A stretch of DNA of 64,000 nt. Source: Acidaminococcus fermentans DSM 20731. Lineage in GTDB: Bacteria > Bacillota > Negativicutes > Acidaminococcales > Acidaminococcaceae. How positions within the stretch are numbered: the first letter of the stretch is position 1; each line of letters begins with the position of its first letter. Below, piece by piece: positions 1-64,000 of the stretch. The translations under genes were made by a program, and so were the position numbers. The stretch is from the NCBI RefSeq assembly GCF_000025305.1, contig NC_013740.1, positions 1,116,001-1,180,000 on the forward strand, read 5' to 3'. The notes under the pieces were generated by a model that saw only the letters and a list, made by a program, of their open reading frames with translations, ran no database searches and was not told the origin of the DNA.

Positions 1-235
1 GAGCCAATGGCAATGACGAGGACAACCTGTCAGGGATACAGTACAGAGAAGCCCGGAAGCTGAGAAGGGCCCGGAAACAAATGACAGTCAACCACCTGGG
101 AGCCATCTGCTGAACAAAGTAGGCAAGGTCGTATATCCTGCGTTAAAGGATACCGAGTGGAACTGGCCCAGCCAGTTCAATAAGGGTGGAACCGCGAGCT
201 TATGGCCCGTCCCTGTGAGGGACGGGTCTTTTTTG
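1..235 (+). promoter_or_regulatory. T-box leader of thrS (5' part cut by window edge)
   Basis: Tandem RNA regulator that senses uncharged tRNA-Thr and controls the synthetase downstream. The T-box core AGGGTGGAACCGCG lies at 183-196 and is followed by a terminator: stem CCCGTCCC (206-213), loop TGTGA, stem GGGACGGG (219-226), then a T run to 234. Upstream, AGTACAGAGA near 41-50 resembles the GA motif of Stem I. A threonine ACC triplet near 91-96 is a possible specifier, but I did not fold Stem I. The beginning of the leader may lie outside the window. Confidence 0.93.
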
Positions 236-280
236 TATGTCCGTCCTGACCTTGCTGGTATTTTCAAGGAGGAAATCAAT

Positions 281-2191
281 ATGTCCAACATTAAAGTAAG
301 CCTGCCGGATGGCAGCGTGAAAGAATTCGAAGCCGGCAGCTCCCTGCTGTCCATTGCCAAGAGCCTGAACCAGAAACTGGGGAAGACCGCTCTCCTGGCC
401 AAAGTGGATGGGGAAAACAAAGACCTGAGCGATGTACTGGATCACGATGCCAAAGTGGAATTCGTGACGCCGGACAGCGAAGAAGGGCTCCATGCCATCC
501 GCCATACCGCTTCCCATGTTATGGCCCAGGCCATCCAGCACCTGTTCCCGGGCACCAAATTCGCCATCGGTCCTGCCATTGAAAAAGGGTTCTACTACGA
601 CCTGGACAGCGACCATGTGTTCACTCCTGATGACCTGCGGGCCATCGAAAAGGAAATGAGCAAGATCATCAAAGCCAACTATCCTCTGGTCCGGAACGAA
701 ATCCCCAGAGCGGAAGCCCTGGCCAAATTCAAGGCGGAAGATGAACCCTACAAAGTGGAACTGATCGAAGACCTGCCGGAAGATGCGGTGATCAGCACCT
801 ATACCCAGGGCGATTTCACGGACCTGTGCGCCGGTCCTCACTGCCCGTCCACCGGCCGGGTGAAAGCCTTCAAGCTGATGAGCATTGCCGGTGCCTACTG
901 GCGGGGGGATGAACACAACAAGATGCTCCAGCGGATCTACGGCACGGCTTTTGCCAGCAAGGAAGACCTGGAAGCTTACCTGCACATGATGGAAGAAGCG
1001 GAAAAACGTGACCACCGGAAACTGGGCAAACAGCTGGGTCTGTTCATGCTCAGCGATTACGGCCCCGGGTTCCCGTTCTTCCTGCCCAATGGCATGATCA
1101 TCCGGAATACCCTGATCGACTACTGGAGAGAAGTGCACCGCAAATACGGCTACCAGGAAGTCATGACCCCCATGATTATGAACCGGCAGCTGTGGGAAAC
1201 CTCCGGCCACTGGGATCATTACAAAGAAAACATGTACTTCACCCAGATCGATGGGGACGATTACGCCATTAAACCCATGAACTGCCCCGGCGGCATGCTG
1301 GTTTATGCCAACGAACCCCATTCCTACAAGGAGCTGCCCCTGCGGGTGGGCGAACTGGGCCTGGTGCACCGGCATGAACTGTCCGGCGCGCTCCACGGTC
1401 TGTTCCGGGTACGCTGCTTCACCCAGGACGATGCCCACATCTTCATGATGCCCAACCAGATCGAAGACGTGATCCAGGAAACCATCCGTCTGTTCGATGA
1501 AGTATACGCCACCTTCGGCCTGACCTACCATGCAGAACTGTCCACCCGTCCGGACAACTCCATGGGGGACGATGCCACCTGGGAAATGACCACCAACGCC
1601 CTGCGGAAAGCCATGGACGACTTTGGCCTGAAGTATTCCATCAACGAAGGGGACGGCGCTTTCTACGGCCCGAAGATCGACTTCCATCTGAAGGATTCCA
1701 TCGGCCGTACCTGGCAGTGCGGTACCATCCAGCTGGATATGCTGCTGCCGGAAAAATTCAACCTGACCTACACCGGGGAAGACGGCCAGAAACACCGTCC
1801 TGTTATGATCCACCGGGTAGTGTACGGCTCCATTGAACGGTTCATCGGCATCCTGATCGAAAACTACGCCGGTGCCTTCCCTGCATGGCTGGCTCCGGAA
1901 CAGGTCCGGGTAATGCCCATTACCGACAAGTACAACGAATACGCCAAACAGATCGTGGACAAACTGGAAGCCCAGAAGATCCGGGCCCATCTGGACGACC
2001 GGAACGAAAAAGTGGGCTACAAGATCCGGGAAGCCCAGGTCAAGAAAGTTCCTTACATGCTGATTGTAGGGGAAAAAGAAGTGGAAAGCGGTACCGTTTC
2101 CGTCCGCAGCCGGGACAACGGCGAACAGGGTGCAATGCCCGTGGACGAATTCATCGCCAAACTCCAGGACGAAATCAAGAACCGGAAGTAA
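281..2191 (+). CDS. thrS: Threonyl-tRNA synthetase
   Basis: Class II aminoacyl-tRNA synthetase that charges tRNA-Thr in the cytoplasm, 636 aa, the usual length. Domains in order: TGS (about 1-62), the second additional editing domain with its HTASHVM stretch (about 75-225), the class II catalytic core (about 245-535) including the zinc-site region around NCPGG and an RHELSGAL motif, and the C-terminal anticodon-binding domain (about 540-636). ATG 281 follows AAGGAGG at 266-272. The longer frame from 215 would start inside the T-box terminator and was rejected. Regulation by charged tRNA-Thr level follows from the T-box in front. Confidence 0.98.
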   Translation: MSNIKVSLPDGSVKEFEAGSSLLSIAKSLNQKLGKTALLAKVDGENKDLSDVLDHDAKVEFVTPDSEEGLHAIRHTASHVMAQAIQHLFPGTKFAIGPAIEKGFYYDLDSDHVFTPDDLRAIEKEMSKIIKANYPLVRNEIPRAEALAKFKAEDEPYKVELIEDLPEDAVISTYTQGDFTDLCAGPHCPSTGRVKAFKLMSIAGAYWRGDEHNKMLQRIYGTAFASKEDLEAYLHMMEEAEKRDHRKLGKQLGLFMLSDYGPGFPFFLPNGMIIRNTLIDYWREVHRKYGYQEVMTPMIMNRQLWETSGHWDHYKENMYFTQIDGDDYAIKPMNCPGGMLVYANEPHSYKELPLRVGELGLVHRHELSGALHGLFRVRCFTQDDAHIFMMPNQIEDVIQETIRLFDEVYATFGLTYHAELSTRPDNSMGDDATWEMTTNALRKAMDDFGLKYSINEGDGAFYGPKIDFHLKDSIGRTWQCGTIQLDMLLPEKFNLTYTGEDGQKHRPVMIHRVVYGSIERFIGILIENYAGAFPAWLAPEQVRVMPITDKYNEYAKQIVDKLEAQKIRAHLDDRNEKVGYKIREAQVKKVPYMLIVGEKEVESGTVSVRSRDNGEQGAMPVDEFIAKLQDEIKNRK

Positions 2192-2195
2192 TCAT

Positions 2196-2242
2196 AAAAA
2201 AACAGGGTTGCTGCATAAATTGTGCAGCAACCCTTGTTTTTT
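2196..2242 (+). terminator. Intrinsic terminator of thrS
   Basis: An 11-bp stem GGGTTGCTGCA / TGCAGCAACCC with loop TAAATTG, flanked by an A run on the left and TTGTTTTTT on the right. It begins a few bases after the thrS stop. Confidence 0.9.
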
Positions 2243-2300
2243 GTCAGCTGGCAACTGTCGGTGGAAATCAAATTTGCAAATTGATTTTGAACAGCATGAA
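2242..2300. repeat. Modular AT-rich interspersed repeat, copy 1
   Basis: TGTCAGCTGGCAACTGTC is followed by GGTGGAAATCAAATTTGC and AAATTGATTTTGAAC, which makes a near-perfect palindrome at 2265-2287. The same two modules occur in the same order at 21998-22062, and single modules near 57775 and 59205. It lies between the convergent genes thrS and ddh. Confidence 0.65.
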
Positions 2301-2307
2301 CTGTAGG

Positions 2308-2385
2308 AGGCGCAGGCCCGGCGGCCCGCATACCACATGGACAATCGCTGATTTGGCGGGCGGCCGGGCCTGCCGCCCCTGCGGG
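2308..2385. repeat. GC-rich palindromic interspersed repeat, copy A
   Basis: Two inverted GC-rich arms, GCAGGCCCGGCGGCCCGC and GCGGGCGGCCGGGCCTGC, flank a short AT-richer centre. The right arm continues into CGCCCCTGCGG, related to the CCGTAGGGGC core of the other copies (7663, 12040, 14413, 20306). It resembles a REP-type element between convergent genes. Confidence 0.65.
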
Positions 2386-2448
2386 AACGATTTATACAGC
2401 TGCAGACTGCAGCCGGGGTGTGAATTTTTTCACACCCCCGTTTTTTCC

Positions 2449-3435
2449 TTACAGCATATGAGCCCGGAGATATTCCCCATCTTCCGGCATCAGATAGGCC
2501 GGTGCCACGTCGAATACGGTCAGGCAGCCGGTACGGCCTTCCTGATGGAGGCGATGGGCGGCCCGGGCGTAGGCTACCAGCACACTGGTGGTGAATTCCG
2601 GGTTGGAATCCAGTTTCAGGCTGAATTCGACCACATGCTTGTGTTCCCGGTTGTGTCCGGTCACTCCGCTGCGGATCACGAACCCGCCGTGGGCCAGACC
2701 GCTGTGGTTCTTCCGGAACTCTTCCTCATCGATGAAATGGACGGTGGTATCATATTCATCAAAGTAGTTGGGCATGGTCACAATAGCCTGTTCCACGGCC
2801 TTGGGATCGGCCCCTTCTTCCAGCACCACGTAACATTCCCGGGTGTGTTTCTGCCGGGTGGTCAGTTCCGGCTGGCTGCCGCTGCGCACGGCTTCCAGGG
2901 CCGCTTCCACCGGTACCGTGTACTGTTTGGCGTTTTTGACTCCGGGGATCCGCCGGATGGCGTCACTGTGGCCCTGGCTCACACCCTTGCCCCAGAAGGT
3001 GTAATCTTTCCCGTCCGGCAGGATGGCATTGCTGTACAGCCGGGCCAGGGAGAACAGGCCGGGATCCCAGCCTACGGAAATGATTCCCAGGTGTCCGGAA
3101 GCTTTGGCCGCCTTGTCCACCGCCGCAAAATGTTCCGGAATCCGGGCATGGGTATCGAAGCTGTCGATCACATTGAACAGCCCGGCCATTTCCGGAGTCT
3201 GCACCGGCAGATCCGTGGCACTGCCGCCGCAGAGGATCAGCACATCGATGCTGTTCTTCCAGTCTGCCATGTTTTTCACATTCACTACAGGCACATGAGC
3301 CGAGGCAATCTTCACCTGGGCAGGATCCCGGCGGGTGAATACCGCTGCCAGTTCCATATCCGTCGCTTTTTCCAGGGCACATTCCACCCCTCGTCCAAGG
3401 TTTCCGTAGCCTAAAATCCCAATGCGAATGGTCAT
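2449..3435 (-). CDS. ddh: meso-diaminopimelate D-dehydrogenase
   Basis: NADP-dependent enzyme that makes meso-diaminopimelate directly from tetrahydrodipicolinate in one step of lysine and peptidoglycan synthesis. The protein is 328 aa. It starts with the Rossmann motif GILGYGNLGRGVE, and carries DSFDTHARIPEH, SVGWDPGLFS and WGKGVSQGHSDAIR, all typical of Ddh and its substrate pocket. ATG 3435 has AGGGGAG nine bases upstream; a TTG two codons earlier is too close to that site. It is a single gene converging on thrS, and two GTATAC sites lie in its promoter region. Whether the acylated DAP routes also exist cannot be told from here. Confidence 0.95.
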   Translation of the reverse strand: MTIRIGILGYGNLGRGVECALEKATDMELAAVFTRRDPAQVKIASAHVPVVNVKNMADWKNSIDVLILCGGSATDLPVQTPEMAGLFNVIDSFDTHARIPEHFAAVDKAAKASGHLGIISVGWDPGLFSLARLYSNAILPDGKDYTFWGKGVSQGHSDAIRRIPGVKNAKQYTVPVEAALEAVRSGSQPELTTRQKHTRECYVVLEEGADPKAVEQAIVTMPNYFDEYDTTVHFIDEEEFRKNHSGLAHGGFVIRSGVTGHNREHKHVVEFSLKLDSNPEFTTSVLVAYARAAHRLHQEGRTGCLTVFDVAPAYLMPEDGEYLRAHML

Positions 3436-3455
3436 AACCAATTTCTCCCCTCATG

Positions 3456-3485
3456 GTATACAAAAAATAAATGTATACAGTATTT
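3456..3485 (-). promoter_or_regulatory. Candidate operator pair (GTATAC) upstream of ddh
   Basis: GTATAC occurs at 3456-3461 and again at 3473-3478, the second inside the palindrome TGTATACA. It lies 20-45 bases upstream of the ddh start. Related GTATAC-centred palindromes precede the symporter (22122) and the hydroxyacid dehydrogenase (about 53761). The regulator is unknown. Confidence 0.35.
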
Positions 3486-3594
3486 GATAAAATTGCTGAT
3501 ATTCAGCTGTAATATGTTTCATATTCTATCATAAAAGGAGGGCAGTTGTAAATACAAAAGAACCGAAAAGACCTATGGCCGCAGATAGCGGCAG

Positions 3595-4980
3595 TTATTC
3601 TTCTTCCTGATCCGCTTTCTGCTCCTGTTCCCGGGCCATCTTGATTTTGGCCATGATCCCGTCCCACTGTTCCGTTATGGCTCTGGCCATAAGCCGCTTG
3701 CCCCGAAAATTCAGGTGCAGGCCGTCCAGGGCGTATCGGGTGGGCAGGTCCTGGTTTTCGTCGAACTGGGTTCCCAGGTCGATGAACCAGGGCAGGCTCC
3801 GGATCCACTGGTTCACCTTGGCCATTTCCGCCCTCCAGCCTTCCGCCGTGGGTTCATCGAAGGCCCGTTTGATGTTGGCAGGGTTCACCGGAGGCAGGGT
3901 CATGAAAATGGGGGTGATCCCGTTGTCCTCGCATTTTTCCCGGATGCCCTTCAGATCGCTGATCACGCTTTCTCCGCGGACCCAGCCCCGGAGGCTGTTG
4001 CTGCCGGTCATGATGATCAGGTATCTGGGATGGAAGGGGACCACGTCCTTGTCGAACCGGGCCAGGGTGGCTTCGCTAGTGTCCCCGCTTTCCGCCAGGT
4101 TGATGGTGTCAAAGGGCAGATAATACTGATAGCTGTAGGTGAAATCACTGGGAGAATAGGACAGATCGCCTCCCCCGTGGGATATGCTGTCCCCCAGGGT
4201 CCCCACCTGCCAGTTGTCCTCCGGATTCACGGTCATGGGCTGGGGCGGGCAGAACTGGCCCACCGGGTTCCCGGCTTCGTCCACACCCCGTACCCGCCAG
4301 TACATGGTGTAGGGCGCATAGTGGGATTCGTCATCGTACCAGTCGAAACCGGTGGATCTGCCCCGTTCCAGCAGCTGCTCCGGTGCGGCTTCCCGGGTGG
4401 GGGAAACGGAGCTGGTGTTCAGCACTTCCACCTGATAGTTCCGCACCCCGTGGAGGGGCACCCAGTTGTACACCGGGTACAGCAGGGTGGTGCCGTTGCC
4501 GCTGTTGAACCGGCTGATGGGTTCCGGATACAGGGCGGTTTTCTTCTCCGGATCCACATGGACCTTTTCCACAGGCGACAGGGCGGAAACCGGCTTTTCG
4601 TCCAGGTTGAAGGACTGGATCTTCACGGAAACATCCCCCCGGGTGCCCGCCGGCAGGGACAGGTTGTATCCGGCCACATAGGTCCGGTCATCGGGCAGGG
4701 CTGTGCCGTTGGGCAGGGTTACCGATACATTGTAGTACACCGTCCCCAGAATGGGTTTCCAGCGGAGGGTGGGGTGGAGAGAAGCGGGATGGGCCGCCGT
4801 ATAGTGGGTGGTGAACTGGGGCACCGGCTGCCGGCGCAGAACGGGAACCGCCGTTTTGGCTGCAGCCACCGGTTTCCGGACGGGAGGCAAGGCAGCCGCC
4901 CGGGCCGGAAGTGTCAAAAATCCGGCCCCCATGCATCCAAGGAGCACCGCACGGCAAAGAGTATGGGAAAACGTATGCAT
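3595..4980 (-). CDS. Secreted SGNH/GDSL hydrolase with N-terminal beta-sandwich region
   Basis: Predicted exported esterase or lipase-like hydrolase of 461 aa. Residues 1-30 form a signal peptide with a likely cleavage after ARA. Residues about 60-255 look like two fibronectin-III/Big-like domains (LRWKPILGTVYYNVSV, then YNWVPLHGVRNYQVEV and YWRVRGVDEAG). The SGNH core follows: GDS with catalytic Ser 265, ESGDTS with Gly 299, GSNS with Asn 328, and DGLHLN with Asp 419 and His 422. All four blocks are intact. The tail is rich in Glu, Gln and Lys. ATG 4980 is preferred: the TTG at 4989 sits only two bases from the GAGG. The substrate is unknown; an envelope glycan ester or lipid is possible. 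It is transcribed alone. Confidence 0.85.
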   Translation of the reverse strand: MHTFSHTLCRAVLLGCMGAGFLTLPARAAALPPVRKPVAAAKTAVPVLRRQPVPQFTTHYTAAHPASLHPTLRWKPILGTVYYNVSVTLPNGTALPDDRTYVAGYNLSLPAGTRGDVSVKIQSFNLDEKPVSALSPVEKVHVDPEKKTALYPEPISRFNSGNGTTLLYPVYNWVPLHGVRNYQVEVLNTSSVSPTREAAPEQLLERGRSTGFDWYDDESHYAPYTMYWRVRGVDEAGNPVGQFCPPQPMTVNPEDNWQVGTLGDSISHGGGDLSYSPSDFTYSYQYYLPFDTINLAESGDTSEATLARFDKDVVPFHPRYLIIMTGSNSLRGWVRGESVISDLKGIREKCEDNGITPIFMTLPPVNPANIKRAFDEPTAEGWRAEMAKVNQWIRSLPWFIDLGTQFDENQDLPTRYALDGLHLNFRGKRLMARAITEQWDGIMAKIKMAREQEQKADQEEE

Positions 4981-5056
4981 AGGAAACAAGACCTCATTTC
5001 ATATTGTAGTTACAGGGAATATTGTAGCATATTTGGGGGGTGAGGGGGAGGTGAAC

Positions 5057-5080
5057 GAGTGGTTGAGTGGTTAAGTGGTC
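5057..5080. repeat. Short tandem repeat, three GAGTGGTT-like units
   Basis: Units GAGTGGTT, GAGTGGTT and AAGTGGTC follow each other in the gap between the SGNH gene and the ATPase remnant. It is similar to the TTAGGTGG array at 52953-52988. The rest of the gap from 4981 to 5220 holds only a TATAAT at 5144-5149. Confidence 0.6.
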
Positions 5081-5143
5081 GGGGATTGGGTGCACAGCCT
5101 GCAGGGTCACTTTTCCCGATTCGCCTGAAAGCTGTTTCTTTGG

Positions 5144-5149
5144 TATAAT
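5144..5149 (+). promoter_or_regulatory. -10 hexamer upstream of the AAA-ATPase remnant
   Basis: A perfect TATAAT lies about 72 bases before the remnant's ATG at 5221. No good -35 is seen. It probably marks the original promoter of the now broken gene and might still drive the phosphoethanolamine transferase downstream. Confidence 0.45.
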
Positions 5150-5220
5150 GGTCACAGAACAGCTTGTTTCAGACCGTAGACCTGTTCCAGGTGATTTTAT
5201 AGAAAGAGAGGGTATGGGAG

Positions 5221-5708
5221 ATGCAGTGGACAATGCCCATTGGAATCGATGATTTTGGTAAACTTCGAAAAGAACAGTACTATTTTGTGGATAAGACAGA
5301 TTTTATCCGGCAGTTGATCGATGGACACAGCGCAGTAACCCTGCTGACCCGCTCCAGACGGTTTGGCAAAACGCTCACTTTGGGTATGACGGGTATCATT
5401 TTGGAAAAGATGAGATCTATAACCCCTGGTCCGTCATCAATTTCTTCAAGGAAGGGCAGATAGGGGATTACTGGGTCAATACATCCGGAAACAGAATCAT
5501 CCGTCTGCTGCTTCAACAGATACAACCGGAAACCCGGGAAAATCTCTTCCATCTTCTTCACAGGGAAGTGGAGGACATCTACCGGTTCGAGATCCTGGAT
5601 CGAATGCGGGCGGGATTTTCCGTATCCCGTCTGGAATCCCTGCTGGACCATCTCCTGCAGGGAAATGCAAAGGCGTTTGCCGACGGAATGGAAAAATACC
5701 TCGAGTAG
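5221..5708 (+). pseudogene. AAA-ATPase-like/PD-(D/E)XK family gene, internally deleted
   Basis: The first part reads MPIGIDDFGKLRKEQYYFVD and ends in TRSRRFGKTLTLGM, the Walker A region of the AAA-ATPase_like family (PF09820 type). After GGGTATGA the homology jumps to another frame at about 5391 and reads YHFGKDEIYNPWSVINFF and later YWVNTSGNRIIRLLLQQIQ, which in intact members lies some 200 residues downstream. It then stops at 5708, before the C-terminal nuclease domain. The central ATPase region, the reading frame and the nuclease part are therefore all lost. GGGTAT occurs on both sides of the junction, suggesting deletion between short direct repeats. Family members are abundant, often multicopy, in gut anaerobes. 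Confidence 0.8.
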
Positions 5709-5738
5709 ACAAATACATGCAATCAGGGGGGAAGTCTT

Positions 5739-7649
5739 TTGCAGCAGCTGCAGCTTGTTTTCAAAAAGAAATGTGTCCATTTTTCAGCTTTCATGAAAAA
5801 CCGGGGAAAAGATCGTTTGGGTTCTACTCTTTTTTGGGTCCTGGTACTTTACAGTTTTGCTTTTTTATCGACATTCGGTGTATCCAGACAAATTCCTGTT
5901 GCTTTCCAGGATTATTTGCCCCTTGGTAAATCCCTGGCCGTGGTTTTTGGCCTGGTTTATTTCCTTACCGGCATTTTCCCTTTGAAAGAATTCCGTTCCA
6001 AAGCAAGGGCGGCCTTGTTGGCCATACTCAGCTGGCTGGCTGGATACAGCTGGATTTTTTTCCATCTGGTCCACAATCCGTACAACATCACCATGTATAC
6101 CAGACTGTATGTCCGGTATTACCGCAGCGGCATCATGTTCTTCCTGTTTCTGCTGATGGTGGAACTTCTGCTGGCCAATCAGAAGAAAAACAGGTTGCTG
6201 CTGTGGATCCAGCAGGGGGCCGCTTTTTTTCTCACATTCTTCCTGCAGCTCTGTCCTTTGGTTTATGTTGGATATTTTATGAAATACCGCAGCCTTTTTG
6301 ACGATATCTCGCTTCTTTCCATTCTGGCCACCAATGTTAAGGAAGCCGGAGAATACCTGCGTTCCATGTTTTCCGGAGGCCAGCTGGCCATTTTCGCCTG
6401 TGGGCTGTTGCTTCTTCTGGCAATCAGCTGGAAATTCAGCATACGGGAACCTCGGAGGAAAATCCTCTACACCAAACTCCAGCAGGCCGTCCTTGTGTTT
6501 TTTGTCTTTGTCATGTTTTTCACCGTTGCCTATAAAGGCAGTGCCTATTTCCCTCTGGATGTGTATGTGGGGCTGCATAAACTGGAGGGGGGCCCCATGC
6601 ACGCATTCGATGCTCTGAAGAAAAACATCCGGAAGAATCAACAACAGATTTCTTTAGACAAAGAGAAAGCCCTGCCCATGAAGTTGCCGGGAACAGTGAT
6701 CCTGGTGGTGGGAGAAACTGCCTGTCGGGATTATATGGCTGCCTTCAACCCAGAATACCCCTTGGAAACCACCCCTTGGGAGTCCAGCATACGGCGAACC
6801 GATGGTTTTTTCTTCTTCCCCCAGGCCTATTCCAACTTTTCCAATACCGTGATGGCCCTCAGTCAGTCCCTTACCAGCTCCAATCAGTATAACAACATGC
6901 CTTTGGGAGAATCCGTGGATCTGGTCAGTTTGGCCAGAAAAGCCGGTTACCATACCTACTGGTTTTCCACTCAGGGAAAGGGCGAAGTGTGGGATGCGGC
7001 CATTACCACACTGGCCAGTCAGGCGGATACCCGGAAATGGATGCCCTGGAAGCATGATGGCCAGCTGTTGGAACTGTTGAAAATGGTACCGGCCGATCAG
7101 AACAATTTCATCATCCTCCATTTGAATGGAAGTCACTATCGGTATCGGGACCGGGTGCCCAAAAAGTTTGCCCAGGACCACACCTTCTCTCAAGTCCCGA
7201 AGGAAGAGGGAGAGTTCGACACCTCTCTGGCCTATACGGATGAAGTGCTTCAGCAGGTGTATCAGTACAGCCATAAACATCTGAACCTTCAGGTGATGGT
7301 GTATTTTTCCGATCATGGAGAAAACATGAAATACAAGCATGTTTCCCATCCGTTTACCTTCGATATGGTGCGGATCCCTATGTGGATTTATCTTTCCCCG
7401 GCGTACCGGAGAGCCTATCCTGCCACAGGAAAGGCTCTTCAAGCCCATGAAAACACCGTGTTCACCAACGACCTGATTTTTGAAACCGTATGCGGGCTGA
7501 TCCAGGCTCCGTCCAACCATTACAATCCCCAGTATGACCTTTCCCATCCTGCCTATGCCATTACCAAAGACAACGCAAAAACCATGAGAGGGGAATACAG
7601 CATACAGGAAGATCCGATTTGGGAAAAGAAAACAGGAGAGGAAGACTGA
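5739..7649 (+). CDS. Phosphoethanolamine transferase-like membrane sulfatase-family protein
   Basis: Inner-membrane enzyme predicted to transfer phosphoethanolamine from phosphatidylethanolamine to an envelope acceptor such as lipid A, LPS core or a glucan; 636 aa. About six to seven membrane segments lie within residues 32-262, and the periplasmic alkaline-phosphatase fold follows. Key residues: Thr 327 in VVGETACRD (nucleophile), HLNGSH (about 461-466), Asp 525 and His 526 in YFSDHGENM, and His 537 in KHVSHPF. TTG 5739 is placed well behind GGGGGGA (5726-5732); the alternative ATG 5793 has no ribosome site. Base composition is clearly lower in GC than its neighbours (about 43% in 6481-6540), consistent with recent acquisition. 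The acceptor cannot be told from the sequence. Confidence 0.85.
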   Translation: MQQLQLVFKKKCVHFSAFMKNRGKDRLGSTLFWVLVLYSFAFLSTFGVSRQIPVAFQDYLPLGKSLAVVFGLVYFLTGIFPLKEFRSKARAALLAILSWLAGYSWIFFHLVHNPYNITMYTRLYVRYYRSGIMFFLFLLMVELLLANQKKNRLLLWIQQGAAFFLTFFLQLCPLVYVGYFMKYRSLFDDISLLSILATNVKEAGEYLRSMFSGGQLAIFACGLLLLLAISWKFSIREPRRKILYTKLQQAVLVFFVFVMFFTVAYKGSAYFPLDVYVGLHKLEGGPMHAFDALKKNIRKNQQQISLDKEKALPMKLPGTVILVVGETACRDYMAAFNPEYPLETTPWESSIRRTDGFFFFPQAYSNFSNTVMALSQSLTSSNQYNNMPLGESVDLVSLARKAGYHTYWFSTQGKGEVWDAAITTLASQADTRKWMPWKHDGQLLELLKMVPADQNNFIILHLNGSHYRYRDRVPKKFAQDHTFSQVPKEEGEFDTSLAYTDEVLQQVYQYSHKHLNLQVMVYFSDHGENMKYKHVSHPFTFDMVRIPMWIYLSPAYRRAYPATGKALQAHENTVFTNDLIFETVCGLIQAPSNHYNPQYDLSHPAYAITKDNAKTMRGEYSIQEDPIWEKKTGEED

Positions 7650-7662
7650 TTGCGCACCAGAT

Positions 7663-7745
7663 GCAGGGGCCGTAGGCCGGTTGGCCCGTTTCCGCACGGG
7701 TGTACGATGTTTTGCGGGCTGCCCGGCGTGCAGCCCCTACGGTTT
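7663..7745. repeat. GC-rich palindromic interspersed repeat, copy B
   Basis: The left arm CAGGGGCCGTAGGCCGGTTG and the right arm GGGCTGCCCGGCGTGCAGCC + CCTACGG are inverted relatives of the same core (CCGTAGGGGCTGCACGCCGG when reversed). The two arms enclose about 35 bases. It follows the phosphoethanolamine transferase directly and may act as its transcript end, as there is no T-run terminator. Confidence 0.7.
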
Positions 7746-7791
7746 CGGTGGACGCATGGTGGTTTGGATCTGCCTTCTTTTATTTTCCCCC

Positions 7792-7819
7792 TTGCTTTTC
7801 CTCAAAAACCTGCTATAAT
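7792..7819 (+). promoter_or_regulatory. Promoter of reverse rubrerythrin
   Basis: TTGCTT (7792-7797), 16-base spacer, then extended -10 TGCTATAAT ending at 7819. It lies 95 bases before the start codon, leaving a leader of about 88 bases that contains a perfect palindrome. Confidence 0.75.
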
Positions 7820-7834
7820 TAGGGCTGTAAGAAG

Positions 7835-7857
7835 TTTTTAATAAAAATTATTAAAAA
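7835..7857 (+). promoter_or_regulatory. Perfect palindrome, candidate PerR/Fur-type operator
   Basis: TTTTTAATA, a 5-base spacer AAAAT, then TATTAAAAA form a perfect 9-bp inverted repeat starting about 9 bases after the expected transcription start. It resembles AT-rich peroxide-regulator boxes (PerR consensus TTATAATNATTATAA), though spacing and bases are not identical. It sits where a roadblock repressor would act. Confidence 0.5.
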
Positions 7858-7913
7858 GTAGACTTATCGGATTAACAGTCCGATGGCCACAGTTTCAAGG
7901 GGAGGCTTTTCTT

Positions 7914-8462
7914 ATGAAAAAATTCATTTGCAGAGTGTGCGGTTATGTGTATGAAGGCGAAGAAGCTCCGGAAAAATGCCCGCAGTGCGGCGCTCCGAAA
8001 GATAAATTCGATGAACTGAAGGAAGGCGTCAAGGAATACGCTGACGAACACGTGGTCGGCGTTGCCAAGGGCGTGGATGAACGGGTGCTGGAAGGCCTGC
8101 GTCAGCACTTCACCGGTGAATGCTCTGAAGTGGGCATGTATCTGGCCATGAGCCGTGTGGCAGACCGGGAAGGGTATCCGGAAGTGGCGGAAGCCTACAA
8201 ACGGATCGCTTTCGAAGAAGCGGAACACGCTGCCAAATTCGCTGAACTGCTGGGTGAAGTGGTCACCGACAGCACCAAGAAGAACCTGGAAATGCGGGCT
8301 GCCGCTGAACAGGGTGCCTGCGCCGGCAAGAAGGAAATCGCCACCCTGGCCAAACAGCTGGGCTACGATGCCATCCATGATACCGTCCATGAAATGGCCA
8401 AGGACGAAGCCCGTCACGGCCGTGTATTCGATGGTCTGCTGGCCCGTTACTTCGCAAAATAA
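7914..8462 (+). CDS. Reverse rubrerythrin (rubredoxin domain first)
   Basis: Peroxide-reducing diiron protein of anaerobes, 182 aa. The rubredoxin iron site comes first (Cys 6, 9, 22 and 25 in CRVC and CPQC), then a ferritin-like four-helix domain (about 50-180) with Glu 69, EEAEH (101-105) and DEARH (164-168) as diiron ligands. Classical rubrerythrin has the opposite domain order, so this is the clostridial revRbr type that reduces hydrogen peroxide and oxygen with NADH through partner flavoproteins. AAGGGGAGG precedes ATG 7914. It has its own promoter, palindromic operator and terminator, so it is a monocistronic stress gene. Confidence 0.93.
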
Positions 8463-8497
8463 TCCAGTTTGCAGCCGGTAAGGCTGCATCCTGAAGT

Positions 8498-8554
8498 CCC
8501 GCTGGGGAGGGACCGGGGCCTGTTGGCGCCCTGCCTTCCCGGCGGGATTTTTTC
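8498..8554 (+). terminator. Intrinsic terminator after reverse rubrerythrin
   Basis: The long imperfect stem CCCGCTGGGGAGG / CCTTCCCGGCGGG (with G-U pairs and an inner GC-rich loop) is followed by ATTTTTTC. Confidence 0.75.
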
Positions 8555-8583
8555 TGCTGTCTGTGGCTCCTGGAGGTGCACCC

Positions 8584-10242
8584 ATGTATTTATCCAGTAT
8601 GCGTATCCAGAATTACCGAAATTTCAAAGACATCACCATGACCTTCCATCCCCTGGCCAATTATCTGGTGGGGGAGAACGACATCGGCAAAAGCGGGTTC
8701 CTCCGGCTCCTGTCCTATATGGCCAACGCCTGGACCCTGCCGGAAAACGACTATGACGATCCCAAACAGCCCATCCGGATCACCCTGGATCTCCATCTGC
8801 TCCAGAGCCCGAATGAATACTTTGCCGACACCCCCCAGGACCATCCGGAAAAAATCCGGGTACGGCTGGAAATGAAGGTGACGGATATCTGTCCCCATCT
8901 CTATGATGGGGAGACCGGACAGGAAATGCCCCTGGAAACCATCCGCCGGCTCCGCTACATCAGCTATTCCGCCATCAGCCAGGAGGACCAGGCGGTGCGG
9001 CCCCAGGTGTACCGGGCTCTGGAAAAGTGTCTGGCCCAGTGGGAAGCCAGCCACTGCGGTCCCCTGCCGGAGGAGGAACGGCAGTTTATCCAGCACGAAG
9101 TGAATGTGGGGTATTTCGATTCTTCCTATTATGAATGCATTTTCTACCTGTCCCGGATCCTCTGCCGGAGCAACCGGCATCGGGCGGACAATCTAAAGTT
9201 CATTTCCCTGGCGGCTCTCCGGATCATCACCCAGGTGTACCAGATGGCCCACAGTCTTTCCGTTCCTCTGGAGCATACCATCATTGTGGACAGCCAGGGC
9301 AAACGGTACCTGCCCCTGATTATTTCCATCGACGAACCGGAAATCCATCTGCACCCCTATATGCAGCGTTCCATCCTCCAGTATTACCAGCAGCTGCTGA
9401 ACAACGAGGATCCCCAGTTCTGTGCCCTGCTCAAGGATCTGTTCGGACTGGACGGGCTCCGGGGCCAGCTGTTTGTGGTGACACATTCCACGGATTCCCT
9501 GATCGACGACTACCGGAACATCCTCCGGCTGTACCATGACCGCAGGGGTCTGGTCAAGGCGGCCTGCGGGGCCAGTTTCCATGTCAACCGGGAAATCGAG
9601 AAGCATCTGATCATGCATTTTCCGGAAGTGAAGGAGGCACTTTACGCCCGGAGTGTGATCCTGGTGGAAGGGGAGACGGAGTACGGCTGCTTCCAGCTGT
9701 TCGGCCGGACGGTAGGGGTTCCTTTCGATTATTACGGCATTTGTCTCATCAACGCCCGGGGCGAAAGTTCCATTGCCAAGATCAAGAAGCTGCTGGAATA
9801 TTTCCGGCTGCCGGTGGTGGCTTTGTACGATGCGGACGTGAAGGAGGCCCACAAGCGGGAAAAAGGGGTGTACTTCACCGATGGAGTCTGTTTTGAAATG
9901 GACCTGTCCCAGACCATGCTCCAGCGTGGAAAGCGCCAGGCTCTGGACCGAATCATCGACGTGGCATGCGGCGGCACGGGCCGGACCAGCTACGACATGG
10001 TGAAAAAGGCCTGTCACAAGCTCCAGCTGGATCCCCGGGACTTTCCGCCCGGTCCCCTGTACAAGGCCAAACCCCATAAGGGACCGGTATGGGTGTATTA
10101 TTTTGCCTGGCTCTACAGCAACAAGGGGGTCATCCTGGGACGGCTCATCGGCCAGTCCTTCCAGAAGGAAGAAGTGCCTCCGGCTTTCGTACGGGTGATC
10201 CAGGCCGCCGGGCGTCTGGCTACGGTGCCGGAAAGGGCATAA
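8584..10242 (+). CDS. OLD-family ATP-dependent endonuclease-like protein (ABC ATPase plus Toprim)
   Basis: Solitary member of the overcoming-lysogenization-defect family, 552 aa. Residues 30-38 GENDIGKSG form the Walker A of an SMC/RecF-like ATPase. ISIDEPEIHLHP near 250 is Walker B with the ABC signature-helix region, and VVTHSTDSLID near 300 is the switch histidine. The Toprim nuclease domain follows: ILVEGETEYGCFQLFG near 360 supplies the catalytic Glu and ALYDADV near 415 the metal-binding Asp pair. ATG 8584 follows GGAGGT by six bases; the GTG at 8563 was rejected. No UvrD-like GajB partner is adjacent, so this is not a Gabija pair. A role in DNA repair or phage restriction is possible but unproven. 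Confidence 0.85.
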   Translation: MYLSSMRIQNYRNFKDITMTFHPLANYLVGENDIGKSGFLRLLSYMANAWTLPENDYDDPKQPIRITLDLHLLQSPNEYFADTPQDHPEKIRVRLEMKVTDICPHLYDGETGQEMPLETIRRLRYISYSAISQEDQAVRPQVYRALEKCLAQWEASHCGPLPEEERQFIQHEVNVGYFDSSYYECIFYLSRILCRSNRHRADNLKFISLAALRIITQVYQMAHSLSVPLEHTIIVDSQGKRYLPLIISIDEPEIHLHPYMQRSILQYYQQLLNNEDPQFCALLKDLFGLDGLRGQLFVVTHSTDSLIDDYRNILRLYHDRRGLVKAACGASFHVNREIEKHLIMHFPEVKEALYARSVILVEGETEYGCFQLFGRTVGVPFDYYGICLINARGESSIAKIKKLLEYFRLPVVALYDADVKEAHKREKGVYFTDGVCFEMDLSQTMLQRGKRQALDRIIDVACGGTGRTSYDMVKKACHKLQLDPRDFPPGPLYKAKPHKGPVWVYYFAWLYSNKGVILGRLIGQSFQKEEVPPAFVRVIQAAGRLATVPERA

Positions 10243-10316
10243 TTATTGATGAATTTTGAAAAATATGGTACCCTTAGAAAGGAATGTTGTATATCTTTGC
10301 ACTGAGGGGGAGCCTT

Positions 10317-11255
10317 ATGGAAAATTTCTGGATTGCGGCAGGGGCGGTGCTGCCTCTGATGATCTACATGGCCATCGGTCTTCTGGCCCGGCGGAAGTAT
10401 CACTTCAATGAAAGTCATATTTCCAACTTCAACAAAATCGTCTTTGGTGTGTTCCTGCCCACCAACATGTTCTATTCGGTGTATTTCACCGACATTGGCA
10501 AGGTGATGCGGCCCGGGTTCGTGCTGTTTGCGGTGGGAGCCCTGCTGACGGTGTTTGTAACGGGCTGGGTGCTGGTGACCGCCCTGGTGAAGGACAACAA
10601 AAAGCGGGGGGCCATGATCCAGGCCTTTTACCGGAGCAATTTCATCCTGCTGGGGGTGCCCCTGGTGGAAAATCTCTACGGAACAGAAGCGGCGGCTGTG
10701 CCTCTGATGCTCTGCGCCATCATCATCCCCATCTACAATGTACTGGCGGTGTTCACCCTGGAAACTTTCCGGGGCGGCACCTTCAATCCGCTCCATATCC
10801 TGGCCGGGGTAGCCCGGAATCCCATGATCATGGGAGCGGTGGCCGGTCTTCTGTGCAAGCTGCTGCCCTTTCCGCTGCCCGTGGCCCTGCTGAAATGCAT
10901 CAAGGCCATTGCCGGCAGCACCACTCCCTTTGCCCTGATCGTCCTGGGTGCTTCCTTTACCCTCCAGGGGGCCATCAGTGAAATCCGGGAACTGGCCTTT
11001 ACGGTGACCGGCCGGCTGGTGATTGCTCCGCTGATCGTCATCGGGGGAGCCGTGGCCCTGGGCTACCGGCAGGTGGATCTGGCTTCTCTTATGGCCATGT
11101 CCGCCACCCCCTGCGCCGTGGCTTCCTTTGCCATGGCCCAACAGATGGACAGTGACGGGGAGCTGGCCGGCAACTGCGTAATTTTCAGCTCGGCTCTTTC
11201 CTGTATCACCATGTTCCTCTGGGTGTTCATTACGAAAAATCTGGGACTGTTATGA
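10317..11255 (+). CDS. AEC-family transporter (auxin efflux carrier type)
   Basis: Membrane carrier of 312 aa with about ten hydrophobic segments in two five-helix halves, typical of the AEC family, which in bacteria exports or exchanges malate, malonate or other organic acids. The N-terminus MENFWIAAGAVLPLMIYMAI and the conserved PTNMF (about 49-53) and NPMIMG (about 171-176) segments support the call. ATG 10317 follows GAGGGGGAG. It stands alone between the OLD-type nuclease and a TetR gene that has its own promoter. The substrate is unknown. Confidence 0.85.
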   Translation: MENFWIAAGAVLPLMIYMAIGLLARRKYHFNESHISNFNKIVFGVFLPTNMFYSVYFTDIGKVMRPGFVLFAVGALLTVFVTGWVLVTALVKDNKKRGAMIQAFYRSNFILLGVPLVENLYGTEAAAVPLMLCAIIIPIYNVLAVFTLETFRGGTFNPLHILAGVARNPMIMGAVAGLLCKLLPFPLPVALLKCIKAIAGSTTPFALIVLGASFTLQGAISEIRELAFTVTGRLVIAPLIVIGGAVALGYRQVDLASLMAMSATPCAVASFAMAQQMDSDGELAGNCVIFSSALSCITMFLWVFITKNLGLL

Positions 11256-11260
11256 TCAAA

Positions 11261-11290
11261 TTGAAAAATACACTCCAAAAATGATATACT
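11261..11290 (+). promoter_or_regulatory. Promoter of the TetR-family gene
   Basis: TTGAAA (11261-11266), 18-base spacer, TATACT (11285-11290). Just downstream, CTGTAAAGACAG and AGACAGTCT are small overlapping inverted repeats that could be an autoregulatory operator. Confidence 0.65.
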
Positions 11291-11329
11291 ATCTGTAAAG
11301 ACAGTCTAAACAGGGAGGTCCCCAAAGAT

Positions 11330-12013
11330 ATGGTAAAAATCAATGCATCTTTATCCAAAGAAAAAAGAATCCTGAAAGCCGCGGAACAGGTGTTTTCCCA
11401 CAAGGGATACACCCAGGCAACCCTGGATGAGATCATCCAGATCGCGGATACCGGAAAGGGGACTGTATACAAATATTACAAGAACAAGGAAAATCTGTTC
11501 TATACCCTGGTGGAGGCCAAAAACCGGAAGCTGATGAAGGCCATGGAAACGGCCGTGGAGGAAGGGAAAACTTTTTCCGATCAGTTCCGGGGCTATGTGG
11601 AAGCGTTCCTGCATTTTTTGGAGAAGAATGAGACCCTGTGGTCGGTGATCCTGTTCGAACTGCTGAACCAGCAGGCCGGCTGGCGGCTTCTCTGGGATGA
11701 AAAGAAACAGGACTGGCGGCTGGATGTCCGGTGGGGCAAAAAGCCGGAAGAAAAGGATGTGGCCATGAAACGGCGGTATGCGGAGCTGATTTATGGGGAA
11801 ATCCAGCTGCTCCAGAGCATTTTCCAGAAAGCCATCGACAGGCAGTATCTGAAGCCTCTTACAGATTTGCAGCTGATGAGCCAGAATTTCTATTTCAGTA
11901 TTTTCATGCTCAGCAACCAGGGAGCCTTTACCAAAGAAAACCGGGAAAGGGTCGTGGATGGCATGATCGACCGGTTCCTGTACGGACACAAAGAAAAAAC
12001 TGCCACCCGGTAA
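11330..12013 (+). CDS. TetR/AcrR-family transcriptional regulator
   Basis: Regulator of 227 aa. The N-terminal helix-turn-helix (about residues 9-55) carries the standard pattern AAEQVFSHKGYTQATLDEI followed by GKGTVYKYYKNKENLF. The rest is an all-helical ligand-binding and dimer domain with no recognisable specificity. ATG 11330 follows GGAGGT. No target gene is divergently placed; the AEC permease just upstream in the same direction or the gene itself are the nearest candidates. Confidence 0.9.
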   Translation: MVKINASLSKEKRILKAAEQVFSHKGYTQATLDEIIQIADTGKGTVYKYYKNKENLFYTLVEAKNRKLMKAMETAVEEGKTFSDQFRGYVEAFLHFLEKNETLWSVILFELLNQQAGWRLLWDEKKQDWRLDVRWGKKPEEKDVAMKRRYAELIYGEIQLLQSIFQKAIDRQYLKPLTDLQLMSQNFYFSIFMLSNQGAFTKENRERVVDGMIDRFLYGHKEKTATR

Positions 12014-12030
12014 GGGAGGCAGTTTTTTTT
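11994..12030 (+). terminator. Intrinsic terminator overlapping the end of the TetR gene
   Basis: AAAAAACTGCC / GGCAGTTTTTT with the TetR stop codon inside the loop, followed by further Ts. The last four codons of the gene form the left arm. Confidence 0.88.
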
Positions 12031-12039
12031 GTGGCAGAA

Positions 12040-12128
12040 TGGCGGGCGGCCGGGTGTGCCGCCCTGCGGACCCGATGAATATCATATCCACGGTCCCGTA
12101 GGGGCCGCACGCCGGGCGGCCCGGAATC
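12040..12128. repeat. GC-rich palindromic interspersed repeat, copy C
   Basis: Left arm GGCGGGCGGCCGGGTGTGCC then GCCCTGCGG; right arm CCGTAGGGGCCGCACGCCGG then GCGGCCCGG. This is the best-preserved right arm of the family. It lies between the converging TetR and aldolase genes. Confidence 0.7.
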
Positions 12129-12138
12129 CCGCACTTTC

Positions 12139-13948
<1,810 letters not shown>

Positions 13949-13949
<1 letters not shown>

Positions 13950-14308
13950 TACAGCACCTTCTGGCCCAGGATGCAGGCCAGGATCCCGAAAAACAGGCTG
14001 AGCCCCATGTAGAGAGCTGCGGTGATTCCGGCTCCCTTATCCACCAGCTGCTGGCTTTCCAGGGCAAAAGAGGAAAACGTGGTGAACCCGCCGCAGATGC
14101 CCACTTTGAGGAACAGGGCCAGCCGGGGATGGAGGGAGTTTCGGGCGGCCAGGGCCGTTACCAGGCCGATGAGAAAGGCACCGGCAATATTGATGAAAAA
14201 GGTCTTCAGGGGAAAGCCGCTGCTGTGGCTCAGGGGCAGCAGCCCGATGAGATACCGGCAGATGGCGCCGATACAGCCCCCCAGACCAACGATCACACAT
14301 TCAGTCAT
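13949..14308 (-). CDS. fluC: Fluoride ion channel FluC/CrcB
   Basis: Small dual-topology membrane protein (119 aa, four helices) that exports fluoride. It carries GGCIGAICRYLIG near the start, NIAGAFLIG in helix 2, and GICGGFTTFSSF with the break and the phenylalanine/serine track in helix 3. A single gene implies a homodimer, unlike paired crcB genes. AAAGGAG precedes the ATG. A minus-strand extended -10 (TGGTATAAT) lies at 14341-14346. I looked for a fluoride riboswitch in the 40-base leader and there is no room for one. Confidence 0.93.
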
Positions 14309-14340
14309 GGAAAAGTCTCCTTTGCATAGTCATACGGCAT

Positions 14341-14346
14341 ATTATA
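14341..14346 (-). promoter_or_regulatory. Extended -10 for the fluC operon
   Basis: The minus-strand ATGGTATAAT lies about 33 bases before the fluC ATG. To its right, GTGCAGAGTGCAGAGTG (about 14356-14372) is a short tandem repeat. The gap 14309-14713 otherwise holds repeat copy D, a gene remnant and the larE promoter and hairpin. Confidence 0.5.
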
Positions 14347-14412
14347 CCATACTCAGTGCAGAGTGCAGAGTGAAGAGCACGGACGCTGAAAATCCAATGA
14401 CCCATTGCGATG

Positions 14413-14440
14413 CCGTAGGGGCCGCACGCCGGTTGCCCGC
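14413..14440. repeat. GC-rich interspersed repeat, half copy D
   Basis: CCGTAGGGGCCGCACGCCGG then TTGCCCGC: one arm of the palindromic family seen complete at 12040-12128. Its right end joins a gene remnant directly. Confidence 0.6.
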
Positions 14441-14445
14441 CAGAT

Positions 14446-14556
14446 CTGGATTTCGTGGTGCTGATGGTGCTGCCGGTGGGGATTTTCTTCAACCTGACCC
14501 TGATGCTGTTGTATGAAATCAGCCTGGGGCTGATCCGGGTGCTGCTGAAGCGGTGA
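14446..14556 (+). pseudogene. C-terminal remnant of a membrane protein (TatC-like tail?)
   Basis: An open frame without a start begins right after repeat copy D and ends in TGA at 14556. It reads LDFVVLMVLPVGIFFNLTLM, then LLYEISLGLIRVLLKR, a hydrophobic segment followed by a basic end. The LLYEISL pattern resembles the last helix of TatC, but 36 residues are too few to be sure. It looks like what is left of a gene after a repeat-associated deletion. Confidence 0.4.
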
Positions 14557-14585
14557 AGGCCATGTCTTTCGGCACACTTCCATGC

Positions 14586-14591
14586 TATAAT
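14586..14591 (+). promoter_or_regulatory. Extended -10 of the lar operon
   Basis: TGCTATAAT ends at 14591, 122 bases before the larE start, so the operon has a leader of about 115 bases that contains a strong hairpin. Confidence 0.6.
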
Positions 14592-14642
14592 AATAACAAT
14601 GCGGTTTGAGATGTTGCCTTAATAAAATGAATAGGTTGTCTT

Positions 14643-14676
14643 AGAAATAGAGTCTTCCTTTCAAGACTCTATTTCT
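14643..14676 (+). other. Strong hairpin in the larE leader
   Basis: A perfect 14-bp inverted repeat AGAAATAGAGTCTT / AAGACTCTATTTCT with loop CCTTTC. It is not followed by a T run, so it is not an ordinary terminator. It ends 37 bases before larE. It could be a regulator-binding site, an mRNA stabiliser or part of a larger switch. Confidence 0.6.
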
Positions 14677-14713
14677 GTAAGATGGAAGAAACAGAACCAG
14701 AAAGGATTTTCAC

Positions 14714-15541
14714 ATGCAGAATTCTGAAGATACAGCGAAACTGAAACAGCTCCAGGCCATCCTCCGGGACCTGGGCAGTGTGGCGGTGGCTTTTTCCGGA
14801 GGGGTGGATTCCACCTTTCTCCTGAAGGTGGCGCATGATACACTGGGAGACAAGGTACTGGCCGTAACGGCCCGTTCCTGTTCTTTCCCGGAACGGGAAC
14901 TGAAGGAAGCCAAAGCTTTTTGTGAGAAAGAAGGGATCCGCCATCTGGTAGTGGATTCGGAAGAACTGTCCATTCCGGGCTTTTCCCACAATCCCACCAA
15001 CCGGTGCTATCTGTGCAAACATGAACTGTTCGAAAAGATCCTGGAAGTGGCCAAAGAGAACCACCTGGCGGCTGTGGTGGAAGGTTCCAACCTGGATGAC
15101 GAGGGCGATTACCGTCCCGGGCTCCAGGCCATTGCGGAACTGAAGATCGCCAGCCCCCTGCGCCGGGCGGGCCTGTACAAAAAGGAAATCCGGGCGCTTT
15201 CCAAAGAGCTGGGGCTCCCCACCTGGAACAAGCAGTCCTTTGCCTGCCTGTCCTCCCGGTTCGTCTATGGGGAAGAAATCACGCCCCGGCGGCTGGGTAT
15301 GGTGGACAAGGCAGAACAGCTGCTGCTGGATATGGGCTTCCATCAGCTGCGGGTGCGGATCCACGGGGGGAACCTGGCCCGGATCGAAGTGATGCCGGAA
15401 GAACTCCGGAAAGTGCTGGATCACCGGCTGGAGATCACGGAAAAACTGAAGGGATACGGTTTTGCCTATGTGACACTGGACCTTCTGGGCTACCGGACCG
15501 GCAGCATGAATGAAACCCTGTCCCCGGAAAAGAAGGCCTGA
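14714..15541 (+). CDS. larE: LarE, ATP-dependent sulfur transferase of nickel-pincer cofactor synthesis
   Basis: Second enzyme of NPN cofactor synthesis: it adenylates the pyridinium dicarboxylate and inserts sulfur, in the single-cysteine type by sacrificing its own cysteine. It is 275 aa. The PP-loop SGGVDS lies at about 29-34. NRCYLCKHELF near 97-107 and KQSFACLSSRF near 174-184 are typical LarE motifs; the cysteine in ACLSSR matches the sacrificial cysteine of Lactobacillus LarE. First gene of a seven-frame operon with larB two bases downstream. Whether it is the sacrificial or the iron-sulfur version cannot be decided without a family alignment. Confidence 0.93.
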   Translation: MQNSEDTAKLKQLQAILRDLGSVAVAFSGGVDSTFLLKVAHDTLGDKVLAVTARSCSFPERELKEAKAFCEKEGIRHLVVDSEELSIPGFSHNPTNRCYLCKHELFEKILEVAKENHLAAVVEGSNLDDEGDYRPGLQAIAELKIASPLRRAGLYKKEIRALSKELGLPTWNKQSFACLSSRFVYGEEITPRRLGMVDKAEQLLLDMGFHQLRVRIHGGNLARIEVMPEELRKVLDHRLEITEKLKGYGFAYVTLDLLGYRTGSMNETLSPEKKA

Positions 15542-15543
15542 CC

Positions 15544-16296
15544 ATGGAAGCGAAAAAGATCCTGGAAAAAGTCCGGAATGGAGAGATTTCCGTGGAAGCC
15601 GCGGAAAAATTCTTCCGGCAGAAGCCTTTTGACGACCTGGGCTTTGCCAAACTGGATACCCACCGGAAGATCCGTACGGGCTTCGGGGAAGTGGTGTTCT
15701 GCAGCGGAAAAAAGGATGAGCACCTGCAGCAGATTTTCCGGAAACTGGCGGAAGAGGAAGGCAATGTGCTGGGGACCCGGGCCAGCCGGGAACAATATGA
15801 ACTGATCCGCGCCCTGTGTCCGGATGCGGTATATGACTCCCTGTCCCGCCTGGTGAAAATCATCCGGAAACCGGTGGAACTCCGGGGCTCCGTAGCAGTG
15901 TGCACGGCCGGTACGGCGGATATCCCGGTGGCGGAAGAGGCGGCCCAGACGGCGGAATTCTTCGGCAGTAAAGTGAACCGGGTCTATGATGTGGGAGTCA
16001 GCGGACTCCACCGGCTCCTGGCCAGCCTGGACCCCATTCAGGAAGCCAACTGCGTCATTGCGGTGGCGGGCATGGAAGGGGCCCTGCCCAGTGTGCTGGG
16101 AGGCCTGGTGAGCAATCCGGTGATCGCCGTCCCCACCTCCATCGGCTACGGGGCCAGCCTCCAGGGGATTTCGGCTCTTCTCACCATGCTCAACAGCTGT
16201 GCCAACGGCATTGCGGTGGTGAACATCGACAACGGCTACGGAGCCGGATACATGGCCACCCAGATCAACCGGCTGGCCTGCGGAAAGGAACGGTGA
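15544..16296 (+). CDS. larB: LarB, pyridinium-3,5-biscarboxylic acid mononucleotide synthase
   Basis: Carboxylates and hydrolyses nicotinic acid adenine dinucleotide, the first step of the NPN pathway; 250 aa. The C-terminal half is PurE/AIR-carboxylase-like: VCTAGTADIPVAEEA, YDVGVSGLHRL, VIAVAGMEGALPSVLGGL and PTSIGYGAS. The N-terminal about 110 residues are LarB-specific, with GFGEVVFCSGK. It is packed between larE and larC. Confidence 0.95.
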   Translation: MEAKKILEKVRNGEISVEAAEKFFRQKPFDDLGFAKLDTHRKIRTGFGEVVFCSGKKDEHLQQIFRKLAEEEGNVLGTRASREQYELIRALCPDAVYDSLSRLVKIIRKPVELRGSVAVCTAGTADIPVAEEAAQTAEFFGSKVNRVYDVGVSGLHRLLASLDPIQEANCVIAVAGMEGALPSVLGGLVSNPVIAVPTSIGYGASLQGISALLTMLNSCANGIAVVNIDNGYGAGYMATQINRLACGKER

Positions 16297-16300
16297 CGGT

Positions 16301-17686
16301 ATGGAAAAAATACTCTATCTGGAATGCAAAAGCGGCATCAGCGGGGATATGACCGTAGGGGCCCTGCTGGATCTGGGTGCGGATGAACAGGTGCTCCGGA
16401 AGGCCCTGGCCTCCCTGCCCCTGACCGGATATACGGTGGAAATCAGCCGGGTAAAGAAGGCCGGCCTGGACTGCTGTGACTTCCTGGTGCGGCTGGATGC
16501 AGAACACGAGAACCACGACCACGACATGGACTATCTCTACGGTTTTGCCCAAAACCGGGAAGAAGCCCCGGAAAGGGAGGAGCATCATGGCCACCATCAT
16601 CATCACCATGACCATGAGCACCAGATGGCAGGGACGGAACCCCATCATGCCCATCATCATGAACACCGGGGCCTCCGGGACGTGCTGGATATCCTGTCTC
16701 AGGGAGACCTGACGGAAGGGGCCCACAACCTGGCAGTGAAGATCTTCACCATCCTGGGGGAAGCGGAAGCAAAAGCCCATGGCACCACCCTGGACCAGGT
16801 CCATTTCCACGAAGTGGGGGCTGTGGATTCCATTGTGGACATTGCCGCTGCGGCGGTGTGCCTGGACAATCTGGGAATCCATGAAGCGGTGATCCCGGTG
16901 CTCAATGAGGGGACCGGCAGCGTCCGCTGTGCCCACGGCATCCTGCCCATTCCGGTGCCGGCGGTGGCCAGCATCGCCGCAGCCCATCATCTGCCCCTCC
17001 ACATCATGCCTTTTGCCGGGGAATACGTAACACCCACCGGGGCGGCCATTGCAGCGGCCATCCGCACCCGGAGCCATCTGCCGGAAACCTTTACCCTTGC
17101 CAAAGTGGGCCTGGGCGCGGGAAAACGGGAACAGGCCATGCCCAGCATCCTCCGAGCCATGGTGCTGGAGGTGCAGCCAGAAGAGGAACAATCTCCCTGG
17201 GAGAAGGATTCCATCTGGAAGCTGGAAACCAACCTGGACGACTGTACCGGGGAAGCCCTGGGCCGGGTAATGGACCGGCTTTTTGCCGCCGGAGCCCGGG
17301 ATGTGCAATATGCTCCTGTGCAGATGAAGAAAAACCGTCCGGGCTGGCTGATCACCGTCCTGTGCAAAGAGGAACAGAGGAAGACCCTGGAGGCCCTGCT
17401 GTTCCGGGAAACCACCACCATCGGGATCCGCCGGAGCCGGATGGAACGGAGCATTCTCCGACGCCGGGAAAAGACCGTGGAGACGGCTCTGGGACCGGTG
17501 GCCGCAAAGGAAGTGCAGGTACCGGTGCTTTCTCCGGAAGGGGCCCTCACCGGAGAAACGGAAACCCGGCTGTATCCGGAAGCGGAATCCATGAGGGAAT
17601 TGTGTACCCGTACCGGCCGCAGCTGGCAGGCAGTGTGGCAGCAGGTGCTGGGAGACCTGGCCCGGGCTGCCCAAAAGGAGGGCTGA
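16301..17686 (+). CDS. larC: LarC, nickel insertase of NPN synthesis (uninterrupted)
   Basis: CTP-dependent cyclometallase that inserts nickel into the bisthiocarboxylate, the last step of NPN synthesis; 461 aa. It starts LYLECKSGISGDMTVGALLD. Residues 69-122 are a His/Asp-rich loop with runs such as HHGHHHHHHDHEH, a likely nickel store. The conserved blocks DQVHFHEVGAVDSIVDI, NEGTGSVRCAHG and PTGAAI follow, and the C-terminal LarC2 part (from about 300) has KLETNLDDCTGEALG. In Lactobacillus plantarum larC needs a programmed frameshift; here it is one open frame. Confidence 0.95.
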   Translation: MEKILYLECKSGISGDMTVGALLDLGADEQVLRKALASLPLTGYTVEISRVKKAGLDCCDFLVRLDAEHENHDHDMDYLYGFAQNREEAPEREEHHGHHHHHHDHEHQMAGTEPHHAHHHEHRGLRDVLDILSQGDLTEGAHNLAVKIFTILGEAEAKAHGTTLDQVHFHEVGAVDSIVDIAAAAVCLDNLGIHEAVIPVLNEGTGSVRCAHGILPIPVPAVASIAAAHHLPLHIMPFAGEYVTPTGAAIAAAIRTRSHLPETFTLAKVGLGAGKREQAMPSILRAMVLEVQPEEEQSPWEKDSIWKLETNLDDCTGEALGRVMDRLFAAGARDVQYAPVQMKKNRPGWLITVLCKEEQRKTLEALLFRETTTIGIRRSRMERSILRRREKTVETALGPVAAKEVQVPVLSPEGALTGETETRLYPEAESMRELCTRTGRSWQAVWQQVLGDLARAAQKEG

Positions 17687-17689
17687 CCC

Positions 17690-18703
17690 ATGCATATGGC
17701 GGATGCACTCCTTTCTCCCGGAATAGCCGGGGTGATGTACGTACTTTCAGGGACCGCGGCCTGTCTGGCGGCCCGGAAAGTAAAAAACAGTGAGGACCCG
17801 GCTCTGGTGCCGGAAATGGGGGTACTGGGGGCCTTTGTATTTGCCGCCCAGATGCTGAATTTTGCCATCCCGGGGACCGGATCTTCCGGCCATCTGTGCG
17901 GGGGCATGCTCCTTGCAGCCGTAGTAGGCCCCTGGGGAGGCTTTCTGACCCTGATCGGGGTGCTGGTGCTCCAGTGCCTGGCCTTTGGGGACGGGGGCCT
18001 GCTGGCGCTGGGAGCCAATGTGTGGAACATGGCTTTTTACGGCTGCTTCATCGGGGGCGGACTGGTATGGCCTTTTCTGGTCCGCCGGGGAATGACCCGA
18101 AAACGCATCATCCTGGCCAGTATCCTGGGCAGTGTGGTGACCCTCCAGATGGGGGCTTTTTCCGTGGCGGCGGAAACCACCCTGTCCGGCATTGCGGAAC
18201 TGCCTTTTTCCACCTTTCTCCTGCTGATGCAGCCCATCCATCTGGCCATCGGGCTGGTGGAAGGGATGATCACCGCCGCCGTGCTGGTGTTTCTCTATGA
18301 AAACCGTCCGGAACTGCTCCGGTCCCCGGCTGAACAGACGGATGCCCCGGCTGTGGGAAACCGGAAAAAAGTCCTGGGAGTCCTGACGGCTGCCGCCCTG
18401 TTCATGGGAGGGATCCTGTCCCACTTTGCTTCGGAAGATCCTGACGGCCTGGAATGGTCCCTGGCCCGGATCACCGGTTCCACCGAACTGGAAGGGACGG
18501 AGCAGGGCGTCCACGGGTTGACAGCCTGGTTCCAGAACCTGACGGCCCTGTTCCCGGATTACCAGGTGCCCGGTCTCAGTCCGGCTCTGGGCACGGCTCT
18601 TTCCGGAATCCTGGGCACCCTGGCCGTATTGGGCCTGGTGTGGGCGCTGGGCCGGAAGCTGCAGAAAGGAAGGACCCATGAAATCTCTGGACAGGGCCAT
18701 TGA
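17690..18703 (+). CDS. CbiM-CbiN fusion, substrate component of an ECF nickel/cobalt transporter
   Basis: Membrane S component of 337 aa. The N-terminus MHMADALLSPG supplies the metal-binding start (Met1, His2) that must stay at the mature N-terminus, so ATG 17690 is the true start. About seven helices of CbiM follow (to about 220), and a PDGLE/CbiN-type domain (about 228-325) with HFASEDPDGLEWSL is fused behind it. The MHMADAL form and the lar context point to nickel, like LarMN. It overlaps cbiQ by 26 bases. Confidence 0.9.
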   Translation: MHMADALLSPGIAGVMYVLSGTAACLAARKVKNSEDPALVPEMGVLGAFVFAAQMLNFAIPGTGSSGHLCGGMLLAAVVGPWGGFLTLIGVLVLQCLAFGDGGLLALGANVWNMAFYGCFIGGGLVWPFLVRRGMTRKRIILASILGSVVTLQMGAFSVAAETTLSGIAELPFSTFLLLMQPIHLAIGLVEGMITAAVLVFLYENRPELLRSPAEQTDAPAVGNRKKVLGVLTAAALFMGGILSHFASEDPDGLEWSLARITGSTELEGTEQGVHGLTAWFQNLTALFPDYQVPGLSPALGTALSGILGTLAVLGLVWALGRKLQKGRTHEISGQGH

Positions 18704-19448
18704 AGCCATCCATTGGCTGGATGACCTGGCTGCCCGGGACACCCTGCTGACCCGGCTGTTCCCTCTGGCCAAGCTGGCCGCCCTGTTCCTGTATCTGGGA
18801 TTTTTGACCAGCCTGGAGAGAGGGGCGCTGCTTTCCGGGCTGCTGATGCTTTTGCCCCTGCCTGTGCTGTACCGGGCGGGGAAGATTCCCTTCCGGATCG
18901 CTTTCCGGCAGGCACTGCCGGCGGTGCTGCTCCTTGCCGGGCTGGGACTGGTGAACCTGCTCTATGTCCAGGCTCCGCCGGTTCCGGTGGGACCGTTCCG
19001 GATCGGCGCCGGAACCGCCGCCTTCCTGGTTCTGGTACTGAAGGGACTGGGCTGCGTGCTGGCCGGGTATCTGCTCTTGGCCACCACCGGCATGGAACGG
19101 CTGGCCTGCGCCCTCCAGAAACTGCCCCTGCCCCGGGTGCTGATCGTTTCCACCCTGCTCACCTGGCGATACCTGGTGCTGCTGCTCCAGGAAAGCCGGC
19201 GCATGGAACAGGCCTTCCATCTCCGGGCTCCGGACAGCCGGGGAATTCCCTGGAAAATCGCCGGCAGCCTGCTGGGCCTGCTGTTCCTCCGGAGCCTGGA
19301 CCGGGCCCGGTCCGTCTACGAAAGCATGGAGCTCCGGGGCTTCCGGGGCCGTTTCCCGGAAACGGGAAAAAAGGGGAATCCCGGAGGCAGCATCCTGCTG
19401 CTGGTCCTGACCCTGGCCTGGTGCCTTCTGTGCCGGTTCCCGGGGTGA
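18678..19448 (+). CDS. CbiQ-type transmembrane component of the ECF nickel transporter
   Basis: T component of 256 aa that couples the S component to the ATPase. It has about five helices and the coupling motif in ARSVYESMELRGFRGR near 214-229, matching the conserved two-helix Ala-Arg-Gly region. ATG 18678 lies inside the end of the CbiMN gene behind AGAAAGGA, so translation is coupled. A LarQ equivalent. Confidence 0.88.
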   Translation: MKSLDRAIEAIHWLDDLAARDTLLTRLFPLAKLAALFLYLGFLTSLERGALLSGLLMLLPLPVLYRAGKIPFRIAFRQALPAVLLLAGLGLVNLLYVQAPPVPVGPFRIGAGTAAFLVLVLKGLGCVLAGYLLLATTGMERLACALQKLPLPRVLIVSTLLTWRYLVLLLQESRRMEQAFHLRAPDSRGIPWKIAGSLLGLLFLRSLDRARSVYESMELRGFRGRFPETGKKGNPGGSILLLVLTLAWCLLCRFPG

Positions 19449-19497
19449 AATTCATCCAATCTGATCATCGTATGCTGCTGCGGAAGGAGTCCTGCCC

Positions 19498-20250
19498 ATG
19501 TCTGCCATTCTTGCCCTGTCCCATATCCGGTTCTGCTATATCCTGCCGGGGCCTGAAAAACCAACGGTTCCCGTATTCCAGGATCTGTCCTTTGCCCTGG
19601 CGCCTGGAGAAAAAGTGGGGCTTATCGGCTGCAACGGGGTGGGGAAGTCCACCCTGCTGAAACTGGTCATCGGGCTTCTGCCCCTCCAGGAAGGGAACAT
19701 GGAGGTATGCGGCCTCCCCATGGACCGGAAAAATCTTCCGGAAATCCGGAAAAAGGCCGGGTACGTGTTCCAGGATTCGGAAAGCCAGCTGTTCCTGCCT
19801 ACGGTGGAAAGCGATGTATCCTTTGGCCTGCGGAATGCCGGAGTGCCAGGGGAAGAAGCAGCCCGGCGCACGGCGGAAGCCCTGAAAAAAGTGGGGATGG
19901 AAGGGCTGGCCCGGCGGCAGATCTACCGGCTTTCCGGAGGACAGAAAAAGCTCACCGCCATTGCCGGCCTTTTGACCCGGGAACCGGAGCTTTTGCTGCT
20001 GGATGAACCCTCTGCTGCCCTGGACCCCCGAAACCGGCGGAAACTGGCGGAAATCCTCCGGCAGCTGTCCTGCGCCCAGCTCATCGCTTCTCACGATTTG
20101 GATTTCATCTGGGATACCTGTGACCGGGTGATCCTGCTGTCGGAGGGAAGGATCCAGCAGGATGGGGCAGCCCGGGAAGTATTGTCCAACCAGACCCTGC
20201 TGGAAGCCTGTGGCCTGGAACTCCCCCTGCGTCTGCAGAAGGGCATCTGA
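19498..20250 (+). CDS. CbiO-type ATPase of the ECF nickel transporter
   Basis: ABC ATPase of 250 aa: Walker A GCNGVGKST (about 44-52), Q-loop FQDSESQLF (about 90-98), signature LSGGQKK (about 142-148), Walker B LLLLDEPSA and switch ASHD. The last gene of the lar cluster; only one ATPase gene is present, so it should act as a homodimer. Repeat copy E follows instead of a clear terminator. Confidence 0.92.
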   Translation: MSAILALSHIRFCYILPGPEKPTVPVFQDLSFALAPGEKVGLIGCNGVGKSTLLKLVIGLLPLQEGNMEVCGLPMDRKNLPEIRKKAGYVFQDSESQLFLPTVESDVSFGLRNAGVPGEEAARRTAEALKKVGMEGLARRQIYRLSGGQKKLTAIAGLLTREPELLLLDEPSAALDPRNRRKLAEILRQLSCAQLIASHDLDFIWDTCDRVILLSEGRIQQDGAAREVLSNQTLLEACGLELPLRLQKGI

Positions 20251-20302
20251 AACCGGGCAAAGGACCCAGGAACCCGGCATCCCAACAGGCCGTGACTGTA
20301 AC

Positions 20303-20338
20303 CGGTTCCGTAGGGGCTGCACGCCGGGCAGCCCGCCA
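20303..20338. repeat. GC-rich interspersed repeat, half copy E
   Basis: TCCGTAGGGGCTGCACGCCG then GGCAGCCCGCC, one arm of the family seen at 7663 and 12040. It sits at the 3' end of the nickel transporter operon. Confidence 0.6.
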
Positions 20339-20415
20339 AATTCGCCGATTCGTTGAACATTTTACAGGGAAACCGAACTGTGCACTTTTCTTGATGAAAA
20401 CAGGAGGAAAAAGAA

Positions 20416-20658
20416 ATGAAACTTGCCGTAACGTACAACCCGGAAAACGGAGAAATTTTCCAGCATTTTGGCCGGACGGAAACCTTCAAGGTCTATGACC
20501 TGGCAGATGGGAAAATCCAGAAAGCAGAAGTGTGCAGCACCCAGGGCCAGGGCCATGGAGCGCTGGTGGGCGTACTCCAGGCAGACAAGCTCCAGTATCA
20601 GGAAGACATCCGGTGCGATCACCACGGTGAACACCACGAAGGCGGCTGTCATCACTGA
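20416..20658 (+). CDS. NifX/NifB-type domain protein with an internal deletion
   Basis: Small protein of 80 aa. The first 53 residues (MKLAVTYNPENGEIFQHFGR, then GQGHGALVGVL) match the start of the dinitrogenase iron-molybdenum cofactor-binding family (PF02579). The last 25 (IRCDHHGEHHEGGCHH) match its His-rich end. The middle of the fold, normally some 40-45 residues with a glycine-rich CGGIGGGA-like loop, is absent while the frame is kept. AGGAGG precedes the ATG and a terminator follows, so it may still be expressed. Either a decayed gene or a minimal metal-binding peptide. Confidence 0.75.
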   Translation: MKLAVTYNPENGEIFQHFGRTETFKVYDLADGKIQKAEVCSTQGQGHGALVGVLQADKLQYQEDIRCDHHGEHHEGGCHH

Positions 20659-20670
20659 GCAAAGAAACAG

Positions 20671-20697
20671 GGACCTGTTGCATGCAGCAGGTCCTTT
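20671..20697 (+). terminator. Hairpin terminator after the NifX-like gene
   Basis: GGACCTG / CAGGTCC stem with an inner TGCATGCA loop, followed by TTTAT. Confidence 0.65.
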
Positions 20698-20750
20698 ATG
20701 GTATTATGAAGAAAAATTCTTGATTACGATTCTTTCTACAGGAGGAATTT

Positions 20751-21278
20751 ATGAAAGCCAAGATGATTCTGACTGCCCTTTTTGCGTCCGCCGTTCTTCT
20801 TGCAGCAGGATGCGGAGGCTCTTCCGGCGGAGCCCAGACCAATGCCCCTGCTTCTTCCCAGGCCTCTGCCCAGAAGGCCGCGGCCCCCGGCTTTACCCTG
20901 AAGGAAGCAGCCGGTCCGGAACGGACCGTCCAGCCCGGCGACGGCAAAGTGTATGTGATCAATTTCTGGGCCACCTGGTGCCCGCCCTGCCGGAGCGAAA
21001 TGCCGGAGCTGAATACCTTTGCCCAGAAACACAAAGAAAAAGTCCAGTTCTATGGAGTGAATCTCCAGGAAGAAGGGGACAAGGTCCAGGGTTTCCTGAA
21101 GGACAACGGCTACACCATGCCGGTGCTCCTGGACCAGGAAGGAAAAGCCGCCACCCTGTACAAGGTCCGGGTGATTCCCACCACGGTGATCCTGGATGAA
21201 AAGGGGAATATCCTCCAGCGCCATGAAGGGGTGATTACCGCCCAACAGCTGGAAACGCTCCTGAAAGGAAAGCTCTGA
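20751..21278 (+). CDS. TlpA/ResA-like thiol-disulfide lipoprotein
   Basis: Envelope-anchored thioredoxin-fold protein of 175 aa. The signal peptide ends in the lipobox LLAAGC with lipid-modified Cys 21, and a Ser/Ala/Gln-rich linker runs to about 45. The AhpC/TSA-type thioredoxin fold carries the active site WATWCPPC near 72-79 and the cis-proline segment VRVIPTTVILD. AGGAGG precedes the ATG. Its TGA overlaps the ATG of the CcdA gene (TGATG), and CcdA would supply electrons from the cytoplasm. Together they form a reductive thiol pathway. Confidence 0.92.
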   Translation: MKAKMILTALFASAVLLAAGCGGSSGGAQTNAPASSQASAQKAAAPGFTLKEAAGPERTVQPGDGKVYVINFWATWCPPCRSEMPELNTFAQKHKEKVQFYGVNLQEEGDKVQGFLKDNGYTMPVLLDQEGKAATLYKVRVIPTTVILDEKGNILQRHEGVITAQQLETLLKGKL

Positions 21279-21964
21279 TGGGCTCCCTGACCCTGGGGGC
21301 TGCTTTCGGCGCCGGCTTCCTGTCCTTCCTTTCTCCCTGCGTCCTGCCCATGCTGCCCACCTTCCTGCTGCTCTTGGCCGGATCCGGGGCAGAAAAAGAA
21401 CAGGGAAGGGGAGGGCTGCTCCTGAACACCCTGGCCTTCCTGGGCGGTTTCACCCTGGTATTCCTGACCATGGGTGCCACGGCCACCCTGGTGGGGCAGC
21501 TGGTGCTCCAATACTGGAAAGTGCTGGAAAAACTGGCGGGAGCGCTGCTGATCCTGCTGGGTCTGTTTTTAAGCGGCCTGTGGACGCCCCTGTTCCTGCT
21601 CCGGGACCGGCGGCCTTTCCTGCAGCAGAAAAAGCAGGGAGTCCTGGGTTCCTTCCTGCTGGGCGCGGCTTTTACCTTGGGCTGGACTCCCTGTACCGGC
21701 CCCATCCTTACCGGCATCCTGATGGCCGCCGGCAGCCGGCAGACCGTACAGGAAGGTGTGTTCCTGCTGCTGGCCTATGCCCTGGGCTTCTGTGTGCCAT
21801 TCCTTTTGGCGGCTCTTTTCTGGGAAAAGATCGGTCCCCATCTGCGCCGGCATTATGCCTGGCTGCCCCGGATCCAGAAGATCCTGGGCCTGTTCCTGGT
21901 GCTGTTCGGCCTGCTCATGATCAGCGGCATGGCCCTGCGGGTGATGGCGGTTTTGGCAGGATAG
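21278..21964 (+). CDS. ccdA: CcdA-family transmembrane thiol-electron carrier
   Basis: Membrane protein of 228 aa with six helices. Two redox cysteines lie in the conserved half-repeats FLSPCVLPMLP (Cys 21) and GWTPCTGPILTG. It carries reducing power from cytoplasmic thioredoxin to the TlpA-like lipoprotein encoded just upstream. Translation is coupled by a TGATG overlap. A GC-rich hairpin (GGGGCTGTT / AACAGCCCC, 21970-21995) follows the gene but lacks a T run. Confidence 0.92.
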   Translation: MGSLTLGAAFGAGFLSFLSPCVLPMLPTFLLLLAGSGAEKEQGRGGLLLNTLAFLGGFTLVFLTMGATATLVGQLVLQYWKVLEKLAGALLILLGLFLSGLWTPLFLLRDRRPFLQQKKQGVLGSFLLGAAFTLGWTPCTGPILTGILMAAGSRQTVQEGVFLLLAYALGFCVPFLLAALFWEKIGPHLRRHYAWLPRIQKILGLFLVLFGLLMISGMALRVMAVLAG

Positions 21965-21994
21965 GGAAGGGGGCTGTTGCCCGGGTAACAGCCC

Positions 21995-22062
21995 CTGTCA
22001 GCTGTCAGCTGTCAACGGTCGCAGCCGATGGAAATCAATTTTTGCAAATTGATTTTAACACT
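21995..22062. repeat. Modular AT-rich interspersed repeat, copy 2
   Basis: TGTCAGCTGTCAGCTGTC is followed by GCAGCCGATGGAAATCAATT and TTTGCAAATTGATTTT, a palindrome centred near 22044. Same order of modules as at 2242-2300. Confidence 0.65.
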
Positions 22063-22109
22063 GCCTGCAATATTCTCTGTTTTCAGATTTCTTTCGTTTT
22101 GGAGTATGC

Positions 22110-22133
22110 TATAATAGATTTACAGTATACTGT
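22110..22133 (+). promoter_or_regulatory. Extended -10 and palindromic operator of the symporter gene
   Basis: TGCTATAAT ends at 22115, and the perfect 12-bp palindrome ACAGTATACTGT spans 22122-22133, right at the expected transcription start. A repressor bound there would block initiation. Compare the GTATAC sites before ddh and the hydroxyacid dehydrogenase. Confidence 0.6.
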
Positions 22134-22188
22134 TGAAGGATAGGATACAGTTTTCCCTGTTTTGTTTTTCCAAAGGAGGTTGATTGTT

Positions 22189-23412
22189 ATGGATGGAGTC
22201 CAAAAGAAAAAGGGAATGCCTCTGGCCGGGCAGATTTTCATTGCCCTGATCCTGGGCATCATTGCCGGCCTGGCCCTTCAGGGCAATGTGAAATTTGCCG
22301 TTACCTACATCAAACCATTCGGGACGATTTTTCTGAATCTTGTGAAATTCATCGTAGGGCCCATTGTCCTGTTTTCCATTATGGCAGGGGTGGTATCCCT
22401 CAGTGATATCCGGAAACTGGGATCCATCGGCGGCATTACCCTGGTCTATTACTTTTTTACCACTGCCATTGCCACCACCATCGGGCTGATTATCGCCAAC
22501 AGCTTCAAGCCCCTGTTTCCGGTTCTGTCCACGGCGGATCTGGCCTTTAAGGTCAAAAATGCCAGCCCCGGGCCCATGAAAATGCTGGTGGATCTGTTCC
22601 CCTCCAATTTTCTGGCTCCGCTGACCAGCGCCAATATGCTCCAGGTCATCGTCATGGCCCTTTTGATCGGGATTGCCATCATCGCCCTGGGAGAGAAGGG
22701 AGAAAAGGCGGCCGCTTTCATCAATACCTGGAATGATGTATTCATGAAAGTCATGGAAATGATCCTGGCCCTGTCTCCCATCGGGGTATTCTGCCTGCTG
22801 TGCCCGGTGATTGCACAGAACGGGACGGCGGTGATCGGCTCCCTGGCCAAGGTGATCCTCTGTGCCTACATTGCCTATGCCCTCCATGCCATCCTGGTCT
22901 ATTCCATGGCTGTCCGGGCCATCGGAGGCATGAGCCCGCTGAAATTCTTCAAAGGGATGATGCCGGCCATGCTGTTTGCCTTTTCCAGCGCCTCTTCCGT
23001 AGGGACCCTTCCCATCAACATGGAATGTGCCAACAAGCTTGGAGCCTCCAGGGAAGTCACCAGTTTTGCCCTGCCTCTGGGGGCAACCATCAACATGGAC
23101 GGTACGGCCATCTATCAGGGGGTCTGCGCCGTATTCATCGCATCCTGCTACGGAATCGACCTGACCCTGCCCCAGATGCTCACCATTGTGATCACCGCCA
23201 CCCTGGCTTCCGTGGGGACGGCCGGTGTGCCGGGGGCCGGGATGATCATGCTGGCCATGGTGCTGGCTTCGGTGAACCTGCCGGTGGACGGCATTGCCCT
23301 GGTGGCCGGTGTGGACCGGATCTTCGATATGGGCCGGACCACCCTGAACATCACCGGTGACGCCTCCTGTGCCATTATCGTGACCCATTTGCTGGAGAAG
23401 AAGAGGAAATAA
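22189..23412 (+). CDS. Dicarboxylate/amino acid:cation symporter (DAACS/GltP family)
   Basis: Sodium- or proton-coupled importer of glutamate, aspartate or C4-dicarboxylates, 407 aa. The two signature segments are intact: the serine-rich hairpin SSASSVGTLPINME and the TM7 motif LGATINMDGTAIYQ. GTAGVPGAGMIML is the second re-entrant hairpin, and DRIFDMGRTTLNI in TM8 holds the substrate-binding Asp/Arg region. ATG 22189 follows AAAGGAGG by eight or nine bases. It suits an amino-acid fermenter. The presence of Arg in the last motif favours acidic substrates over serine/threonine. Confidence 0.9.
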   Translation: MDGVQKKKGMPLAGQIFIALILGIIAGLALQGNVKFAVTYIKPFGTIFLNLVKFIVGPIVLFSIMAGVVSLSDIRKLGSIGGITLVYYFFTTAIATTIGLIIANSFKPLFPVLSTADLAFKVKNASPGPMKMLVDLFPSNFLAPLTSANMLQVIVMALLIGIAIIALGEKGEKAAAFINTWNDVFMKVMEMILALSPIGVFCLLCPVIAQNGTAVIGSLAKVILCAYIAYALHAILVYSMAVRAIGGMSPLKFFKGMMPAMLFAFSSASSVGTLPINMECANKLGASREVTSFALPLGATINMDGTAIYQGVCAVFIASCYGIDLTLPQMLTIVITATLASVGTAGVPGAGMIMLAMVLASVNLPVDGIALVAGVDRIFDMGRTTLNITGDASCAIIVTHLLEKKRK

Positions 23413-23445
23413 GGGGGCTGCTGACTGCTGACTGTTGACCGCTGA

Positions 23446-23497
23446 CAAAAACAAGGGGGATGTGGTGCACGCACTGTGCAGCATCCCCCTTGTTTTC
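23446..23497 (+). terminator. Intrinsic terminator of the symporter gene
   Basis: AAAACAAGGGGGATG / CATCCCCCTTGTTTT stem with an inner hairpin (TGGTGCACGCACTGTGCAG). It is preceded by the spacer GACTGCTGACTGTTGACC, another short interspersed module. Confidence 0.88.
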
Positions 23498-23784
23498 ACG
23501 CAAAATGACGTACCCGCAGTTTGATGCCGCAGCTTTCCGCCAACAGAAGAACGCCGGATAAAAGGAACGGTTTGAAAAATTCTGGGGCGGAACCGTGTCT
23601 CCCCCGGGCTTTTATCCACACTATTTTACATAATATATATTATTGGACGCAATAATCTTGAAAACCAGATATTTCAAATTGTCTTGAAACTGAGATTTTT
23701 CTTTTGGATTTTGCCGTTTTTTTCTTCTTTGAGCAGGTTTTCTTTCCAATCGATGGGTTTTTCCGGAGATTCTGTTCCTGTCCT
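23498..23784. other. Gene-free stretch before lexA
   Basis: AT-rich from about 23620 on (ACATAATATATATTATT). A short frame from ATG 23505 (MTYPQFDAAAFRQQKNAG, then a stop, then KERFEKFWGGTVSPPGF in the same frame) might be a decayed small gene but has no ribosome site. I see nothing else. Confidence 0.4.
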
Positions 23785-23823
23785 AAACACTCGTTTGACA
23801 CACAATTGTTTTCCTGTTATACT
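23785..23823 (+). promoter_or_regulatory. lexA promoter with candidate LexA operator
   Basis: TTGACA (23795-23800), 17-base spacer, TATACT (23818-23823). AAAC-ACTC-GTTT at 23785-23796 has the spacing of the Gram-positive LexA box (GAAC-N4-GTTC) with one mismatch in each half. It overlaps the -35, as expected for autorepression. Confidence 0.65.
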
Positions 23824-23884
23824 AAATTTAATTAGATTGGAAACTTGTACGCAAATTCCATCCTGTCTAAAGGAGAGTTCCATT

Positions 23885-24532
23885 ATGACTGAATCTGAAG
23901 AAAAGAAATCCACCCGGTCCCGGGGCATCAATACCCGGCAGAGCCAGATCCTTGATTTTATCCGTCAATATATCTTCAATAACGGCTATCCCCCTTCTGT
24001 ACGGGAAATCGGCAGTGCTGTGGGGCTCTCTTCCAGTGCCTCCGTCCACAACAACCTGAAAAAGCTGGCGGAAGCCGGTTTTGTCAGCTGGGATCCGGAA
24101 AAGCCCCGCACCTACGGGCTCCGGGAAGAAATCAGCTGGAGGAAAAAGAGCATGGTCCCCGTGCCTCTGGTGGGTGCCGTCCATGCCGGTGATCCCATGC
24201 TGGCGGTGGAAAACATCGAGGACACCTACCCCATCCCCCTGGATCTGATTGGCTGCAGCGAGGATGTATTCATGATGGTGGTGGAAGGCGACAGCATGAA
24301 GAATGCCGGGATCCTGGACCATGATTATGTGTTCGTCCGGAAGCAGAACTATGCCACCAACGGGGATATTGTAGTGGCCCTCTTCAACGGTGAGGAAACC
24401 ACCATCAAACGGTATTTCCGGGAACTGAAACAGATCCGTCTCCAGCCGGAAAATGATGCCTACCCGCCCATTGTAGGGACCGACAACATCGAAATCAAGG
24501 GAAAAGTCATCGCAGTATTCCGGACTCTTTGA
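23885..24532 (+). CDS. lexA: LexA repressor
   Basis: SOS-response repressor that cleaves itself when RecA filaments form, 215 aa. The winged-helix DNA-binding domain spans about 14-80 (ILDFIRQYIFNNGYPPSVRE, SSASVHNNLKKL). The cleavage site is Ala 101-Gly 102 in VGAVHAGDPM. The catalytic dyad is Ser 137 (VEGDSMKN) and Lys 175 (ETTIKRYFR). ATG 23885 follows AAAGGAGAG; the frame is open further upstream but runs back through the promoter. It has its own promoter and terminator. Confidence 0.96.
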   Translation: MTESEEKKSTRSRGINTRQSQILDFIRQYIFNNGYPPSVREIGSAVGLSSSASVHNNLKKLAEAGFVSWDPEKPRTYGLREEISWRKKSMVPVPLVGAVHAGDPMLAVENIEDTYPIPLDLIGCSEDVFMMVVEGDSMKNAGILDHDYVFVRKQNYATNGDIVVALFNGEETTIKRYFRELKQIRLQPENDAYPPIVGTDNIEIKGKVIAVFRTL

Positions 24533-24564
24533 GTTTTCCGCCTTTAAACAGACGATTTCCCTTC

Positions 24565-24598
24565 AGACGCTCAAATTTCCATTTTGAGCGTCTTTTTC
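24565..24598 (+). terminator. Intrinsic terminator of lexA
   Basis: AGACGCTCAAA / TTTGAGCGTCT stem with loop TTTCCAT, followed by TTTTTC. Confidence 0.92.
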
Positions 24599-24630
24599 TA
24601 TTTTCATGACTCCTTATATGCAAGCAATAG

Positions 24631-24672
24631 AAAAACGACCTCTGAAACAAAATTCAGAGGCCGTTTTTTGGT
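24631..24672 (-). terminator. Intrinsic terminator of the ynbB-hflX run
   Basis: AAAAACG(A)CCTCTGAA / TTCAGAGG(C)CGTTTTTT, stem with loop ACAAAA and T runs in both directions, so it can end transcripts from either side. It lies three bases past the ynbB stop codon. Confidence 0.85.
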
Positions 24673-24675
24673 TCC

Positions 24676-25917
24676 TTATTTCTGTTTTTCCATGATCTGC
24701 CGGGCGGCGGCCATCACGGCGATCCGGCCGTGTTCAAAGGTCAGTCCGCCCTGCATGAAGACCTTGTAGGGGGCCCGCATGGGACCATCGGCGCTCAGTT
24801 CGATGGAGGCACCCTGGACGAAGGTGCCGGCAGCCATGATGATGTCATCCTGATACCCGGGCAGCGGAGAGGGTACGGGAGTCACATGGGCATCAATGGG
24901 AGAATGGGCCTGGATGGCTTCGCAGAAGGCACAGAGGTTTTCCGGCGTCTTCAGGGTAATGGTCTGGATGATGTCACTGCGCACATCATCGGGCAGCGGA
25001 GACACTTCAAAGCCCAGGGACTGGAACACGGAAGCGGCGAACAGGGACGTTTTCACCGCCTGGAGCGCCACATGGGGAGCCATAAAGAGTCCCTGATAGA
25101 ATTCCCGGGCCGTATCCCCCAGGGTGCAGCCCATTTCGCCGCCCAGACCGGGAGCGGTGAGTCGGTAGGAGGCCTGTTCCACCAGATCTTTTTTCCCGAC
25201 GATATAGCCGCCGGTGGGGGCAAAACCGCCGCCCAGATTCTTGATCAGAGAACCGGCCATCAGATCTGCGCCCACTTCCGTAGGTTCCTTTTCTTCGATG
25301 AATTCCCCGTAGCAGTTGTCCACAAAGCAGATGATGTCCGGACGGACCTGTTTCACCGCCTGGCAGATCTCCCCGATTTCCCCTACGGTCAGGGTCTTCC
25401 GTTTGCTGCTGTAGCCGCAGGACCGCTGGATATGGATCAGGCGGGTGCGGGGCGTGATGGCGGCCAGGAGGGCCGGGATGTCCGGATGATCCCCTTCCAT
25501 GGGGATTTCCTTGTAGGTGACGCCCAGATCCACCAGGGAACCGGGGGTCTTCACCGGATACCCGATGATGGTCTGCATGGTGTCATAGGGTTCCCCGGTG
25601 GCCCCGATCATTTCATCCCCGGGACGGAGATTCCCCAGCAGGGCCACAGCCAGGGCATGGGTGCCGGACACAAACTGGGACCGGACCAGGGCGGCTTCCG
25701 TCCTGAAGATATCGGCGTAGATCAGGTCCAGCTGATCCCGACCGGTATCGGAATAGCCGTAGCCGGTGGTGGGTTTCAGATAATAGTCGGCCACTTGGTA
25801 CTTGGCAAAGGCGTCCAGCACCTTTTTGGTGTTCACCAGGGCAGCGGCTTCATGGCTCTGGGCATGTCTGGCTACAGCGTCCAGGGCTTTCCCTTCGATT
25901 TCATCCCATTGTATCAT
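24676..25917 (-). CDS. ynbB: YnbB-like PLP protein (methionine gamma-lyase family, aluminium resistance protein)
   Basis: Cys/Met metabolism fold-type I PLP enzyme, 413 aa. QFVSGTHALAVALLGNLRPG near 79-98 and the PLP-lysine region GSLIKNLGGGFAPTGGYIVG near 220-239 mark the family (PF06838). CFVDNCYGEF holds the cofactor-binding Asp. Its biochemical role is unproven; the name aluminium resistance protein comes from early annotation. It lies downstream of hflX, an order kept in Bacillus (ynbA-ynbB), supporting orthology. GGAGG is 12 bases before the ATG, a little far. Confidence 0.85.
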   Translation of the reverse strand: MIQWDEIEGKALDAVARHAQSHEAAALVNTKKVLDAFAKYQVADYYLKPTTGYGYSDTGRDQLDLIYADIFRTEAALVRSQFVSGTHALAVALLGNLRPGDEMIGATGEPYDTMQTIIGYPVKTPGSLVDLGVTYKEIPMEGDHPDIPALLAAITPRTRLIHIQRSCGYSSKRKTLTVGEIGEICQAVKQVRPDIICFVDNCYGEFIEEKEPTEVGADLMAGSLIKNLGGGFAPTGGYIVGKKDLVEQASYRLTAPGLGGEMGCTLGDTAREFYQGLFMAPHVALQAVKTSLFAASVFQSLGFEVSPLPDDVRSDIIQTITLKTPENLCAFCEAIQAHSPIDAHVTPVPSPLPGYQDDIIMAAGTFVQGASIELSADGPMRAPYKVFMQGGLTFEHGRIAVMAAARQIMEKQK

Positions 25918-25971
25918 TGGATTGGATTTCCTCCTTGATCATTATTAATTATTCAATTGATTCATACTTTT

Positions 25972-27786
25972 TCACGGCTGGATGTAGGGCGCCAGTCTGT
26001 CGGCCAGGGCCTTGTCCATTCTGGCCCGGATCAGGATGCCGGTTTCCCCGTATTCTTCCGAAAGCACCTGGGCTTCCTCGTGGAGCCGGGCGGCCAGCCG
26101 GCTTTCCCCGTAGGGAATGCACAGATCCGCTTCCACCCGGTCCTGGCCCAGGAGCCGGGCCAGGGTCTCCAGCAGTTCCGGGACCCCTTCTCCGGTACGG
26201 GCGGAGATGCACAGGGCGTTGTCTTCCTGTTCCAGACGACGGCGCAACCCTTCATGCTGGCTCAGCCGGTCCACTTTGTTGTAGACGGTCAGGATGGGTT
26301 TATCAGTGACACCCAGTTCCTGGAGCACCTGATAGACGGCTTCCGTCTGCTCCCGGGCCAGTTCATGGGAGCTGTCCACCACGTGGAGCAGCAGGTCCGC
26401 ATCCTTCACCACTTCCAGGGTGGATTTGAAGGCCGCCACCAGCTGATGGGGCAGCCGCTGGATGAACCCTACGGTGTCCGTCAGGGTGCAGCTGCTGCCG
26501 TCAGGCAGATCCAGCTGCCGGGTGGTGGGGTCCAGGGTGGCGAACAGCTGATCCTGGGCATAGATGTCCGAATGGGTCAGGGTATTCAGCAGGGTGCTCT
26601 TCCCGGCGTTGGTATACCCCACCAGGCACACCTGCTTCACTTCGTTCTTGTTCCGGGCCCGCTGTTGTTGTTTCCGGTTGCCCTTCATCCGGCGGATCTG
26701 GTCTTCCAGGAAGGCGATCCGATCCCGGATCCGCCGCCGGTCCACTTCCAGCTTGGTTTCCCCGGGTCCCCGGGTACCGATGCCGCCCCCTAGACGGGAG
26801 AGACTGGTGCCCTGGCCCATGATCCGGGGCAGCATGTACTGGAGCTGGGCCAGTTCCACCTGGAGTTTCCCTTCGCTGGTCCGGGCCCGTTTGGCGAAAA
26901 TATCCAGGATCAGCCCGGTCCGGTCGATGATCCGCACCCCCAGGGCCCGTTCCAGGTTCCGCTGCTGGGCCGGGGAGAGTTCATCGTCAAAAATGCACAG
27001 GTCGATGTCTTCCTGCTGGGCAAAGAGGGCCATTTCCTGGACCTTTCCCTTGCCGATGAAGAACACCGGGTCCGGTTTGGGCCGGGACTGGACGAATTTG
27101 CCCACCACTTCCGCACCGGCGGTTTCCGCCAGCTGGGCCAGTTCTTCCACCGAATCCTGGGCGCTCCAGCGGGAGGCCGTATCCCCCCAGGCCAGGGAAA
27201 TCAGCATGGCCCGTTCCGGCCCTTCCGCCAGATTGTGGTTCCGGGACCGTTTGGCCAGGATCTTTTCCACAGTGTGGACCACGTTCCCAAAAGGCATGGC
27301 AGCCACATCCTTCACCTTGAAGGGGCCGAATTCCTGGAGCACCGGCTGCTGGTCCTCATCCAGGTCGGTGATCATCCCGAAGCTGAGAAGAGGTTCGCTC
27401 TGGGGTGTTTCCCAGGCCATGGCAGCCATGGCATCGAACCGCAGGTCCCGGAGGGCGGAAAGATCCACCCCGCTGAGCCGGGGCGCCCCGGAAGGATGGG
27501 TATGGATGCAGGCCACCCCGCAAAGCCGGTTCTGGCTCCGGCGGGAATCCGTCCCGGGCAGTTCCACATGGCAGTCGCTGCCCACGGCAACGGCGGTCAC
27601 CCGTCCCTTCCGGTCGATGTAAAGGGAGATTTCCCGGTTGATGGCATCGGAAAGGTCCCGCAAAACAAGGGCCAACTCCTGACTGATCAGTTGGCCCTCG
27701 TCCGCTCTCAGCTCATAGATCCCTTCCAACTGGGTGAGGACCTGTTTTTTCAGGCCCTCCGTCTTTCCGTAGATCGTTTGAGTCAT
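25972..27786 (-). CDS. hflX: HflX GTPase with an N-terminal JAMM/RadC-like domain
   Basis: Ribosome-splitting GTPase of 604 aa, longer than the about 420-residue classical HflX. Residues 1-170 are an extra domain with [12 protein letters not shown] (Glu 52) and [20 protein letters not shown] (His 95, His 97, Ser 105, Asp 108), a full JAMM metalloprotease-type pattern. The HflX N-domain follows ([19 protein letters not shown] and [15 protein letters not shown]), then the coiled linker, then the G domain: [11 protein letters not shown] (about 391-401), DTVGFI (about 442-447) and NKVD (about 504-507). AGAGGAG precedes the ATG. It sits between the DEAD-box helicase gene and ynbB. Confidence 0.92.
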
Positions 27787-27804
27787 AGGAGAACTCCTCT
27801 TGGT

Positions 27805-27810
27805 ATTATA
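27805..27810 (-). promoter_or_regulatory. Possible -10 for hflX inside the end of the helicase gene
   Basis: The minus-strand GGGTATAAT lies about 19 bases before the hflX ATG and overlaps the stop codon of the DEAD-box gene. Only a short leader would result, and no -35 is evident. Confidence 0.3.
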
Positions 27811-29440
27811 CCCGTGCTTTGGCAGGTTCCATGTTCACCCGGCAGCCCCGGATGGTGTTCCGGTGCATCACGGCCAGAACTTTTTCCGCATGTTCCATGG
27901 GAACTTCCACAAAGCTGAATTTGTCGTAGATGCTGATCCGGCCGATGCTCCGGGCAGGGATTTCCGCTTCGATGGCAATGCTCTGGACAATATCCCGTAC
28001 GGTGACCCGGCTGGAACGGCCGATGTTCACGAACAGACGGACCATCCCCGGTTTGGCACCGGTGTTGGCCAGGGCATCCGGCAGGCTTTCTTCCTCCGCC
28101 GGTTCTTCCAGGGCCTTGGCCCCTTCCTGCATGAACTTCAGGGCTGCCGCGGCGATATCCTGCACATCATAATCCTTTTCCAGGGTTTCCACAATGGGCA
28201 GATAATCCTGGTACCGATCCTGTTCCAGGATGGTCTGCATCTTGGAAACGATCTGTTCCCGCTGCCGTTCCAGTACGCTGGCGTCGGTGGGCAGGGTGCC
28301 CCGGATGATCTTGGTCTTGATGCTCCGTTCGATCAGTTTCAGCTGACGGAATTCCCGGGGAGTGATGAAGGTCAGGGCCACACCGGTGTTCCCGGCACGG
28401 CCGGTACGGCCGATCCGGTGCACGTAGCTTTCGCTGTCACTGGGCACATCGAAGTTCACCACATGGGTGATGTTGTCGATATCCAGCCCTCTGGCCGCCA
28501 CATCGGTAGCCACCAGGATATCCACCTGGCCGCTGCGGAACTTCTTCATCACCCGGTCCCGCTGGTTCTGGCTCAGGTCCCCGTGGAGGCCTTCCGCCTC
28601 GTAGCCCCGGGTGGCCAGGGCGATGACCAGTTCGTCCACACCCTTTTTGGTGCGGCAGAAGATGATCATCTTGCAGTCGTCGGTGGTGTCCAGGATCCGG
28701 CACAGGCCGTCCACTTTGTCCCGGGTTTCATAATAGTACTGGTCGATGGTGGGAGCCGTCACCACTTCCTTGTGGATGGCCACCACCTTGGGAGCCCGCA
28801 TGTATTTCTTGCTGATGCTCAGGATGGGCCGGGGCATGGTGGCGGAAAACAGCATGGTCTGCCGTTCCGGGGGAACGTTCTTGATGATGTTTTCCATATC
28901 GTCCACAAAGCCCATATCCAGCATTTCATCGGCTTCATCCAGCACCAGGAAGTTCACGTATTCCAGGTCGATGGTGCCCCGGCGGATATGGTCCAGCAGC
29001 CGGCCCGGAGTCCCGATGACCACCTGGATGCCCCGTTTCAGGCTGCGGATCTGCCGTTCGATGGGCTGGCCGCCGTACACCGGAAGTACCCGGATCCGTT
29101 TGGTCTTGCCGATCTTGCTGATTTCGTCCGCCACCTGGATGCACAGTTCCCGGGTGGGGCTCATGACCAGGGCCTGGATGTGCCGGTCCTTTTCATTGAT
29201 CTTCTGGATGATGGGGATCCCGAAAGCCGCGGTCTTGCCGGTACCGGTCTGGGCCTGGCCGATCAGGTCCTCCCCTTCCAGGGCCATGGGAATGGCGCCT
29301 TTCTGGATGGGGGACGGTTCTTCAAAGCCCATTTCCTTCAGGGCTGCCAGGATCTTCCGGTCCAGGTTCAGGTCTTCGAAAGACGTGATTTCCGGCTTGG
29401 ATTCCGCCGTTGTATTTTCCATTTTATTGATTTCTGTCAT
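27806..29440 (-). CDS. DEAD-box RNA helicase (DeaD/CsdA/CshA type) with C-terminal RNA-binding domain
   Basis: ATP-dependent RNA helicase of 544 aa for ribosome assembly and mRNA turnover. Motifs in order: Q motif ([10 protein letters not shown]), [35 protein letters not shown], then in lobe 2 [22 protein letters not shown] and [10 protein letters not shown]. After about residue 380 a helical dimerisation-like region is followed by a DbpA-type RRM fold (about 465-540). In this block it lies near RNase J, HflX and RimO, fitting an RNA-degradation and ribosome theme. Confidence 0.93.
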
Positions 29441-29471
29441 GATTTCTCCTTATGAAAAACAAAGGCTGTCG

Positions 29472-30716
29472 TTACAGCTCTTTGACCCGGTCCATGGCCA
29501 GGGACAGTGCGTTCATGGCCGCCCGGAGTTTGATGGTGGTCCGGGCTGCCTTGACCCGGCATTCCAGGACTTTCGTTCCGTTTTTGTCTGCTGCACCGAT
29601 GTACACCAGACCTACAGGCTGGGTGGGGGTTCCGCCCCCGGGGCCGGCAATGCCGGTGATGCTGATGCCCAGATCCGTTCCGATCTTTTCCCGGATCCCC
29701 TGGGCCATTTCCCGGGCCGTCTGTTCGCTGACGGCGGTGTAAGTGTCCAGGGTTTCCTGTTTCACCCCCAGCAGCCGGTGCTTCACATCATTGGTATAGG
29801 AGACCACCGAACCCATGAGATATTCCGAACTGCCGGGGATATCGGTGACCAGGCTGGACGCCAGGCCCCCGGTGCATGATTCGGCAAAGGCGATGGTCAG
29901 ATTTTTTTCCTTCAGCCGTTTCCCCAGGGCTTCCGGCAGGGTTTCGTAATCCACCCCGTAGATATAGGACCCCAGGATGGCCCGGATCTTTTCCTCCACA
30001 TCCCGGTTCATGGCTTCCGCCTTTTCCAGGGTGTCGCTTTTGGCGGTGATCCGGATGATGATTTCCCCTTTCCGGGCGTAGAGGGCAATGGTGGGGTTGG
30101 TCTGGGCCATGATGATGGCATCCAGTTTTTCCGCCACCATGGATTCCGTCAGTCCCCGGAGGTGCAGCACCCGGGAATGGATGATTCCCTGGGCCGCATA
30201 GCTCTTCCGCAGATAGGGCATCACCTGCCGGCTGAACACATGGGTGGTTTCCGCCGGGGGGCCCGGCAGCATAACGATCAGTTTGTGATCCGGGGTCCAG
30301 ACACCCACTCCCGGTGCCGTTCCCACATCATTGTTGAAGACCACCGCCCCTTCCGGGATCATGGCCTGTTTCTTGTTGTTTTCCGTCATGACCACATGCC
30401 GGGCGGCAAAATACCGGGTCAGCTTATCCAGCCAGAAGGCGCTGGGCACCAGGGGCAGATGGAGTTTCCTGGCCACCATTTCCTTGGTGATGTCTCCCCG
30501 GGTGGGCCCCAGGCCCCCGGTGGTGATGATGATGTCCGCCCGCTCCAGGGCAATGGACAGGGCTTCCAGCAGCCGGTCCCCGTTGTCCCCGATGGTGGTC
30601 TGGTACAGCACATTGAAACCCGCATCGTTCAGGGTCCGGGACAGGTACTGGAAGCTGGTGTTCACAATATCCCCCAGCAGCAGTTCCGTACCTGTATTGA
30701 TGACTTCAACATTCAC
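29472..30716 (-). CDS. cinA: CinA, competence/damage-inducible protein (NMN deamidase type)
   Basis: Two-domain protein of 414 aa. The N-terminal MoCF/COG1058 domain (about 1-170; VINTGTELLLGDIVNT, TGGLGPTRGDITKE), an ADP-ribose or nicotinamide-nucleotide processing module, is followed by the C-terminal amidohydrolase CinA domain (about 255-410; AESCTGGLASSLVTDIPGSS, GIAGPGGGTPTQPVGLVY). The NAD recycling role is known for the family. GTG 30716 has AAAGGAG eight bases before it; the GTG three codons earlier lies on top of that site. The ribosome site is inside the end of rimO, so the two are co-transcribed. Confidence 0.92.
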   Translation of the reverse strand: MNVEVINTGTELLLGDIVNTSFQYLSRTLNDAGFNVLYQTTIGDNGDRLLEALSIALERADIIITTGGLGPTRGDITKEMVARKLHLPLVPSAFWLDKLTRYFAARHVVMTENNKKQAMIPEGAVVFNNDVGTAPGVGVWTPDHKLIVMLPGPPAETTHVFSRQVMPYLRKSYAAQGIIHSRVLHLRGLTESMVAEKLDAIIMAQTNPTIALYARKGEIIIRITAKSDTLEKAEAMNRDVEEKIRAILGSYIYGVDYETLPEALGKRLKEKNLTIAFAESCTGGLASSLVTDIPGSSEYLMGSVVSYTNDVKHRLLGVKQETLDTYTAVSEQTAREMAQGIREKIGTDLGISITGIAGPGGGTPTQPVGLVYIGAADKNGTKVLECRVKAARTTIKLRAAMNALSLAMDRVKEL

Positions 30717-30721
30717 TGGGA

Positions 30722-32050
30722 TCACTCCTTTACGATCTGCCCCACCGCTTCATAGGTAAAGCCCTGGCTGATCCGGACCTTCACAAAGTCTCCGGCCTTC
30801 AGATCCGCCGCTTCTTCCACATAAATCTTCCCGTCGATGTCCGGGGCTTCCGCATAGCTGCGGCCCAGGGCCAGGTTGGGATCTTCCTCATCCTTGCCTT
30901 CGATGAGCACTTCCAGCACCTTTCCTTCCCGTTCCTGCTGGATTTCTTCGGAAATCTCCGCCTGGAGGCTCATCAGGGCATGGTACCGGTCCTGTTTCAC
31001 TTCGTCCGGGATCTGGTTGGGCATGGCCCCGGCTTCGGTGCCGTCTTCCTGGCTGTAGGGGAACACCCCGGCGCACTGGAACCGTTCCTTCCGGACAAAA
31101 TCCAGCAGCTCCTGGAACTGTCCGTCGGTTTCTCCCGGGAAGCCCACGATGAAGGTGGTCCGCAGGCAGATATCCGGCATCCGTTTCCGCAGTTTGGCCA
31201 GCAGTTCCTCCACCTGTTCCCGTGTATCCCGCCGGTGCATGGTGTGGAGCAGGCTGTTGCTGGCGTGCTGGAGGGGCAGATCCACATAATGGCACACCTT
31301 GTCGCACTGGGCCATGGTCTCGATCAGTTCGTCGGTGAAGGAATCCGGATAGCAGTACAGGATCCGGATCCATTTCAGGTCGGGAATGGTGTTCAGATCC
31401 CGGAGCAGATCCGCCAGCCGCAGCTTGTGGTACAGATCGATGCCGTACTGGGTGGTGTCCTGGGCCACCAGGATCAGTTCCCGCACGCCCTGGCTCACCA
31501 GATCACGGGCTTCCTGGAGGACTTCCTCATAGGGACGGCTCCGGTAGGGCCCCCGGATCTTGGGGATGGCACAGTAGGAACACCGGTTGTTGCATCCTTC
31601 GGCAATCTTCAGATAAGCCGTGTACTGGGGGGTGGTCAGCACCCGTCTGGCCTTCTGGGTATATTTTTGCGGGGGTTTCAGCAGGGTGAACCGTTCCCCC
31701 TTTTCCACCCGGTCGATGACCGTCCCGATCTGGTCATAGCATTCGGTGCCGATGATGGCATCCACTTCCGGCAGGTCCGCAAACAGTTCATCCGCGTACC
31801 GCTGGCCCAGACAGCCGGTGACGATCAGCTTCCGGTGCGGGTCATCCTTTTTGTATTCCGCCATCTGGAGGATGGTGTTGATGGACTCTGTTTTGGCACT
31901 TTCGATGAAGCCGCAGGTGTTGACGATGATCACATCCGCATGGGTGGGGTCATTGGTAATGGTCCACTGGCGCTCTCTGATAAGGCCCATCATCACTTCC
32001 GAATCCACCAGGTTCTTGGGACACCCAAGGCTGACTACTCCGATTTCCAA
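30722..32050 (-). CDS. rimO: RimO, ribosomal protein S12 methylthiotransferase
   Basis: Radical-SAM enzyme that adds a methylthio group to an aspartate of ribosomal protein S12; 442 aa. The UPF0004 domain with three cysteines (VSLGCPKNLVDSE, NTCGFIE, VTGCLGQRY) binds the auxiliary cluster. The radical SAM motif is CNNRCSYC, and the TRAM RNA/protein-binding domain forms the last about 65 residues. VSLGCPKNLVDSE separates RimO from MiaB. TTG 32050 lies six bases after AAGGAAGGAG, whereas the frame's earlier starts lack a site. Confidence 0.95.
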   Translation of the reverse strand: MEIGVVSLGCPKNLVDSEVMMGLIRERQWTITNDPTHADVIIVNTCGFIESAKTESINTILQMAEYKKDDPHRKLIVTGCLGQRYADELFADLPEVDAIIGTECYDQIGTVIDRVEKGERFTLLKPPQKYTQKARRVLTTPQYTAYLKIAEGCNNRCSYCAIPKIRGPYRSRPYEEVLQEARDLVSQGVRELILVAQDTTQYGIDLYHKLRLADLLRDLNTIPDLKWIRILYCYPDSFTDELIETMAQCDKVCHYVDLPLQHASNSLLHTMHRRDTREQVEELLAKLRKRMPDICLRTTFIVGFPGETDGQFQELLDFVRKERFQCAGVFPYSQEDGTEAGAMPNQIPDEVKQDRYHALMSLQAEISEEIQQEREGKVLEVLIEGKDEEDPNLALGRSYAEAPDIDGKIYVEEAADLKAGDFVKVRISQGFTYEAVGQIVKE

Positions 32051-32145
32051 CTTGTTCTCCTTCCTTCGGGACTGCCGTTCTGCCGGCTGTCCCCTATCCA
32101 CAGTCTCCGGTCAGGCCCCGTTCCAGGGGCTTTGAGCCGGAGAGA

Positions 32146-33657
32146 TCATTTTGCTTTGAACGTACGGGTCACTACGCCCCATTCCTTGGAGCCATAGGGC
32201 ACTTTCTTCCCGTTGACAGTGATTTCCACATCCCGGATGCTGCCCAGGTTCACAGAGACACTTTTGCTGCCTTTGTAGGTGCGGGTGGATCCTTTGGCGA
32301 TGGTGGCCGCTTCCACCTGCTTGCCGTCAATGGTGGTCTGGGTCCACACGGGCTTCTTGTAGGTGACCACCACGGTAACCCCGTTGCCCTGGCCCAGGGT
32401 CTTTTCATCTCCCGTGGCCTCTTCCTGTTTTTCCTTTACTTCTTCGGCTTCTTTCTTGTCCTTGTCGCTTTTTTCCGAAGAATGGTCCGACTTCACGCCG
32501 TCAGAAATGCTGGTGGTCTCCTTCAGATCCGGCGTGGTCTTGCCCCCGAACACAAAGTAAGCCATCACCACGGTGAATACCGCCAGACAGGCCACGAACA
32601 CGCCCGTGAACACCTTGAAGCTGAAAGCCGGCGTCTTGCTGCTGCCGGCAGAGGTGGCGCCGTATTCTTCCCCGGCTTCATCTTCCGGCACGGTTTCATA
32701 GAGATTTTCATCGATGAAATCCCGGATCCGGTCCAGCCAGCTGCCCATCTTGGCCTTGCTGGCGTCCAGGGCTTCTTCCATGTTTTCCCGGTTCAGGGTC
32801 GTTTCCATCTTTTTCAGGGCTTCCCTGGGTGTCTCATGCTTCTTCTTTTCCCCGGCATCTGCGGCAGCCACCGCTGCGGCTCCTGCTGCCGCCCCTTTCG
32901 GTACGGCTCCCTTCTCACCGGCAGAAGCTTTCCCTTCCTCTTTGGCCGGCTGCTCCGGCGTCTTCTCCCCGGATTTCTTCTCAGGGACGGCCTTCTCCAC
33001 CGGTGCGGCTGCCGGTTTTTCTCCTGCTGCCGGTTCCAGTTTCTTTTCTGCCGGCTGGGAAGCTTCCTTCACCGGGTCCGGTTTTTCCGGCACCGGTTCC
33101 GGTTTCGGGGCCGGTTTCACCGGTTTCATCACCCGGGTGGCATCCATGGATTCTTTTACAGGGTCCTGGGGTGCCGTCTCCTTCCGGTCCGCCCGGCGGC
33201 TTCCGCCGAATCCCACCGGCTCCATCTGCTTCAGGGCCTGGACCTTGTCAAAGGGTTCCGGCTGATGGTCCCCGGCTTCGGCGGCCGGTTTCTCCGCCCG
33301 GTCAGCGGACTGGTCCCCACGGGTTCCGGAAAAAGGTTTCGGTCCCAGGATCATGGTATCGGAACTTTTGGGCAGCTCCGGTTCGGGCACCAGGTGTTCC
33401 GCCGTCTTCAGGATCTTTTCCGGTTCACTGCCGGTCCGGTAGGCCTCAACCAGTCCGTTGCCGTCCAGTCCCAGATAGTTTCCGTAGTTGCGGAGGAATC
33501 CCCGGATGAATACATCCCCGGGAATCTTGTGGAAATCGCCGTCTTCCAGAGCCGCCAGGTAGGGTTCCCGGATGCCCGTATGTTCGGCAACCTGTTCCAG
33601 GGTCAGATGATTTTCTTCCCGATGCTGCCGTAAATAGGTTCCAATTTTATTTTTCAT
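32146..33657 (-). CDS. RodZ-like cell-shape protein (HTH plus TM plus DUF4115)
   Basis: Membrane protein of 503 aa. A cytoplasmic helix-turn-helix (about 1-70; YLRQHREENHLTLEQVAEHT) would bind MreB in RodZ. It is followed by a very long low-complexity linker rich in Ala, Pro, Glu and Lys (about 80-275), one membrane segment (about 342-365; VFTGVFVACLAVFTVVMAYF), another charged linker, and an extracytoplasmic beta domain (about 420-503). The linker is much longer than in E. coli RodZ and is the kind of region that tolerates length change. It is downstream of ftsK and upstream of rimO, an order frequent in Firmicutes. Confidence 0.88.
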   Translation of the reverse strand: MKNKIGTYLRQHREENHLTLEQVAEHTGIREPYLAALEDGDFHKIPGDVFIRGFLRNYGNYLGLDGNGLVEAYRTGSEPEKILKTAEHLVPEPELPKSSDTMILGPKPFSGTRGDQSADRAEKPAAEAGDHQPEPFDKVQALKQMEPVGFGGSRRADRKETAPQDPVKESMDATRVMKPVKPAPKPEPVPEKPDPVKEASQPAEKKLEPAAGEKPAAAPVEKAVPEKKSGEKTPEQPAKEEGKASAGEKGAVPKGAAAGAAAVAAADAGEKKKHETPREALKKMETTLNRENMEEALDASKAKMGSWLDRIRDFIDENLYETVPEDEAGEEYGATSAGSSKTPAFSFKVFTGVFVACLAVFTVVMAYFVFGGKTTPDLKETTSISDGVKSDHSSEKSDKDKKEAEEVKEKQEEATGDEKTLGQGNGVTVVVTYKKPVWTQTTIDGKQVEAATIAKGSTRTYKGSKSVSVNLGSIRDVEITVNGKKVPYGSKEWGVVTRTFKAK

Positions 33658-33702
33658 CGTACGACCTCACTTCTAAACGGGGTTTCAGGGCACAGGCCGG
33701 GC

Positions 33703-36024
33703 TCAATCCCCTTCCTGCTTCAGCCCTTTGGTGAAGAACTTTTCCTTGATGGTGGTGGGGCTCATGATCAGCGGCCTGGGCTTGCTGCCGTCCGCCGGTC
33801 CTATGATGCCCTTTTCCTCCATGGCATCCACCAGCCGTGCCGCCCGGGTGTACCCGATCCGGAACTTTCGCTGGAGCATGGAGGACGATGCCTGCTGGGT
33901 GGCCATGACCAGTTCCACCGCATCCTGGAACAGTTCGTCTTCCTCGCTGCCTTCCTCTTTTTTCTCGCTGTCCGCCCCATTGAGCTTCTGGGTGGTCACC
34001 TCGCTGGCATAGGAGGTGGGGATGGCTTCCGCCTTGATGAAATCCACCACCCGGTTCAGCTCGTCATCCGCAATGTAGGCGCCCTGGACCCGGATGGGTT
34101 TGTTGGCCCCGGTAGGGAAGAACAGCATATCCCCCCGGCCCAGGAGCTTTTCCGCCCCGCTGGCATCCAGGATGGTCCGGCTGTCGATCTGGCTGGATAC
34201 GGCAAAGGCGATCCGGGAGGGGATATTGGCCTTAATGGTCCCGGTCAATACGTCCACCGACGGCCGCTGGGTGGCCAGGATCAGATGGATCCCGGCGGCA
34301 CGGGCCTTCTGGGCCAGCCGCAGGATGGCATCTTCCACGTCCACCGCCGCCACCATCATCAGGTCGGACAACTCGTCGATGATCACCACAATGAAGGGCA
34401 GCTTTTCTCCCGGCTGCACCTGGGCATTGTAATCGTCGATCTTCCGGACCTGGGTCTTGGCGAACAGGCTGTACCGCCGTTCCATTTCCACCACAGCCCA
34501 GTGGAGGGCCGAAGCCGCCTGTTTGGGCCCGGTGACCACCGGCGTCAGCAGATGGGGGATCCCGTTGTAGTTGGTCAGTTCCACCACCTTGGGATCCACC
34601 AGGATCAGTTTCACCTCATCCGGTGCCGCCTTGTACAGCAGGCTGCAGATGATGGTGTTGATGCACACACTTTTCCCGGACCCGGTGGATCCGGCAATCA
34701 GCAGATGGGGCATCTTGGTCAGATCCGCCACCACCACATGGCCGGAAATATCCTTCCCCAGGCCGATGGCCAGTTTCCCCTTGGCGCTTTTCACTTCCGG
34801 ACAATCCACGATGGAGCGGAAGGATACCGGCTCCGAAGTCCTGGCCGGCACTTCGATGCCGATGGCCGCCTTCCCCGGAATGGGCTCGATGCGGACACTG
34901 GACACCGCCAGTTTCAGGGCAATGTCTTCCGACAGGTTCTGGATCTTGTTCACCTTTACCCCGGGAGCCGGTTCCAGTTCGTACCGGGTCACCGACGGCC
35001 CTTTGGTCACATTCACCAGGGTGGCGTTCACCCCGAAATCGTGGAGGGTCTGTTCGATGGTCCCTCCCTGGGTTTCGATCTCCGCCTGGAAGTTCTTCTT
35101 GTTCACCGGTTTGTCCCGGTTCAGCAGATCCAGGGGCGGGAATTCGTAGGGGATCACTTCTCCCGTTTCCGCATTTTCCAGACGGGTGGTCTGGGCTTCC
35201 GCTCCAGGAGCTTCCCACTGGGGTTCCTCCTGGCTCCGGGCATCCTCCGCCGTGGTGATGGTGAACTTCCGGGGCGGTTCCCCGGACCCCACCTGATCCT
35301 TCTGGAATTTCAGAAGCGGTGCGTTCCCGGCGGCCGTCACTTTATCCTTCAGCCGTTCTGCCAGGGTGGGTTTCTTTTCCGCCGCCGGCTTCCGGGCATA
35401 AGAACCGTCATCCTTTTCCTGGTCATAGAAGGAATCATGGTTCTTCTTCCGCCGTTCCTGATAGTCTTCCCATTTCTGGGCCACGGTCTCGGCCCCTTCC
35501 TTCACCCCGTCCTGGGCAGAAAGGAGCGGGCTGCGCAGGGAGAATTTCCCCGACAGCACCATGGAAACCAGGGCAGAAGCCACCAGGACGATCACCGCCC
35601 CGATGCGGCCCACCACTTTCGTTAAAACAAACACGATGGTGCCTCCCAGGAGGCCACCACCGTTCATCAGATACTCAGGGATCAGTTCATGGCCTTCCGG
35701 CACCTTGTACATATGCCACAGGCTCAGGACAGAAACAAGGAACAGCAGGAGCGTAAAGAACTTTTTGGAAAACCGCAGATGTTCATGGTTCAGGATGTAA
35801 CCGAACCCCAGCACCATTACGTACAGGGGGAAGAGAAAGGCTCCCACCCCCAGGGCGTAGGTCAGGACCTTCCGGAGGAACGCCCCGGCGCTGCCCATGG
35901 GGAATCCCCCCAGGGCGCAGAGCATGATGCCGGCGAAAGCCGCCAGCAGGATGCCCAGGACTTCCCGGTTGAAGGTGAATTCGATTTTCCTGTTGTTTCT
36001 GCGAGTCCGTTCTTTTTTTTCCAC
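33703..36024 (-). CDS. ftsK: FtsK/SpoIIIE DNA translocase
   Basis: Septum-anchored DNA pump that clears chromosome from the division site; 773 aa. Four membrane helices lie within about 25-175, followed by a short variable linker (to about 265). The alpha/beta/gamma motor comes next: FtsK alpha region NATLVNVTKGPSVTRYEL, Walker A GSTGSGKSV near 443-451, Walker B VVIIDELSDLMM, then RAAGIHLILATQRPSVDVLT. The winged-helix gamma domain that reads KOPS/SRS sites is at about 705-773 (SSSMLQRKFRIGYTRAARL). GTG 36024 follows AGGAAGGG. It is 34 bases from the RNase J gene. Confidence 0.96.
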   Translation of the reverse strand: MEKKERTRRNNRKIEFTFNREVLGILLAAFAGIMLCALGGFPMGSAGAFLRKVLTYALGVGAFLFPLYVMVLGFGYILNHEHLRFSKKFFTLLLFLVSVLSLWHMYKVPEGHELIPEYLMNGGGLLGGTIVFVLTKVVGRIGAVIVLVASALVSMVLSGKFSLRSPLLSAQDGVKEGAETVAQKWEDYQERRKKNHDSFYDQEKDDGSYARKPAAEKKPTLAERLKDKVTAAGNAPLLKFQKDQVGSGEPPRKFTITTAEDARSQEEPQWEAPGAEAQTTRLENAETGEVIPYEFPPLDLLNRDKPVNKKNFQAEIETQGGTIEQTLHDFGVNATLVNVTKGPSVTRYELEPAPGVKVNKIQNLSEDIALKLAVSSVRIEPIPGKAAIGIEVPARTSEPVSFRSIVDCPEVKSAKGKLAIGLGKDISGHVVVADLTKMPHLLIAGSTGSGKSVCINTIICSLLYKAAPDEVKLILVDPKVVELTNYNGIPHLLTPVVTGPKQAASALHWAVVEMERRYSLFAKTQVRKIDDYNAQVQPGEKLPFIVVIIDELSDLMMVAAVDVEDAILRLAQKARAAGIHLILATQRPSVDVLTGTIKANIPSRIAFAVSSQIDSRTILDASGAEKLLGRGDMLFFPTGANKPIRVQGAYIADDELNRVVDFIKAEAIPTSYASEVTTQKLNGADSEKKEEGSEEDELFQDAVELVMATQQASSSMLQRKFRIGYTRAARLVDAMEEKGIIGPADGSKPRPLIMSPTTIKEKFFTKGLKQEGD

Positions 36025-36058
36025 GCTGTTCCCTTCCTGAAGATTTTTTGTTGGAGTG

Positions 36059-37735
36059 TCAGATTTCCATGATCAGAGGCAGGATCATGGGACGCCGTCT
36101 GGTCTTTTCGAACAGATACCGGCCCAGGCTGTCCCGGACGGCACTCTTCAGTGCGGACCATTCGGTGATGTTGTTTTCATGGCATTTGTCCAGGGTGCTC
36201 AGCACACGGTCCCGGGCCCCTTCCATCAGTTCTTCGGATTCCCGGACATACACAAAGCCCCGGGATACGATATCCGGACCGGCTGCAATCCGGTAGGTGC
36301 TGTGGTCGATGGTCACCACCACGATCAGGATCCCGTCCTGGGACAGCTGCCGGCGGTCACGGAGCACCACATTGCCCACGTCGCCCACGCCCAGGCCGTC
36401 GATCAGCACCCGGCCGGCGGTGACTTTGCCGGAGATCCCGATGGAATCCCTGGTCAGGTCGACCACGGACCCGTTTTCCGCAATCACGATATTGTCCTTG
36501 GACATCCCCAGCTGCATGGCCAGTTTCTTGTGTTTCACCAGATGACGGTATTCCCCGTGGACCGGCATGAAGAACTTGGGATGGACCAGACGGTGCATCA
36601 GTTTGATTTCTTCCTGGCTGGCGTGGCCGGAAACATGGATGCCCTGTTCCCGTCCGTAGATCACCTCCGCGCCCTGTTTGTACAGGTTGTCGATGGTCCG
36701 GGCCACACCCTTTTCGTTGCCAGGGATGGGGGTGGCGGAAATGATCACCGTATCCCCGGGCATAATGGAGACCTTCCGATGATCGCTGTTGCTCATCCGG
36801 GTCAGGGCACTCATGGGTTCGCCCTGGCTGCCGGTGGTGATGATGGCGATCTGCCGGGGTGCGTAGTTCCGGCATTCATCGATGTCGATCAGTACCCCCT
36901 GGGGCACTTTCAGGTAGCCCATTTCAATGGAAATGTTCACCACGTTCACCATGCTCCGGCCAATGACCGCCACTTTCCGGCGGGTCATCACCGCAGCGTC
37001 GATCACCTGCTGGATCCGGTGTACATTGGAGGAGAAGGTGGCCACGATCACCCGGTTCCGGGCCAGCCGGAACTGTTCATCCAGGGTCTTGCCCACGCTC
37101 TTTTCGCTGGGGGTGTAGCCGGTCCGTTCAATGTTGGTGGAATCGCTCATCAGCAGCAGGACCCCTTTGCGGCCCACTTCCGCCAGCTTGGCGTAGTCCG
37201 TCACCTGTCCGTCCACCGGAGTCTGGTCGAACTTGTAGTCACCGGTGTGGACGATTACCCCGACCGGGGTATGGATGGCCAGAGCAACCGCATCGGGAAT
37301 GCTGTGGTTGACCCGGATGAATTCCACCCGGAAGGCGCCGGCCCGGACCGTAGCCCCCGGTTTCACCATTTTGCATTTGCTGTCAGAAACGCCGTTTTCC
37401 TTCAGACGGCCGGACAGGATGCCCAGGGTCAGGGGCGTTCCATATACCGGCACGTCGAAATCCTTCATCACATAGGGCAGGGCACCGATATGGTCTTCAT
37501 GGCCGTGGGTCAGGAAAATGGCTTTGAATTTGTCCTTGTTTTCCATCAGGAACGTGGTATCCGGGATCACCAGATCGATCCCCAGCATGTCATCATCCGG
37601 GAATGCCAGCCCGGCATCCACCAGGATCATGTCATTGCCGTAGACGAATGCCGTCATGTTCTTGCCGATTTCCCCCAGACCGCCCAGCGGAATGATGGAT
37701 AATTTTTTTTGTTGTCCTTTGCTGTTGTTATTCAA
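36059..37735 (-). CDS. rnj: Ribonuclease J
   Basis: Endo- and 5'-exoribonuclease of the metallo-beta-lactamase/beta-CASP class, central to mRNA decay in Firmicutes; 558 aa. Zinc motif HGHEDHIGALPY near 82-93, HTGDYKFD, SDSTN, the beta-CASP region with GNEKGVARTI and HVSGHASQEE, then PVHGEYRHL. The last about 90 residues form the C-terminal domain. TTG 37735 lies seven bases after GGAGG. Only one RNase J gene is in view, so J1 versus J2 is not assigned. The mRNA appears to have a leader of about 165 bases. Confidence 0.95.
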   Translation of the reverse strand: MNNNSKGQQKKLSIIPLGGLGEIGKNMTAFVYGNDMILVDAGLAFPDDDMLGIDLVIPDTTFLMENKDKFKAIFLTHGHEDHIGALPYVMKDFDVPVYGTPLTLGILSGRLKENGVSDSKCKMVKPGATVRAGAFRVEFIRVNHSIPDAVALAIHTPVGVIVHTGDYKFDQTPVDGQVTDYAKLAEVGRKGVLLLMSDSTNIERTGYTPSEKSVGKTLDEQFRLARNRVIVATFSSNVHRIQQVIDAAVMTRRKVAVIGRSMVNVVNISIEMGYLKVPQGVLIDIDECRNYAPRQIAIITTGSQGEPMSALTRMSNSDHRKVSIMPGDTVIISATPIPGNEKGVARTIDNLYKQGAEVIYGREQGIHVSGHASQEEIKLMHRLVHPKFFMPVHGEYRHLVKHKKLAMQLGMSKDNIVIAENGSVVDLTRDSIGISGKVTAGRVLIDGLGVGDVGNVVLRDRRQLSQDGILIVVVTIDHSTYRIAAGPDIVSRGFVYVRESEELMEGARDRVLSTLDKCHENNITEWSALKSAVRDSLGRYLFEKTRRRPMILPLIMEI

Positions 37736-37906
37736 AGGGACACCTCCTCAATATTTTTGGTCAGGATAAAATTTGCATATCAAAAGACTGGAGTATCTTC
37801 GCGTTCCATACTCCCTTTTCGAAACTATGTTTTCAATTCCCGTATCCCCTACGAATCCGAACGATTGGAACCGGACGGACCCTATAGGACTAGTCTCTTG
37901 TTCAAC

Positions 37907-37935
37907 ATTATACAGGTTTGATGCCTGTTTTGCAA
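37907..37935 (-). promoter_or_regulatory. Promoter of the RNase J gene
   Basis: Read on the minus strand: TTGCAA (37935-37930), 17-base spacer, TATAAT (37912-37907). It lies just past the TAXI gene stop and about 172 bases before the RNase J start, giving a long leader. That leader includes the hairpin GGAGTAT / ATACTCC at 37790-37814. Confidence 0.65.
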
Positions 37936-37955
37936 ATAAACTTTTGGGGTGAGGC

Positions 37956-38933
37956 TCAGGAACCGGATTGGCTGTCTTTCTGGAATTGTTCGGCACCGGG
38001 GGCCAACGGCAGCAGCGGATCCTGGAAAAACCGTTTTTTCAGATCCACTGGCAGGACGGGATGGCCAGCCTTCAGTTCCTGCCAATGGGGCCATATACGG
38101 GCCAGGAAGTTCCGTACTTGTTCCTGGTCCACCCGCTGCCGGGTCACCAGAAGGCACTGGAGAGCCACACTGGCACAGGGGCGGGTCTGGTTGGGATAGG
38201 TCCCCATGGGAATGGTCACCGGCTGGTACAGGGGATAGGCAGCCACCAGGTCGTCCAGGTCCTGCCCTTCCACAGGGACCAGCACCAGACGGCGCTGCCG
38301 GGCCAGATCCTTCAGGGCCGGATGAGGCAGGGAGCTGGTCAGAATGGCCGCATCCACCGTCCCCTCCTTCAGGGCCCGTACCGTATCTTCCACCGTAAGA
38401 TACTGGATCCGCACATCGTCTTCCGCAATCCCCGCCGCTTCCAGCAGCTGCCGGGCATTGAGGGCGGAACCGGAGCCGGGGGCTCCCACGGAAACCGTCT
38501 TTCCCTTCAGGTCCTGGAGCCTCCGGATCCCGGTCAGGTCGTAGGTGATGATCTGGACCGTTTCCGGCATCAGGGTCCCCACCTGTTCCAGGTCTTCAAT
38601 GGGGCGCCCTTCATAGGGCCCCGTGCCGGTCCGGGCATACCAGGCCGCATCACTCTGGACCAGGGCCAGGTCCGCTTTTTCCTGGCGCAGCAGTTCCAGG
38701 TTGGCCAGGGAGCCGGTACTATCCGCCGCCTTCAAAGGAGGCTGTTTCCCATCCTGGTTCACCAGATTCACCAGATCCCCTCCCAGGCTTCCGTAACCGC
38801 CCACCGTCTGCCCGGCCGCCAGCACCATTTCCCTGGGCGGCGCTTTCCGCCGGGGAACCGTACCCGTCTGGTCTTTGCATCCTGCCAGGCAGAAAAGGAG
38901 CAGGGCCAGAACGGAAAGGATGATTTTCTTCAT
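37956..38933 (-). CDS. TAXI-family TRAP-type solute-binding lipoprotein (orphan)
   Basis: Extracytoplasmic substrate-binding protein of 325 aa. The signal peptide has lipobox CLAGC (cysteine about 19), so it is membrane-anchored. The TAXI/NMT1-like fold shows LAAGQTVGGYGSLGGDLVNL, LALVQSDAAWYARTG, LKGKTVSVGAPGSGSALNAR and VDAAILTSSLPHPAL. AAGGAGGG precedes the ATG. Its partner, the fused DctQM membrane protein of TRAP-TAXI systems, is not next to it; the upstream neighbour is an epimerase. Substrates of this family are often glutamate or 2-oxoglutarate, which would suit this organism, but that is inference. Confidence 0.87.
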   Translation of the reverse strand: MKKIILSVLALLLFCLAGCKDQTGTVPRRKAPPREMVLAAGQTVGGYGSLGGDLVNLVNQDGKQPPLKAADSTGSLANLELLRQEKADLALVQSDAAWYARTGTGPYEGRPIEDLEQVGTLMPETVQIITYDLTGIRRLQDLKGKTVSVGAPGSGSALNARQLLEAAGIAEDDVRIQYLTVEDTVRALKEGTVDAAILTSSLPHPALKDLARQRRLVLVPVEGQDLDDLVAAYPLYQPVTIPMGTYPNQTRPCASVALQCLLVTRQRVDQEQVRNFLARIWPHWQELKAGHPVLPVDLKKRFFQDPLLPLAPGAEQFQKDSQSGS

Positions 38934-38961
38934 AAGTCCCTCCTTGTTCTCCCTGCTCCTG

Positions 38962-39879
38962 TTATTTCTGGAAATAGGCCAGCGTTCCTGCAAGGCCCTT
39001 TTCCAGATCCGTGTATTCCTTCATCCCCAGGGTCTCCACCAGCGCCTGGTGGCTCAGCACCGAGGCATAGATGTCCCCCGGCCGCACCGGTCCGTAATGG
39101 ACGTCCATTTTATGTCCCAGGATCTTTTCCATGGTGCCGATCAGCTGGTTCAGGGAAACTTCCTCATTGGTGGATACATTCAGGGTGGCACAGCCTGCGT
39201 AGCCCACCCCCAGGCTCATGGCCCGGGCAATATCCCCGGCATAGACGAAATCCCGGGTCTGGTTCCCGTCTCCGAACACGGTGACCGGTTCCTTCCGGGC
39301 AATCTTCCGGGCAAAGACGGAGATCACGCCGCCCTCGCCGGTTTCCCCCTGCCGTTCTCCGTACACATTGGCGAACCGGAAGATGATGTGCTTTAAGCCG
39401 AAGCACCGGCTGTACAGACGGATGTAATCCTCTCCCACCGCTTTGGACAGGCCATAGAAAGAAGTGGGCGCCGGCACTTCCGTTTCCAGAAGGGGCAGGT
39501 TCTGGTTGTCCCCGTAGATGGCCGCACTGGAAGAAAAGATGATCTGTTCCACGCCGCTTTTCCGGCAGCCTTCCAGCACATGGACCAGGCCCGTCACGTT
39601 CAGGTCCTCATCCGCTTCCGGATGCTCCATGGAATAGGGCACCAGGGTCTGGGCCGCCAGATGGATTACCGTCTGGAATTTTTCCTCCATCAGGAAATCC
39701 GTCAGTTCCCTGGACCGGATGTCCATCAGCCGGAACCGGGCGCCTTCCGGCACATAGGCCCGTTTCCCCGTGGACAGGTTGTCCAGCACCGTCACTTCAC
39801 AATCACCCCGGCCCAACAGCGCCGGTACCACATGGGAGCCGATGAACCCGGCCCCTCCCGTTACCAGAATCTTTCTCAT
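38962..39879 (-). CDS. NAD-dependent nucleotide-sugar epimerase (GalE-like)
   Basis: Extended short-chain dehydrogenase of 305 aa, most like UDP-glucose or UDP-GlcNAc 4-epimerase. The NAD motif ILVTGGAGFIGSHVV is at 4-18. SSSAAIYGD supplies the catalytic Ser region and YGLSK near 144-148 the Tyr/Lys pair. VFGDGNQTRDFVYAGDIARA is typical of sugar epimerases. It is shorter than GalE of E. coli and close to the archaeal/Firmicutes type. Its ATG overlaps the stop of the flippase-like gene (ATGA), so the two are translated together and may both serve surface glycan or glycolipid synthesis. Confidence 0.85.
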   Translation of the reverse strand: MRKILVTGGAGFIGSHVVPALLGRGDCEVTVLDNLSTGKRAYVPEGARFRLMDIRSRELTDFLMEEKFQTVIHLAAQTLVPYSMEHPEADEDLNVTGLVHVLEGCRKSGVEQIIFSSSAAIYGDNQNLPLLETEVPAPTSFYGLSKAVGEDYIRLYSRCFGLKHIIFRFANVYGERQGETGEGGVISVFARKIARKEPVTVFGDGNQTRDFVYAGDIARAMSLGVGYAGCATLNVSTNEEVSLNQLIGTMEKILGHKMDVHYGPVRPGDIYASVLSHQALVETLGMKEYTDLEKGLAGTLAYFQK

Positions 39880-40880
39880 GAATCCATATCCCTCCGATCC
39901 CGAATTTTGGTCAGGATATCCAGACCAAAGCATTTGATGGTTACCACGGCGCCGATCGTGAAAGGAATGTATTCACAGAAGAAACGCCACAAAATGGCCA
40001 GCACCCCGGCCGTCCCAGGGGGCAGCAGGGAATTGAACAGCACCAGGAAGCCCCCTTCCGCCACGCCGCTGCCGCCGGGTGTGGGGGTAAAATACAGCAC
40101 CAGGTTGATCAGGCACATGCGCCCCATGACAATGTGCAGGGGCAGGTCGATGCCGAAGGCTTTGATGAACACCGGCACCACCGAATAGATGAACAAAAGG
40201 CTGATCCCCGATTCCAGAAAAGCCCGGAGCACCTGCCGGGGGTTGTCCTTCAGCATGAACATGGCCTGCTGGAAATCCCGGTAGCCCAGGAAAATGGCCT
40301 CCTGGACCCGGGGAGAGAACCGGCGGCTGAACCGGGCCAGCCATTTTTCCAGCCGTCCCCCCATCACCAGATGCCAGAGCAGCCAGGGAGCCCCGATGAA
40401 AAAGGCACAGACCAAGGCAATGACGCTGGTGGGCATCCAGCTCACCAGTTCCGGGTCGAACCAGAACACCAGGGGCATCATCAAAAACAGGAACAGGATG
40501 GAAAACACCGTCCGGACAATGACGATCAGGGTGGATTTGGCCACCGGCACGCCCGCCCGCTTCATGAACATGAGCATGGCAATGCCCCCGCCTCCCTGTC
40601 CGGGAGTCAGGAGAGCCAGGAAATAGTTGCTGAACACCGCGTAGAAAATATGGGCATAGTCCATTTTTTCCCCGGAAAGCCGGGTGAGGGTGATCAGCCG
40701 GGTGGCATCAAAAAAGAGCCCCACGGAAAGGACACCCAGCGCCAGCAGCGCATAGTACCACTTGAAGGTGGTGAGATATACCAGGGCCCGTACATCAAAA
40801 GTAAAATAAAGAACGCCTGCTGATACGAGGATGACCACAAAAAACAGCACGCACAGCATGCGCAGAAGGGTTTTGTTCAT
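39876..40880 (-). CDS. Flippase-like membrane protein (UPF0104/LPG synthase TM region)
   Basis: Integral membrane protein of 334 aa with about eight helices, matching the lysylphosphatidylglycerol synthase transmembrane domain family without the catalytic C-domain of MprF. LTPGQGGGGIAMLMFMKRAG and FTPTPGGSGVAEGGF are the conserved glycine-rich loops. ATG 40880 is chosen because the promoter -10 at 40954-40959 lies inside any longer frame. It has only a weak AGGT ribosome site. First gene of the pair with the epimerase. Confidence 0.8.
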   Translation of the reverse strand: MNKTLLRMLCVLFFVVILVSAGVLYFTFDVRALVYLTTFKWYYALLALGVLSVGLFFDATRLITLTRLSGEKMDYAHIFYAVFSNYFLALLTPGQGGGGIAMLMFMKRAGVPVAKSTLIVIVRTVFSILFLFLMMPLVFWFDPELVSWMPTSVIALVCAFFIGAPWLLWHLVMGGRLEKWLARFSRRFSPRVQEAIFLGYRDFQQAMFMLKDNPRQVLRAFLESGISLLFIYSVVPVFIKAFGIDLPLHIVMGRMCLINLVLYFTPTPGGSGVAEGGFLVLFNSLLPPGTAGVLAILWRFFCEYIPFTIGAVVTIKCFGLDILTKIRDRRDMDS

Positions 40881-40953
40881 AGAATATGACCTGCCAGTAT
40901 CGTTGTATTTGAAAAAAACTTCAGTCTGTAAATGCTGAAACCAATCTTTGTAC

Positions 40954-40959
40954 ATTATA
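40954..40959 (-). promoter_or_regulatory. Extended -10 of the flippase-epimerase pair
   Basis: Minus-strand ATGGTATAAT about 75 bases before the start codon, immediately past the RNase HIII stop. Confidence 0.6.
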
Positions 40960-41003
40960 CCATAGGACCGGGACAAAAACATAAAACAAATCGTGAATCG
41001 GTC

Positions 41004-41957
41004 TTACAGCTTTCCTGTGTTGGCAAAATGGAGCTTCACATATTGTTCCAGGGCGTCCTTTCCCTGCTCCCGGACCAGTTTCCGGGCCGCCGCCGTGGCC
41101 TGGTCCCCGCCCCCCTTGGGCAGCGGGAAGCCGGCCTGTGCCGAGAGCTGGTCCATGACTTCCACAAATGCATCCCGGGCCAGGATGGACGCCGCCGCCA
41201 CCGCCATATCCGCTTCCCCTTTGGGCTGCTGGTACACCTTCAGCCCCGGGAATCCCGTCTCCAGGGTGGAAGCGATGGCATTGTGCCGGGTAAACTGGTC
41301 CACCAGGGCAAAACGGCACTCCGGCACCTGCTGGATCACCCGGCCCAGGGCATGGATGTGGCCGCTGGCCAGAAGATGGTTCAGGTTTTGTTTCCGGGCC
41401 TTCAGCTGGGCATACCGCTGGTTGTAGAACCGGGGTTTCAGCACCAGCACCGTATGGGCCCGGGCCGTCTGCCGGATCTTTTCCGCCAGAAGGCGGATCT
41501 TTCCGTCCGTCAGGGCCTTGCTGTCACAAATGCCCCAGGCCGCATACTGCCGGGCCGCAGCAAGGTCCAGGCACACCGCCGCCACGGCCAGAGGACCGAA
41601 ATAGTCCCCCTTGCCGCTTTCGTCGCTGCCGCACCAGAGACCGTCAAACCCTGGTTTTCCCGCCAGCAGGGTCACTCCCCCCGGTTCCAGGGCAGGAGAA
41701 ATGGCCCCGGAAGAGGCAGTGTCCCCCTCCCCCAGGGCGTTCCGGCACTGGTCCTGGAGAGGGGATACTTTGCCGCTCCACACCTGCTTCAGGCCCTTTT
41801 TCCCGTTGTACAGGGCCAGGTTTACCGTATCCGGTCCTTTCCGGACCTTCAGCTGCCGGCCGTAATTGATTTCCTTTTCTTCCACCGGTTCTTCCGTCAG
41901 CTGCTGGAGTTTTTCCCGCACCTGGCGTACATACTGCGCAAAATCACAAGGGGTCAT
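41004..41957 (-). CDS. rnhC: Ribonuclease HIII
   Basis: Degrades RNA in RNA-DNA hybrids; 317 aa. An N-terminal TBP-like (DUF3378) substrate-binding domain (about 1-90) precedes the catalytic domain with GSDESGKGDYFGPLAVAA near 108-125 (the Asp and Glu of the DEDD set), CDSKALTD, and KGEADMAVAAASILARD. The Asp-Glu start rather than Asp-Glu-Ala separates HIII from HII. Its ATG overlaps the stop of the P-loop/Asp23 gene by four bases. Confidence 0.94.
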   Translation of the reverse strand: MTPCDFAQYVRQVREKLQQLTEEPVEEKEINYGRQLKVRKGPDTVNLALYNGKKGLKQVWSGKVSPLQDQCRNALGEGDTASSGAISPALEPGGVTLLAGKPGFDGLWCGSDESGKGDYFGPLAVAAVCLDLAAARQYAAWGICDSKALTDGKIRLLAEKIRQTARAHTVLVLKPRFYNQRYAQLKARKQNLNHLLASGHIHALGRVIQQVPECRFALVDQFTRHNAIASTLETGFPGLKVYQQPKGEADMAVAAASILARDAFVEVMDQLSAQAGFPLPKGGGDQATAAARKLVREQGKDALEQYVKLHFANTGKL

Positions 41958-42850
41958 GCCCCGGGTTCCTCCTTTGCATCTCCTTCCCCGCCGGCTGCCG
42001 CTTCCTGGAGATGTTTGGGCAGATCCGGGGGCCGCACCGTCAGGCTGCGGATGGAGACATCGATATTTTTCACCGGCATGCTGGTCATGCCTTCCACTTT
42101 CAGTTTGATCCTGGTCTGGAGACTCTTCACCACTTCATAAATGGGTGCCCCGAAGAACAGGATGATCTCCAGATAGATGGTCATGCCCTTGCTGGTGTCC
42201 GAAGGGCGGCGCACCTTGATGGAGGTGATCCGGTCCACTTCCTTGTTCTTTTTCACCACGATCCGCACAATGTCGCTGACCACATAATCGGATACGGTGA
42301 TCTTCCCGTAATAGCTGAAAGCCGGCCGGACAATGGATTTTTCCGGCAGGGCCTGGTGCTTCCGGTTCCGGGAAAACAGCCGGTGAGGCAGGTCCACCAG
42401 CACCCCGGAAAGATGGGGCTTCAGTTCGATGGTGGGCACCGGCACCACATGCTTGCCTTCCTTGATCCGGGTCTCCCGGGCCTTTTTCATCTCCCGGGTG
42501 GTGGAAACATCCTGGATGTACACCGTTTCCGAAGGCGCCGGGATCTGGAGCCGTTTGCAGATGGTCCCCACCATCTTGTCCGAAGTGCCGATCACCAGCA
42601 GGGTCTGGATATCGCTGCCGGCCAGGGCGGAACGGACTTCCCGGCAATGGTCCTTTTCCATAAAGATGGCCCGTTTCACCGCCTGGACCTTGTTCTGTTC
42701 CGTTTTGGCACTGGTCCCGGCCAGGATTTTGGTCCCTTCGATCAGGAGACCGTCATCGATGATGCCGTCGCAGTGATGGTCATGGGCGACCCCGATGGCC
42801 CGGAAGCTTTTTCCGGTACCGCTGGGGCCAACAAAAGCTACGACTTTCAT
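41954..42850 (-). CDS. P-loop NTPase fused to an Asp23/Gls24-like domain
   Basis: Unusual two-domain protein of 298 aa. The N-terminal half opens with VVAFVGPSGTGKSFRAIGVA (Walker A at about 7-15), then DGIIDDGLLIEG and LLVIGTSDKMVGTICKRL, a compact P-loop ATPase or kinase-like fold. The C-terminal half (about 170-280) has the Asp23/Gls24 (DUF322) pattern YYGKITVSDYVVSDIVRIVV, then IYEVVKSLQTRIKLKVE and MPVKNIDVSIRSLTV. The tail is Gly/Glu-rich. It is transcribed between the PHP gene and rnhC, overlapping rnhC. Asp23 proteins are envelope-stress factors in Firmicutes; what the ATPase part does is unknown. ATG 42850 is favoured over GTG 42859. Confidence 0.78.
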   Translation of the reverse strand: MKVVAFVGPSGTGKSFRAIGVAHDHHCDGIIDDGLLIEGTKILAGTSAKTEQNKVQAVKRAIFMEKDHCREVRSALAGSDIQTLLVIGTSDKMVGTICKRLQIPAPSETVYIQDVSTTREMKKARETRIKEGKHVVPVPTIELKPHLSGVLVDLPHRLFSRNRKHQALPEKSIVRPAFSYYGKITVSDYVVSDIVRIVVKKNKEVDRITSIKVRRPSDTSKGMTIYLEIILFFGAPIYEVVKSLQTRIKLKVEGMTSMPVKNIDVSIRSLTVRPPDLPKHLQEAAAGGEGDAKEEPGA

Positions 42851-42871
42851 GGTATGCACCTGCTTTTTCCG

Positions 42872-43705
42872 TCAGATTTTCTTTCCCCGGATGATCCCTT
42901 CCACCCTGGCATAGGGAATGGGAAATTCCCCCAGATGGAGGGGAAACCGGCCGGCATTGCCGTGGAGATCGCTGCCGCCGCTGGTCAGGAGGCCATGGTC
43001 CCGGGCCACCTTCAGCCAGTCGTGCCGGGGATTTTCCTTCAGCACAGAAGGATGCCACACTTCCATCCCGTCGAAAGGCACCGTATCCAGCAGTTCTTCC
43101 ACCAGGGCCGGGTCTTCGATTTCCGCCGGATGGGCCAGTACCGCAATGCCCCCGGCCCCATGGAGCAGGTCCACCGCCTCTTTGGGAGACAGCTTCACCT
43201 GCCGGCAGTAGGCAGGACGGCCGCTGGCGATCAGAGCATCGAACACCGCCTGGGTATGGGAGAACAGCCCCTTTTTCACCAGCACCCGGGCAATGTGGGG
43301 CCGGCCCAGGCTTTTGGAACCATTGGCTTCCTCCCGGACCTCGGCAAAGGTCAGGGGATATCCCAGGGCATTGACTCTTTCCACGATCTTCCGGATCCGG
43401 GCGATCCGTCCCACCCGGGTCCAGGCCATGGCCTGGAGCAGGGGCTGGTTATCCGGGTCGAAATGGTAGCCCAGCACATGGACATCCTTTCCCTTGTAAT
43501 CCGTATCGATTTCCACCCCCCGGATCAGTTCCAGATCCAGATGGCGGAAATGGATGGTCCGGGCTGCCCGGTTGTAGGCCTGGATGTTGTCGTGGTCCGT
43601 AATGGCAATGGCCGTGATCCCGGAAGCCCGGGCCTGGGCCACGATTTTTTCCGGTGTGTAGATGCCGTCAGAAAAAGTGGTATGGATATGTAAATCGGCC
43701 AGCAT
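42872..43705 (-). CDS. PHP-domain phosphoesterase (RNase AM/TrpH-like)
   Basis: Metal-dependent phosphoesterase of 277 aa. The four PHP motifs are present: DLHIHTTFSDG near 4-14, ITDHDNIQAY, the Glu in GVEIDTDYKGKDVHVLGY, and AVLAHPAEIED with GSDLHGN near the end. The E. coli relative YciV is a 5'-3' exonuclease acting on short RNA and DNA and on 3'-phosphoadenosine nucleotides. AAGGAG precedes the ATG and a minus-strand TATAAT lies at 43738-43743. It probably heads the operon PHP - P-loop/Asp23 - rnhC. Confidence 0.88.
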   Translation of the reverse strand: MLADLHIHTTFSDGIYTPEKIVAQARASGITAIAITDHDNIQAYNRAARTIHFRHLDLELIRGVEIDTDYKGKDVHVLGYHFDPDNQPLLQAMAWTRVGRIARIRKIVERVNALGYPLTFAEVREEANGSKSLGRPHIARVLVKKGLFSHTQAVFDALIASGRPAYCRQVKLSPKEAVDLLHGAGGIAVLAHPAEIEDPALVEELLDTVPFDGMEVWHPSVLKENPRHDWLKVARDHGLLTSGGSDLHGNAGRFPLHLGEFPIPYARVEGIIRGKKI

Positions 43706-43737
43706 GGCAATTCTCCTTCGTCAGTTCTTATGCCTTG

Positions 43738-43743
43738 ATTATA
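43738..43743 (-). promoter_or_regulatory. Extended -10 of the PHP operon
   Basis: Minus-strand ATGGTATAAT about 33 bases before the PHP start codon. Confidence 0.55.
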
Positions 43744-43750
43744 CCATAAG

Positions 43751-43781
43751 GAAAAGGGGAGTGAAAATATTTTCACTCCCC
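43751..43781 (-). terminator. Intrinsic terminator of the low-GC gene pair
   Basis: Perfect stem GGGGAGTGAAAA / TTTTCACTCCCC, followed on the minus strand by CTTTTCC. Beyond it lies the short module CATTAGTCACTAGTCCAC then AGTCACTAG (43793-43819), part of the interspersed CTAGTGA family. Confidence 0.8.
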
Positions 43782-43815
43782 CCCTTCCCAGTCATTAGTC
43801 ACTAGTCCACAGTCA

Positions 43816-43971
43816 CTAGCTGTAGGATTCAATCAAAGCTCCTGTGAAATCGATATATCCTCTGAGTAACTTCCCCATGATTTTTGTGGCAGCTTTCATC
43901 TCTTCCGGCGCCAGCACATCATTTCCCGGATGCATCAATAACCAAGGTTGGATGTCCACTAAGTGAGACAC
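43816..43971 (-). CDS. Small unknown ORF (51 aa)
   Basis: GTG 43971 lies eight bases after AAAGGAG. The product begins MSHLVDIQPWLLMHPGNDVL and continues APEEMKAATKIMGKLLRGYI, ending in SYS. Its stop is TAG inside a CTAGTGA repeat module, so the natural 3' end may have been lost. I do not recognise a family. It shares the low GC of the gene before it (20 bases upstream) and probably its transcript. Confidence 0.5.
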   Translation of the reverse strand: MSHLVDIQPWLLMHPGNDVLAPEEMKAATKIMGKLLRGYIDFTGALIESYS

Positions 43972-43991
43972 GATAAGGACTCCTTTTTACA

Positions 43992-44465
43992 TTATTGGAA
44001 CAGGTTCTCCCACTGGGTAATGGAGTCCGGCAGGAGCCCTTTGTACTCCTGATAAAATCGCTCCAGTTCTTCTTTTGTAATGACGATGATCCGCTCATCC
44101 TTTTCCGGATTCTCGATATGAGGGGCATACAAATACACCAAACACCCTTTTTCCGTAAATTCCTTAAAATCTTCAGCCTTCAGCTTTTTGTCTCTGCCTC
44201 CTTTAACCTGTACAACTGCACGTTGTCCTTTTTTAGCCGGGTCCCTGGAAATGAATTCACATTCAATTTTGATAGTTGTAGAATGATTGGCAATGGAGTT
44301 GGAAAGCACATAATAGTTTTCCTTCAGCTGAATGTAGGAAATGACCAGTTCCTCCAGATCGAAATCCGGAAGATTATCCAGGAATGAGCCTTCCCCCGGT
44401 TTGCAATCATAGCTGTACACATCTTTTCCGGACCGTTTATTGAATTCATACTTTGAGTAATTCAA
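43992..44465 (-). pseudogene. 5'-truncated nuclease-like gene (PD-(D/E)XK-like remnant)
   Basis: The frame gives 157 residues from a TTG at 44465, but no ribosome site precedes it. The same frame stays open upstream to about 44590 (reading TPYTTSLVRNTIHDLTGNEL) through the terminator of the MFS gene, so the real 5' part seems lost. TIKIECEFISRDP followed by RAVVQVKGGRDKKLKAEDF resembles the Glu...(Q)xK core of restriction-endonuclease-like folds, with EELERFYQEYKGLLP at the end. GC is about 28-42% per 60-base line against about 60% around it, so the piece is foreign. It may still make a short protein. Confidence 0.5.
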
Positions 44466-44548
44466 AACTAATTCGTTACCAGTTAAATCATGGATAGTAT
44501 TTCTTACTAAGGAAGTAGTATAAGGGGTGCGTGCACGGGGAGTGGTGC

Positions 44549-44622
44549 AAAAAAAATAGAGCGAGTGAAAAAGTTTTCACTCGCTCGTCACACGTCGGAG
44601 ACTGCGAATTTTGCAGTCTCCG
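44549..44622 (-). terminator. Tandem terminator hairpins after the MFS gene
   Basis: Reading on the minus strand: CGGAGACTGC / GCAGTCTCCG (44622-44596), then GAGCGAGTGAAAA / TTTTCACTCGCTC (44586-44559) followed by TA and eight Ts (44556-44549). Confidence 0.92.
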
Positions 44623-44631
44623 TTTTACCTA

Positions 44632-45846
44632 TTACACCTCTTCCAGTTCTTCGGCTTCTTCCTCTTCTACCCTGCTGCTGCGTCTTCTAGCATACAGCAG
44701 CCAGTACAGAGCTGCACAGCCGATGGCCCCCAGGCCTACGGCGGAGTAGATGCCCTGGAAGCCCAGGGATTCCTTGAAGGCACCCAGGATATAGGGACCG
44801 ACCCCCAGCCCCAGGTCCAGCATGACGAAATAGGTGGATACCGCCACCCCGATCCGTACTTCCTCCACCAGCTTCACGCAGATGGCCTGTCCGTTGGACA
44901 TGAAGGTCCCGTACCCCAGGCCCACGAACACACCGGCCATGAGCATCTCCCAGCTCTGGGTGGTGATGGACAGCACCAGAAGCCCGATGGCCAGGCAGGC
45001 GTAGGTGGGATACATCACAAAGTCCTCCCCTTTCCGGTCGAACATCACGCCGGCCACAGGGCGGGCCAGGGTGATGGACAGGGCATAGACCACGAAGAAC
45101 AGGGTCCCGGCGGTCATGAGCTGCAGTTCAGCCGCATAGGTGGCCAGGAAACTCAGCACGCTGGAATAACACACTGCCACGAAGAAGCCCACGATGGAGA
45201 TCCCCATCACCCGGGGTTCCAGGAAATTGGACAGGGACAGCTGTTTCAGGGCAGCCCGATGTTCTTCGGTCAGCTGGATCTCGTCCACTTTCATCACGAA
45301 AGCAGCGGCCAGGCACACCAGCACCATGGCGATGGAGAACATAATGATCACGCTGAAGGGGAACATCTGCTGCAGGAGCATGCCGATGAACGGTCCGATG
45401 GCCGCAGCCAGGCTCATGCTCAGGGCATAGTAGTTGATGCCCTCGCCCCGGCGTTCGGCCGGGATCATGGCGGACACGATGGTGCTGGTGGCGGTGGAGG
45501 CAATGCCGTAGCCCACCCCGTTCAGCAGCCGCACCCCGTACATCATGGGCAGGGATTCCACCAGGAAGTACATGCAGGTGGTCACCAGGTAGAACAGGAT
45601 CCCGGCGTACAGCATCTTCTTCCGGCCGTACAGTTCCACCGAGCGGCCTGCGAACAGACGGGCCACCAGGGTCCCCAGCACGAACAGCCCGGAAGCCAGG
45701 CCCGCTTCGCTGACGGAAGCATTCAGGGAATGGATGGCCTCGGAAGCAATGATGACCATCAGCATATAATAGATGATGTAGATCAGGAAATTGACCAGGG
45801 TGTCCAGCACGAACCCTCTGGTCCACAGACGAGGTTTGGCAGCCAT
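44632..45846 (-). CDS. MFS transporter
   Basis: Twelve-helix major facilitator of 404 aa. The A-motif loop between helices 2 and 3 reads GRSVELYGRKKML, and helix 4 has RLLNGVGYGIASTATSTIV with the drug-efflux-like AERRGEGINYY loop. ARPVAGVMFDRKGED follows in the second half. The end is acidic (VEEEEAEELEEV). This looks like the YfcJ/YhhS-like drug or metabolite exporter group, but the substrate is unknown. ATG 45846 is chosen over the ATG five codons upstream, which touches the ribosome site. The LysR gene upstream in the same direction is the natural regulator. Confidence 0.88.
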   Translation of the reverse strand: MAAKPRLWTRGFVLDTLVNFLIYIIYYMLMVIIASEAIHSLNASVSEAGLASGLFVLGTLVARLFAGRSVELYGRKKMLYAGILFYLVTTCMYFLVESLPMMYGVRLLNGVGYGIASTATSTIVSAMIPAERRGEGINYYALSMSLAAAIGPFIGMLLQQMFPFSVIIMFSIAMVLVCLAAAFVMKVDEIQLTEEHRAALKQLSLSNFLEPRVMGISIVGFFVAVCYSSVLSFLATYAAELQLMTAGTLFFVVYALSITLARPVAGVMFDRKGEDFVMYPTYACLAIGLLVLSITTQSWEMLMAGVFVGLGYGTFMSNGQAICVKLVEEVRIGVAVSTYFVMLDLGLGVGPYILGAFKESLGFQGIYSAVGLGAIGCAALYWLLYARRRSSRVEEEEAEELEEV

Positions 45847-45902
45847 AACAGAAATCAGCATCCTTTCTTTGTACAGGGTTACGGTTCTTTGTATCTACCC
45901 TG

Positions 45903-45908
45903 ATTATA
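45903..45908 (-). promoter_or_regulatory. -10 of the MFS gene
   Basis: Minus-strand TATAAT (within CGTATAATC) about 57 bases before the start codon, downstream of the LysR terminator. No clear -35, as is common for LysR-activated genes. Confidence 0.5.
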
Positions 45909-45937
45909 CGAGGATGCCGCTCCTTTTTGTAGCGGAT

Positions 45938-45974
45938 AAAAAAGATGCATGTTATCGCAAAAAACGATAACATG
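45938..45974 (-). terminator. Terminator of the LysR gene
   Basis: Perfect 10-bp stem CATGTTATCG / CGATAACATG with a 7-base T-rich loop, then CATCTTTTTTATCC on the minus strand. The same palindrome could double as an operator. Confidence 0.75.
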
Positions 45975-45986
45975 TAAAGTACCCCT

Positions 45987-46916
45987 TTATTGGATGGCCG
46001 GCGGCTCTTTCCCATGGAAACTGGAGAGCACCTGGTTCACATAGGCTTCGATCAGAGGCCGTTTGGGATTGTTTTTCCGATAGATCAGGAATCCTCCGGC
46101 TTTGAGGGGTTTCTCCAGCTGGTGCCACCCTTCCCGGAGCCCCAGGGTCTTCAGCAGCCGTTCCGGCAGCAGTGCTCCCACTTCGTTTTCCTGACAGTAG
46201 TGGATCATGGCATAGGGCGTGGAAAGCCGGGCATAGATCAGCGGTTCCATGGGAGACCCGGCAAAGTACCGGTGGTAGATCTCGTTCATGTAATAACTGG
46301 TGGGATACAGCACCAGGGGAAAACTGAGGATCCGTTCCCGGGTCAGGCGGCTTTCCTCCAGTTTCAGCAGCGGCGCGTAGTAGACCAGGTTGTCCGTACA
46401 GAAATGGACAATGGTGAAATCCCCGGGCCGGGCCTTCTGGGGCAGGCTCTCCTTCACAAAATAGGTGGACACCACATCCAGCCGTCCCTCTGTCAGGGCC
46501 CGGTGGATCTGGTAGGTGGGCAGGTCCAGTACATTGAATCGCAGAGAAGGGAGATCCCGTCGGAAATGGGCGATATGCCGGTTCATATGGATGTCTCCCA
46601 GAGAACGGAGGATCCCCACGTTCAATTCCGTGGGCTTTGTTTCGGCGGTGGCCCGGGTGTCGTAGACGATTTTCCGCAGCCCGTCGATCCAGCCGGTGAT
46701 CCGGGCCAGGAACAGTTTCCCCTCTTCTGTCAGCTGGCTCCCCCGTTTGGACCGGTGGATCAGGGTCACCCCCAGGGTGGTCTCCAGGTGTTTGATCTGG
46801 GCGCTGAAGGCCGATTGGGTAATGTTGGCCTCCCGGGCTGCCCGGGCAAAGTTCCCCACCCGTCCATATATAATGAAGCATTCCAGCTGTGCAATGGTCG
46901 GCAATTCTCCTGGCAT
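45987..46916 (-). CDS. LysR-family transcriptional regulator
   Basis: Regulator of 309 aa. The N-terminal winged helix (about 7-65) has LECFIIYGRVGNFARAAREA, then ITQSAFSAQIKHLETTLG, the standard LysR helix-turn-helix. The effector domain (about 90-300) has the periplasmic-binding-like fold. ATG 46916 lies after GGAGAGAT; the longer frame passes through the promoter -10 at 46951-46956 (TGCTATAAT on the minus strand). It is followed by the MFS gene and probably controls it. Confidence 0.9.
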   Translation of the reverse strand: MPGELPTIAQLECFIIYGRVGNFARAAREANITQSAFSAQIKHLETTLGVTLIHRSKRGSQLTEEGKLFLARITGWIDGLRKIVYDTRATAETKPTELNVGILRSLGDIHMNRHIAHFRRDLPSLRFNVLDLPTYQIHRALTEGRLDVVSTYFVKESLPQKARPGDFTIVHFCTDNLVYYAPLLKLEESRLTRERILSFPLVLYPTSYYMNEIYHRYFAGSPMEPLIYARLSTPYAMIHYCQENEVGALLPERLLKTLGLREGWHQLEKPLKAGGFLIYRKNNPKRPLIEAYVNQVLSSFHGKEPPAIQ

Positions 46917-46950
46917 GGTAATCTCTCCGTTGTAGTATAGGATGGTATCT

Positions 46951-46956
46951 ATTATA
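46951..46956 (-). promoter_or_regulatory. Extended -10 of the LysR gene
   Basis: Minus-strand TGCTATAAT about 35 bases before the start codon. Confidence 0.55.
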
Positions 46957-46982
46957 GCAGTCTGCACTCTTCACTGTTTTTC

Positions 46983-48323
46983 TCACCACAGGCTGTTGTC
47001 CACCAGCCGGGGCTTGACAGCCGGGGAGCCGCTTCCGCCGCTACCACCGGGAAGAGAGAACTCCTCAAACTTGAAATTGGCGTGATTCGAATTGAACTGA
47101 ATTTTATCAGCATAAAGAGATCCTGTGAAATTACCATATTCATAATTGAAAGGTTCTATTTTTGCCGTTGGTGTGTAAATACTTCCTCTAAAGCTGTGAT
47201 AATTGCCCACGAATCGAATTGTTGTTCTGGTATCAGAAGGCATATACCACGGGTTATTTGGGTATTTCCCAAAATAACAAAATATGATCGGTCGAACAAT
47301 ATCTTCCTGCAGTTGTATTTCTATGGATGGGTAATCATTGGGAATATAAATATAAACCGGTTCATCCTGATTGCCGCCAAAATTATACAAGTTAATCGTA
47401 AAATTATTGCTGTCGCTGGAGGTCAATTTATAATACCTACTGTCTGAGCCAGTATCTTGTGGCAAATTATAGGTTTGCCGGTCATTTTTTACAACAACGT
47501 TGTTGGCATTGTCAAATATTTTTTTTACAGATTCCGCATCTTCAGCAATGATGGCATTTCGCTGATTCATCAAGGCCTGAGTATCCAATCCTGGATACTC
47601 ATTCCCTGCCCATAGGGGTTCTTTATATAAGCCTGCTGCGATTGCCTGTTCTCTGGTCAAATAACGATCCTTTGCCTCTTTCATAAAATATTTGGAATCC
47701 TTCTCAGTCTGCATCATTCGCTCATAGGTTTGTCGATTCCAAATCGCAACATCACCATCAAAGACACTTCCGTATATAGCCGCATTATTGGCTTCATTTA
47801 CAGAACCTGCGAATTCCAATCCAATACTGATCATTTTCCCCAGTTTCTTTCCATCTCCCCCTCCACTGGTCCCTTCCTTCCCGATCAGCGCCACAGCGGT
47901 GGCCTTTACCAGGAATGTGGGCCGGTGGAGCCAGGCGGCGGTGGCCTGGATCAGGGGGATCTCTTCTTCCAGATGGACCCGGTAGTAGGCTTTTTCTCCT
48001 TCGCTGCCGGAGGCGGCTTTGGTTTCGGCCTCGAACTGCTGGAGGTTGGGGCTGCTGGTCAGGTTGTGGCCCAGGTTGGCGGCCACGTACCGGGCGGCGA
48101 AGGTATCGGCATTGGGATGGGCATCGATGGTATCCCCGTTGACGAAATTGGCGGCTCCGGCCAGGGCGGCGGCGTCAGCAGCGTTCTGGAGCTTGGTGTG
48201 GTAGGCCCAGATCCGGCCGATTTCGCTGACCAGGGCCACCAGCAGCAGGAACACCGGCAGCAGGACGGCGAAAAGCACCAGGAAGGCCCCTTTCTGTTTC
48301 CGTTCTTTATGCAGACTCATCAT
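46983..48323 (-). CDS. TadG/TadE-like Flp pilus-associated protein with a mosaic C-terminal half
   Basis: Protein of 446 aa. Residues 1-45 match the TadE/TadG-like N-terminus: KQKGAFLVLFAVLLPVFLLL with a single helix, then AYHTKLQNAADAAALAGA. Residues to about 150 are GC-rich coding. From about 47860 down to 47040 the composition drops sharply (21 of 60 bases are G or C in 47461-47520, against about two thirds in 48001-48060). This part encodes about 270 residues rich in Asn, Tyr and Ile (NNAAIYGSVFDGDVAIW, FNYEYGNFTGSLYADKIQF) resembling surface beta-helix or autotransporter-like filament segments. The final 25 residues are GC-rich again. Exported through the helix; surface role inferred. 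Confidence 0.75.
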   Translation of the reverse strand: MMSLHKERKQKGAFLVLFAVLLPVFLLLVALVSEIGRIWAYHTKLQNAADAAALAGAANFVNGDTIDAHPNADTFAARYVAANLGHNLTSSPNLQQFEAETKAASGSEGEKAYYRVHLEEEIPLIQATAAWLHRPTFLVKATAVALIGKEGTSGGGDGKKLGKMISIGLEFAGSVNEANNAAIYGSVFDGDVAIWNRQTYERMMQTEKDSKYFMKEAKDRYLTREQAIAAGLYKEPLWAGNEYPGLDTQALMNQRNAIIAEDAESVKKIFDNANNVVVKNDRQTYNLPQDTGSDSRYYKLTSSDSNNFTINLYNFGGNQDEPVYIYIPNDYPSIEIQLQEDIVRPIIFCYFGKYPNNPWYMPSDTRTTIRFVGNYHSFRGSIYTPTAKIEPFNYEYGNFTGSLYADKIQFNSNHANFKFEEFSLPGGSGGSGSPAVKPRLVDNSLW

Positions 48324-48362
48324 GACGAAGCCGCCTCCTTCAAACAGCAGATAACAGGTTTC

Positions 48363-48998
48363 TTACAATCCCCGGACCAGCATCAGGGCCAGGGCGGTAA
48401 GGGTAAAATACGGTCCGTAGGCAAAAGCGCTTTTCCGGCTTTTCTGCCCGGTGAGGAGCAGCACCAGGGCCGCCGCTCCCCCTAAAACAGTACCGGCGGC
48501 AGCCACAAACACCAGCCGGGGCCCCATCCACAGGCCCAGGGCGGCCAGCAGTTTGATGTCTCCCCCGCCCAGTGCCCCCCGGGACAGGAGCCCCACCGCC
48601 AGGAACACCACGCCCCCGGCCAGGCCGGCCAAAAGGTGGCTCACCAGCATATCCGGGTACCGGGCCAGCATCACCAGGGCGCCCAGGGCAAAGGGAAGCA
48701 TCATGGTATCGAACAGGCAGTACTGCTCAAAATCCGTGGCGGTCATCCACAGGAGGAAGGCGGTGAACACCAGCATCAGCACCAGGGGCAGGCCGGAGGT
48801 CATCTGGAGCAGCCGGAATCCGCAGCCGAAAAAGCCCAGACCCAGCAGGGGTTTCCGCCACCGGCTGCGGGAGGCTGTGGCGTCGGGGAAAGTAAGGATG
48901 GGCCGGTTCCGGTCATAAAGCCGGTCGATCCAGAAAGACCCGCCCCAGGCTACCCCCAACGCAGCCAGGAGCAGCAGGATCACAGGAAAAAATGTCAT
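48363..48998 (-). CDS. Type IV prepilin peptidase (A24 family, TadV/PilD-like)
   Basis: Membrane aspartyl protease of 211 aa that cleaves the leader of Flp or type IV prepilins. The two catalytic aspartates are in LWMTATDFEQYCLFD near 83-97 and LGGGDIKLLAALGLWMG near 143-159. The N-terminal methylase zinc cysteines of PilD are missing, fitting the short TadV/CpaA type. It lies upstream of the TadG-like gene in the same direction, but no tadA, tadB/C, rcpA/C or flp pilin is in the window. Confidence 0.88.
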   Translation of the reverse strand: MTFFPVILLLLAALGVAWGGSFWIDRLYDRNRPILTFPDATASRSRWRKPLLGLGFFGCGFRLLQMTSGLPLVLMLVFTAFLLWMTATDFEQYCLFDTMMLPFALGALVMLARYPDMLVSHLLAGLAGGVVFLAVGLLSRGALGGGDIKLLAALGLWMGPRLVFVAAAGTVLGGAAALVLLLTGQKSRKSAFAYGPYFTLTALALMLVRGL

Positions 48999-49024
48999 GG
49001 CAGAGGTACGCTCCTTTTGGTTCT

Positions 49025-49030
49025 ATTATA
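49025..49030 (-). promoter_or_regulatory. -10 of the prepilin peptidase - TadG pair
   Basis: Minus-strand TATAAT (in TGTATAATAG) about 30 bases before the peptidase start codon. Confidence 0.5.
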
Positions 49031-49051
49031 CAGGAAATTCAGTCAGCTGAC

Positions 49052-49088
49052 AAAAAGGGGGTGTGAAAAATTTCACACCCCTCTTTTT
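49052..49088 (-). terminator. Intrinsic terminator of the fructose operon
   Basis: GGGGTGTGAAA / TTTCACACCCC with T-rich flank on both sides, directly at the end of the fruA gene. On the minus strand the stem is followed by CTTTTTG. Confidence 0.88.
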
Positions 49089-51010
49089 CATTCCCTGTTC
49101 TTCTTCAACACACCCAGCAGCACGGCGCCTACGGCCGTTCCAACGGCCAGGGCGGCCAGGTACATGGGCCAGTTGTGGACCACACCGAACACGAAGATGC
49201 CGCCGTGAGGAGCCGGGATGGTGCAGCCGAACACCATGGACAGGGCCCCGGCCACCGCAGACCCGATGGCACAGGCGGGGATCACCCGGGAAGGATCTTC
49301 CGCCGCAAAGGGGATGGCCCCTTCGGTAATGAAGCTGAGCCCCATGACGAAGTTGGTCACGGAAGAGTTCCGTTCCTGTTCCGTGAACTTTTTGGGGAAC
49401 AGCCGGCAGGCCACGGCAATGGCCAGGGGCGGCACCATGCCCCCGATCATCACGGATGCCATAAAGGGAGAGGATACGGCCTGGCCATCCGCCCCGGCCA
49501 GGGACGCGGTCCCGAACACATAGGCCGCCTTGTTGAGGGGCCCGCCGAAGTCGATACTCATCATGCCCCCCAGCACCAGGCCCAGGAGCACCTTGCTGCC
49601 GCCGCTCATGGCGGTGAGCCCGTCATTGACCCAGTGATTCACAGCCCCCATCACCGGGTTGATGAGAACCACCATCAGGGCCCCCATGATCATCAGTCCC
49701 AGTACAGGATACAGCAGGATGGGTTTCAGGTTTTCCAGGGATTCGGGCAGGAAGGACAGGGCTTTTTTCAGGGCCAGGATCAGATACCCGGCGGCAAAGC
49801 CTCCCACCAGGGCCCCGAAGAATCCGCTGCCCCCGGCAGAAGCCATGGCCCCGGCCACGAACCCGGCCAGGAGCCCGGGACGGTCGGCGATACTGGCGGC
49901 AATGAACCCGGCCAGCATGGGCATCATGAAGCTGAAGGCCAGCCCGCCCACGTTCTTGAAGAAGGCGGCCAGGGGAGTGCTGGAACCGAACTGGGCGGTA
50001 CCGGCAGCTCCCATATCGAACAGGAAGGCCAGGGCGATCAGGATGCCCCCGCCGATGACGAAGGGCAGCATGTGGGAAACCCCGTTCATCAGATGCTTGT
50101 AGGCTTTCCGGGCGCCGCTTTCTTCCGCCACCGCTTCTCCGGCAGCTTCCCCACCGGCTTCGCCCTGGTAGATGGGTGCCTGGCCGCTGAGGGCTTCATC
50201 CAGCAGCTGGTCCGCCTTGTTGATGCCGTCGGCCACTTTCACGATCACCACCGGTTTGCCTTTGAACCGGTTCATGGGCACGTACTTATCCGCCGCCACG
50301 ATGATCCCGGTGGCACCGGCAATGTCTTCCGCCGTCAGGGCATTCTTCACCCCGCTCTGACCGTTGGTTTCCACCTTGATGGAAATGCCCCGGCGGGAGG
50401 CGTGCTGTTCCAGGCTTTCCGCCGCCATATAGGTGTGGGCGATGCCGGTGGGGCAGGCGGTGACCGCCAGCACCTGGTACCCTTGGGGAGCGGCTTCCGG
50501 TGCAGGAGTGGCTTCTTCTGCGGGCTGATCTTCCCCGGATTCTTCCGGGAACTTCTCTTTTTCCGCTTTGCCGATCAGGTCATACAGCCCATCCACACTG
50601 TCCACGGCCATGATCCCGTCGATGAAATCCGGATCCATGAGCAGGGTGGAGAGGCGGCTGAGCACATCCAGGTGCACATTGTCCCTGGTATCCGGTGCGG
50701 CGATCAGGAAGAACAGCCTGGCCGGCTGGCCGTCCAGGGAATCGAATTCCACCCCGTCGGTGCAGCGCATAAAGGCCAGGCCCGGACGGGTGACGGCTGC
50801 CGTCTTGGCATGGGGGATGGCCACCCCTTCGCCCACCCCGGTGCTGCCTTCTTCTTCCCGGGCAAAGACCTTTTTCCGGTATTCTTCCGGATCGGCGATG
50901 TTCCCCTGTTTCACCATGAGCTGGATCAGTTTGTCCAGTGCTTCCGCCTTGCTGCCGGCGGAACCGTTCAGTTCCACACTTTCCCGTTTCAGTAGATCTG
51001 TGATCTGCAT
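49088..51010 (-). CDS. fruA: Fructose PTS transporter EIIABC
   Basis: Single-chain fructose permease of 640 aa that imports fructose as fructose 1-phosphate. IIA domain (about 1-150) with the phospho-His 67 in VAIPHAKTA; IIB domain (about 180-280) with the phospho-Cys in LAVTACPTGIAHTYMAAE; IIC membrane domain (about 300-635). A Gly/Ala/Glu-rich linker lies between IIB and IIC. It is one base downstream of the fruK stop. Confidence 0.95.
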   Translation of the reverse strand: MQITDLLKRESVELNGSAGSKAEALDKLIQLMVKQGNIADPEEYRKKVFAREEEGSTGVGEGVAIPHAKTAAVTRPGLAFMRCTDGVEFDSLDGQPARLFFLIAAPDTRDNVHLDVLSRLSTLLMDPDFIDGIMAVDSVDGLYDLIGKAEKEKFPEESGEDQPAEEATPAPEAAPQGYQVLAVTACPTGIAHTYMAAESLEQHASRRGISIKVETNGQSGVKNALTAEDIAGATGIIVAADKYVPMNRFKGKPVVIVKVADGINKADQLLDEALSGQAPIYQGEAGGEAAGEAVAEESGARKAYKHLMNGVSHMLPFVIGGGILIALAFLFDMGAAGTAQFGSSTPLAAFFKNVGGLAFSFMMPMLAGFIAASIADRPGLLAGFVAGAMASAGGSGFFGALVGGFAAGYLILALKKALSFLPESLENLKPILLYPVLGLMIMGALMVVLINPVMGAVNHWVNDGLTAMSGGSKVLLGLVLGGMMSIDFGGPLNKAAYVFGTASLAGADGQAVSSPFMASVMIGGMVPPLAIAVACRLFPKKFTEQERNSSVTNFVMGLSFITEGAIPFAAEDPSRVIPACAIGSAVAGALSMVFGCTIPAPHGGIFVFGVVHNWPMYLAALAVGTAVGAVLLGVLKKNRE

Positions 51011-51011
51011 G

Positions 51012-51914
51012 TCAATTCCCCTTTACCAGTTGTTCAATAGCTTCCTTTTCTGCCAGATGCATGGTGAACGCCGTGGCGCTGCCGGCGCAGATGCCCCAGT
51101 GGAGGGCTTCCCCATAGTCTTTGTTCCGCAGATAGCCGGCCAGGAAACCGGCCACCATGCTGTCCCCGGCTCCCACCGTATTCACCATGGTCCCTTTGGG
51201 GGCCTGGTGGCGGTGGACTTTGCCGGTTTCATCCACCAGCAGGGCGCCGTCGCCTCCCAGGCTGATGAGCACATTCCGTGCCCCCCGTTCCTGGAGTTCC
51301 CGGGCGCCCTGGATCAGGGCCTTATCATCGGGCAGTTTCCGGCCCAGCAGGTCTTCCAGTTCTTCCCCGTTGGGTTTCACCAGGAAGGGATGGGCGGAAA
51401 GGGCCCCGGCCAGCAGTTTCCCGGTGGCATCCACCACACAGGGGATGTTCCGCTGGTGCATTTTTCCGGCAATGTCCCCGTACAAAGAGGGCGCGCAGCC
51501 GCTGGGACCGCTGCCGGAGAGAACCAGGAAATCTCCTTCTGCCAAGGCTTCCAGCTGCTGCCACAGCCGGTCCAGGTGGGCAGGGGTCACTTCCGGGCCC
51601 TTGCCGTTGAGGGCGGTCTCTTCTTCCGCCCGGATCTTCACGTTGATCCGGGAAAAGCCGCTTTCCACCGGCAGCAGGCTGCAGGGAATGCCCCGATCTT
51701 CCACCAGGCGCTGGATTTCGTCCCCGGTGAAGCCGGCTTTGAAGCCCAGGATCCGGGTGGGGACCCCCAGGTTCTGGAGGATCCAGGATACGTTGATGCC
51801 CTTGCCTCCGGGGAAGATTTCCTCGGCCTGGTTCCGGTTGATGGCCCCCACCTGGAGCTGGGACAGTGTCACCACGTAGTCCAGGGAGGGGTTGAAGGTG
51901 ATGGTGTAAATCAT
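51012..51914 (-). CDS. fruK: 1-phosphofructokinase
   Basis: PfkB-family kinase of 300 aa that makes fructose 1,6-bisphosphate from fructose 1-phosphate. TFNPSLDYVV at the start, FPGGKGINVSWILQNLG near 34-50, KPNGEELEDLLG, and the PfkB signature with catalytic Asp VNTVGAGDSMVAGFLAG near 246-262. AAGGAAG precedes the ATG. It is in an operon with fruA; no fruR gene lies upstream (the neighbour is a deacetylase gene). Confidence 0.95.
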   Translation of the reverse strand: MIYTITFNPSLDYVVTLSQLQVGAINRNQAEEIFPGGKGINVSWILQNLGVPTRILGFKAGFTGDEIQRLVEDRGIPCSLLPVESGFSRINVKIRAEEETALNGKGPEVTPAHLDRLWQQLEALAEGDFLVLSGSGPSGCAPSLYGDIAGKMHQRNIPCVVDATGKLLAGALSAHPFLVKPNGEELEDLLGRKLPDDKALIQGARELQERGARNVLISLGGDGALLVDETGKVHRHQAPKGTMVNTVGAGDSMVAGFLAGYLRNKDYGEALHWGICAGSATAFTMHLAEKEAIEQLVKGN

Positions 51915-51985
51915 GAAAAGCTTCCTTTCTGTTTGGATGGAAGTGGTGGGTTAGGCGCCGCTTTTGTTCGGCGCCGTTTCCTTTT

Positions 51986-52837
51986 TTACAGGTCCCTGAA
52001 ATTTTGTACGCTAATCTTCTGTTCCTGCACCAGCTGAAGGATTCCGTCGTCGGTTACGGCGTCCAGTTCTCCTTCGAAATCGTGATCCCACTGGGTGGCG
52101 GGGATCAGGATCTCATTGCTGGTGCCCGGATGGAGCATCACTTCCGTGGTGCCCTCCCTCAGGTTCAGCAGGATGGTCCGCAGGGCCTTTTTGTCCACGG
52201 CTTCCCCGGCCACGATGCCCCCGAAATGACCCGGGGCCTGGATGCCCAGGGCACGGGCTTTTTTCCGGGCCCGTTCCGCCAGCACATGGAGCCCGGTCCT
52301 TCCCACCTGTTCCCCCAGGTTGGAAGGACGGGTGGCCAGCAGGCTCACCGGGATGGACGGGATCCGCACTGCCGGGATCCCATGGTCCAGGCACAGGTCC
52401 AGGATGATGTCGATGATCCCGGGCAGCACGTGCATGTGCTGGTGGCTGTCCGCATGGGTGGGCACCAGTCCCGTATCCAGGAACCGGTCCAGCTGGGCGG
52501 TGCATTCCCGCTTCACATCCTGGAGCCGGATCTTGCCGGTAAGGAAACGTTTCACGAAAGCACCGTGGTCCGGATACAGTTCCCCGGTGGCCGGATCCAC
52601 CAGACTTGGGATTTCCGCTGCAGGCAGGACGGGTCTGGCATTTACCAGGGTGAAATGGATGCCCATCCCCAGGGCGGGGGTCCGGCGAGCCAGTTCCACC
52701 GCCTCTGCAAAGGCGGCGCCGGTGACCATGACCGTGGCCGACCGGATCAGTCCCCGGGCCACTCCCTGTTCCACCGCCCGGTTGATCAGGGTATGGCGGC
52801 CGAAATCATCAGCATTGACAATCAGTTGTTTGGGCAT
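51986..52837 (-). CDS. ChbG/YdjC-family carbohydrate deacetylase
   Basis: Metal-dependent deacetylase of 283 aa. The N-terminus LIVNADDFGRHTLINRAV holds the first metal Asp pair, GIHFTLVNARPVLP the first His, and THADSHQHMHVLPGIID the other metal His residues. Relatives deacetylate chitooligosaccharides (ChbG) or hopanoid GlcNAc (HpnK). ATG 52837 is eight bases after AAAGGA; the two earlier ATGs overlap that site. A minus-strand TATAAT lies at 52903-52908. The precise substrate is unknown. Confidence 0.85.
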   Translation of the reverse strand: MPKQLIVNADDFGRHTLINRAVEQGVARGLIRSATVMVTGAAFAEAVELARRTPALGMGIHFTLVNARPVLPAAEIPSLVDPATGELYPDHGAFVKRFLTGKIRLQDVKRECTAQLDRFLDTGLVPTHADSHQHMHVLPGIIDIILDLCLDHGIPAVRIPSIPVSLLATRPSNLGEQVGRTGLHVLAERARKKARALGIQAPGHFGGIVAGEAVDKKALRTILLNLREGTTEVMLHPGTSNEILIPATQWDHDFEGELDAVTDDGILQLVQEQKISVQNFRDL

Positions 52838-52902
52838 GGAAGCCATCCTTTCCAAAAGTAAACAGCCGCAGATGGCTGGAATGGATATTGTTTTGACTAT
52901 TT

Positions 52903-52908
52903 ATTATA
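52903..52908 (-). promoter_or_regulatory. -10 of the deacetylase gene
   Basis: Minus-strand GATATAATAA about 66 bases before the start codon; no good -35. Confidence 0.45.
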
Positions 52909-52952
52909 TCAGATGGGGAGGGAATTTTGTAGGGGAATCAGGGGGTAAGTGA

Positions 52953-52988
52953 TTAGGTGGTTAGGTGGTTAGGTGGTTAGGTGGTTAG
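52953..52988. repeat. Tandem TTAGGTGG repeat, about 4.5 units
   Basis: Four exact copies of the 8-base unit TTAGGTGG and a half copy, followed by TCAGCTGAC. The opposite strand of the following ACTTACCCACCTGGTCAC partly mirrors the array. It lies between the divergent deacetylase and RibU-like genes. Confidence 0.75.
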
Positions 52989-53039
52989 TCAGCTGACATC
53001 CCACTTACCCACCTGGTCACTTCCACTCCCCTTCTTCCG

Positions 53040-53068
53040 TTGACATCCCCCACCCCTTTTGCTACACT
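53040..53068 (+). promoter_or_regulatory. Promoter of the RibU-like gene
   Basis: TTGACA (53040-53045), 17-base spacer, extended -10 TGCTACACT ending at 53068. It is only 33 bases from the start codon, so no FMN riboswitch fits between. Confidence 0.78.
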
Positions 53069-53101
53069 GGACTTGTTTTTATATGGAAAGGAGATTTTCC
53101 C

Positions 53102-53707
53102 ATGAATCGTGCACTTACGCCCCGGGCCATGGTCTTTATTGCGGTGCTGGGGGCTTTGTCTTCTCTTTTGATGGCTTTTGAATTCCCCCTGCCCTTTGCC
53201 CCGGCATATATGAAATTTGAGATTTCGGATCTGCCGGCCCTCTTTGCCGGGTTCTTTATCGGGCCTCTGGCCGGCGGGCTGACGGAGCTGCTGAAGATCC
53301 TGATCAAACTGGTGCTGGTGGGGAGTTCTTCCGCCTTTGTGGGAGAAGGGATGAACCTGCTGTGCGCCCTGGCCTATGTGCTGCCCTGCACGGTGTTCTA
53401 CCACCTGCACCGGACCCGGAAAGGGGCCATGACGGCGCTTTTGGCCGGCAGCCTGGTGGCCAGTGTGTTTGCGGTGGGGGCCAACCGGTTCCTGGCCATT
53501 CCCCTGTATGTGAAGCTGTACAAGATCCCCCTGGCGGCGATTTTGAAAATGGCCAGTGCCACCAATCCCCTGGTCCACAGCCTGACGGATTTTCTGCTGC
53601 TGACGGTACTTCCCTTTAACCTGCTGAAGTACGCGTTGGTATCGGGGATCACCTATCTGATCTACAAAAAGGCCAGCCTGGCATTGACGGAGATCCTCAA
53701 AAAATAA
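53102..53707 (+). CDS. ECF transporter S component, RibU-like
   Basis: Substrate-binding membrane subunit of 201 aa with six helices. The start VFIAVLGALSSLLMAFEFPL, then KFEISDLPALFAGFFIGPLA, follows the RibU (riboflavin) pattern, and the fifth helix NRFLAIPLYVKLY also fits. It needs a shared EcfAAT module from elsewhere in the genome; the CbiQ/CbiO pair at 19 kb is probably dedicated to nickel. AAAGGAG precedes ATG 53102. A weak hairpin follows the stop. Riboflavin is the likely vitamin, with some doubt because the usual riboswitch is missing. Confidence 0.72.
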   Translation: MNRALTPRAMVFIAVLGALSSLLMAFEFPLPFAPAYMKFEISDLPALFAGFFIGPLAGGLTELLKILIKLVLVGSSSAFVGEGMNLLCALAYVLPCTVFYHLHRTRKGAMTALLAGSLVASVFAVGANRFLAIPLYVKLYKIPLAAILKMASATNPLVHSLTDFLLLTVLPFNLLKYALVSGITYLIYKKASLALTEILKK

Positions 53708-53760
53708 GGGAGGCCCGGCTGCCGCCGGCAGATGGTCTCCTTTGCCCATGACCATTTCCC

Positions 53761-53817
53761 TGTATCCAGTATACATTTCTGTTTTGTCTTTCGACAGTTC
53801 TGGAACCATGTTACAAT
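53761..53817 (+). promoter_or_regulatory. Promoter and candidate operator of the hydroxyacid dehydrogenase gene
   Basis: TGTATCCAGTATACA (53761-53775) is an inverted repeat TGTAT-N5-ATACA. It is followed by a weak -35 (TTTCGA, 53789-53794), 17 bases, and the -10 TACAAT (53812-53817) preceded by TG. Confidence 0.45.
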
Positions 53818-53864
53818 AGATGACACAAGGGATTCATTTTATGCCAAACCAAGGAGGCTCTGCC

Positions 53865-54833
53865 ATGATTGAAAAAACCACCGTAGGCATTGTCGGCGTT
53901 GGCCATGTGGGCGCCCATGTGGCTTATTCCCTGGGGATGATGGGAATTGCTGACGAAATCCTGCTCTGTGACATCGATGCCAAAAAGCTTGCCAGTGAAT
54001 GCAATGATCTGAACGATGCCGTCCCTTTCATGCCCCACCGGGTCCAGTATAAAACCACGGATTATGCCGGTCTCAAGGACTGTGCGGTGATCGTCAACGC
54101 AGTGGGAGATATTTCCCTGTGCCGGAACTTCAACCGGGATGACGAACTGAAAAACAGTGTGGTCCAGGTGGCCCGTTTCATTCCCCGGATCATGGATGCC
54201 GGGTTCGACGGGATCTTTGTGAATATCACCAACCCCTGTGATCTGATCACGGCGGAAATCGCCAATCTGTCCGGCCTGCCCCGTTCCCAGGTAATGGGCA
54301 CGGGCACCCTGCTGGATTCGGCCCGGCTGTGCCATGCCCTCAGCGATGCCACCGGCCTGGACAGCCGCAGTTTCAACGCCTTTATGCTGGGCCAGCACGG
54401 GAATGCCCAGTTTGTCCCCTGGTCCCTGCTGAACTTCTCCGGCATGACCGTGGACCAGTACGAAAAGCACAGCGGCCGGCCTTTTGCCCGGGCAGCCATC
54501 CAGGAACAGGCCATCAAAGGGGGCTGGGTGACGGTTTCCGGCAAATGGTGCACGGAATACGGCATTGCCGGAGCTGCAGCCACCCTGGTGGGCACCATCC
54601 TCCGGGATGAAAAGCGGGTGCTCCCCTGCTCTGTGGAACTGGACGGGGAATACTGCCAGCAGGACCTGTTCATCGGCGTCCCGGCTGTAATCGGCAAAGA
54701 AGGGGTGGAAAAGGTCCTGGAACTGCCCCTGACCCCGGAAGAACAGAAACAGTTCGAAGCCTGCGCAGCGGCCATCCGGGAGAATGTGAACAAGGCGTAT
54801 GACATTATTTTGAAGGAAAAAGAAAAGGTGTGA
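53865..54833 (+). CDS. L-2-hydroxyacid dehydrogenase (L-2-hydroxyisocaproate dehydrogenase-like)
   Basis: Member of the lactate/malate dehydrogenase superfamily, 322 aa. It reduces 2-oxo acids to L-2-hydroxy acids with NADH. The NAD motif GIVGVGHVGAHVA is at 7-19. NITNPCDLITA, GTGTLLDSARL (catalytic-region Arg), the active-site His in LGQHGNAQFVPWS and GGWVTVSGKWCTEYGIA align best with L-HicDH of Weissella rather than with lactate dehydrogenase, which has GEHGDS. ATG 53865 lies seven bases after AAGGAGG. In an amino-acid fermenter it could dispose of reducing power with branched-chain or other 2-oxo acids. Confidence 0.8.
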   Translation: MIEKTTVGIVGVGHVGAHVAYSLGMMGIADEILLCDIDAKKLASECNDLNDAVPFMPHRVQYKTTDYAGLKDCAVIVNAVGDISLCRNFNRDDELKNSVVQVARFIPRIMDAGFDGIFVNITNPCDLITAEIANLSGLPRSQVMGTGTLLDSARLCHALSDATGLDSRSFNAFMLGQHGNAQFVPWSLLNFSGMTVDQYEKHSGRPFARAAIQEQAIKGGWVTVSGKWCTEYGIAGAAATLVGTILRDEKRVLPCSVELDGEYCQQDLFIGVPAVIGKEGVEKVLELPLTPEEQKQFEACAAAIRENVNKAYDIILKEKEKV

Positions 54834-54855
54834 CCGCGGTCACACCTTTTCTTTT
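54823..54855 (+). terminator. Terminator overlapping the end of the dehydrogenase gene
   Basis: AAAAGGTGTGACC / GGTCACACCTTTT around a GC centre, with CTTTTTC after it; the TGA stop lies in the left arm. The A-rich left side lets it also end the converging peptidase transcript. Confidence 0.9.
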
Positions 54856-54864
54856 TCACACTCT

Positions 54865-56145
54865 TTACCCAAAGAACACCGTAATCAGATCTTCCAGTGC
54901 CTTCTGGTCGGCGGCGCCCATGGTTTCCCGGGCGCTGTGCATGGCCAGGAGGGCCACACCGATATCCATGGTCCGGATGGGAGTCAGGGCCGAGGCCATG
55001 GAGCCCAGGGTGGATCCGCCCTTGATGTCGCTGCGGTTCACGAACAGCTGGCAGGGAATCCCGTTGGCGGCGCAGAGCCCTTTCACAATGGCCACCGCTT
55101 CCGCATCCCCGGCATAGGACTGGCTGCAGGCCTGTTTCAGCACCACCCCTTTGCCCAGGAGGGGCTTGTTGGTGATGTCGCATTTGTCCGTATAGTTGGG
55201 ATGAAGGGCATGGGCCACGTCCACGCTGAGCATGAACCCGGTGGCCATATCCTGGTACAGGGCTTCTTCCGTCAGCCCCAGTTTGGCGTAGATCCGGTGG
55301 AGCAGGTTGTTCAGCACCAGGGAATCCGCACCCTGTTTGGTGTTGCTGCCCACTTCCTCGTTGTCGAACAGGCAGGCCACATGGAGTCCTTCCGTGCCGT
55401 TGCCGTTGATGATGCCTTTCAGGCAGCCCATGCAGGAGGTCAGGTTGTCCAGCCGGCCGGATGAGATGAATTCGTCCTTCAGCCCGAAGGTACAGCCTTC
55501 TTCCACCGGATAGGTGGACAGTTCAAAGGACAGGATGTCTTCCGGCTTTACCTGGAGTTCTTTGGCCAGGAAGTTGGTGAAAAAGTGCTTGTCTTCCGGA
55601 TCTTCTCCCAGCATGGTGGCCAGGGGCAGCACATCTTTCTGCTTGTTCCATTTATATCCATCGTTCACTTCCCGGTTCATGTGGATGGCCAGGCTGGACA
55701 TGCTCAAAAGAGGCCGTTTGAAATCCACCAGGTGGGTATGGGGTTTGAAGGGATCTTCGGTCCGGGTGACGATCTTCCCGGCCAGGGACAGGGGCCGGTC
55801 CATCCAGGTGGATACGATCATGCCGCCATACCCTTCTACGTTCAGGGTGCCGTAGCCCTGGGTATTGACTTCGGCAGCCGGTTTCAGCCGGAAGCAGGGA
55901 AAATCCGTATGGGCTGCTGCAATCTTCAGTCCCCGGGAGCCTGCCTTGCCGGTGCGGAAGGCAAACAGGGACGAATCGAAGCAGGTGACAAAATACTTGC
56001 CGTCCGGGGCCAGGGTCCAGTCCTCTGCCAGGGACAGTTCAGCAAAGCCGTTGGCCAGCAGCAGGTCACGGCTGGCTGCCACCGTATGATACGGGGACGT
56101 GCTCTTGTGGATCAGGTTCAGTAACTCTTTTGTGGTTTGATTCAT
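54865..56145 (-). CDS. M18-family aminopeptidase
   Basis: Cocatalytic zinc aminopeptidase of 426 aa. The metal ligands are in AAAHTDFPCFRLKP near 77-90, SGRLDNLTS near 228-236, FDNEEVGSNTKQGA near 260-273 and DVAHALHPNY near 308-317, with a C-terminal His in LLAMHSARETMG. These match aspartyl/yeast aminopeptidase I-type M18 enzymes (ApeA/ApeB). ATG 56145 follows AGGAGG; the longer frame to 56205 runs over it. Together with the C1 peptidase at 58 kb it recycles peptides to amino acids. Confidence 0.93.
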   Translation of the reverse strand: MNQTTKELLNLIHKSTSPYHTVAASRDLLLANGFAELSLAEDWTLAPDGKYFVTCFDSSLFAFRTGKAGSRGLKIAAAHTDFPCFRLKPAAEVNTQGYGTLNVEGYGGMIVSTWMDRPLSLAGKIVTRTEDPFKPHTHLVDFKRPLLSMSSLAIHMNREVNDGYKWNKQKDVLPLATMLGEDPEDKHFFTNFLAKELQVKPEDILSFELSTYPVEEGCTFGLKDEFISSGRLDNLTSCMGCLKGIINGNGTEGLHVACLFDNEEVGSNTKQGADSLVLNNLLHRIYAKLGLTEEALYQDMATGFMLSVDVAHALHPNYTDKCDITNKPLLGKGVVLKQACSQSYAGDAEAVAIVKGLCAANGIPCQLFVNRSDIKGGSTLGSMASALTPIRTMDIGVALLAMHSARETMGAADQKALEDLITVFFG

Positions 56146-56229
56146 GTTGACACCTCCTGGGGCCATTGTATCATAAGATACAAAATTGTTCAAAAACTTT
56201 TTCATTTAACTGGGAAAGTAAAAGCTTCC

Positions 56230-56247
56230 ATGGTATAATAATACCAT
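56230..56247 (+). promoter_or_regulatory. Extended -10 inside a palindrome, APC permease promoter
   Basis: ATGGTATAATAATACCAT: the -10 TATAAT (56234-56239) with TGG in front lies inside the inverted repeat ATGGTAT-AATA-ATACCAT. A regulator bound here would occlude the polymerase. It is 23 bases before the start codon, so the leader is very short. Confidence 0.5.
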
Positions 56248-56269
56248 CTTTTGAAAAGGAGGCTTTCCA

Positions 56270-57715
56270 ATGGCCGAAAAAGAAAAATCACTCAATGGAA
56301 GCAACAAAGTTCTGTCATGGCAGGCGCTGGGCCTGATGACCTTCACCTCCGTATGGGGGTTCGGGAACATCGTCAACGGCTATGCCAACCAGGGTCTCAA
56401 AGCGGTGGTATCCTGGATCCTCATGTTTGCCCTCTACTTCATCCCCTATGTGCTCATGGTGGGCGAAATGGGCTCCACCTTCAAGGAAAGCGCAGGCGGG
56501 GTATCCTCCTGGATCCGCTCCACCTCCGGAGCCAAACTGGCCTACTTCGCCGGCTGGACCTACTGGATCGTCCATATGCCCTATCTGGCCCAAAAGCCCC
56601 AGAACATGCTCATTGCCTTTGGCTGGGCGGTATTCCAGAACGGCAGCCTGACCAAGACCATCTCGCCCCTGGTGCTCCAGAGCATTGCTCTGGTGATTTT
56701 CTTTTTCTTCCTGTGGTACGCCTCCAAAGGGGTCAACGCCCTGAAACGGATCGGGGCCCTGGCCGGGAGCTTCATGTTCGTCATGAGCATCCTCTACATC
56801 CTGCTGGCCCTGGCGGCTCCTCACCTGACCACCGCCAGGACCTTCACCTACAGCCTGAACTGGGATACCCTGATGCCCACCTTCGATTTTGACTACATGA
56901 CCACACTGGGCATCCTGGTCTTTGCGGTGGGCGGCTGCGAACGGCTGAGCCCCTATGTCAACAACCTGAAGAAACCTTCTTCGGAATATCCCAAATCCAT
57001 GATCTTCATGGCCACTATGGTGGCGGTCACCGCCCTGTTGGGGACCTTTGCCATGGGCCTGATGTTCGACCCCACCAACATCCCCAAGGACCTGATGATG
57101 AACGGGGCCTACTACAGCTTCTCCAAGCTGGGTGAATACTATGGCATCGGCCAGACCTTCGTGATCATCTACGCCATCTGCAACACCCTGGGACAGGCGG
57201 CCACCCTGGCCATTTCCATCGACGCCCCCATCAAGATCCTGCTGGCGGACGTGGATCCCCAGTTCGTGCCCAAAGTGTTCACCAAAGTGAACGCCAAAGG
57301 GGTGCCGGTCACCGGGTATAAACTGACCGCCGTGCTGGTTTCCATCCTGCTGATCGTCCCGGCCCTGGGGATCGGCGACATGACCAGCCTCTACAACTGG
57401 CTGATCCGCCTGAATGCGGTGTGCATGCCGCTCCGGTACCTGTGGGTGTTCTTCGCCTACATGATGTTGAAGAAACACGCGGACCAGTATGTTTCTGCAT
57501 ACCATTTTGTGAAGAGCCGCGGCCTGGGCATGCTGGCCGGGTTCTGGTGCTTTGCCTTTACCGCTTTTGCCTGCATCATGGGCATGTTCCCCCGTGGGGT
57601 GCAAAGCGGTACGGACACCTGGTATTTCCAGTTTGCCATGAATATCCTGACCCCGCTGGTACTGATCGGCATCGGATTCATCCTGCCGGAACTGGCAAAG
57701 AAGGAAAGAGCGTAA
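56270..57715 (+). CDS. APC-superfamily amino acid permease/antiporter
   Basis: Membrane transporter of 481 aa with twelve helices. The first helix carries the broken-helix motif FTSVWGFGNIVNGYANQG typical of the glutamate:GABA antiporter branch (GadC/YjeM-like), and helix 6 has FAVGGCERLSPYVNNLKKPS. AAAGGAGG precedes ATG 56270. It ends in a strong terminator. The substrate is an amino acid, not resolved further; exchange of glutamate or a decarboxylation product is possible. Confidence 0.87.
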   Translation: MAEKEKSLNGSNKVLSWQALGLMTFTSVWGFGNIVNGYANQGLKAVVSWILMFALYFIPYVLMVGEMGSTFKESAGGVSSWIRSTSGAKLAYFAGWTYWIVHMPYLAQKPQNMLIAFGWAVFQNGSLTKTISPLVLQSIALVIFFFFLWYASKGVNALKRIGALAGSFMFVMSILYILLALAAPHLTTARTFTYSLNWDTLMPTFDFDYMTTLGILVFAVGGCERLSPYVNNLKKPSSEYPKSMIFMATMVAVTALLGTFAMGLMFDPTNIPKDLMMNGAYYSFSKLGEYYGIGQTFVIIYAICNTLGQAATLAISIDAPIKILLADVDPQFVPKVFTKVNAKGVPVTGYKLTAVLVSILLIVPALGIGDMTSLYNWLIRLNAVCMPLRYLWVFFAYMMLKKHADQYVSAYHFVKSRGLGMLAGFWCFAFTAFACIMGMFPRGVQSGTDTWYFQFAMNILTPLVLIGIGFILPELAKKERA

Positions 57716-57721
57716 TCCTAT

Positions 57722-57764
57722 AAATAAAGGCGCTGTGAAAAAATCATCCACAGCGCCTTTATTT
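57722..57764 (+). terminator. Intrinsic terminator of the permease gene
   Basis: Perfect 16-bp stem AAATAAAGGCGCTGTG / CACAGCGCCTTTATTT with an 11-base loop. Confidence 0.92.
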
Positions 57765-57769
57765 CGCTT

Positions 57770-57818
57770 GCGTCAGCTGGCTTCCATCGGCTAGTGACTA
57801 GAGACTAGTGACTAGTGA
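57770..57818. repeat. CTAGTGA-type modular repeat
   Basis: GCGTCAGCTGGCTTCCATCG then GCTAGTGACTAGAGACTAGT and GACTAGTGAC. The CAGCTG and CCATCGG pieces are shared with the repeats at 21995-22062 and 59205-59262. Confidence 0.65.
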
Positions 57819-57854
57819 CGGGGTGTGAAAAAGCATTTTTTCACACCCTCTTTC
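57818..57854 (-). terminator. Intrinsic terminator of the C1 peptidase gene
   Basis: GGGTGTGAAAAA / TTTTTTCACACCC, a few bases past the peptidase stop on the minus strand. Confidence 0.85.
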
Positions 57855-57855
57855 C

Positions 57856-59166
57856 TTATACGTCTTCCTCCCAGGGATTGATCCGGATGGGTTCTTTTTT
57901 CAGCATTTCTCTTTGTTCCGGGGTGAAATGGGATTTTTTGATCACTGCTTCGTAGACGTATTCCTTGAAATACTTTTCGGAGCAGACGAAGTACCCTTTC
58001 TCGCCCACCCCACTGCCCCAGGAATTCTCGATCTTCCACCGGGTGGGACGGCCGTTCCCGTCGAAATCCACACCGGTCAGGAGCATGGCGTGGGTGGCGG
58101 AACTGGCTCCGTATTCCAGCCGTTTCCCTTTGGGCATCTCCCAGGAAATCCCGCCCAGGAGTTTTTCCACCTGGACGCTGTCCGGATCCCAGATGCCCTC
58201 TTTCCGGGCCCCGCAGGCTCCGGCATCACAGGCGAACCACACCGGCTCCCCGGCCTGGAGCTGCCGGATGCACAGATCCTCCAGGGCCTCCTGGGACAGG
58301 TTCAGGGCTTCCATATCCTTCCCCACCATGTTTTCCACCGCATGGAAAGCCACCGGGGTATCCATTTCCTTGTCCGGGGTGGGCTCGTTGATCACCGGAT
58401 AATAGTCCTCCAGGGCCAGGCCCACGTATTTGTCGTAGAAAGCTTTGGGTGTCAGGTTCCGGTCGCAGTGATAGTTCTTGTCCTTGTCCCGCCAGGCAAA
58501 ATCGAAGGTTTCCACCGGAGCCCCGAAGGCGATGCATTCGGCCTTGTACACTTCCGCCAGCATTTCCTTCTTCCGGGGATAGGGATCCTTCCCGGCAGCC
58601 ACCAGGTCCCGGAGTTCCATGGCGTCTTTCCGGAGCAGGCGGTTCATGGCGGCCAGGAACCGGTCCGTATGGCCGGACTGATAGGATTCCGGATGGACGG
58701 TTTTGGGCACCACCCCGTATTTGGCTGCCAGATGGGCCGCTTCGCTCCAGTAGCCCCCATCCACCATGCCCCGGAGCACGTACTGCATACTCTGGCCTTT
58801 CACCGGTTCCCCGGCCTGTTCAATGACCATTTCCAGGAAATTGTTGGCCTTTTCCAGTTTGTCATAGAAGCTCAGGTAGTTCTGGGACAGTTCGAATTCT
58901 TCCAGGCCGCATTTTTCCGCCACGATTTCCCGCAGGATGTTCAGGGCCGCAAAGAGCCAGCACCGGCCGGATTTCTGCTGGGCGGTGATGCCCCGGGTCT
59001 TCACTTCCACCGCAAAAGGCCCCCGGTGCCGGGCCGCCGCCATGGGCACAAAGGACAGGTCGGCCAGATCGGTTTTGGCCAGGGCACTGTTCAAAACAGA
59101 AACACTGGGGTCCGCTGCCACTTTGGCACGGAAGGACTGCAGCAATGCATCGTTGATTTCTTTCAT
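57856..59166 (-). CDS. pepC: C1B-family aminopeptidase (bleomycin hydrolase/PepC)
   Basis: Cysteine aminopeptidase of 436 aa, normally a self-compartmentalising hexamer in the cytoplasm. The catalytic Cys is in TAQQKSGRCWLFAALN near 61-76, His in ASSATHAMLLTGVDFDG near 360-376, and Asn in WKIENSWGSGVG near 383-394. The C-terminal tail that trims substrates is present. The ribosome site is weak (GCGAGCG). No secretion signal. It is well suited to peptide catabolism. Confidence 0.94.
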   Translation of the reverse strand: MKEINDALLQSFRAKVAADPSVSVLNSALAKTDLADLSFVPMAAARHRGPFAVEVKTRGITAQQKSGRCWLFAALNILREIVAEKCGLEEFELSQNYLSFYDKLEKANNFLEMVIEQAGEPVKGQSMQYVLRGMVDGGYWSEAAHLAAKYGVVPKTVHPESYQSGHTDRFLAAMNRLLRKDAMELRDLVAAGKDPYPRKKEMLAEVYKAECIAFGAPVETFDFAWRDKDKNYHCDRNLTPKAFYDKYVGLALEDYYPVINEPTPDKEMDTPVAFHAVENMVGKDMEALNLSQEALEDLCIRQLQAGEPVWFACDAGACGARKEGIWDPDSVQVEKLLGGISWEMPKGKRLEYGASSATHAMLLTGVDFDGNGRPTRWKIENSWGSGVGEKGYFVCSEKYFKEYVYEAVIKKSHFTPEQREMLKKEPIRINPWEEDV

Positions 59167-59204
59167 ATTCTACACGCTCGCTTTCTAATTGTTTACCATT
59201 GATC

Positions 59205-59262
59205 CAAATTTGCCTCAGGCAAATTTGCTCCATCGGCTAGAGACTCGAGACGAGTGCCTGGA
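59205..59262. repeat. Modular repeat with AAATTTGC palindrome
   Basis: CCAAATTTGCCTCAGGCAAATTTG is a palindrome, followed by CTCCATCGGCTAGAGACTCG and AGACGAGTGCCTGGAGAC. It lies between the EamA gene and pepC, both on the minus strand. Confidence 0.6.
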
Positions 59263-59269
59263 GACTTTT

Positions 59270-60190
59270 TTATCTTTTTAATGCCACAAACGCCCCTCCG
59301 ATCATGAGCACCATGCCGATCATCATTTTCGTCGTGATGGGTTCCCCCGCGAAAATCAGGGCAAACAAGGGACTCAGGGCCGGCTTGATGAAATAGGTCA
59401 GGCTGCCCAGGGCCACACCACCCCATTCGATGGCCAGGAACCAGCTCAGGAAGGCCACCAGGGTGATGCCGATGTACAGTACCAGAACCCAGGGCAGATT
59501 TTCCCAGGTGTAGCCGGTGAAGAGAGGAACACAGGCGTAATTGGCAAAGCCGTGGGCCATCAGCCATTGGGACACAGCCGGGATGTGGGACAGGCCGGCC
59601 ACCAGCAGCAGCTGGACACCACCCCAGAAAAAGGACCAGGCAGTCACCGTGATGCTGCCCAGATCTGTTATCAGCTTCTTGCCGCCCACGGCGTACAGGC
59701 TGTAGCAGACCACGCACACCAGCAGGGCTGCCACTCCCACCGGTTCCATGGTCATATGGAAGGGATCCACCAGAATGGCAATGGCCAGCACCTGCAACGC
59801 CAGGGCAATTCCCTCCCGCCGGGTAACAGGCGTATGGAGCAGCAGGGCCGCCAGCATGATGATGAAGAGCGGCGTACTGGAAAAGATGACGCCGGTGTTG
59901 CCTGCCCCCAGAGTGGCTGAAGCCATCTGGTACAGGGGGCCTACGATGGTAATGCCGGAAAAGGCCAGCAGGGCACACAGCTTCATCTGGGCTGCATGGA
60001 TGTGTGTATCCGTGGCCTTCAGCCGGGCCCGGCTCCAGGGCATCAAAAACACTCCGCACAGAAAATACCGAGTGGCGTTCACCTGGACCCCGTTCAGATC
60101 CGCATTGATCTTTTTCATGGCCACTTCCGTCAGGCTGAACAGGACCCCTGCCAGCAGCATGCAGAAAATGGCCTTCTGGTTCTTGGTCAT
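59270..60190 (-). CDS. EamA/DMT-family transporter
   Basis: Drug/metabolite transporter of 306 aa with ten helices in two EamA repeats: first repeat about 8-135 with GVLFSLTEVAMKKIN and ASATLGAGNTGVIFSSTPLF, second about 150-300 with LSWFLAIEWGGVALGSLTYF and FAGEPIT. Members export amino acids or metabolites. It is 21 bases after the DUF4153 gene, so the two are probably co-transcribed. The ribosome site is poor. Confidence 0.87.
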   Translation of the reverse strand: MTKNQKAIFCMLLAGVLFSLTEVAMKKINADLNGVQVNATRYFLCGVFLMPWSRARLKATDTHIHAAQMKLCALLAFSGITIVGPLYQMASATLGAGNTGVIFSSTPLFIIMLAALLLHTPVTRREGIALALQVLAIAILVDPFHMTMEPVGVAALLVCVVCYSLYAVGGKKLITDLGSITVTAWSFFWGGVQLLLVAGLSHIPAVSQWLMAHGFANYACVPLFTGYTWENLPWVLVLYIGITLVAFLSWFLAIEWGGVALGSLTYFIKPALSPLFALIFAGEPITTKMMIGMVLMIGGAFVALKR

Positions 60191-60211
60191 AGAGGAGGAT
60201 GCCTTCTTTCT

Positions 60212-61849
60212 TTATTTTGTCAGCAGGGTTCCTCTGCCATTGATCTGTTTACCCGGCTGGGCCTGGAATCCTGCCCGGTCTCCACTCAGAGAGAAGAGAA
60301 TCAGCTTGTGCTGGCCGTCCAGCTGGAATTCCAGGGCCTCCGGAGGAACGGCGCCGCCGGAAGGGTATTTCTCAGTCAATTTCTTCAGCTGCCGGGACAC
60401 GTCCCAGGTCTGTTCCGTCTGACTGGGCAGCCCGTACTGCAGTTTCCCTGCCCGGATGGCAAACCCGCGTTCCAGGCTTGCGGTACTATATCCGGCTACA
60501 GGGATCTTCAGCCGTTCAGTCCGATAATGCAGGTTATTGCCCCGTGCGGTCTGGACAGGTTCCCGAGGCAGCGTGGCCAGAAAGTCCAGCTGCTGCCGGA
60601 TCCGTTCCACATTGGGATATCGCCATCTGCCCGGACTATGGGACAGGTAAGCAAAGCTGCTGCGGAGGAGTTTACTGTCTTCCGGCGATAGATTCCGTCC
60701 GCTGGCCAGCTGATCTCCCTGTACCAGCTGGTTCCGGGCCAGTACCTCATCCAGCCGCCGGGCCTGGAACCAGGCGGGCAGGTCGATGAGATTGAGCGGC
60801 GTCAGGATCAGTACCAGAGTCAGCAGGCTACTCAAAAGGTACAGTTTCCGGGGTTTCCACCGTAAGAAGCCACACACCAGGGTGCAGATTCCGAAGCCCG
60901 TACAGCACAGGGACAGGTACCGCAGAGAGGTCAGGCTGTAGGCGGAAAGCCGGATCTGCAGGCCGGCAAACTGGCCGATGAGCACCGGAATCAGCAGCAG
61001 GGCGCCCCAGTGCAGGGCTTTTTTCTGCCAGGCCGGTTCCCCCTTCCAGAAGGAGAAATACAACAGGGCGTACACCGCCATCAGGAACAGGCCGAAGGGG
61101 TTCATGAACCCCACGGGCAGGCTCTTCTGCCACAGGATGCGCACCAGGTACTGGTAGATCACCAGCAGCAGGAATATGGCGCAGGGCAGCAGGATCCGTT
61201 TCCAGAGAGTGGTATAGAGCGGCGGCACGGAGACCGGGTCGTCAGCTTTGGGGATGCAGGAGATGAAATACTGGAACCCCACCACACCAAAAGAAAGATA
61301 AGAAATCCACAGCACCCAGGGCAGGCCCAGGGGATACAGCAGCAAGCTGACGCTGGCATAGCACAGACCCAGCATACAGTTCACCACGGCCGCCAGCAGC
61401 AAGGTCTTCACGCCCGCCACCACAAAATGGCCAAACAGCTGGGGTTTGCCTTCCCGGCTGTCACAGAAAAACAGGCTGAGTCCCAGACAGAAAGGTATCA
61501 GGCCGACCAGCACCAGCAGCACATACTGGGAAAAGCCGGTACCGGGAAGTCGCTCCAAAAAACGCCACAAAAGCAGAAAAAACAGGAAGCAGGCTGCATC
61601 CCGACGCAGTTCCACCCGGCCGTACCGTTCGTTGTACAGGCGCCAGGGCACGGAAACAAGGGCGACGACACCCGCGGCCAAAAGGGCCGAAGAAAAGTTG
61701 TTCTTCTGGAGCAGCCAGGAAAGGTTGCCGGACACCAGCACAAAAAACCAGGCCAGGGCAATGCCCCAGGTGGCGATCAGAGCCGGTTTGAACCGCTGGT
61801 TCCGCTCCCAGATGCCCAGGAAGAAAGAATGGATACGAGAAAGCACCAA
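60212..61849 (-). CDS. DUF4153-type multi-pass membrane protein
   Basis: Protein of 545 aa with about twelve hydrophobic segments in residues 20-370, then a soluble C-terminal region of about 170 residues (LSPEDSKLLRSSFAYLSHSP and LEFQLDGQHKLILFSLSGD). This layout and the YRLYNERYGR-like loop (VPWRLYNERYGRVELRRD) fit the DUF4153 family of unknown function. TTG 61849 is seven bases after AGGAGG; GTG 61846 is the alternative. A minus-strand TGGTATAAT at 61887-61892 is the promoter -10. No enzymatic motif recognised. Confidence 0.7.
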   Translation of the reverse strand: MVLSRIHSFFLGIWERNQRFKPALIATWGIALAWFFVLVSGNLSWLLQKNNFSSALLAAGVVALVSVPWRLYNERYGRVELRRDAACFLFFLLLWRFLERLPGTGFSQYVLLVLVGLIPFCLGLSLFFCDSREGKPQLFGHFVVAGVKTLLLAAVVNCMLGLCYASVSLLLYPLGLPWVLWISYLSFGVVGFQYFISCIPKADDPVSVPPLYTTLWKRILLPCAIFLLLVIYQYLVRILWQKSLPVGFMNPFGLFLMAVYALLYFSFWKGEPAWQKKALHWGALLLIPVLIGQFAGLQIRLSAYSLTSLRYLSLCCTGFGICTLVCGFLRWKPRKLYLLSSLLTLVLILTPLNLIDLPAWFQARRLDEVLARNQLVQGDQLASGRNLSPEDSKLLRSSFAYLSHSPGRWRYPNVERIRQQLDFLATLPREPVQTARGNNLHYRTERLKIPVAGYSTASLERGFAIRAGKLQYGLPSQTEQTWDVSRQLKKLTEKYPSGGAVPPEALEFQLDGQHKLILFSLSGDRAGFQAQPGKQINGRGTLLTK

Positions 61850-61886
61850 AGGATCCCCTCCTTAGAAAAGCTGAAATGGTGTTTTT

Positions 61887-61892
61887 ATTATA
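61887..61892 (-). promoter_or_regulatory. Extended -10 of the DUF4153-EamA pair
   Basis: Minus-strand ATGGTATAAT about 38 bases before the start codon. Confidence 0.55.
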
Positions 61893-61964
61893 CCATTTTG
61901 CAGGGAAAGGGAGAAGAAGGAGGCGCCAGCAGGGTGGAACCCACCAGATGGAGGTAGAACCCAC

Positions 61965-62000
61965 AAAAGGGGGTACCGCCTGCGTTTGCGGTACCCCCTC
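61965..62000 (-). terminator. Hairpin terminator of ydbC
   Basis: GGGGGTACCGC / GCGGTACCCCC with an 8-base loop, followed by TTTTGTGG on the minus strand. Confidence 0.8.
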
Positions 62001-62010
62001 TGCTTCTTTT

Positions 62011-62253
62011 TCAGCCCCGATTCTTGAAATACTGGAACAGGATCTTGCACAGGTCCTTGGCTTCGGTTTCGCTGAGGGTGATCCCCCGGCCCATTTTTTC
62101 CCGGCCCGGTGCCCATTCCCGGATATCGAACCGGGGCGGACGGCCGTTGTAGGAGATCCGGTTCACCTCTTTGGTCCAGCCTTTGGGGCTGGTGGAAAGG
62201 GTGCCCAGTTCGTCGGCGATTTCATAGCTGAAGTCGGATTTGTTTCTGTCCAT
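62011..62253 (-). CDS. ydbC: YdbC-like PC4-fold nucleic-acid-binding protein
   Basis: Small protein of 80 aa. LGTLSTSPKGWTKEVNRISY near 16-35 and RFDIREWAPGREKMGRGITL near 41-60 match YdbC of Lactococcus, a homodimeric relative of the eukaryotic coactivator PC4 that binds single-stranded DNA. GAGGAGG precedes the ATG and TATAAT lies on the minus strand at 62295-62300, so it is a separate unit between the ABC transporter and the DUF4153 gene. Confidence 0.88.
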   Translation of the reverse strand: MDRNKSDFSYEIADELGTLSTSPKGWTKEVNRISYNGRPPRFDIREWAPGREKMGRGITLSETEAKDLCKILFQYFKNRG

Positions 62254-62369
62254 GGATGATCTTCCTCCTCGGTAGTTTATATCCCCTCGATTCCATTATA
62301 CCGGAGTTTCCGGAAATGAAAACCCCTCACCGATAAGAACGGGCGTTTTACCGGCATGAATGGGAAAAG

Positions 62370-64000
62370 TCACCCTGCGAACTGGCTGTTGTACAGGTCT
62401 TTGTAAAACCCGCCCTGTTCCATCAGTTTTTCGTGGGTTCCCTGTTCGATGATCTTCCCGTCTTTCATTACCAGGATCCGGTCCGCATTGCGGATGGTGC
62501 TGAGCCGGTGAGCCACGATGAAGCTGGTGCGTCCTTCCATCAGCTTGGCAAAGGCGTTCTGGATCAGGATCTCGGTCCGGGTATCGATGCTGGAGGTGGC
62601 TTCGTCCAGGATCAGCATGGGCGGCAGGGCCAGCATCACCCGGGTGATGCACAGCAGTTGTTTCTGTCCCTGGCTCAGGCTGTCATCGCTCACCACCGTA
62701 TCCAGTCCCTGGGGCATCCGGCGGATGAATTCCCAGCTGTGGGCTTCTTTGGCGGCCCGGATGATTTCTTCTTCCGTAGCCTCCGGTTTTCCAAAGGCGA
62801 TGTTTTCCCGGATGGTCCCCTGCTTCAGCCAGGTTTCCTGGAGCACCATGCCGTAGGTCCGCCGGAGAGAATGGCGGTCCACCCGGGCCGTATCCTGGCC
62901 GTCGATGGCAATGGTCCCCCGATCCACATCATAGAACCGCATGAGCAGGTTGATGAAGGTACTCTTGCCGCAGCCGGTGGGCCCCACAATGGCGGTGGTC
63001 TGGCCCGGCTCCACCTGGAAGTTGAAGTCTTCGATCAGCGGCCGCTTTTTATTGTAGGAAAAATACACATGGTCGATGGCCAGCCGGCCTTCCTGGAAGG
63101 TCAGCTGCCGGTCCGGATCCGGGCTCTGAGGCGTTTCCTCGATGAGGGCGAACACCCGGGCGGCACAGGCCAGGGCATTCTGGAGTTCGGTGACCACGGA
63201 GCTGATATCCGTAAAGGGCTTCATGTACTGGTTGGCGTAATAGAGCAGCACGGTGAGCCCCCCGACGGTGAGCCCTCCCGCCAGGATCTCCCAGCACCCC
63301 ACCAGGGCCACCAGGGCATAGATCACATTGTTCACTGCCCGGGTGGAGGGGTTGGTCAGGGAACTGTAAAACAGGGCTCCCTGGGTGGCCTGCTGCAGGT
63401 CTTCGTTCAGGCCCCGGAACTGTCTGGAGGACCGTTCTTCATGGCGGAAGGCCTTGACCACCTTTTCATTGCCCACGGTTTCGTTGATGAGAGCGGTCTG
63501 TTTCCCCCGGATGGCGGTCTGTTTCTGGAACAGCCGGTAGGACCGGTTGGCGATGAACCGGGCCACCAGAAAGCTGACCGGGGTCAGCACCATCACCATC
63601 AGGGAAATCTTCCCGTGGGTGGAAAACATGAAGTACAGGGTCAGTACAATGGTCACCAGACCGGAGAACAGCTGGGTAAAGCCCAGGAGCAGCCCGTCAG
63701 AGATCTGGTCCACATCGGCGATCACCCGCTGGACCAGGTCCCCGGTGCTGTGGCTGTCCAGGAAGGAAAGGGGCAGCTGCTGGATCTGCCGGATAGCCCG
63801 GCTCCGGATATCCCGGACGGTGTTGAAGGCCAGTTTGTTGTTGATCAGGTTCATGGCCCAGGTGGCCAGACTGGACAGGACCACCAGCACCAGGATCTGG
63901 AAGGTGTACCCTTTTACCAGAGCGAAATCCACCTTGCCCGGCCCTGCAATGCCGTCGATGGCCCGGCCGAACAGGATGGGCACATACAGCTGCAGGGCCA
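62370..64000 (-). CDS. ABC exporter, fused membrane and ATPase domains (N-terminus beyond window)
   Basis: Type IV ABC half-transporter. The visible 543 residues begin inside the membrane domain (reading LQLYVPILFGRAIDGIAG at the edge), with five membrane helices, then the nucleotide-binding domain: Walker A VGPTGCGKST, Q-loop VLQETWLKQGT, signature LSQGQKQ, Walker B LILDEATSSID and switch H in FIVAHRLSTIRNAD. LSQGQ instead of LSGGQ is common in the second subunit of heterodimeric BmrC/D- or LmrC/D-type multidrug exporters, so a partner gene is expected just outside the window. It ends in NSQFAG. Its start is not visible. Confidence 0.92.
   Translation of the reverse strand, partial: ALQLYVPILFGRAIDGIAGPGKVDFALVKGYTFQILVLVVLSSLATWAMNLINNKLAFNTVRDIRSRAIRQIQQLPLSFLDSHSTGDLVQRVIADVDQISDGLLLGFTQLFSGLVTIVLTLYFMFSTHGKISLMVMVLTPVSFLVARFIANRSYRLFQKQTAIRGKQTALINETVGNEKVVKAFRHEERSSRQFRGLNEDLQQATQGALFYSSLTNPSTRAVNNVIYALVALVGCWEILAGGLTVGGLTVLLYYANQYMKPFTDISSVVTELQNALACAARVFALIEETPQSPDPDRQLTFQEGRLAIDHVYFSYNKKRPLIEDFNFQVEPGQTTAIVGPTGCGKSTFINLLMRFYDVDRGTIAIDGQDTARVDRHSLRRTYGMVLQETWLKQGTIRENIAFGKPEATEEEIIRAAKEAHSWEFIRRMPQGLDTVVSDDSLSQGQKQLLCITRVMLALPPMLILDEATSSIDTRTEILIQNAFAKLMEGRTSFIVAHRLSTIRNADRILVMKDGKIIEQGTHEKLMEQGGFYKDLYNSQFAG

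Follow-up and report, generated by a model that had tools for sequence, protein, structure and literature searches.

HflX is a widespread bacterial ribosome factor that has been tied to stress and to macrolide-lincosamide resistance, and the accessible text of one review presents the E. coli protein as an N-terminal domain (ND1 plus a helical part), a GTPase domain and a C-terminal domain only, without the ~190 extra N-terminal residues that are the subject of this analysis (PMC12493154). The same text describes an extension of 39-58 residues at this end of mycobacterial HflX, which it does not present as a domain or an enzyme, and mentions N-terminally extended HflX in several Clostridium and Paenibacillus species without naming a domain there (PMC12493154); a second paper, in the part available, excluded HflX from its analysis (PMC4342817). 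In a 64,000-nucleotide stretch of the Acidaminococcus fermentans DSM 20731 genome (the window), the additional residues of HflX form a JAMM (JAB1/MPN) fold with intact metal and catalytic residues.

A Glu/His/His/Ser/Asp set is carried by the JAMM proteins PfJAMM1, AfJAMM, AMSH/sst2 and Rpn11. These proteins, PfJAMM1 (5ld9) among them, share their fold with JAMM-HflX, but they either have ubiquitin-like proteins as substrates or serve as family models, whereas JAMM-HflX is tethered to a ribosome GTPase and the window genome yielded no partner of the ThiF/ThiS type. RadC (PF04002; 2qlc) has the JAMM fold and the motif HxHPSG...S..D in common with JAMM-HflX, and differs from it in having UPF0758_N in front and the sequence HNHP, where JAMM-HflX has HTHP, a basic loop and the fusion to HflX. 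We found no literature linking HflX to JAMM or JAB in a search that most subscription papers lay outside, and matches to 'JAMM' in the searchable text of the HflX literature were 'jamming', 'jammed' and the author 'Jammes'. An analysis of prokaryotic antecedents of ubiquitin mentions neither HflX nor RadC in the text searched (PMC1779556).

Organization of the gene and its neighbors

The open reading frame that the initial annotation had assigned to positions 25972-27786 is present there, on the minus strand, and has the following features and flanking genes (coordinates are those of the window).

27806..29440, minus strand: DEAD-box RNA helicase, DeaD type, directly upstream of hflX with 19 bases between
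25972..27786, minus strand: hflX with N-terminal JAMM domain, 604 amino acids
27217..27786, minus strand: whole N-terminal module, residues 1-190 (AF2 mean pLDDT 92.9)
27292..27696, minus strand: part aligning with JAMM/MPN structures, residues ~31-165 (VIA, most rows shown)
27631..27633, minus strand: E52, presumed general base, invariant in intact rows and aligned to the RadC Glu
27511..27555, minus strand: basic loop, residues 78-92, RR..RLSG.RC in most relatives
27463..27504, minus strand: H95-T-H97-P ... S105-x-x-D108, presumed metal ligands and oxyanion serine
27226..27291, minus strand: helix linking the JAMM core to HflX ND1, residues 166-187 (AF2 prediction)
26893..27156, minus strand: HflX N-terminal domain, GTP-bdg_N, residues 211-298 (Pfam)
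26653..26889, minus strand: HflX middle/helical region, GTP-bdg_M, residues 300-378 (Pfam)
26275..26634, minus strand: GTPase domain, MMR_HSR1, residues 385-504 (Pfam and GTPase motifs)
26002..26244, minus strand: HflX_C domain, residues 515-595 (Pfam)
24676..25917, minus strand: PLP enzyme, Met_gamma_lyase PF06838, directly downstream of hflX

The N-terminal segment had been described as joined to a complete HflX, and this holds: the protein scores 488.9 bits with the HflX equivalog TIGR03156 (cut-off 216.75), and the GTPase motifs and the ND1, helical and C-terminal domains of the core (GTP-bdg_N, GTP-bdg_M, MMR_HSR1 and HflX_C) are all present in its C-terminal two thirds. With NF008280 (ribosome rescue GTPase HflX), presumably a narrower model of proteobacterial HflX, it scores 388.3 bits, under the equivalog cut-off of 441. 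From its membership in the HflX family, JAMM-HflX would be expected to split 70S ribosomes. The window genome (2,329,769 bases in one contig, 99.96% complete) gave eight matches in the class search described below, in which hflX stood at E 0 and the next match listed, at 1.2e-11, was limited to the GTPase part, so hflX is taken to be single copy there. Its core domains and GTPase motifs are those of bacterial HflX (TIGR03156). A canonical RadC is encoded separately, elsewhere in the same genome.

A rimO/miaB-type gene, cinA, deaD, hflX and the gene for the PLP enzyme share the minus strand, and deaD and hflX are likely to form one transcript. The five neighbors that were scanned comprise the DeaD-type helicase, cinA, the rimO/miaB-type radical SAM protein and Met_gamma_lyase, all on the strand of hflX, plus LexA. 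A Met_gamma_lyase homolog was found in 79 of 110 related loci, 105 of which are long enough to show it, and by a stricter check it lies directly downstream of hflX in 78.

The N-terminal domain has a JAMM fold

An AF2 model of residues 1-190, built from the alignment of 123 relatives that also supplied the domain profile, has a mean pLDDT of 92.9 and a pTM of 0.88; a single-sequence AF2 model of the full protein reached a pLDDT of 37.8 and was discarded. When VIA was run on 998 of the 1000 chains returned by Foldseek, JAMM/MPN proteins made up 49 of the 50 rows shown, some of them assigned from the complex named in the title (proteasome, signalosome, BRISC, EMC, spliceosome) and the MPN subunit that such a complex contains, and the sole other row was DddB, a deaminase. 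The matches include PfJAMM1 (5ld9; Z 7.8, rmsd 3.5-3.8 over 111-112), RadC of C. tepidum (2qlc; Z 7.0, rmsd 3.4 over 100), Rpn11 (Z 6.7), AfJAMM (Z 6.3) and AMSH (Z 5.7), with identities of 4-18%. The model thus has the JAMM alpha/beta fold, with scores that are modest (Z at most 7.8) and a family that is consistent; because a Z under 8 may reflect a common arrangement, weight is placed on fold, motif and family agreeing with one another. Foldseek itself gave two chains only at E<=0.001, one titled CSN5 and the other a plant complex chain that aligned like it and that we take to be CSN5 as well. TM-scores on the query did not exceed 0.37, unrelated folds appeared from E 0.018 (CodY, for example), and superpositions among the JAMM rows were poor (rmsd 6.4-21 A).

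Profile comparisons point in the same direction. The sequence alone falls under the Pfam gathering cut-offs, scoring 16.2 bits (whole protein) or 18.4 bits (residues 1-175) with Prok-JAB (PF14464; cut-off 25) and 12.5 bits (residues 1-175) with RadC (PF04002; cut-off 22.1), so the domain is classed with a remote branch of the superfamily and not as a Prok-JAB member. Residues 1-175 matched no family in NCBIfam or PHROGs, and a single-sequence search of the PDB gave chance-like matches only (best E 0.076, a protochlorophyllide reductase). Searched with the domain profile, PDB sequences placed the AMSH-like sst2 at the top (E 0.0011); of 20 distinct sequences at E<=10, all but one were AMSH, STAMBP, sst2 or Prp8. 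Profile-profile comparison with three RadC proteins gave 95.5% and aligned E52 with the Glu of RadC and HTHP with its HNHP. Off target, the domain profile matched nothing in the genomes at E<=0.001 except two RadC proteins. By profile comparison, the N-terminal domain is related to RadC, yet it is not a RadC. The superfamily pattern of a Glu plus HxH(P)x(6-8)SxxD is matched by E52, H95, H97, S105 and D108, the five residues proposed from the sequence at the outset, which lie where they were placed and in JAMM spacing; the modeling that had been suggested, with RadC and AMSH among the structural matches, likewise upholds the JAMM fold.

Conservation and distribution of the active site

Relatives were collected in three ways. 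From 150 genomes of the window's class, 110 loci in 109 genomes were fetched without use of the HTHP pattern; of the remaining 41 genomes, 38 had no HflX-like match (a hand count, best E >1e-15) and three had short or fragmentary ones. The 38 genomes without HflX belong mostly to the family codes f6, f14, f27 and f30, and a few of them are incomplete. The domain is present in 108 of the 110 loci (L285 and L286 lack it), and by aligned column each of these 108 has both His, the Ser and the Asp; the Glu is present in all 107 where it is visible, L281 being cut at a contig end. The motif reads HTHP in 107 loci and HSHP in one. One genome (G005) has two JAMM-HflX copies (L027, L228), each with E, H, H, S and D. 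Within the window's class, neither of the findings that had been named as fatal to a JAMM assignment, a model without the fold or an alignment without conservation of His 95, His 97 and Asp 108, arose, and the site is intact as predicted.

A second sample took 348 genomes around a center (G153) that was picked for having the domain, and covers the phylum of that genome (Bacillota, by its named members); the analysis as a whole sampled this phylum and Fusobacteriota. The domain profile matched 68 of these genomes at E<=0.001, two weakly and through RadC only; the other 66 have one match each, in every case in an HflX frame (one cut by a contig end), and 280 have none. The expectation that longer HflX forms, and so the fusion, occur in other Firmicutes is borne out by these 66 genomes, and the absence of the domain from most of the sample indicates that HflX as such does not need it. 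Twenty HflX proteins without the domain from this sample begin at profile position 175 or later.

In the wider sample the five-residue site is less uniform, so the conservation seen in all class loci does not extend to every bearer: the site is intact in 53 of the 66 genomes, and in 13, which fall into two groups, HxH is lost and the domain kept. Among the degenerate rows, six lack HxH, five of them also the Glu, and seven lack HxH with the Glu retained. Catalysis is therefore dispensable in those genomes. When all long rows are taken together, E, HxH, S and D occur jointly in 181 of 194 and the other 13 lack HxH, a count biased toward HTHP because 79 of the 194 came from a search for that pattern.

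That third search, a pattern scan of genome contigs, yielded 463 relatives; the best 80, all HTHP by design, were kept and include Acidaminococcus, Phascolarctobacterium, Pelosinus, Sporomusa, Mitsuokella, Desulfoscipio and Clostridia. The fusion is also found in two Fusobacterium records labeled plasmid, each with a 600-amino acid HflX, which carry HTHPGGNPHLSSVD.

Other variants of HflX were seen among the loci. In L199 (980-3088), an HflX is fused C-terminally to a dihydrouridine synthase that scores 319.5 bits with Pfam Dus; L193, L200 and L201 read like L199, the one on which the Pfam scan was run, and the HflX of all four is without the JAMM domain. The HflX frames of L271, L278 and L279 (626-671 amino acids) matched the query in one piece only to residue 512 or 495, which suggests an insert or a replacement in their C-terminal part.

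Possible roles of the JAMM domain

The reading that we prefer, which we hold to have about an even chance of being correct, is that the domain is a zinc (iso)peptidase which HflX carries to the ribosome as it splits and which also has a docking role. In the accessible text of the review cited above, the mycobacterial extension makes contact with uL16 and H38 and extends as far as the H69-H71 junction (PMC12493154). Since that extension lies at the same end of HflX, the JAMM domain, which would be tethered to ND1 by the predicted helix of residues 166-187, is expected by analogy with this different segment to sit on the 50S intersubunit face when HflX splits the 70S ribosome. Docking would probably occur through the conserved basic loop (residues 78-92), which carries a net positive charge in 112 of 116 intact rows, the whole domain averaging -4.9. 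This loop overlaps the stretch of lowest confidence in the AF2 model and immediately precedes the HxH strand. In other JAMM enzymes, the position just before the HxH strand holds a substrate insert.

So placed, the domain could have two jobs. Its added bulk would work against the joining of the subunits. With an intact site, it would also hydrolyze a peptide or isopeptide bond in some protein that splitting makes accessible, candidates being the tail of a ribosomal protein, a bound factor and what remains of a nascent chain. As ribosomes with peptidyl-tRNA are not bound by HflX, according to the accessible part of the same review, the JAMM domain would act during or after splitting and not on peptidyl-tRNA (PMC12493154).

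The case for hydrolysis comes from the residues that are conserved. The catalytic Glu and Ser of JAMM enzymes are not metal ligands, and in the intact rows of the alignment both are as invariant as the ligands, a pattern that favors catalysis. The suggestion, made when the locus was first annotated, of a working peptidase or isopeptidase would therefore have the conservation of Glu and Ser on its side and the 13 losses of HxH among 66 bearers against it. A broader proposal, which we make tentatively and judge somewhat more apt to fail than to hold, is that HflX in about a fifth of the Bacillota sample and in Fusobacterium has two functions, as a ribosome-splitting GTPase and as a zinc peptidase that edits a protein on the split ribosome, comparable to Rpn11 on the proteasome but without ubiquitin, and has become a pseudo-enzyme in some lineages. 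If this is true, a proteolytic step, of which we found no report, is part of how many Firmicutes and Fusobacterium rescue their ribosomes. Intact, HxH-less and domain-free HflX proteins provide a natural series that makes the protease question directly testable.

It is also possible, although we consider it unlikely, that the domain is a purely structural docking or wedge module whose intact site persists mainly because it adds stability or holds a structural zinc. MPN folds are structural in other large RNA machines, as in the JAB domain of Prp8 and in eIF3 f/h. A structural role would account for retention of the domain without HxH in two groups that stand apart on a quick tree, and for a basic loop that is still net positive in five of the six rows of the first group. 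Against docking through this loop, it is negative in the other row of that group (L179), and its motif is gone in L189, the sole row of the second group in that alignment. The mycobacterial extension is a precedent as well, as it drives rRNA disordering and is not described as an enzyme in the text available (PMC12493154). Such a role explains poorly why intact rows do not vary at the Glu and the Ser, two positions outside the set of metal ligands, when the median pairwise identity of the domain is 31% (78 rows, degenerate ones included).

That metal occupancy of the JAMM site tunes splitting or GTP hydrolysis by HflX, for instance under zinc starvation, is improbable: the metal ligands are invariant in intact rows, as a zinc sensor would predict, but Glu52 and Ser105 are equally so, and none of the five neighbors scanned belongs to a zinc-uptake or zinc-regulator family. 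We give still less credence to a deconjugase for a ubiquitin-like modifier. The structural relatives do include proteins that process such modifiers (PfJAMM1 with SAMP2, BubCD and Rpn11), and ThiF scores above its cut-off in nine of ten JAMM-HflX genomes tested; the exception is the window genome itself, where the best scores for ThiF (24.0 bits, cut-off 28.1) and ThiS/MoaD (21.6 bits, cut-off 22.5), the two families searched, are both under threshold and come from a malic enzyme and a TGS-containing RelA/SpoT protein. A ubiquitin-like substrate is therefore unlikely in this organism, and no ubiquitin-like protein or E1 is found among the five neighbors scanned.

Self-processing, in which the JAMM domain would clip the linker and free a short HflX, has a slimmer chance again; domain-free HflX is common in relatives (20 were fetched) and the residues after ~178 are variable, but residues 166-187 are a predicted helix in which the column table reveals no conserved cleavage site. 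That the motif arose by chance in an ordinary N-terminal extension, as the single-sequence Pfam score beneath the gathering cut-off might suggest, is refuted by the fold, the profile matches and the conservation, and can be set aside as next to impossible.

Evolutionary history of the fusion

On the quick tree, which was built from 104 HflX cores, presence of the domain needs 10 changes, of which the well-supported branches force only two. When a single gain of the fusion was tried by holding all domain bearers as one clade, that clade was rejected (p-AU 2.8e-5), on a tree in which deep forks are weak and long branches meet. Across 78 rows, the identities of the N-terminal domain and of the core correlate (rho 0.47; maximum of 0.29 in 500 permutations). 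These patterns fit an old fusion at a conserved hflX locus that was followed by repeated loss or decay, although repeated loss, gain and transfer are indistinguishable on the quick tree and the fusion may have been gained repeatedly.

A mobile origin was considered and rejected: phages gave no match to the domain, and the only mobile records are the two Fusobacterium plasmids and one viral contig, which has a 607-amino acid JAMM-HflX. The hflX and shikimate kinase genes are normally chromosomal. Both are present on L287 (NZ_CP077186.1), a circular record of 218 kb labeled as a Fusobacterium animalis plasmid, and hflX is present on L288, a record of 2.1 Mb labeled plasmid, so that these two are either chromids or mislabeled.
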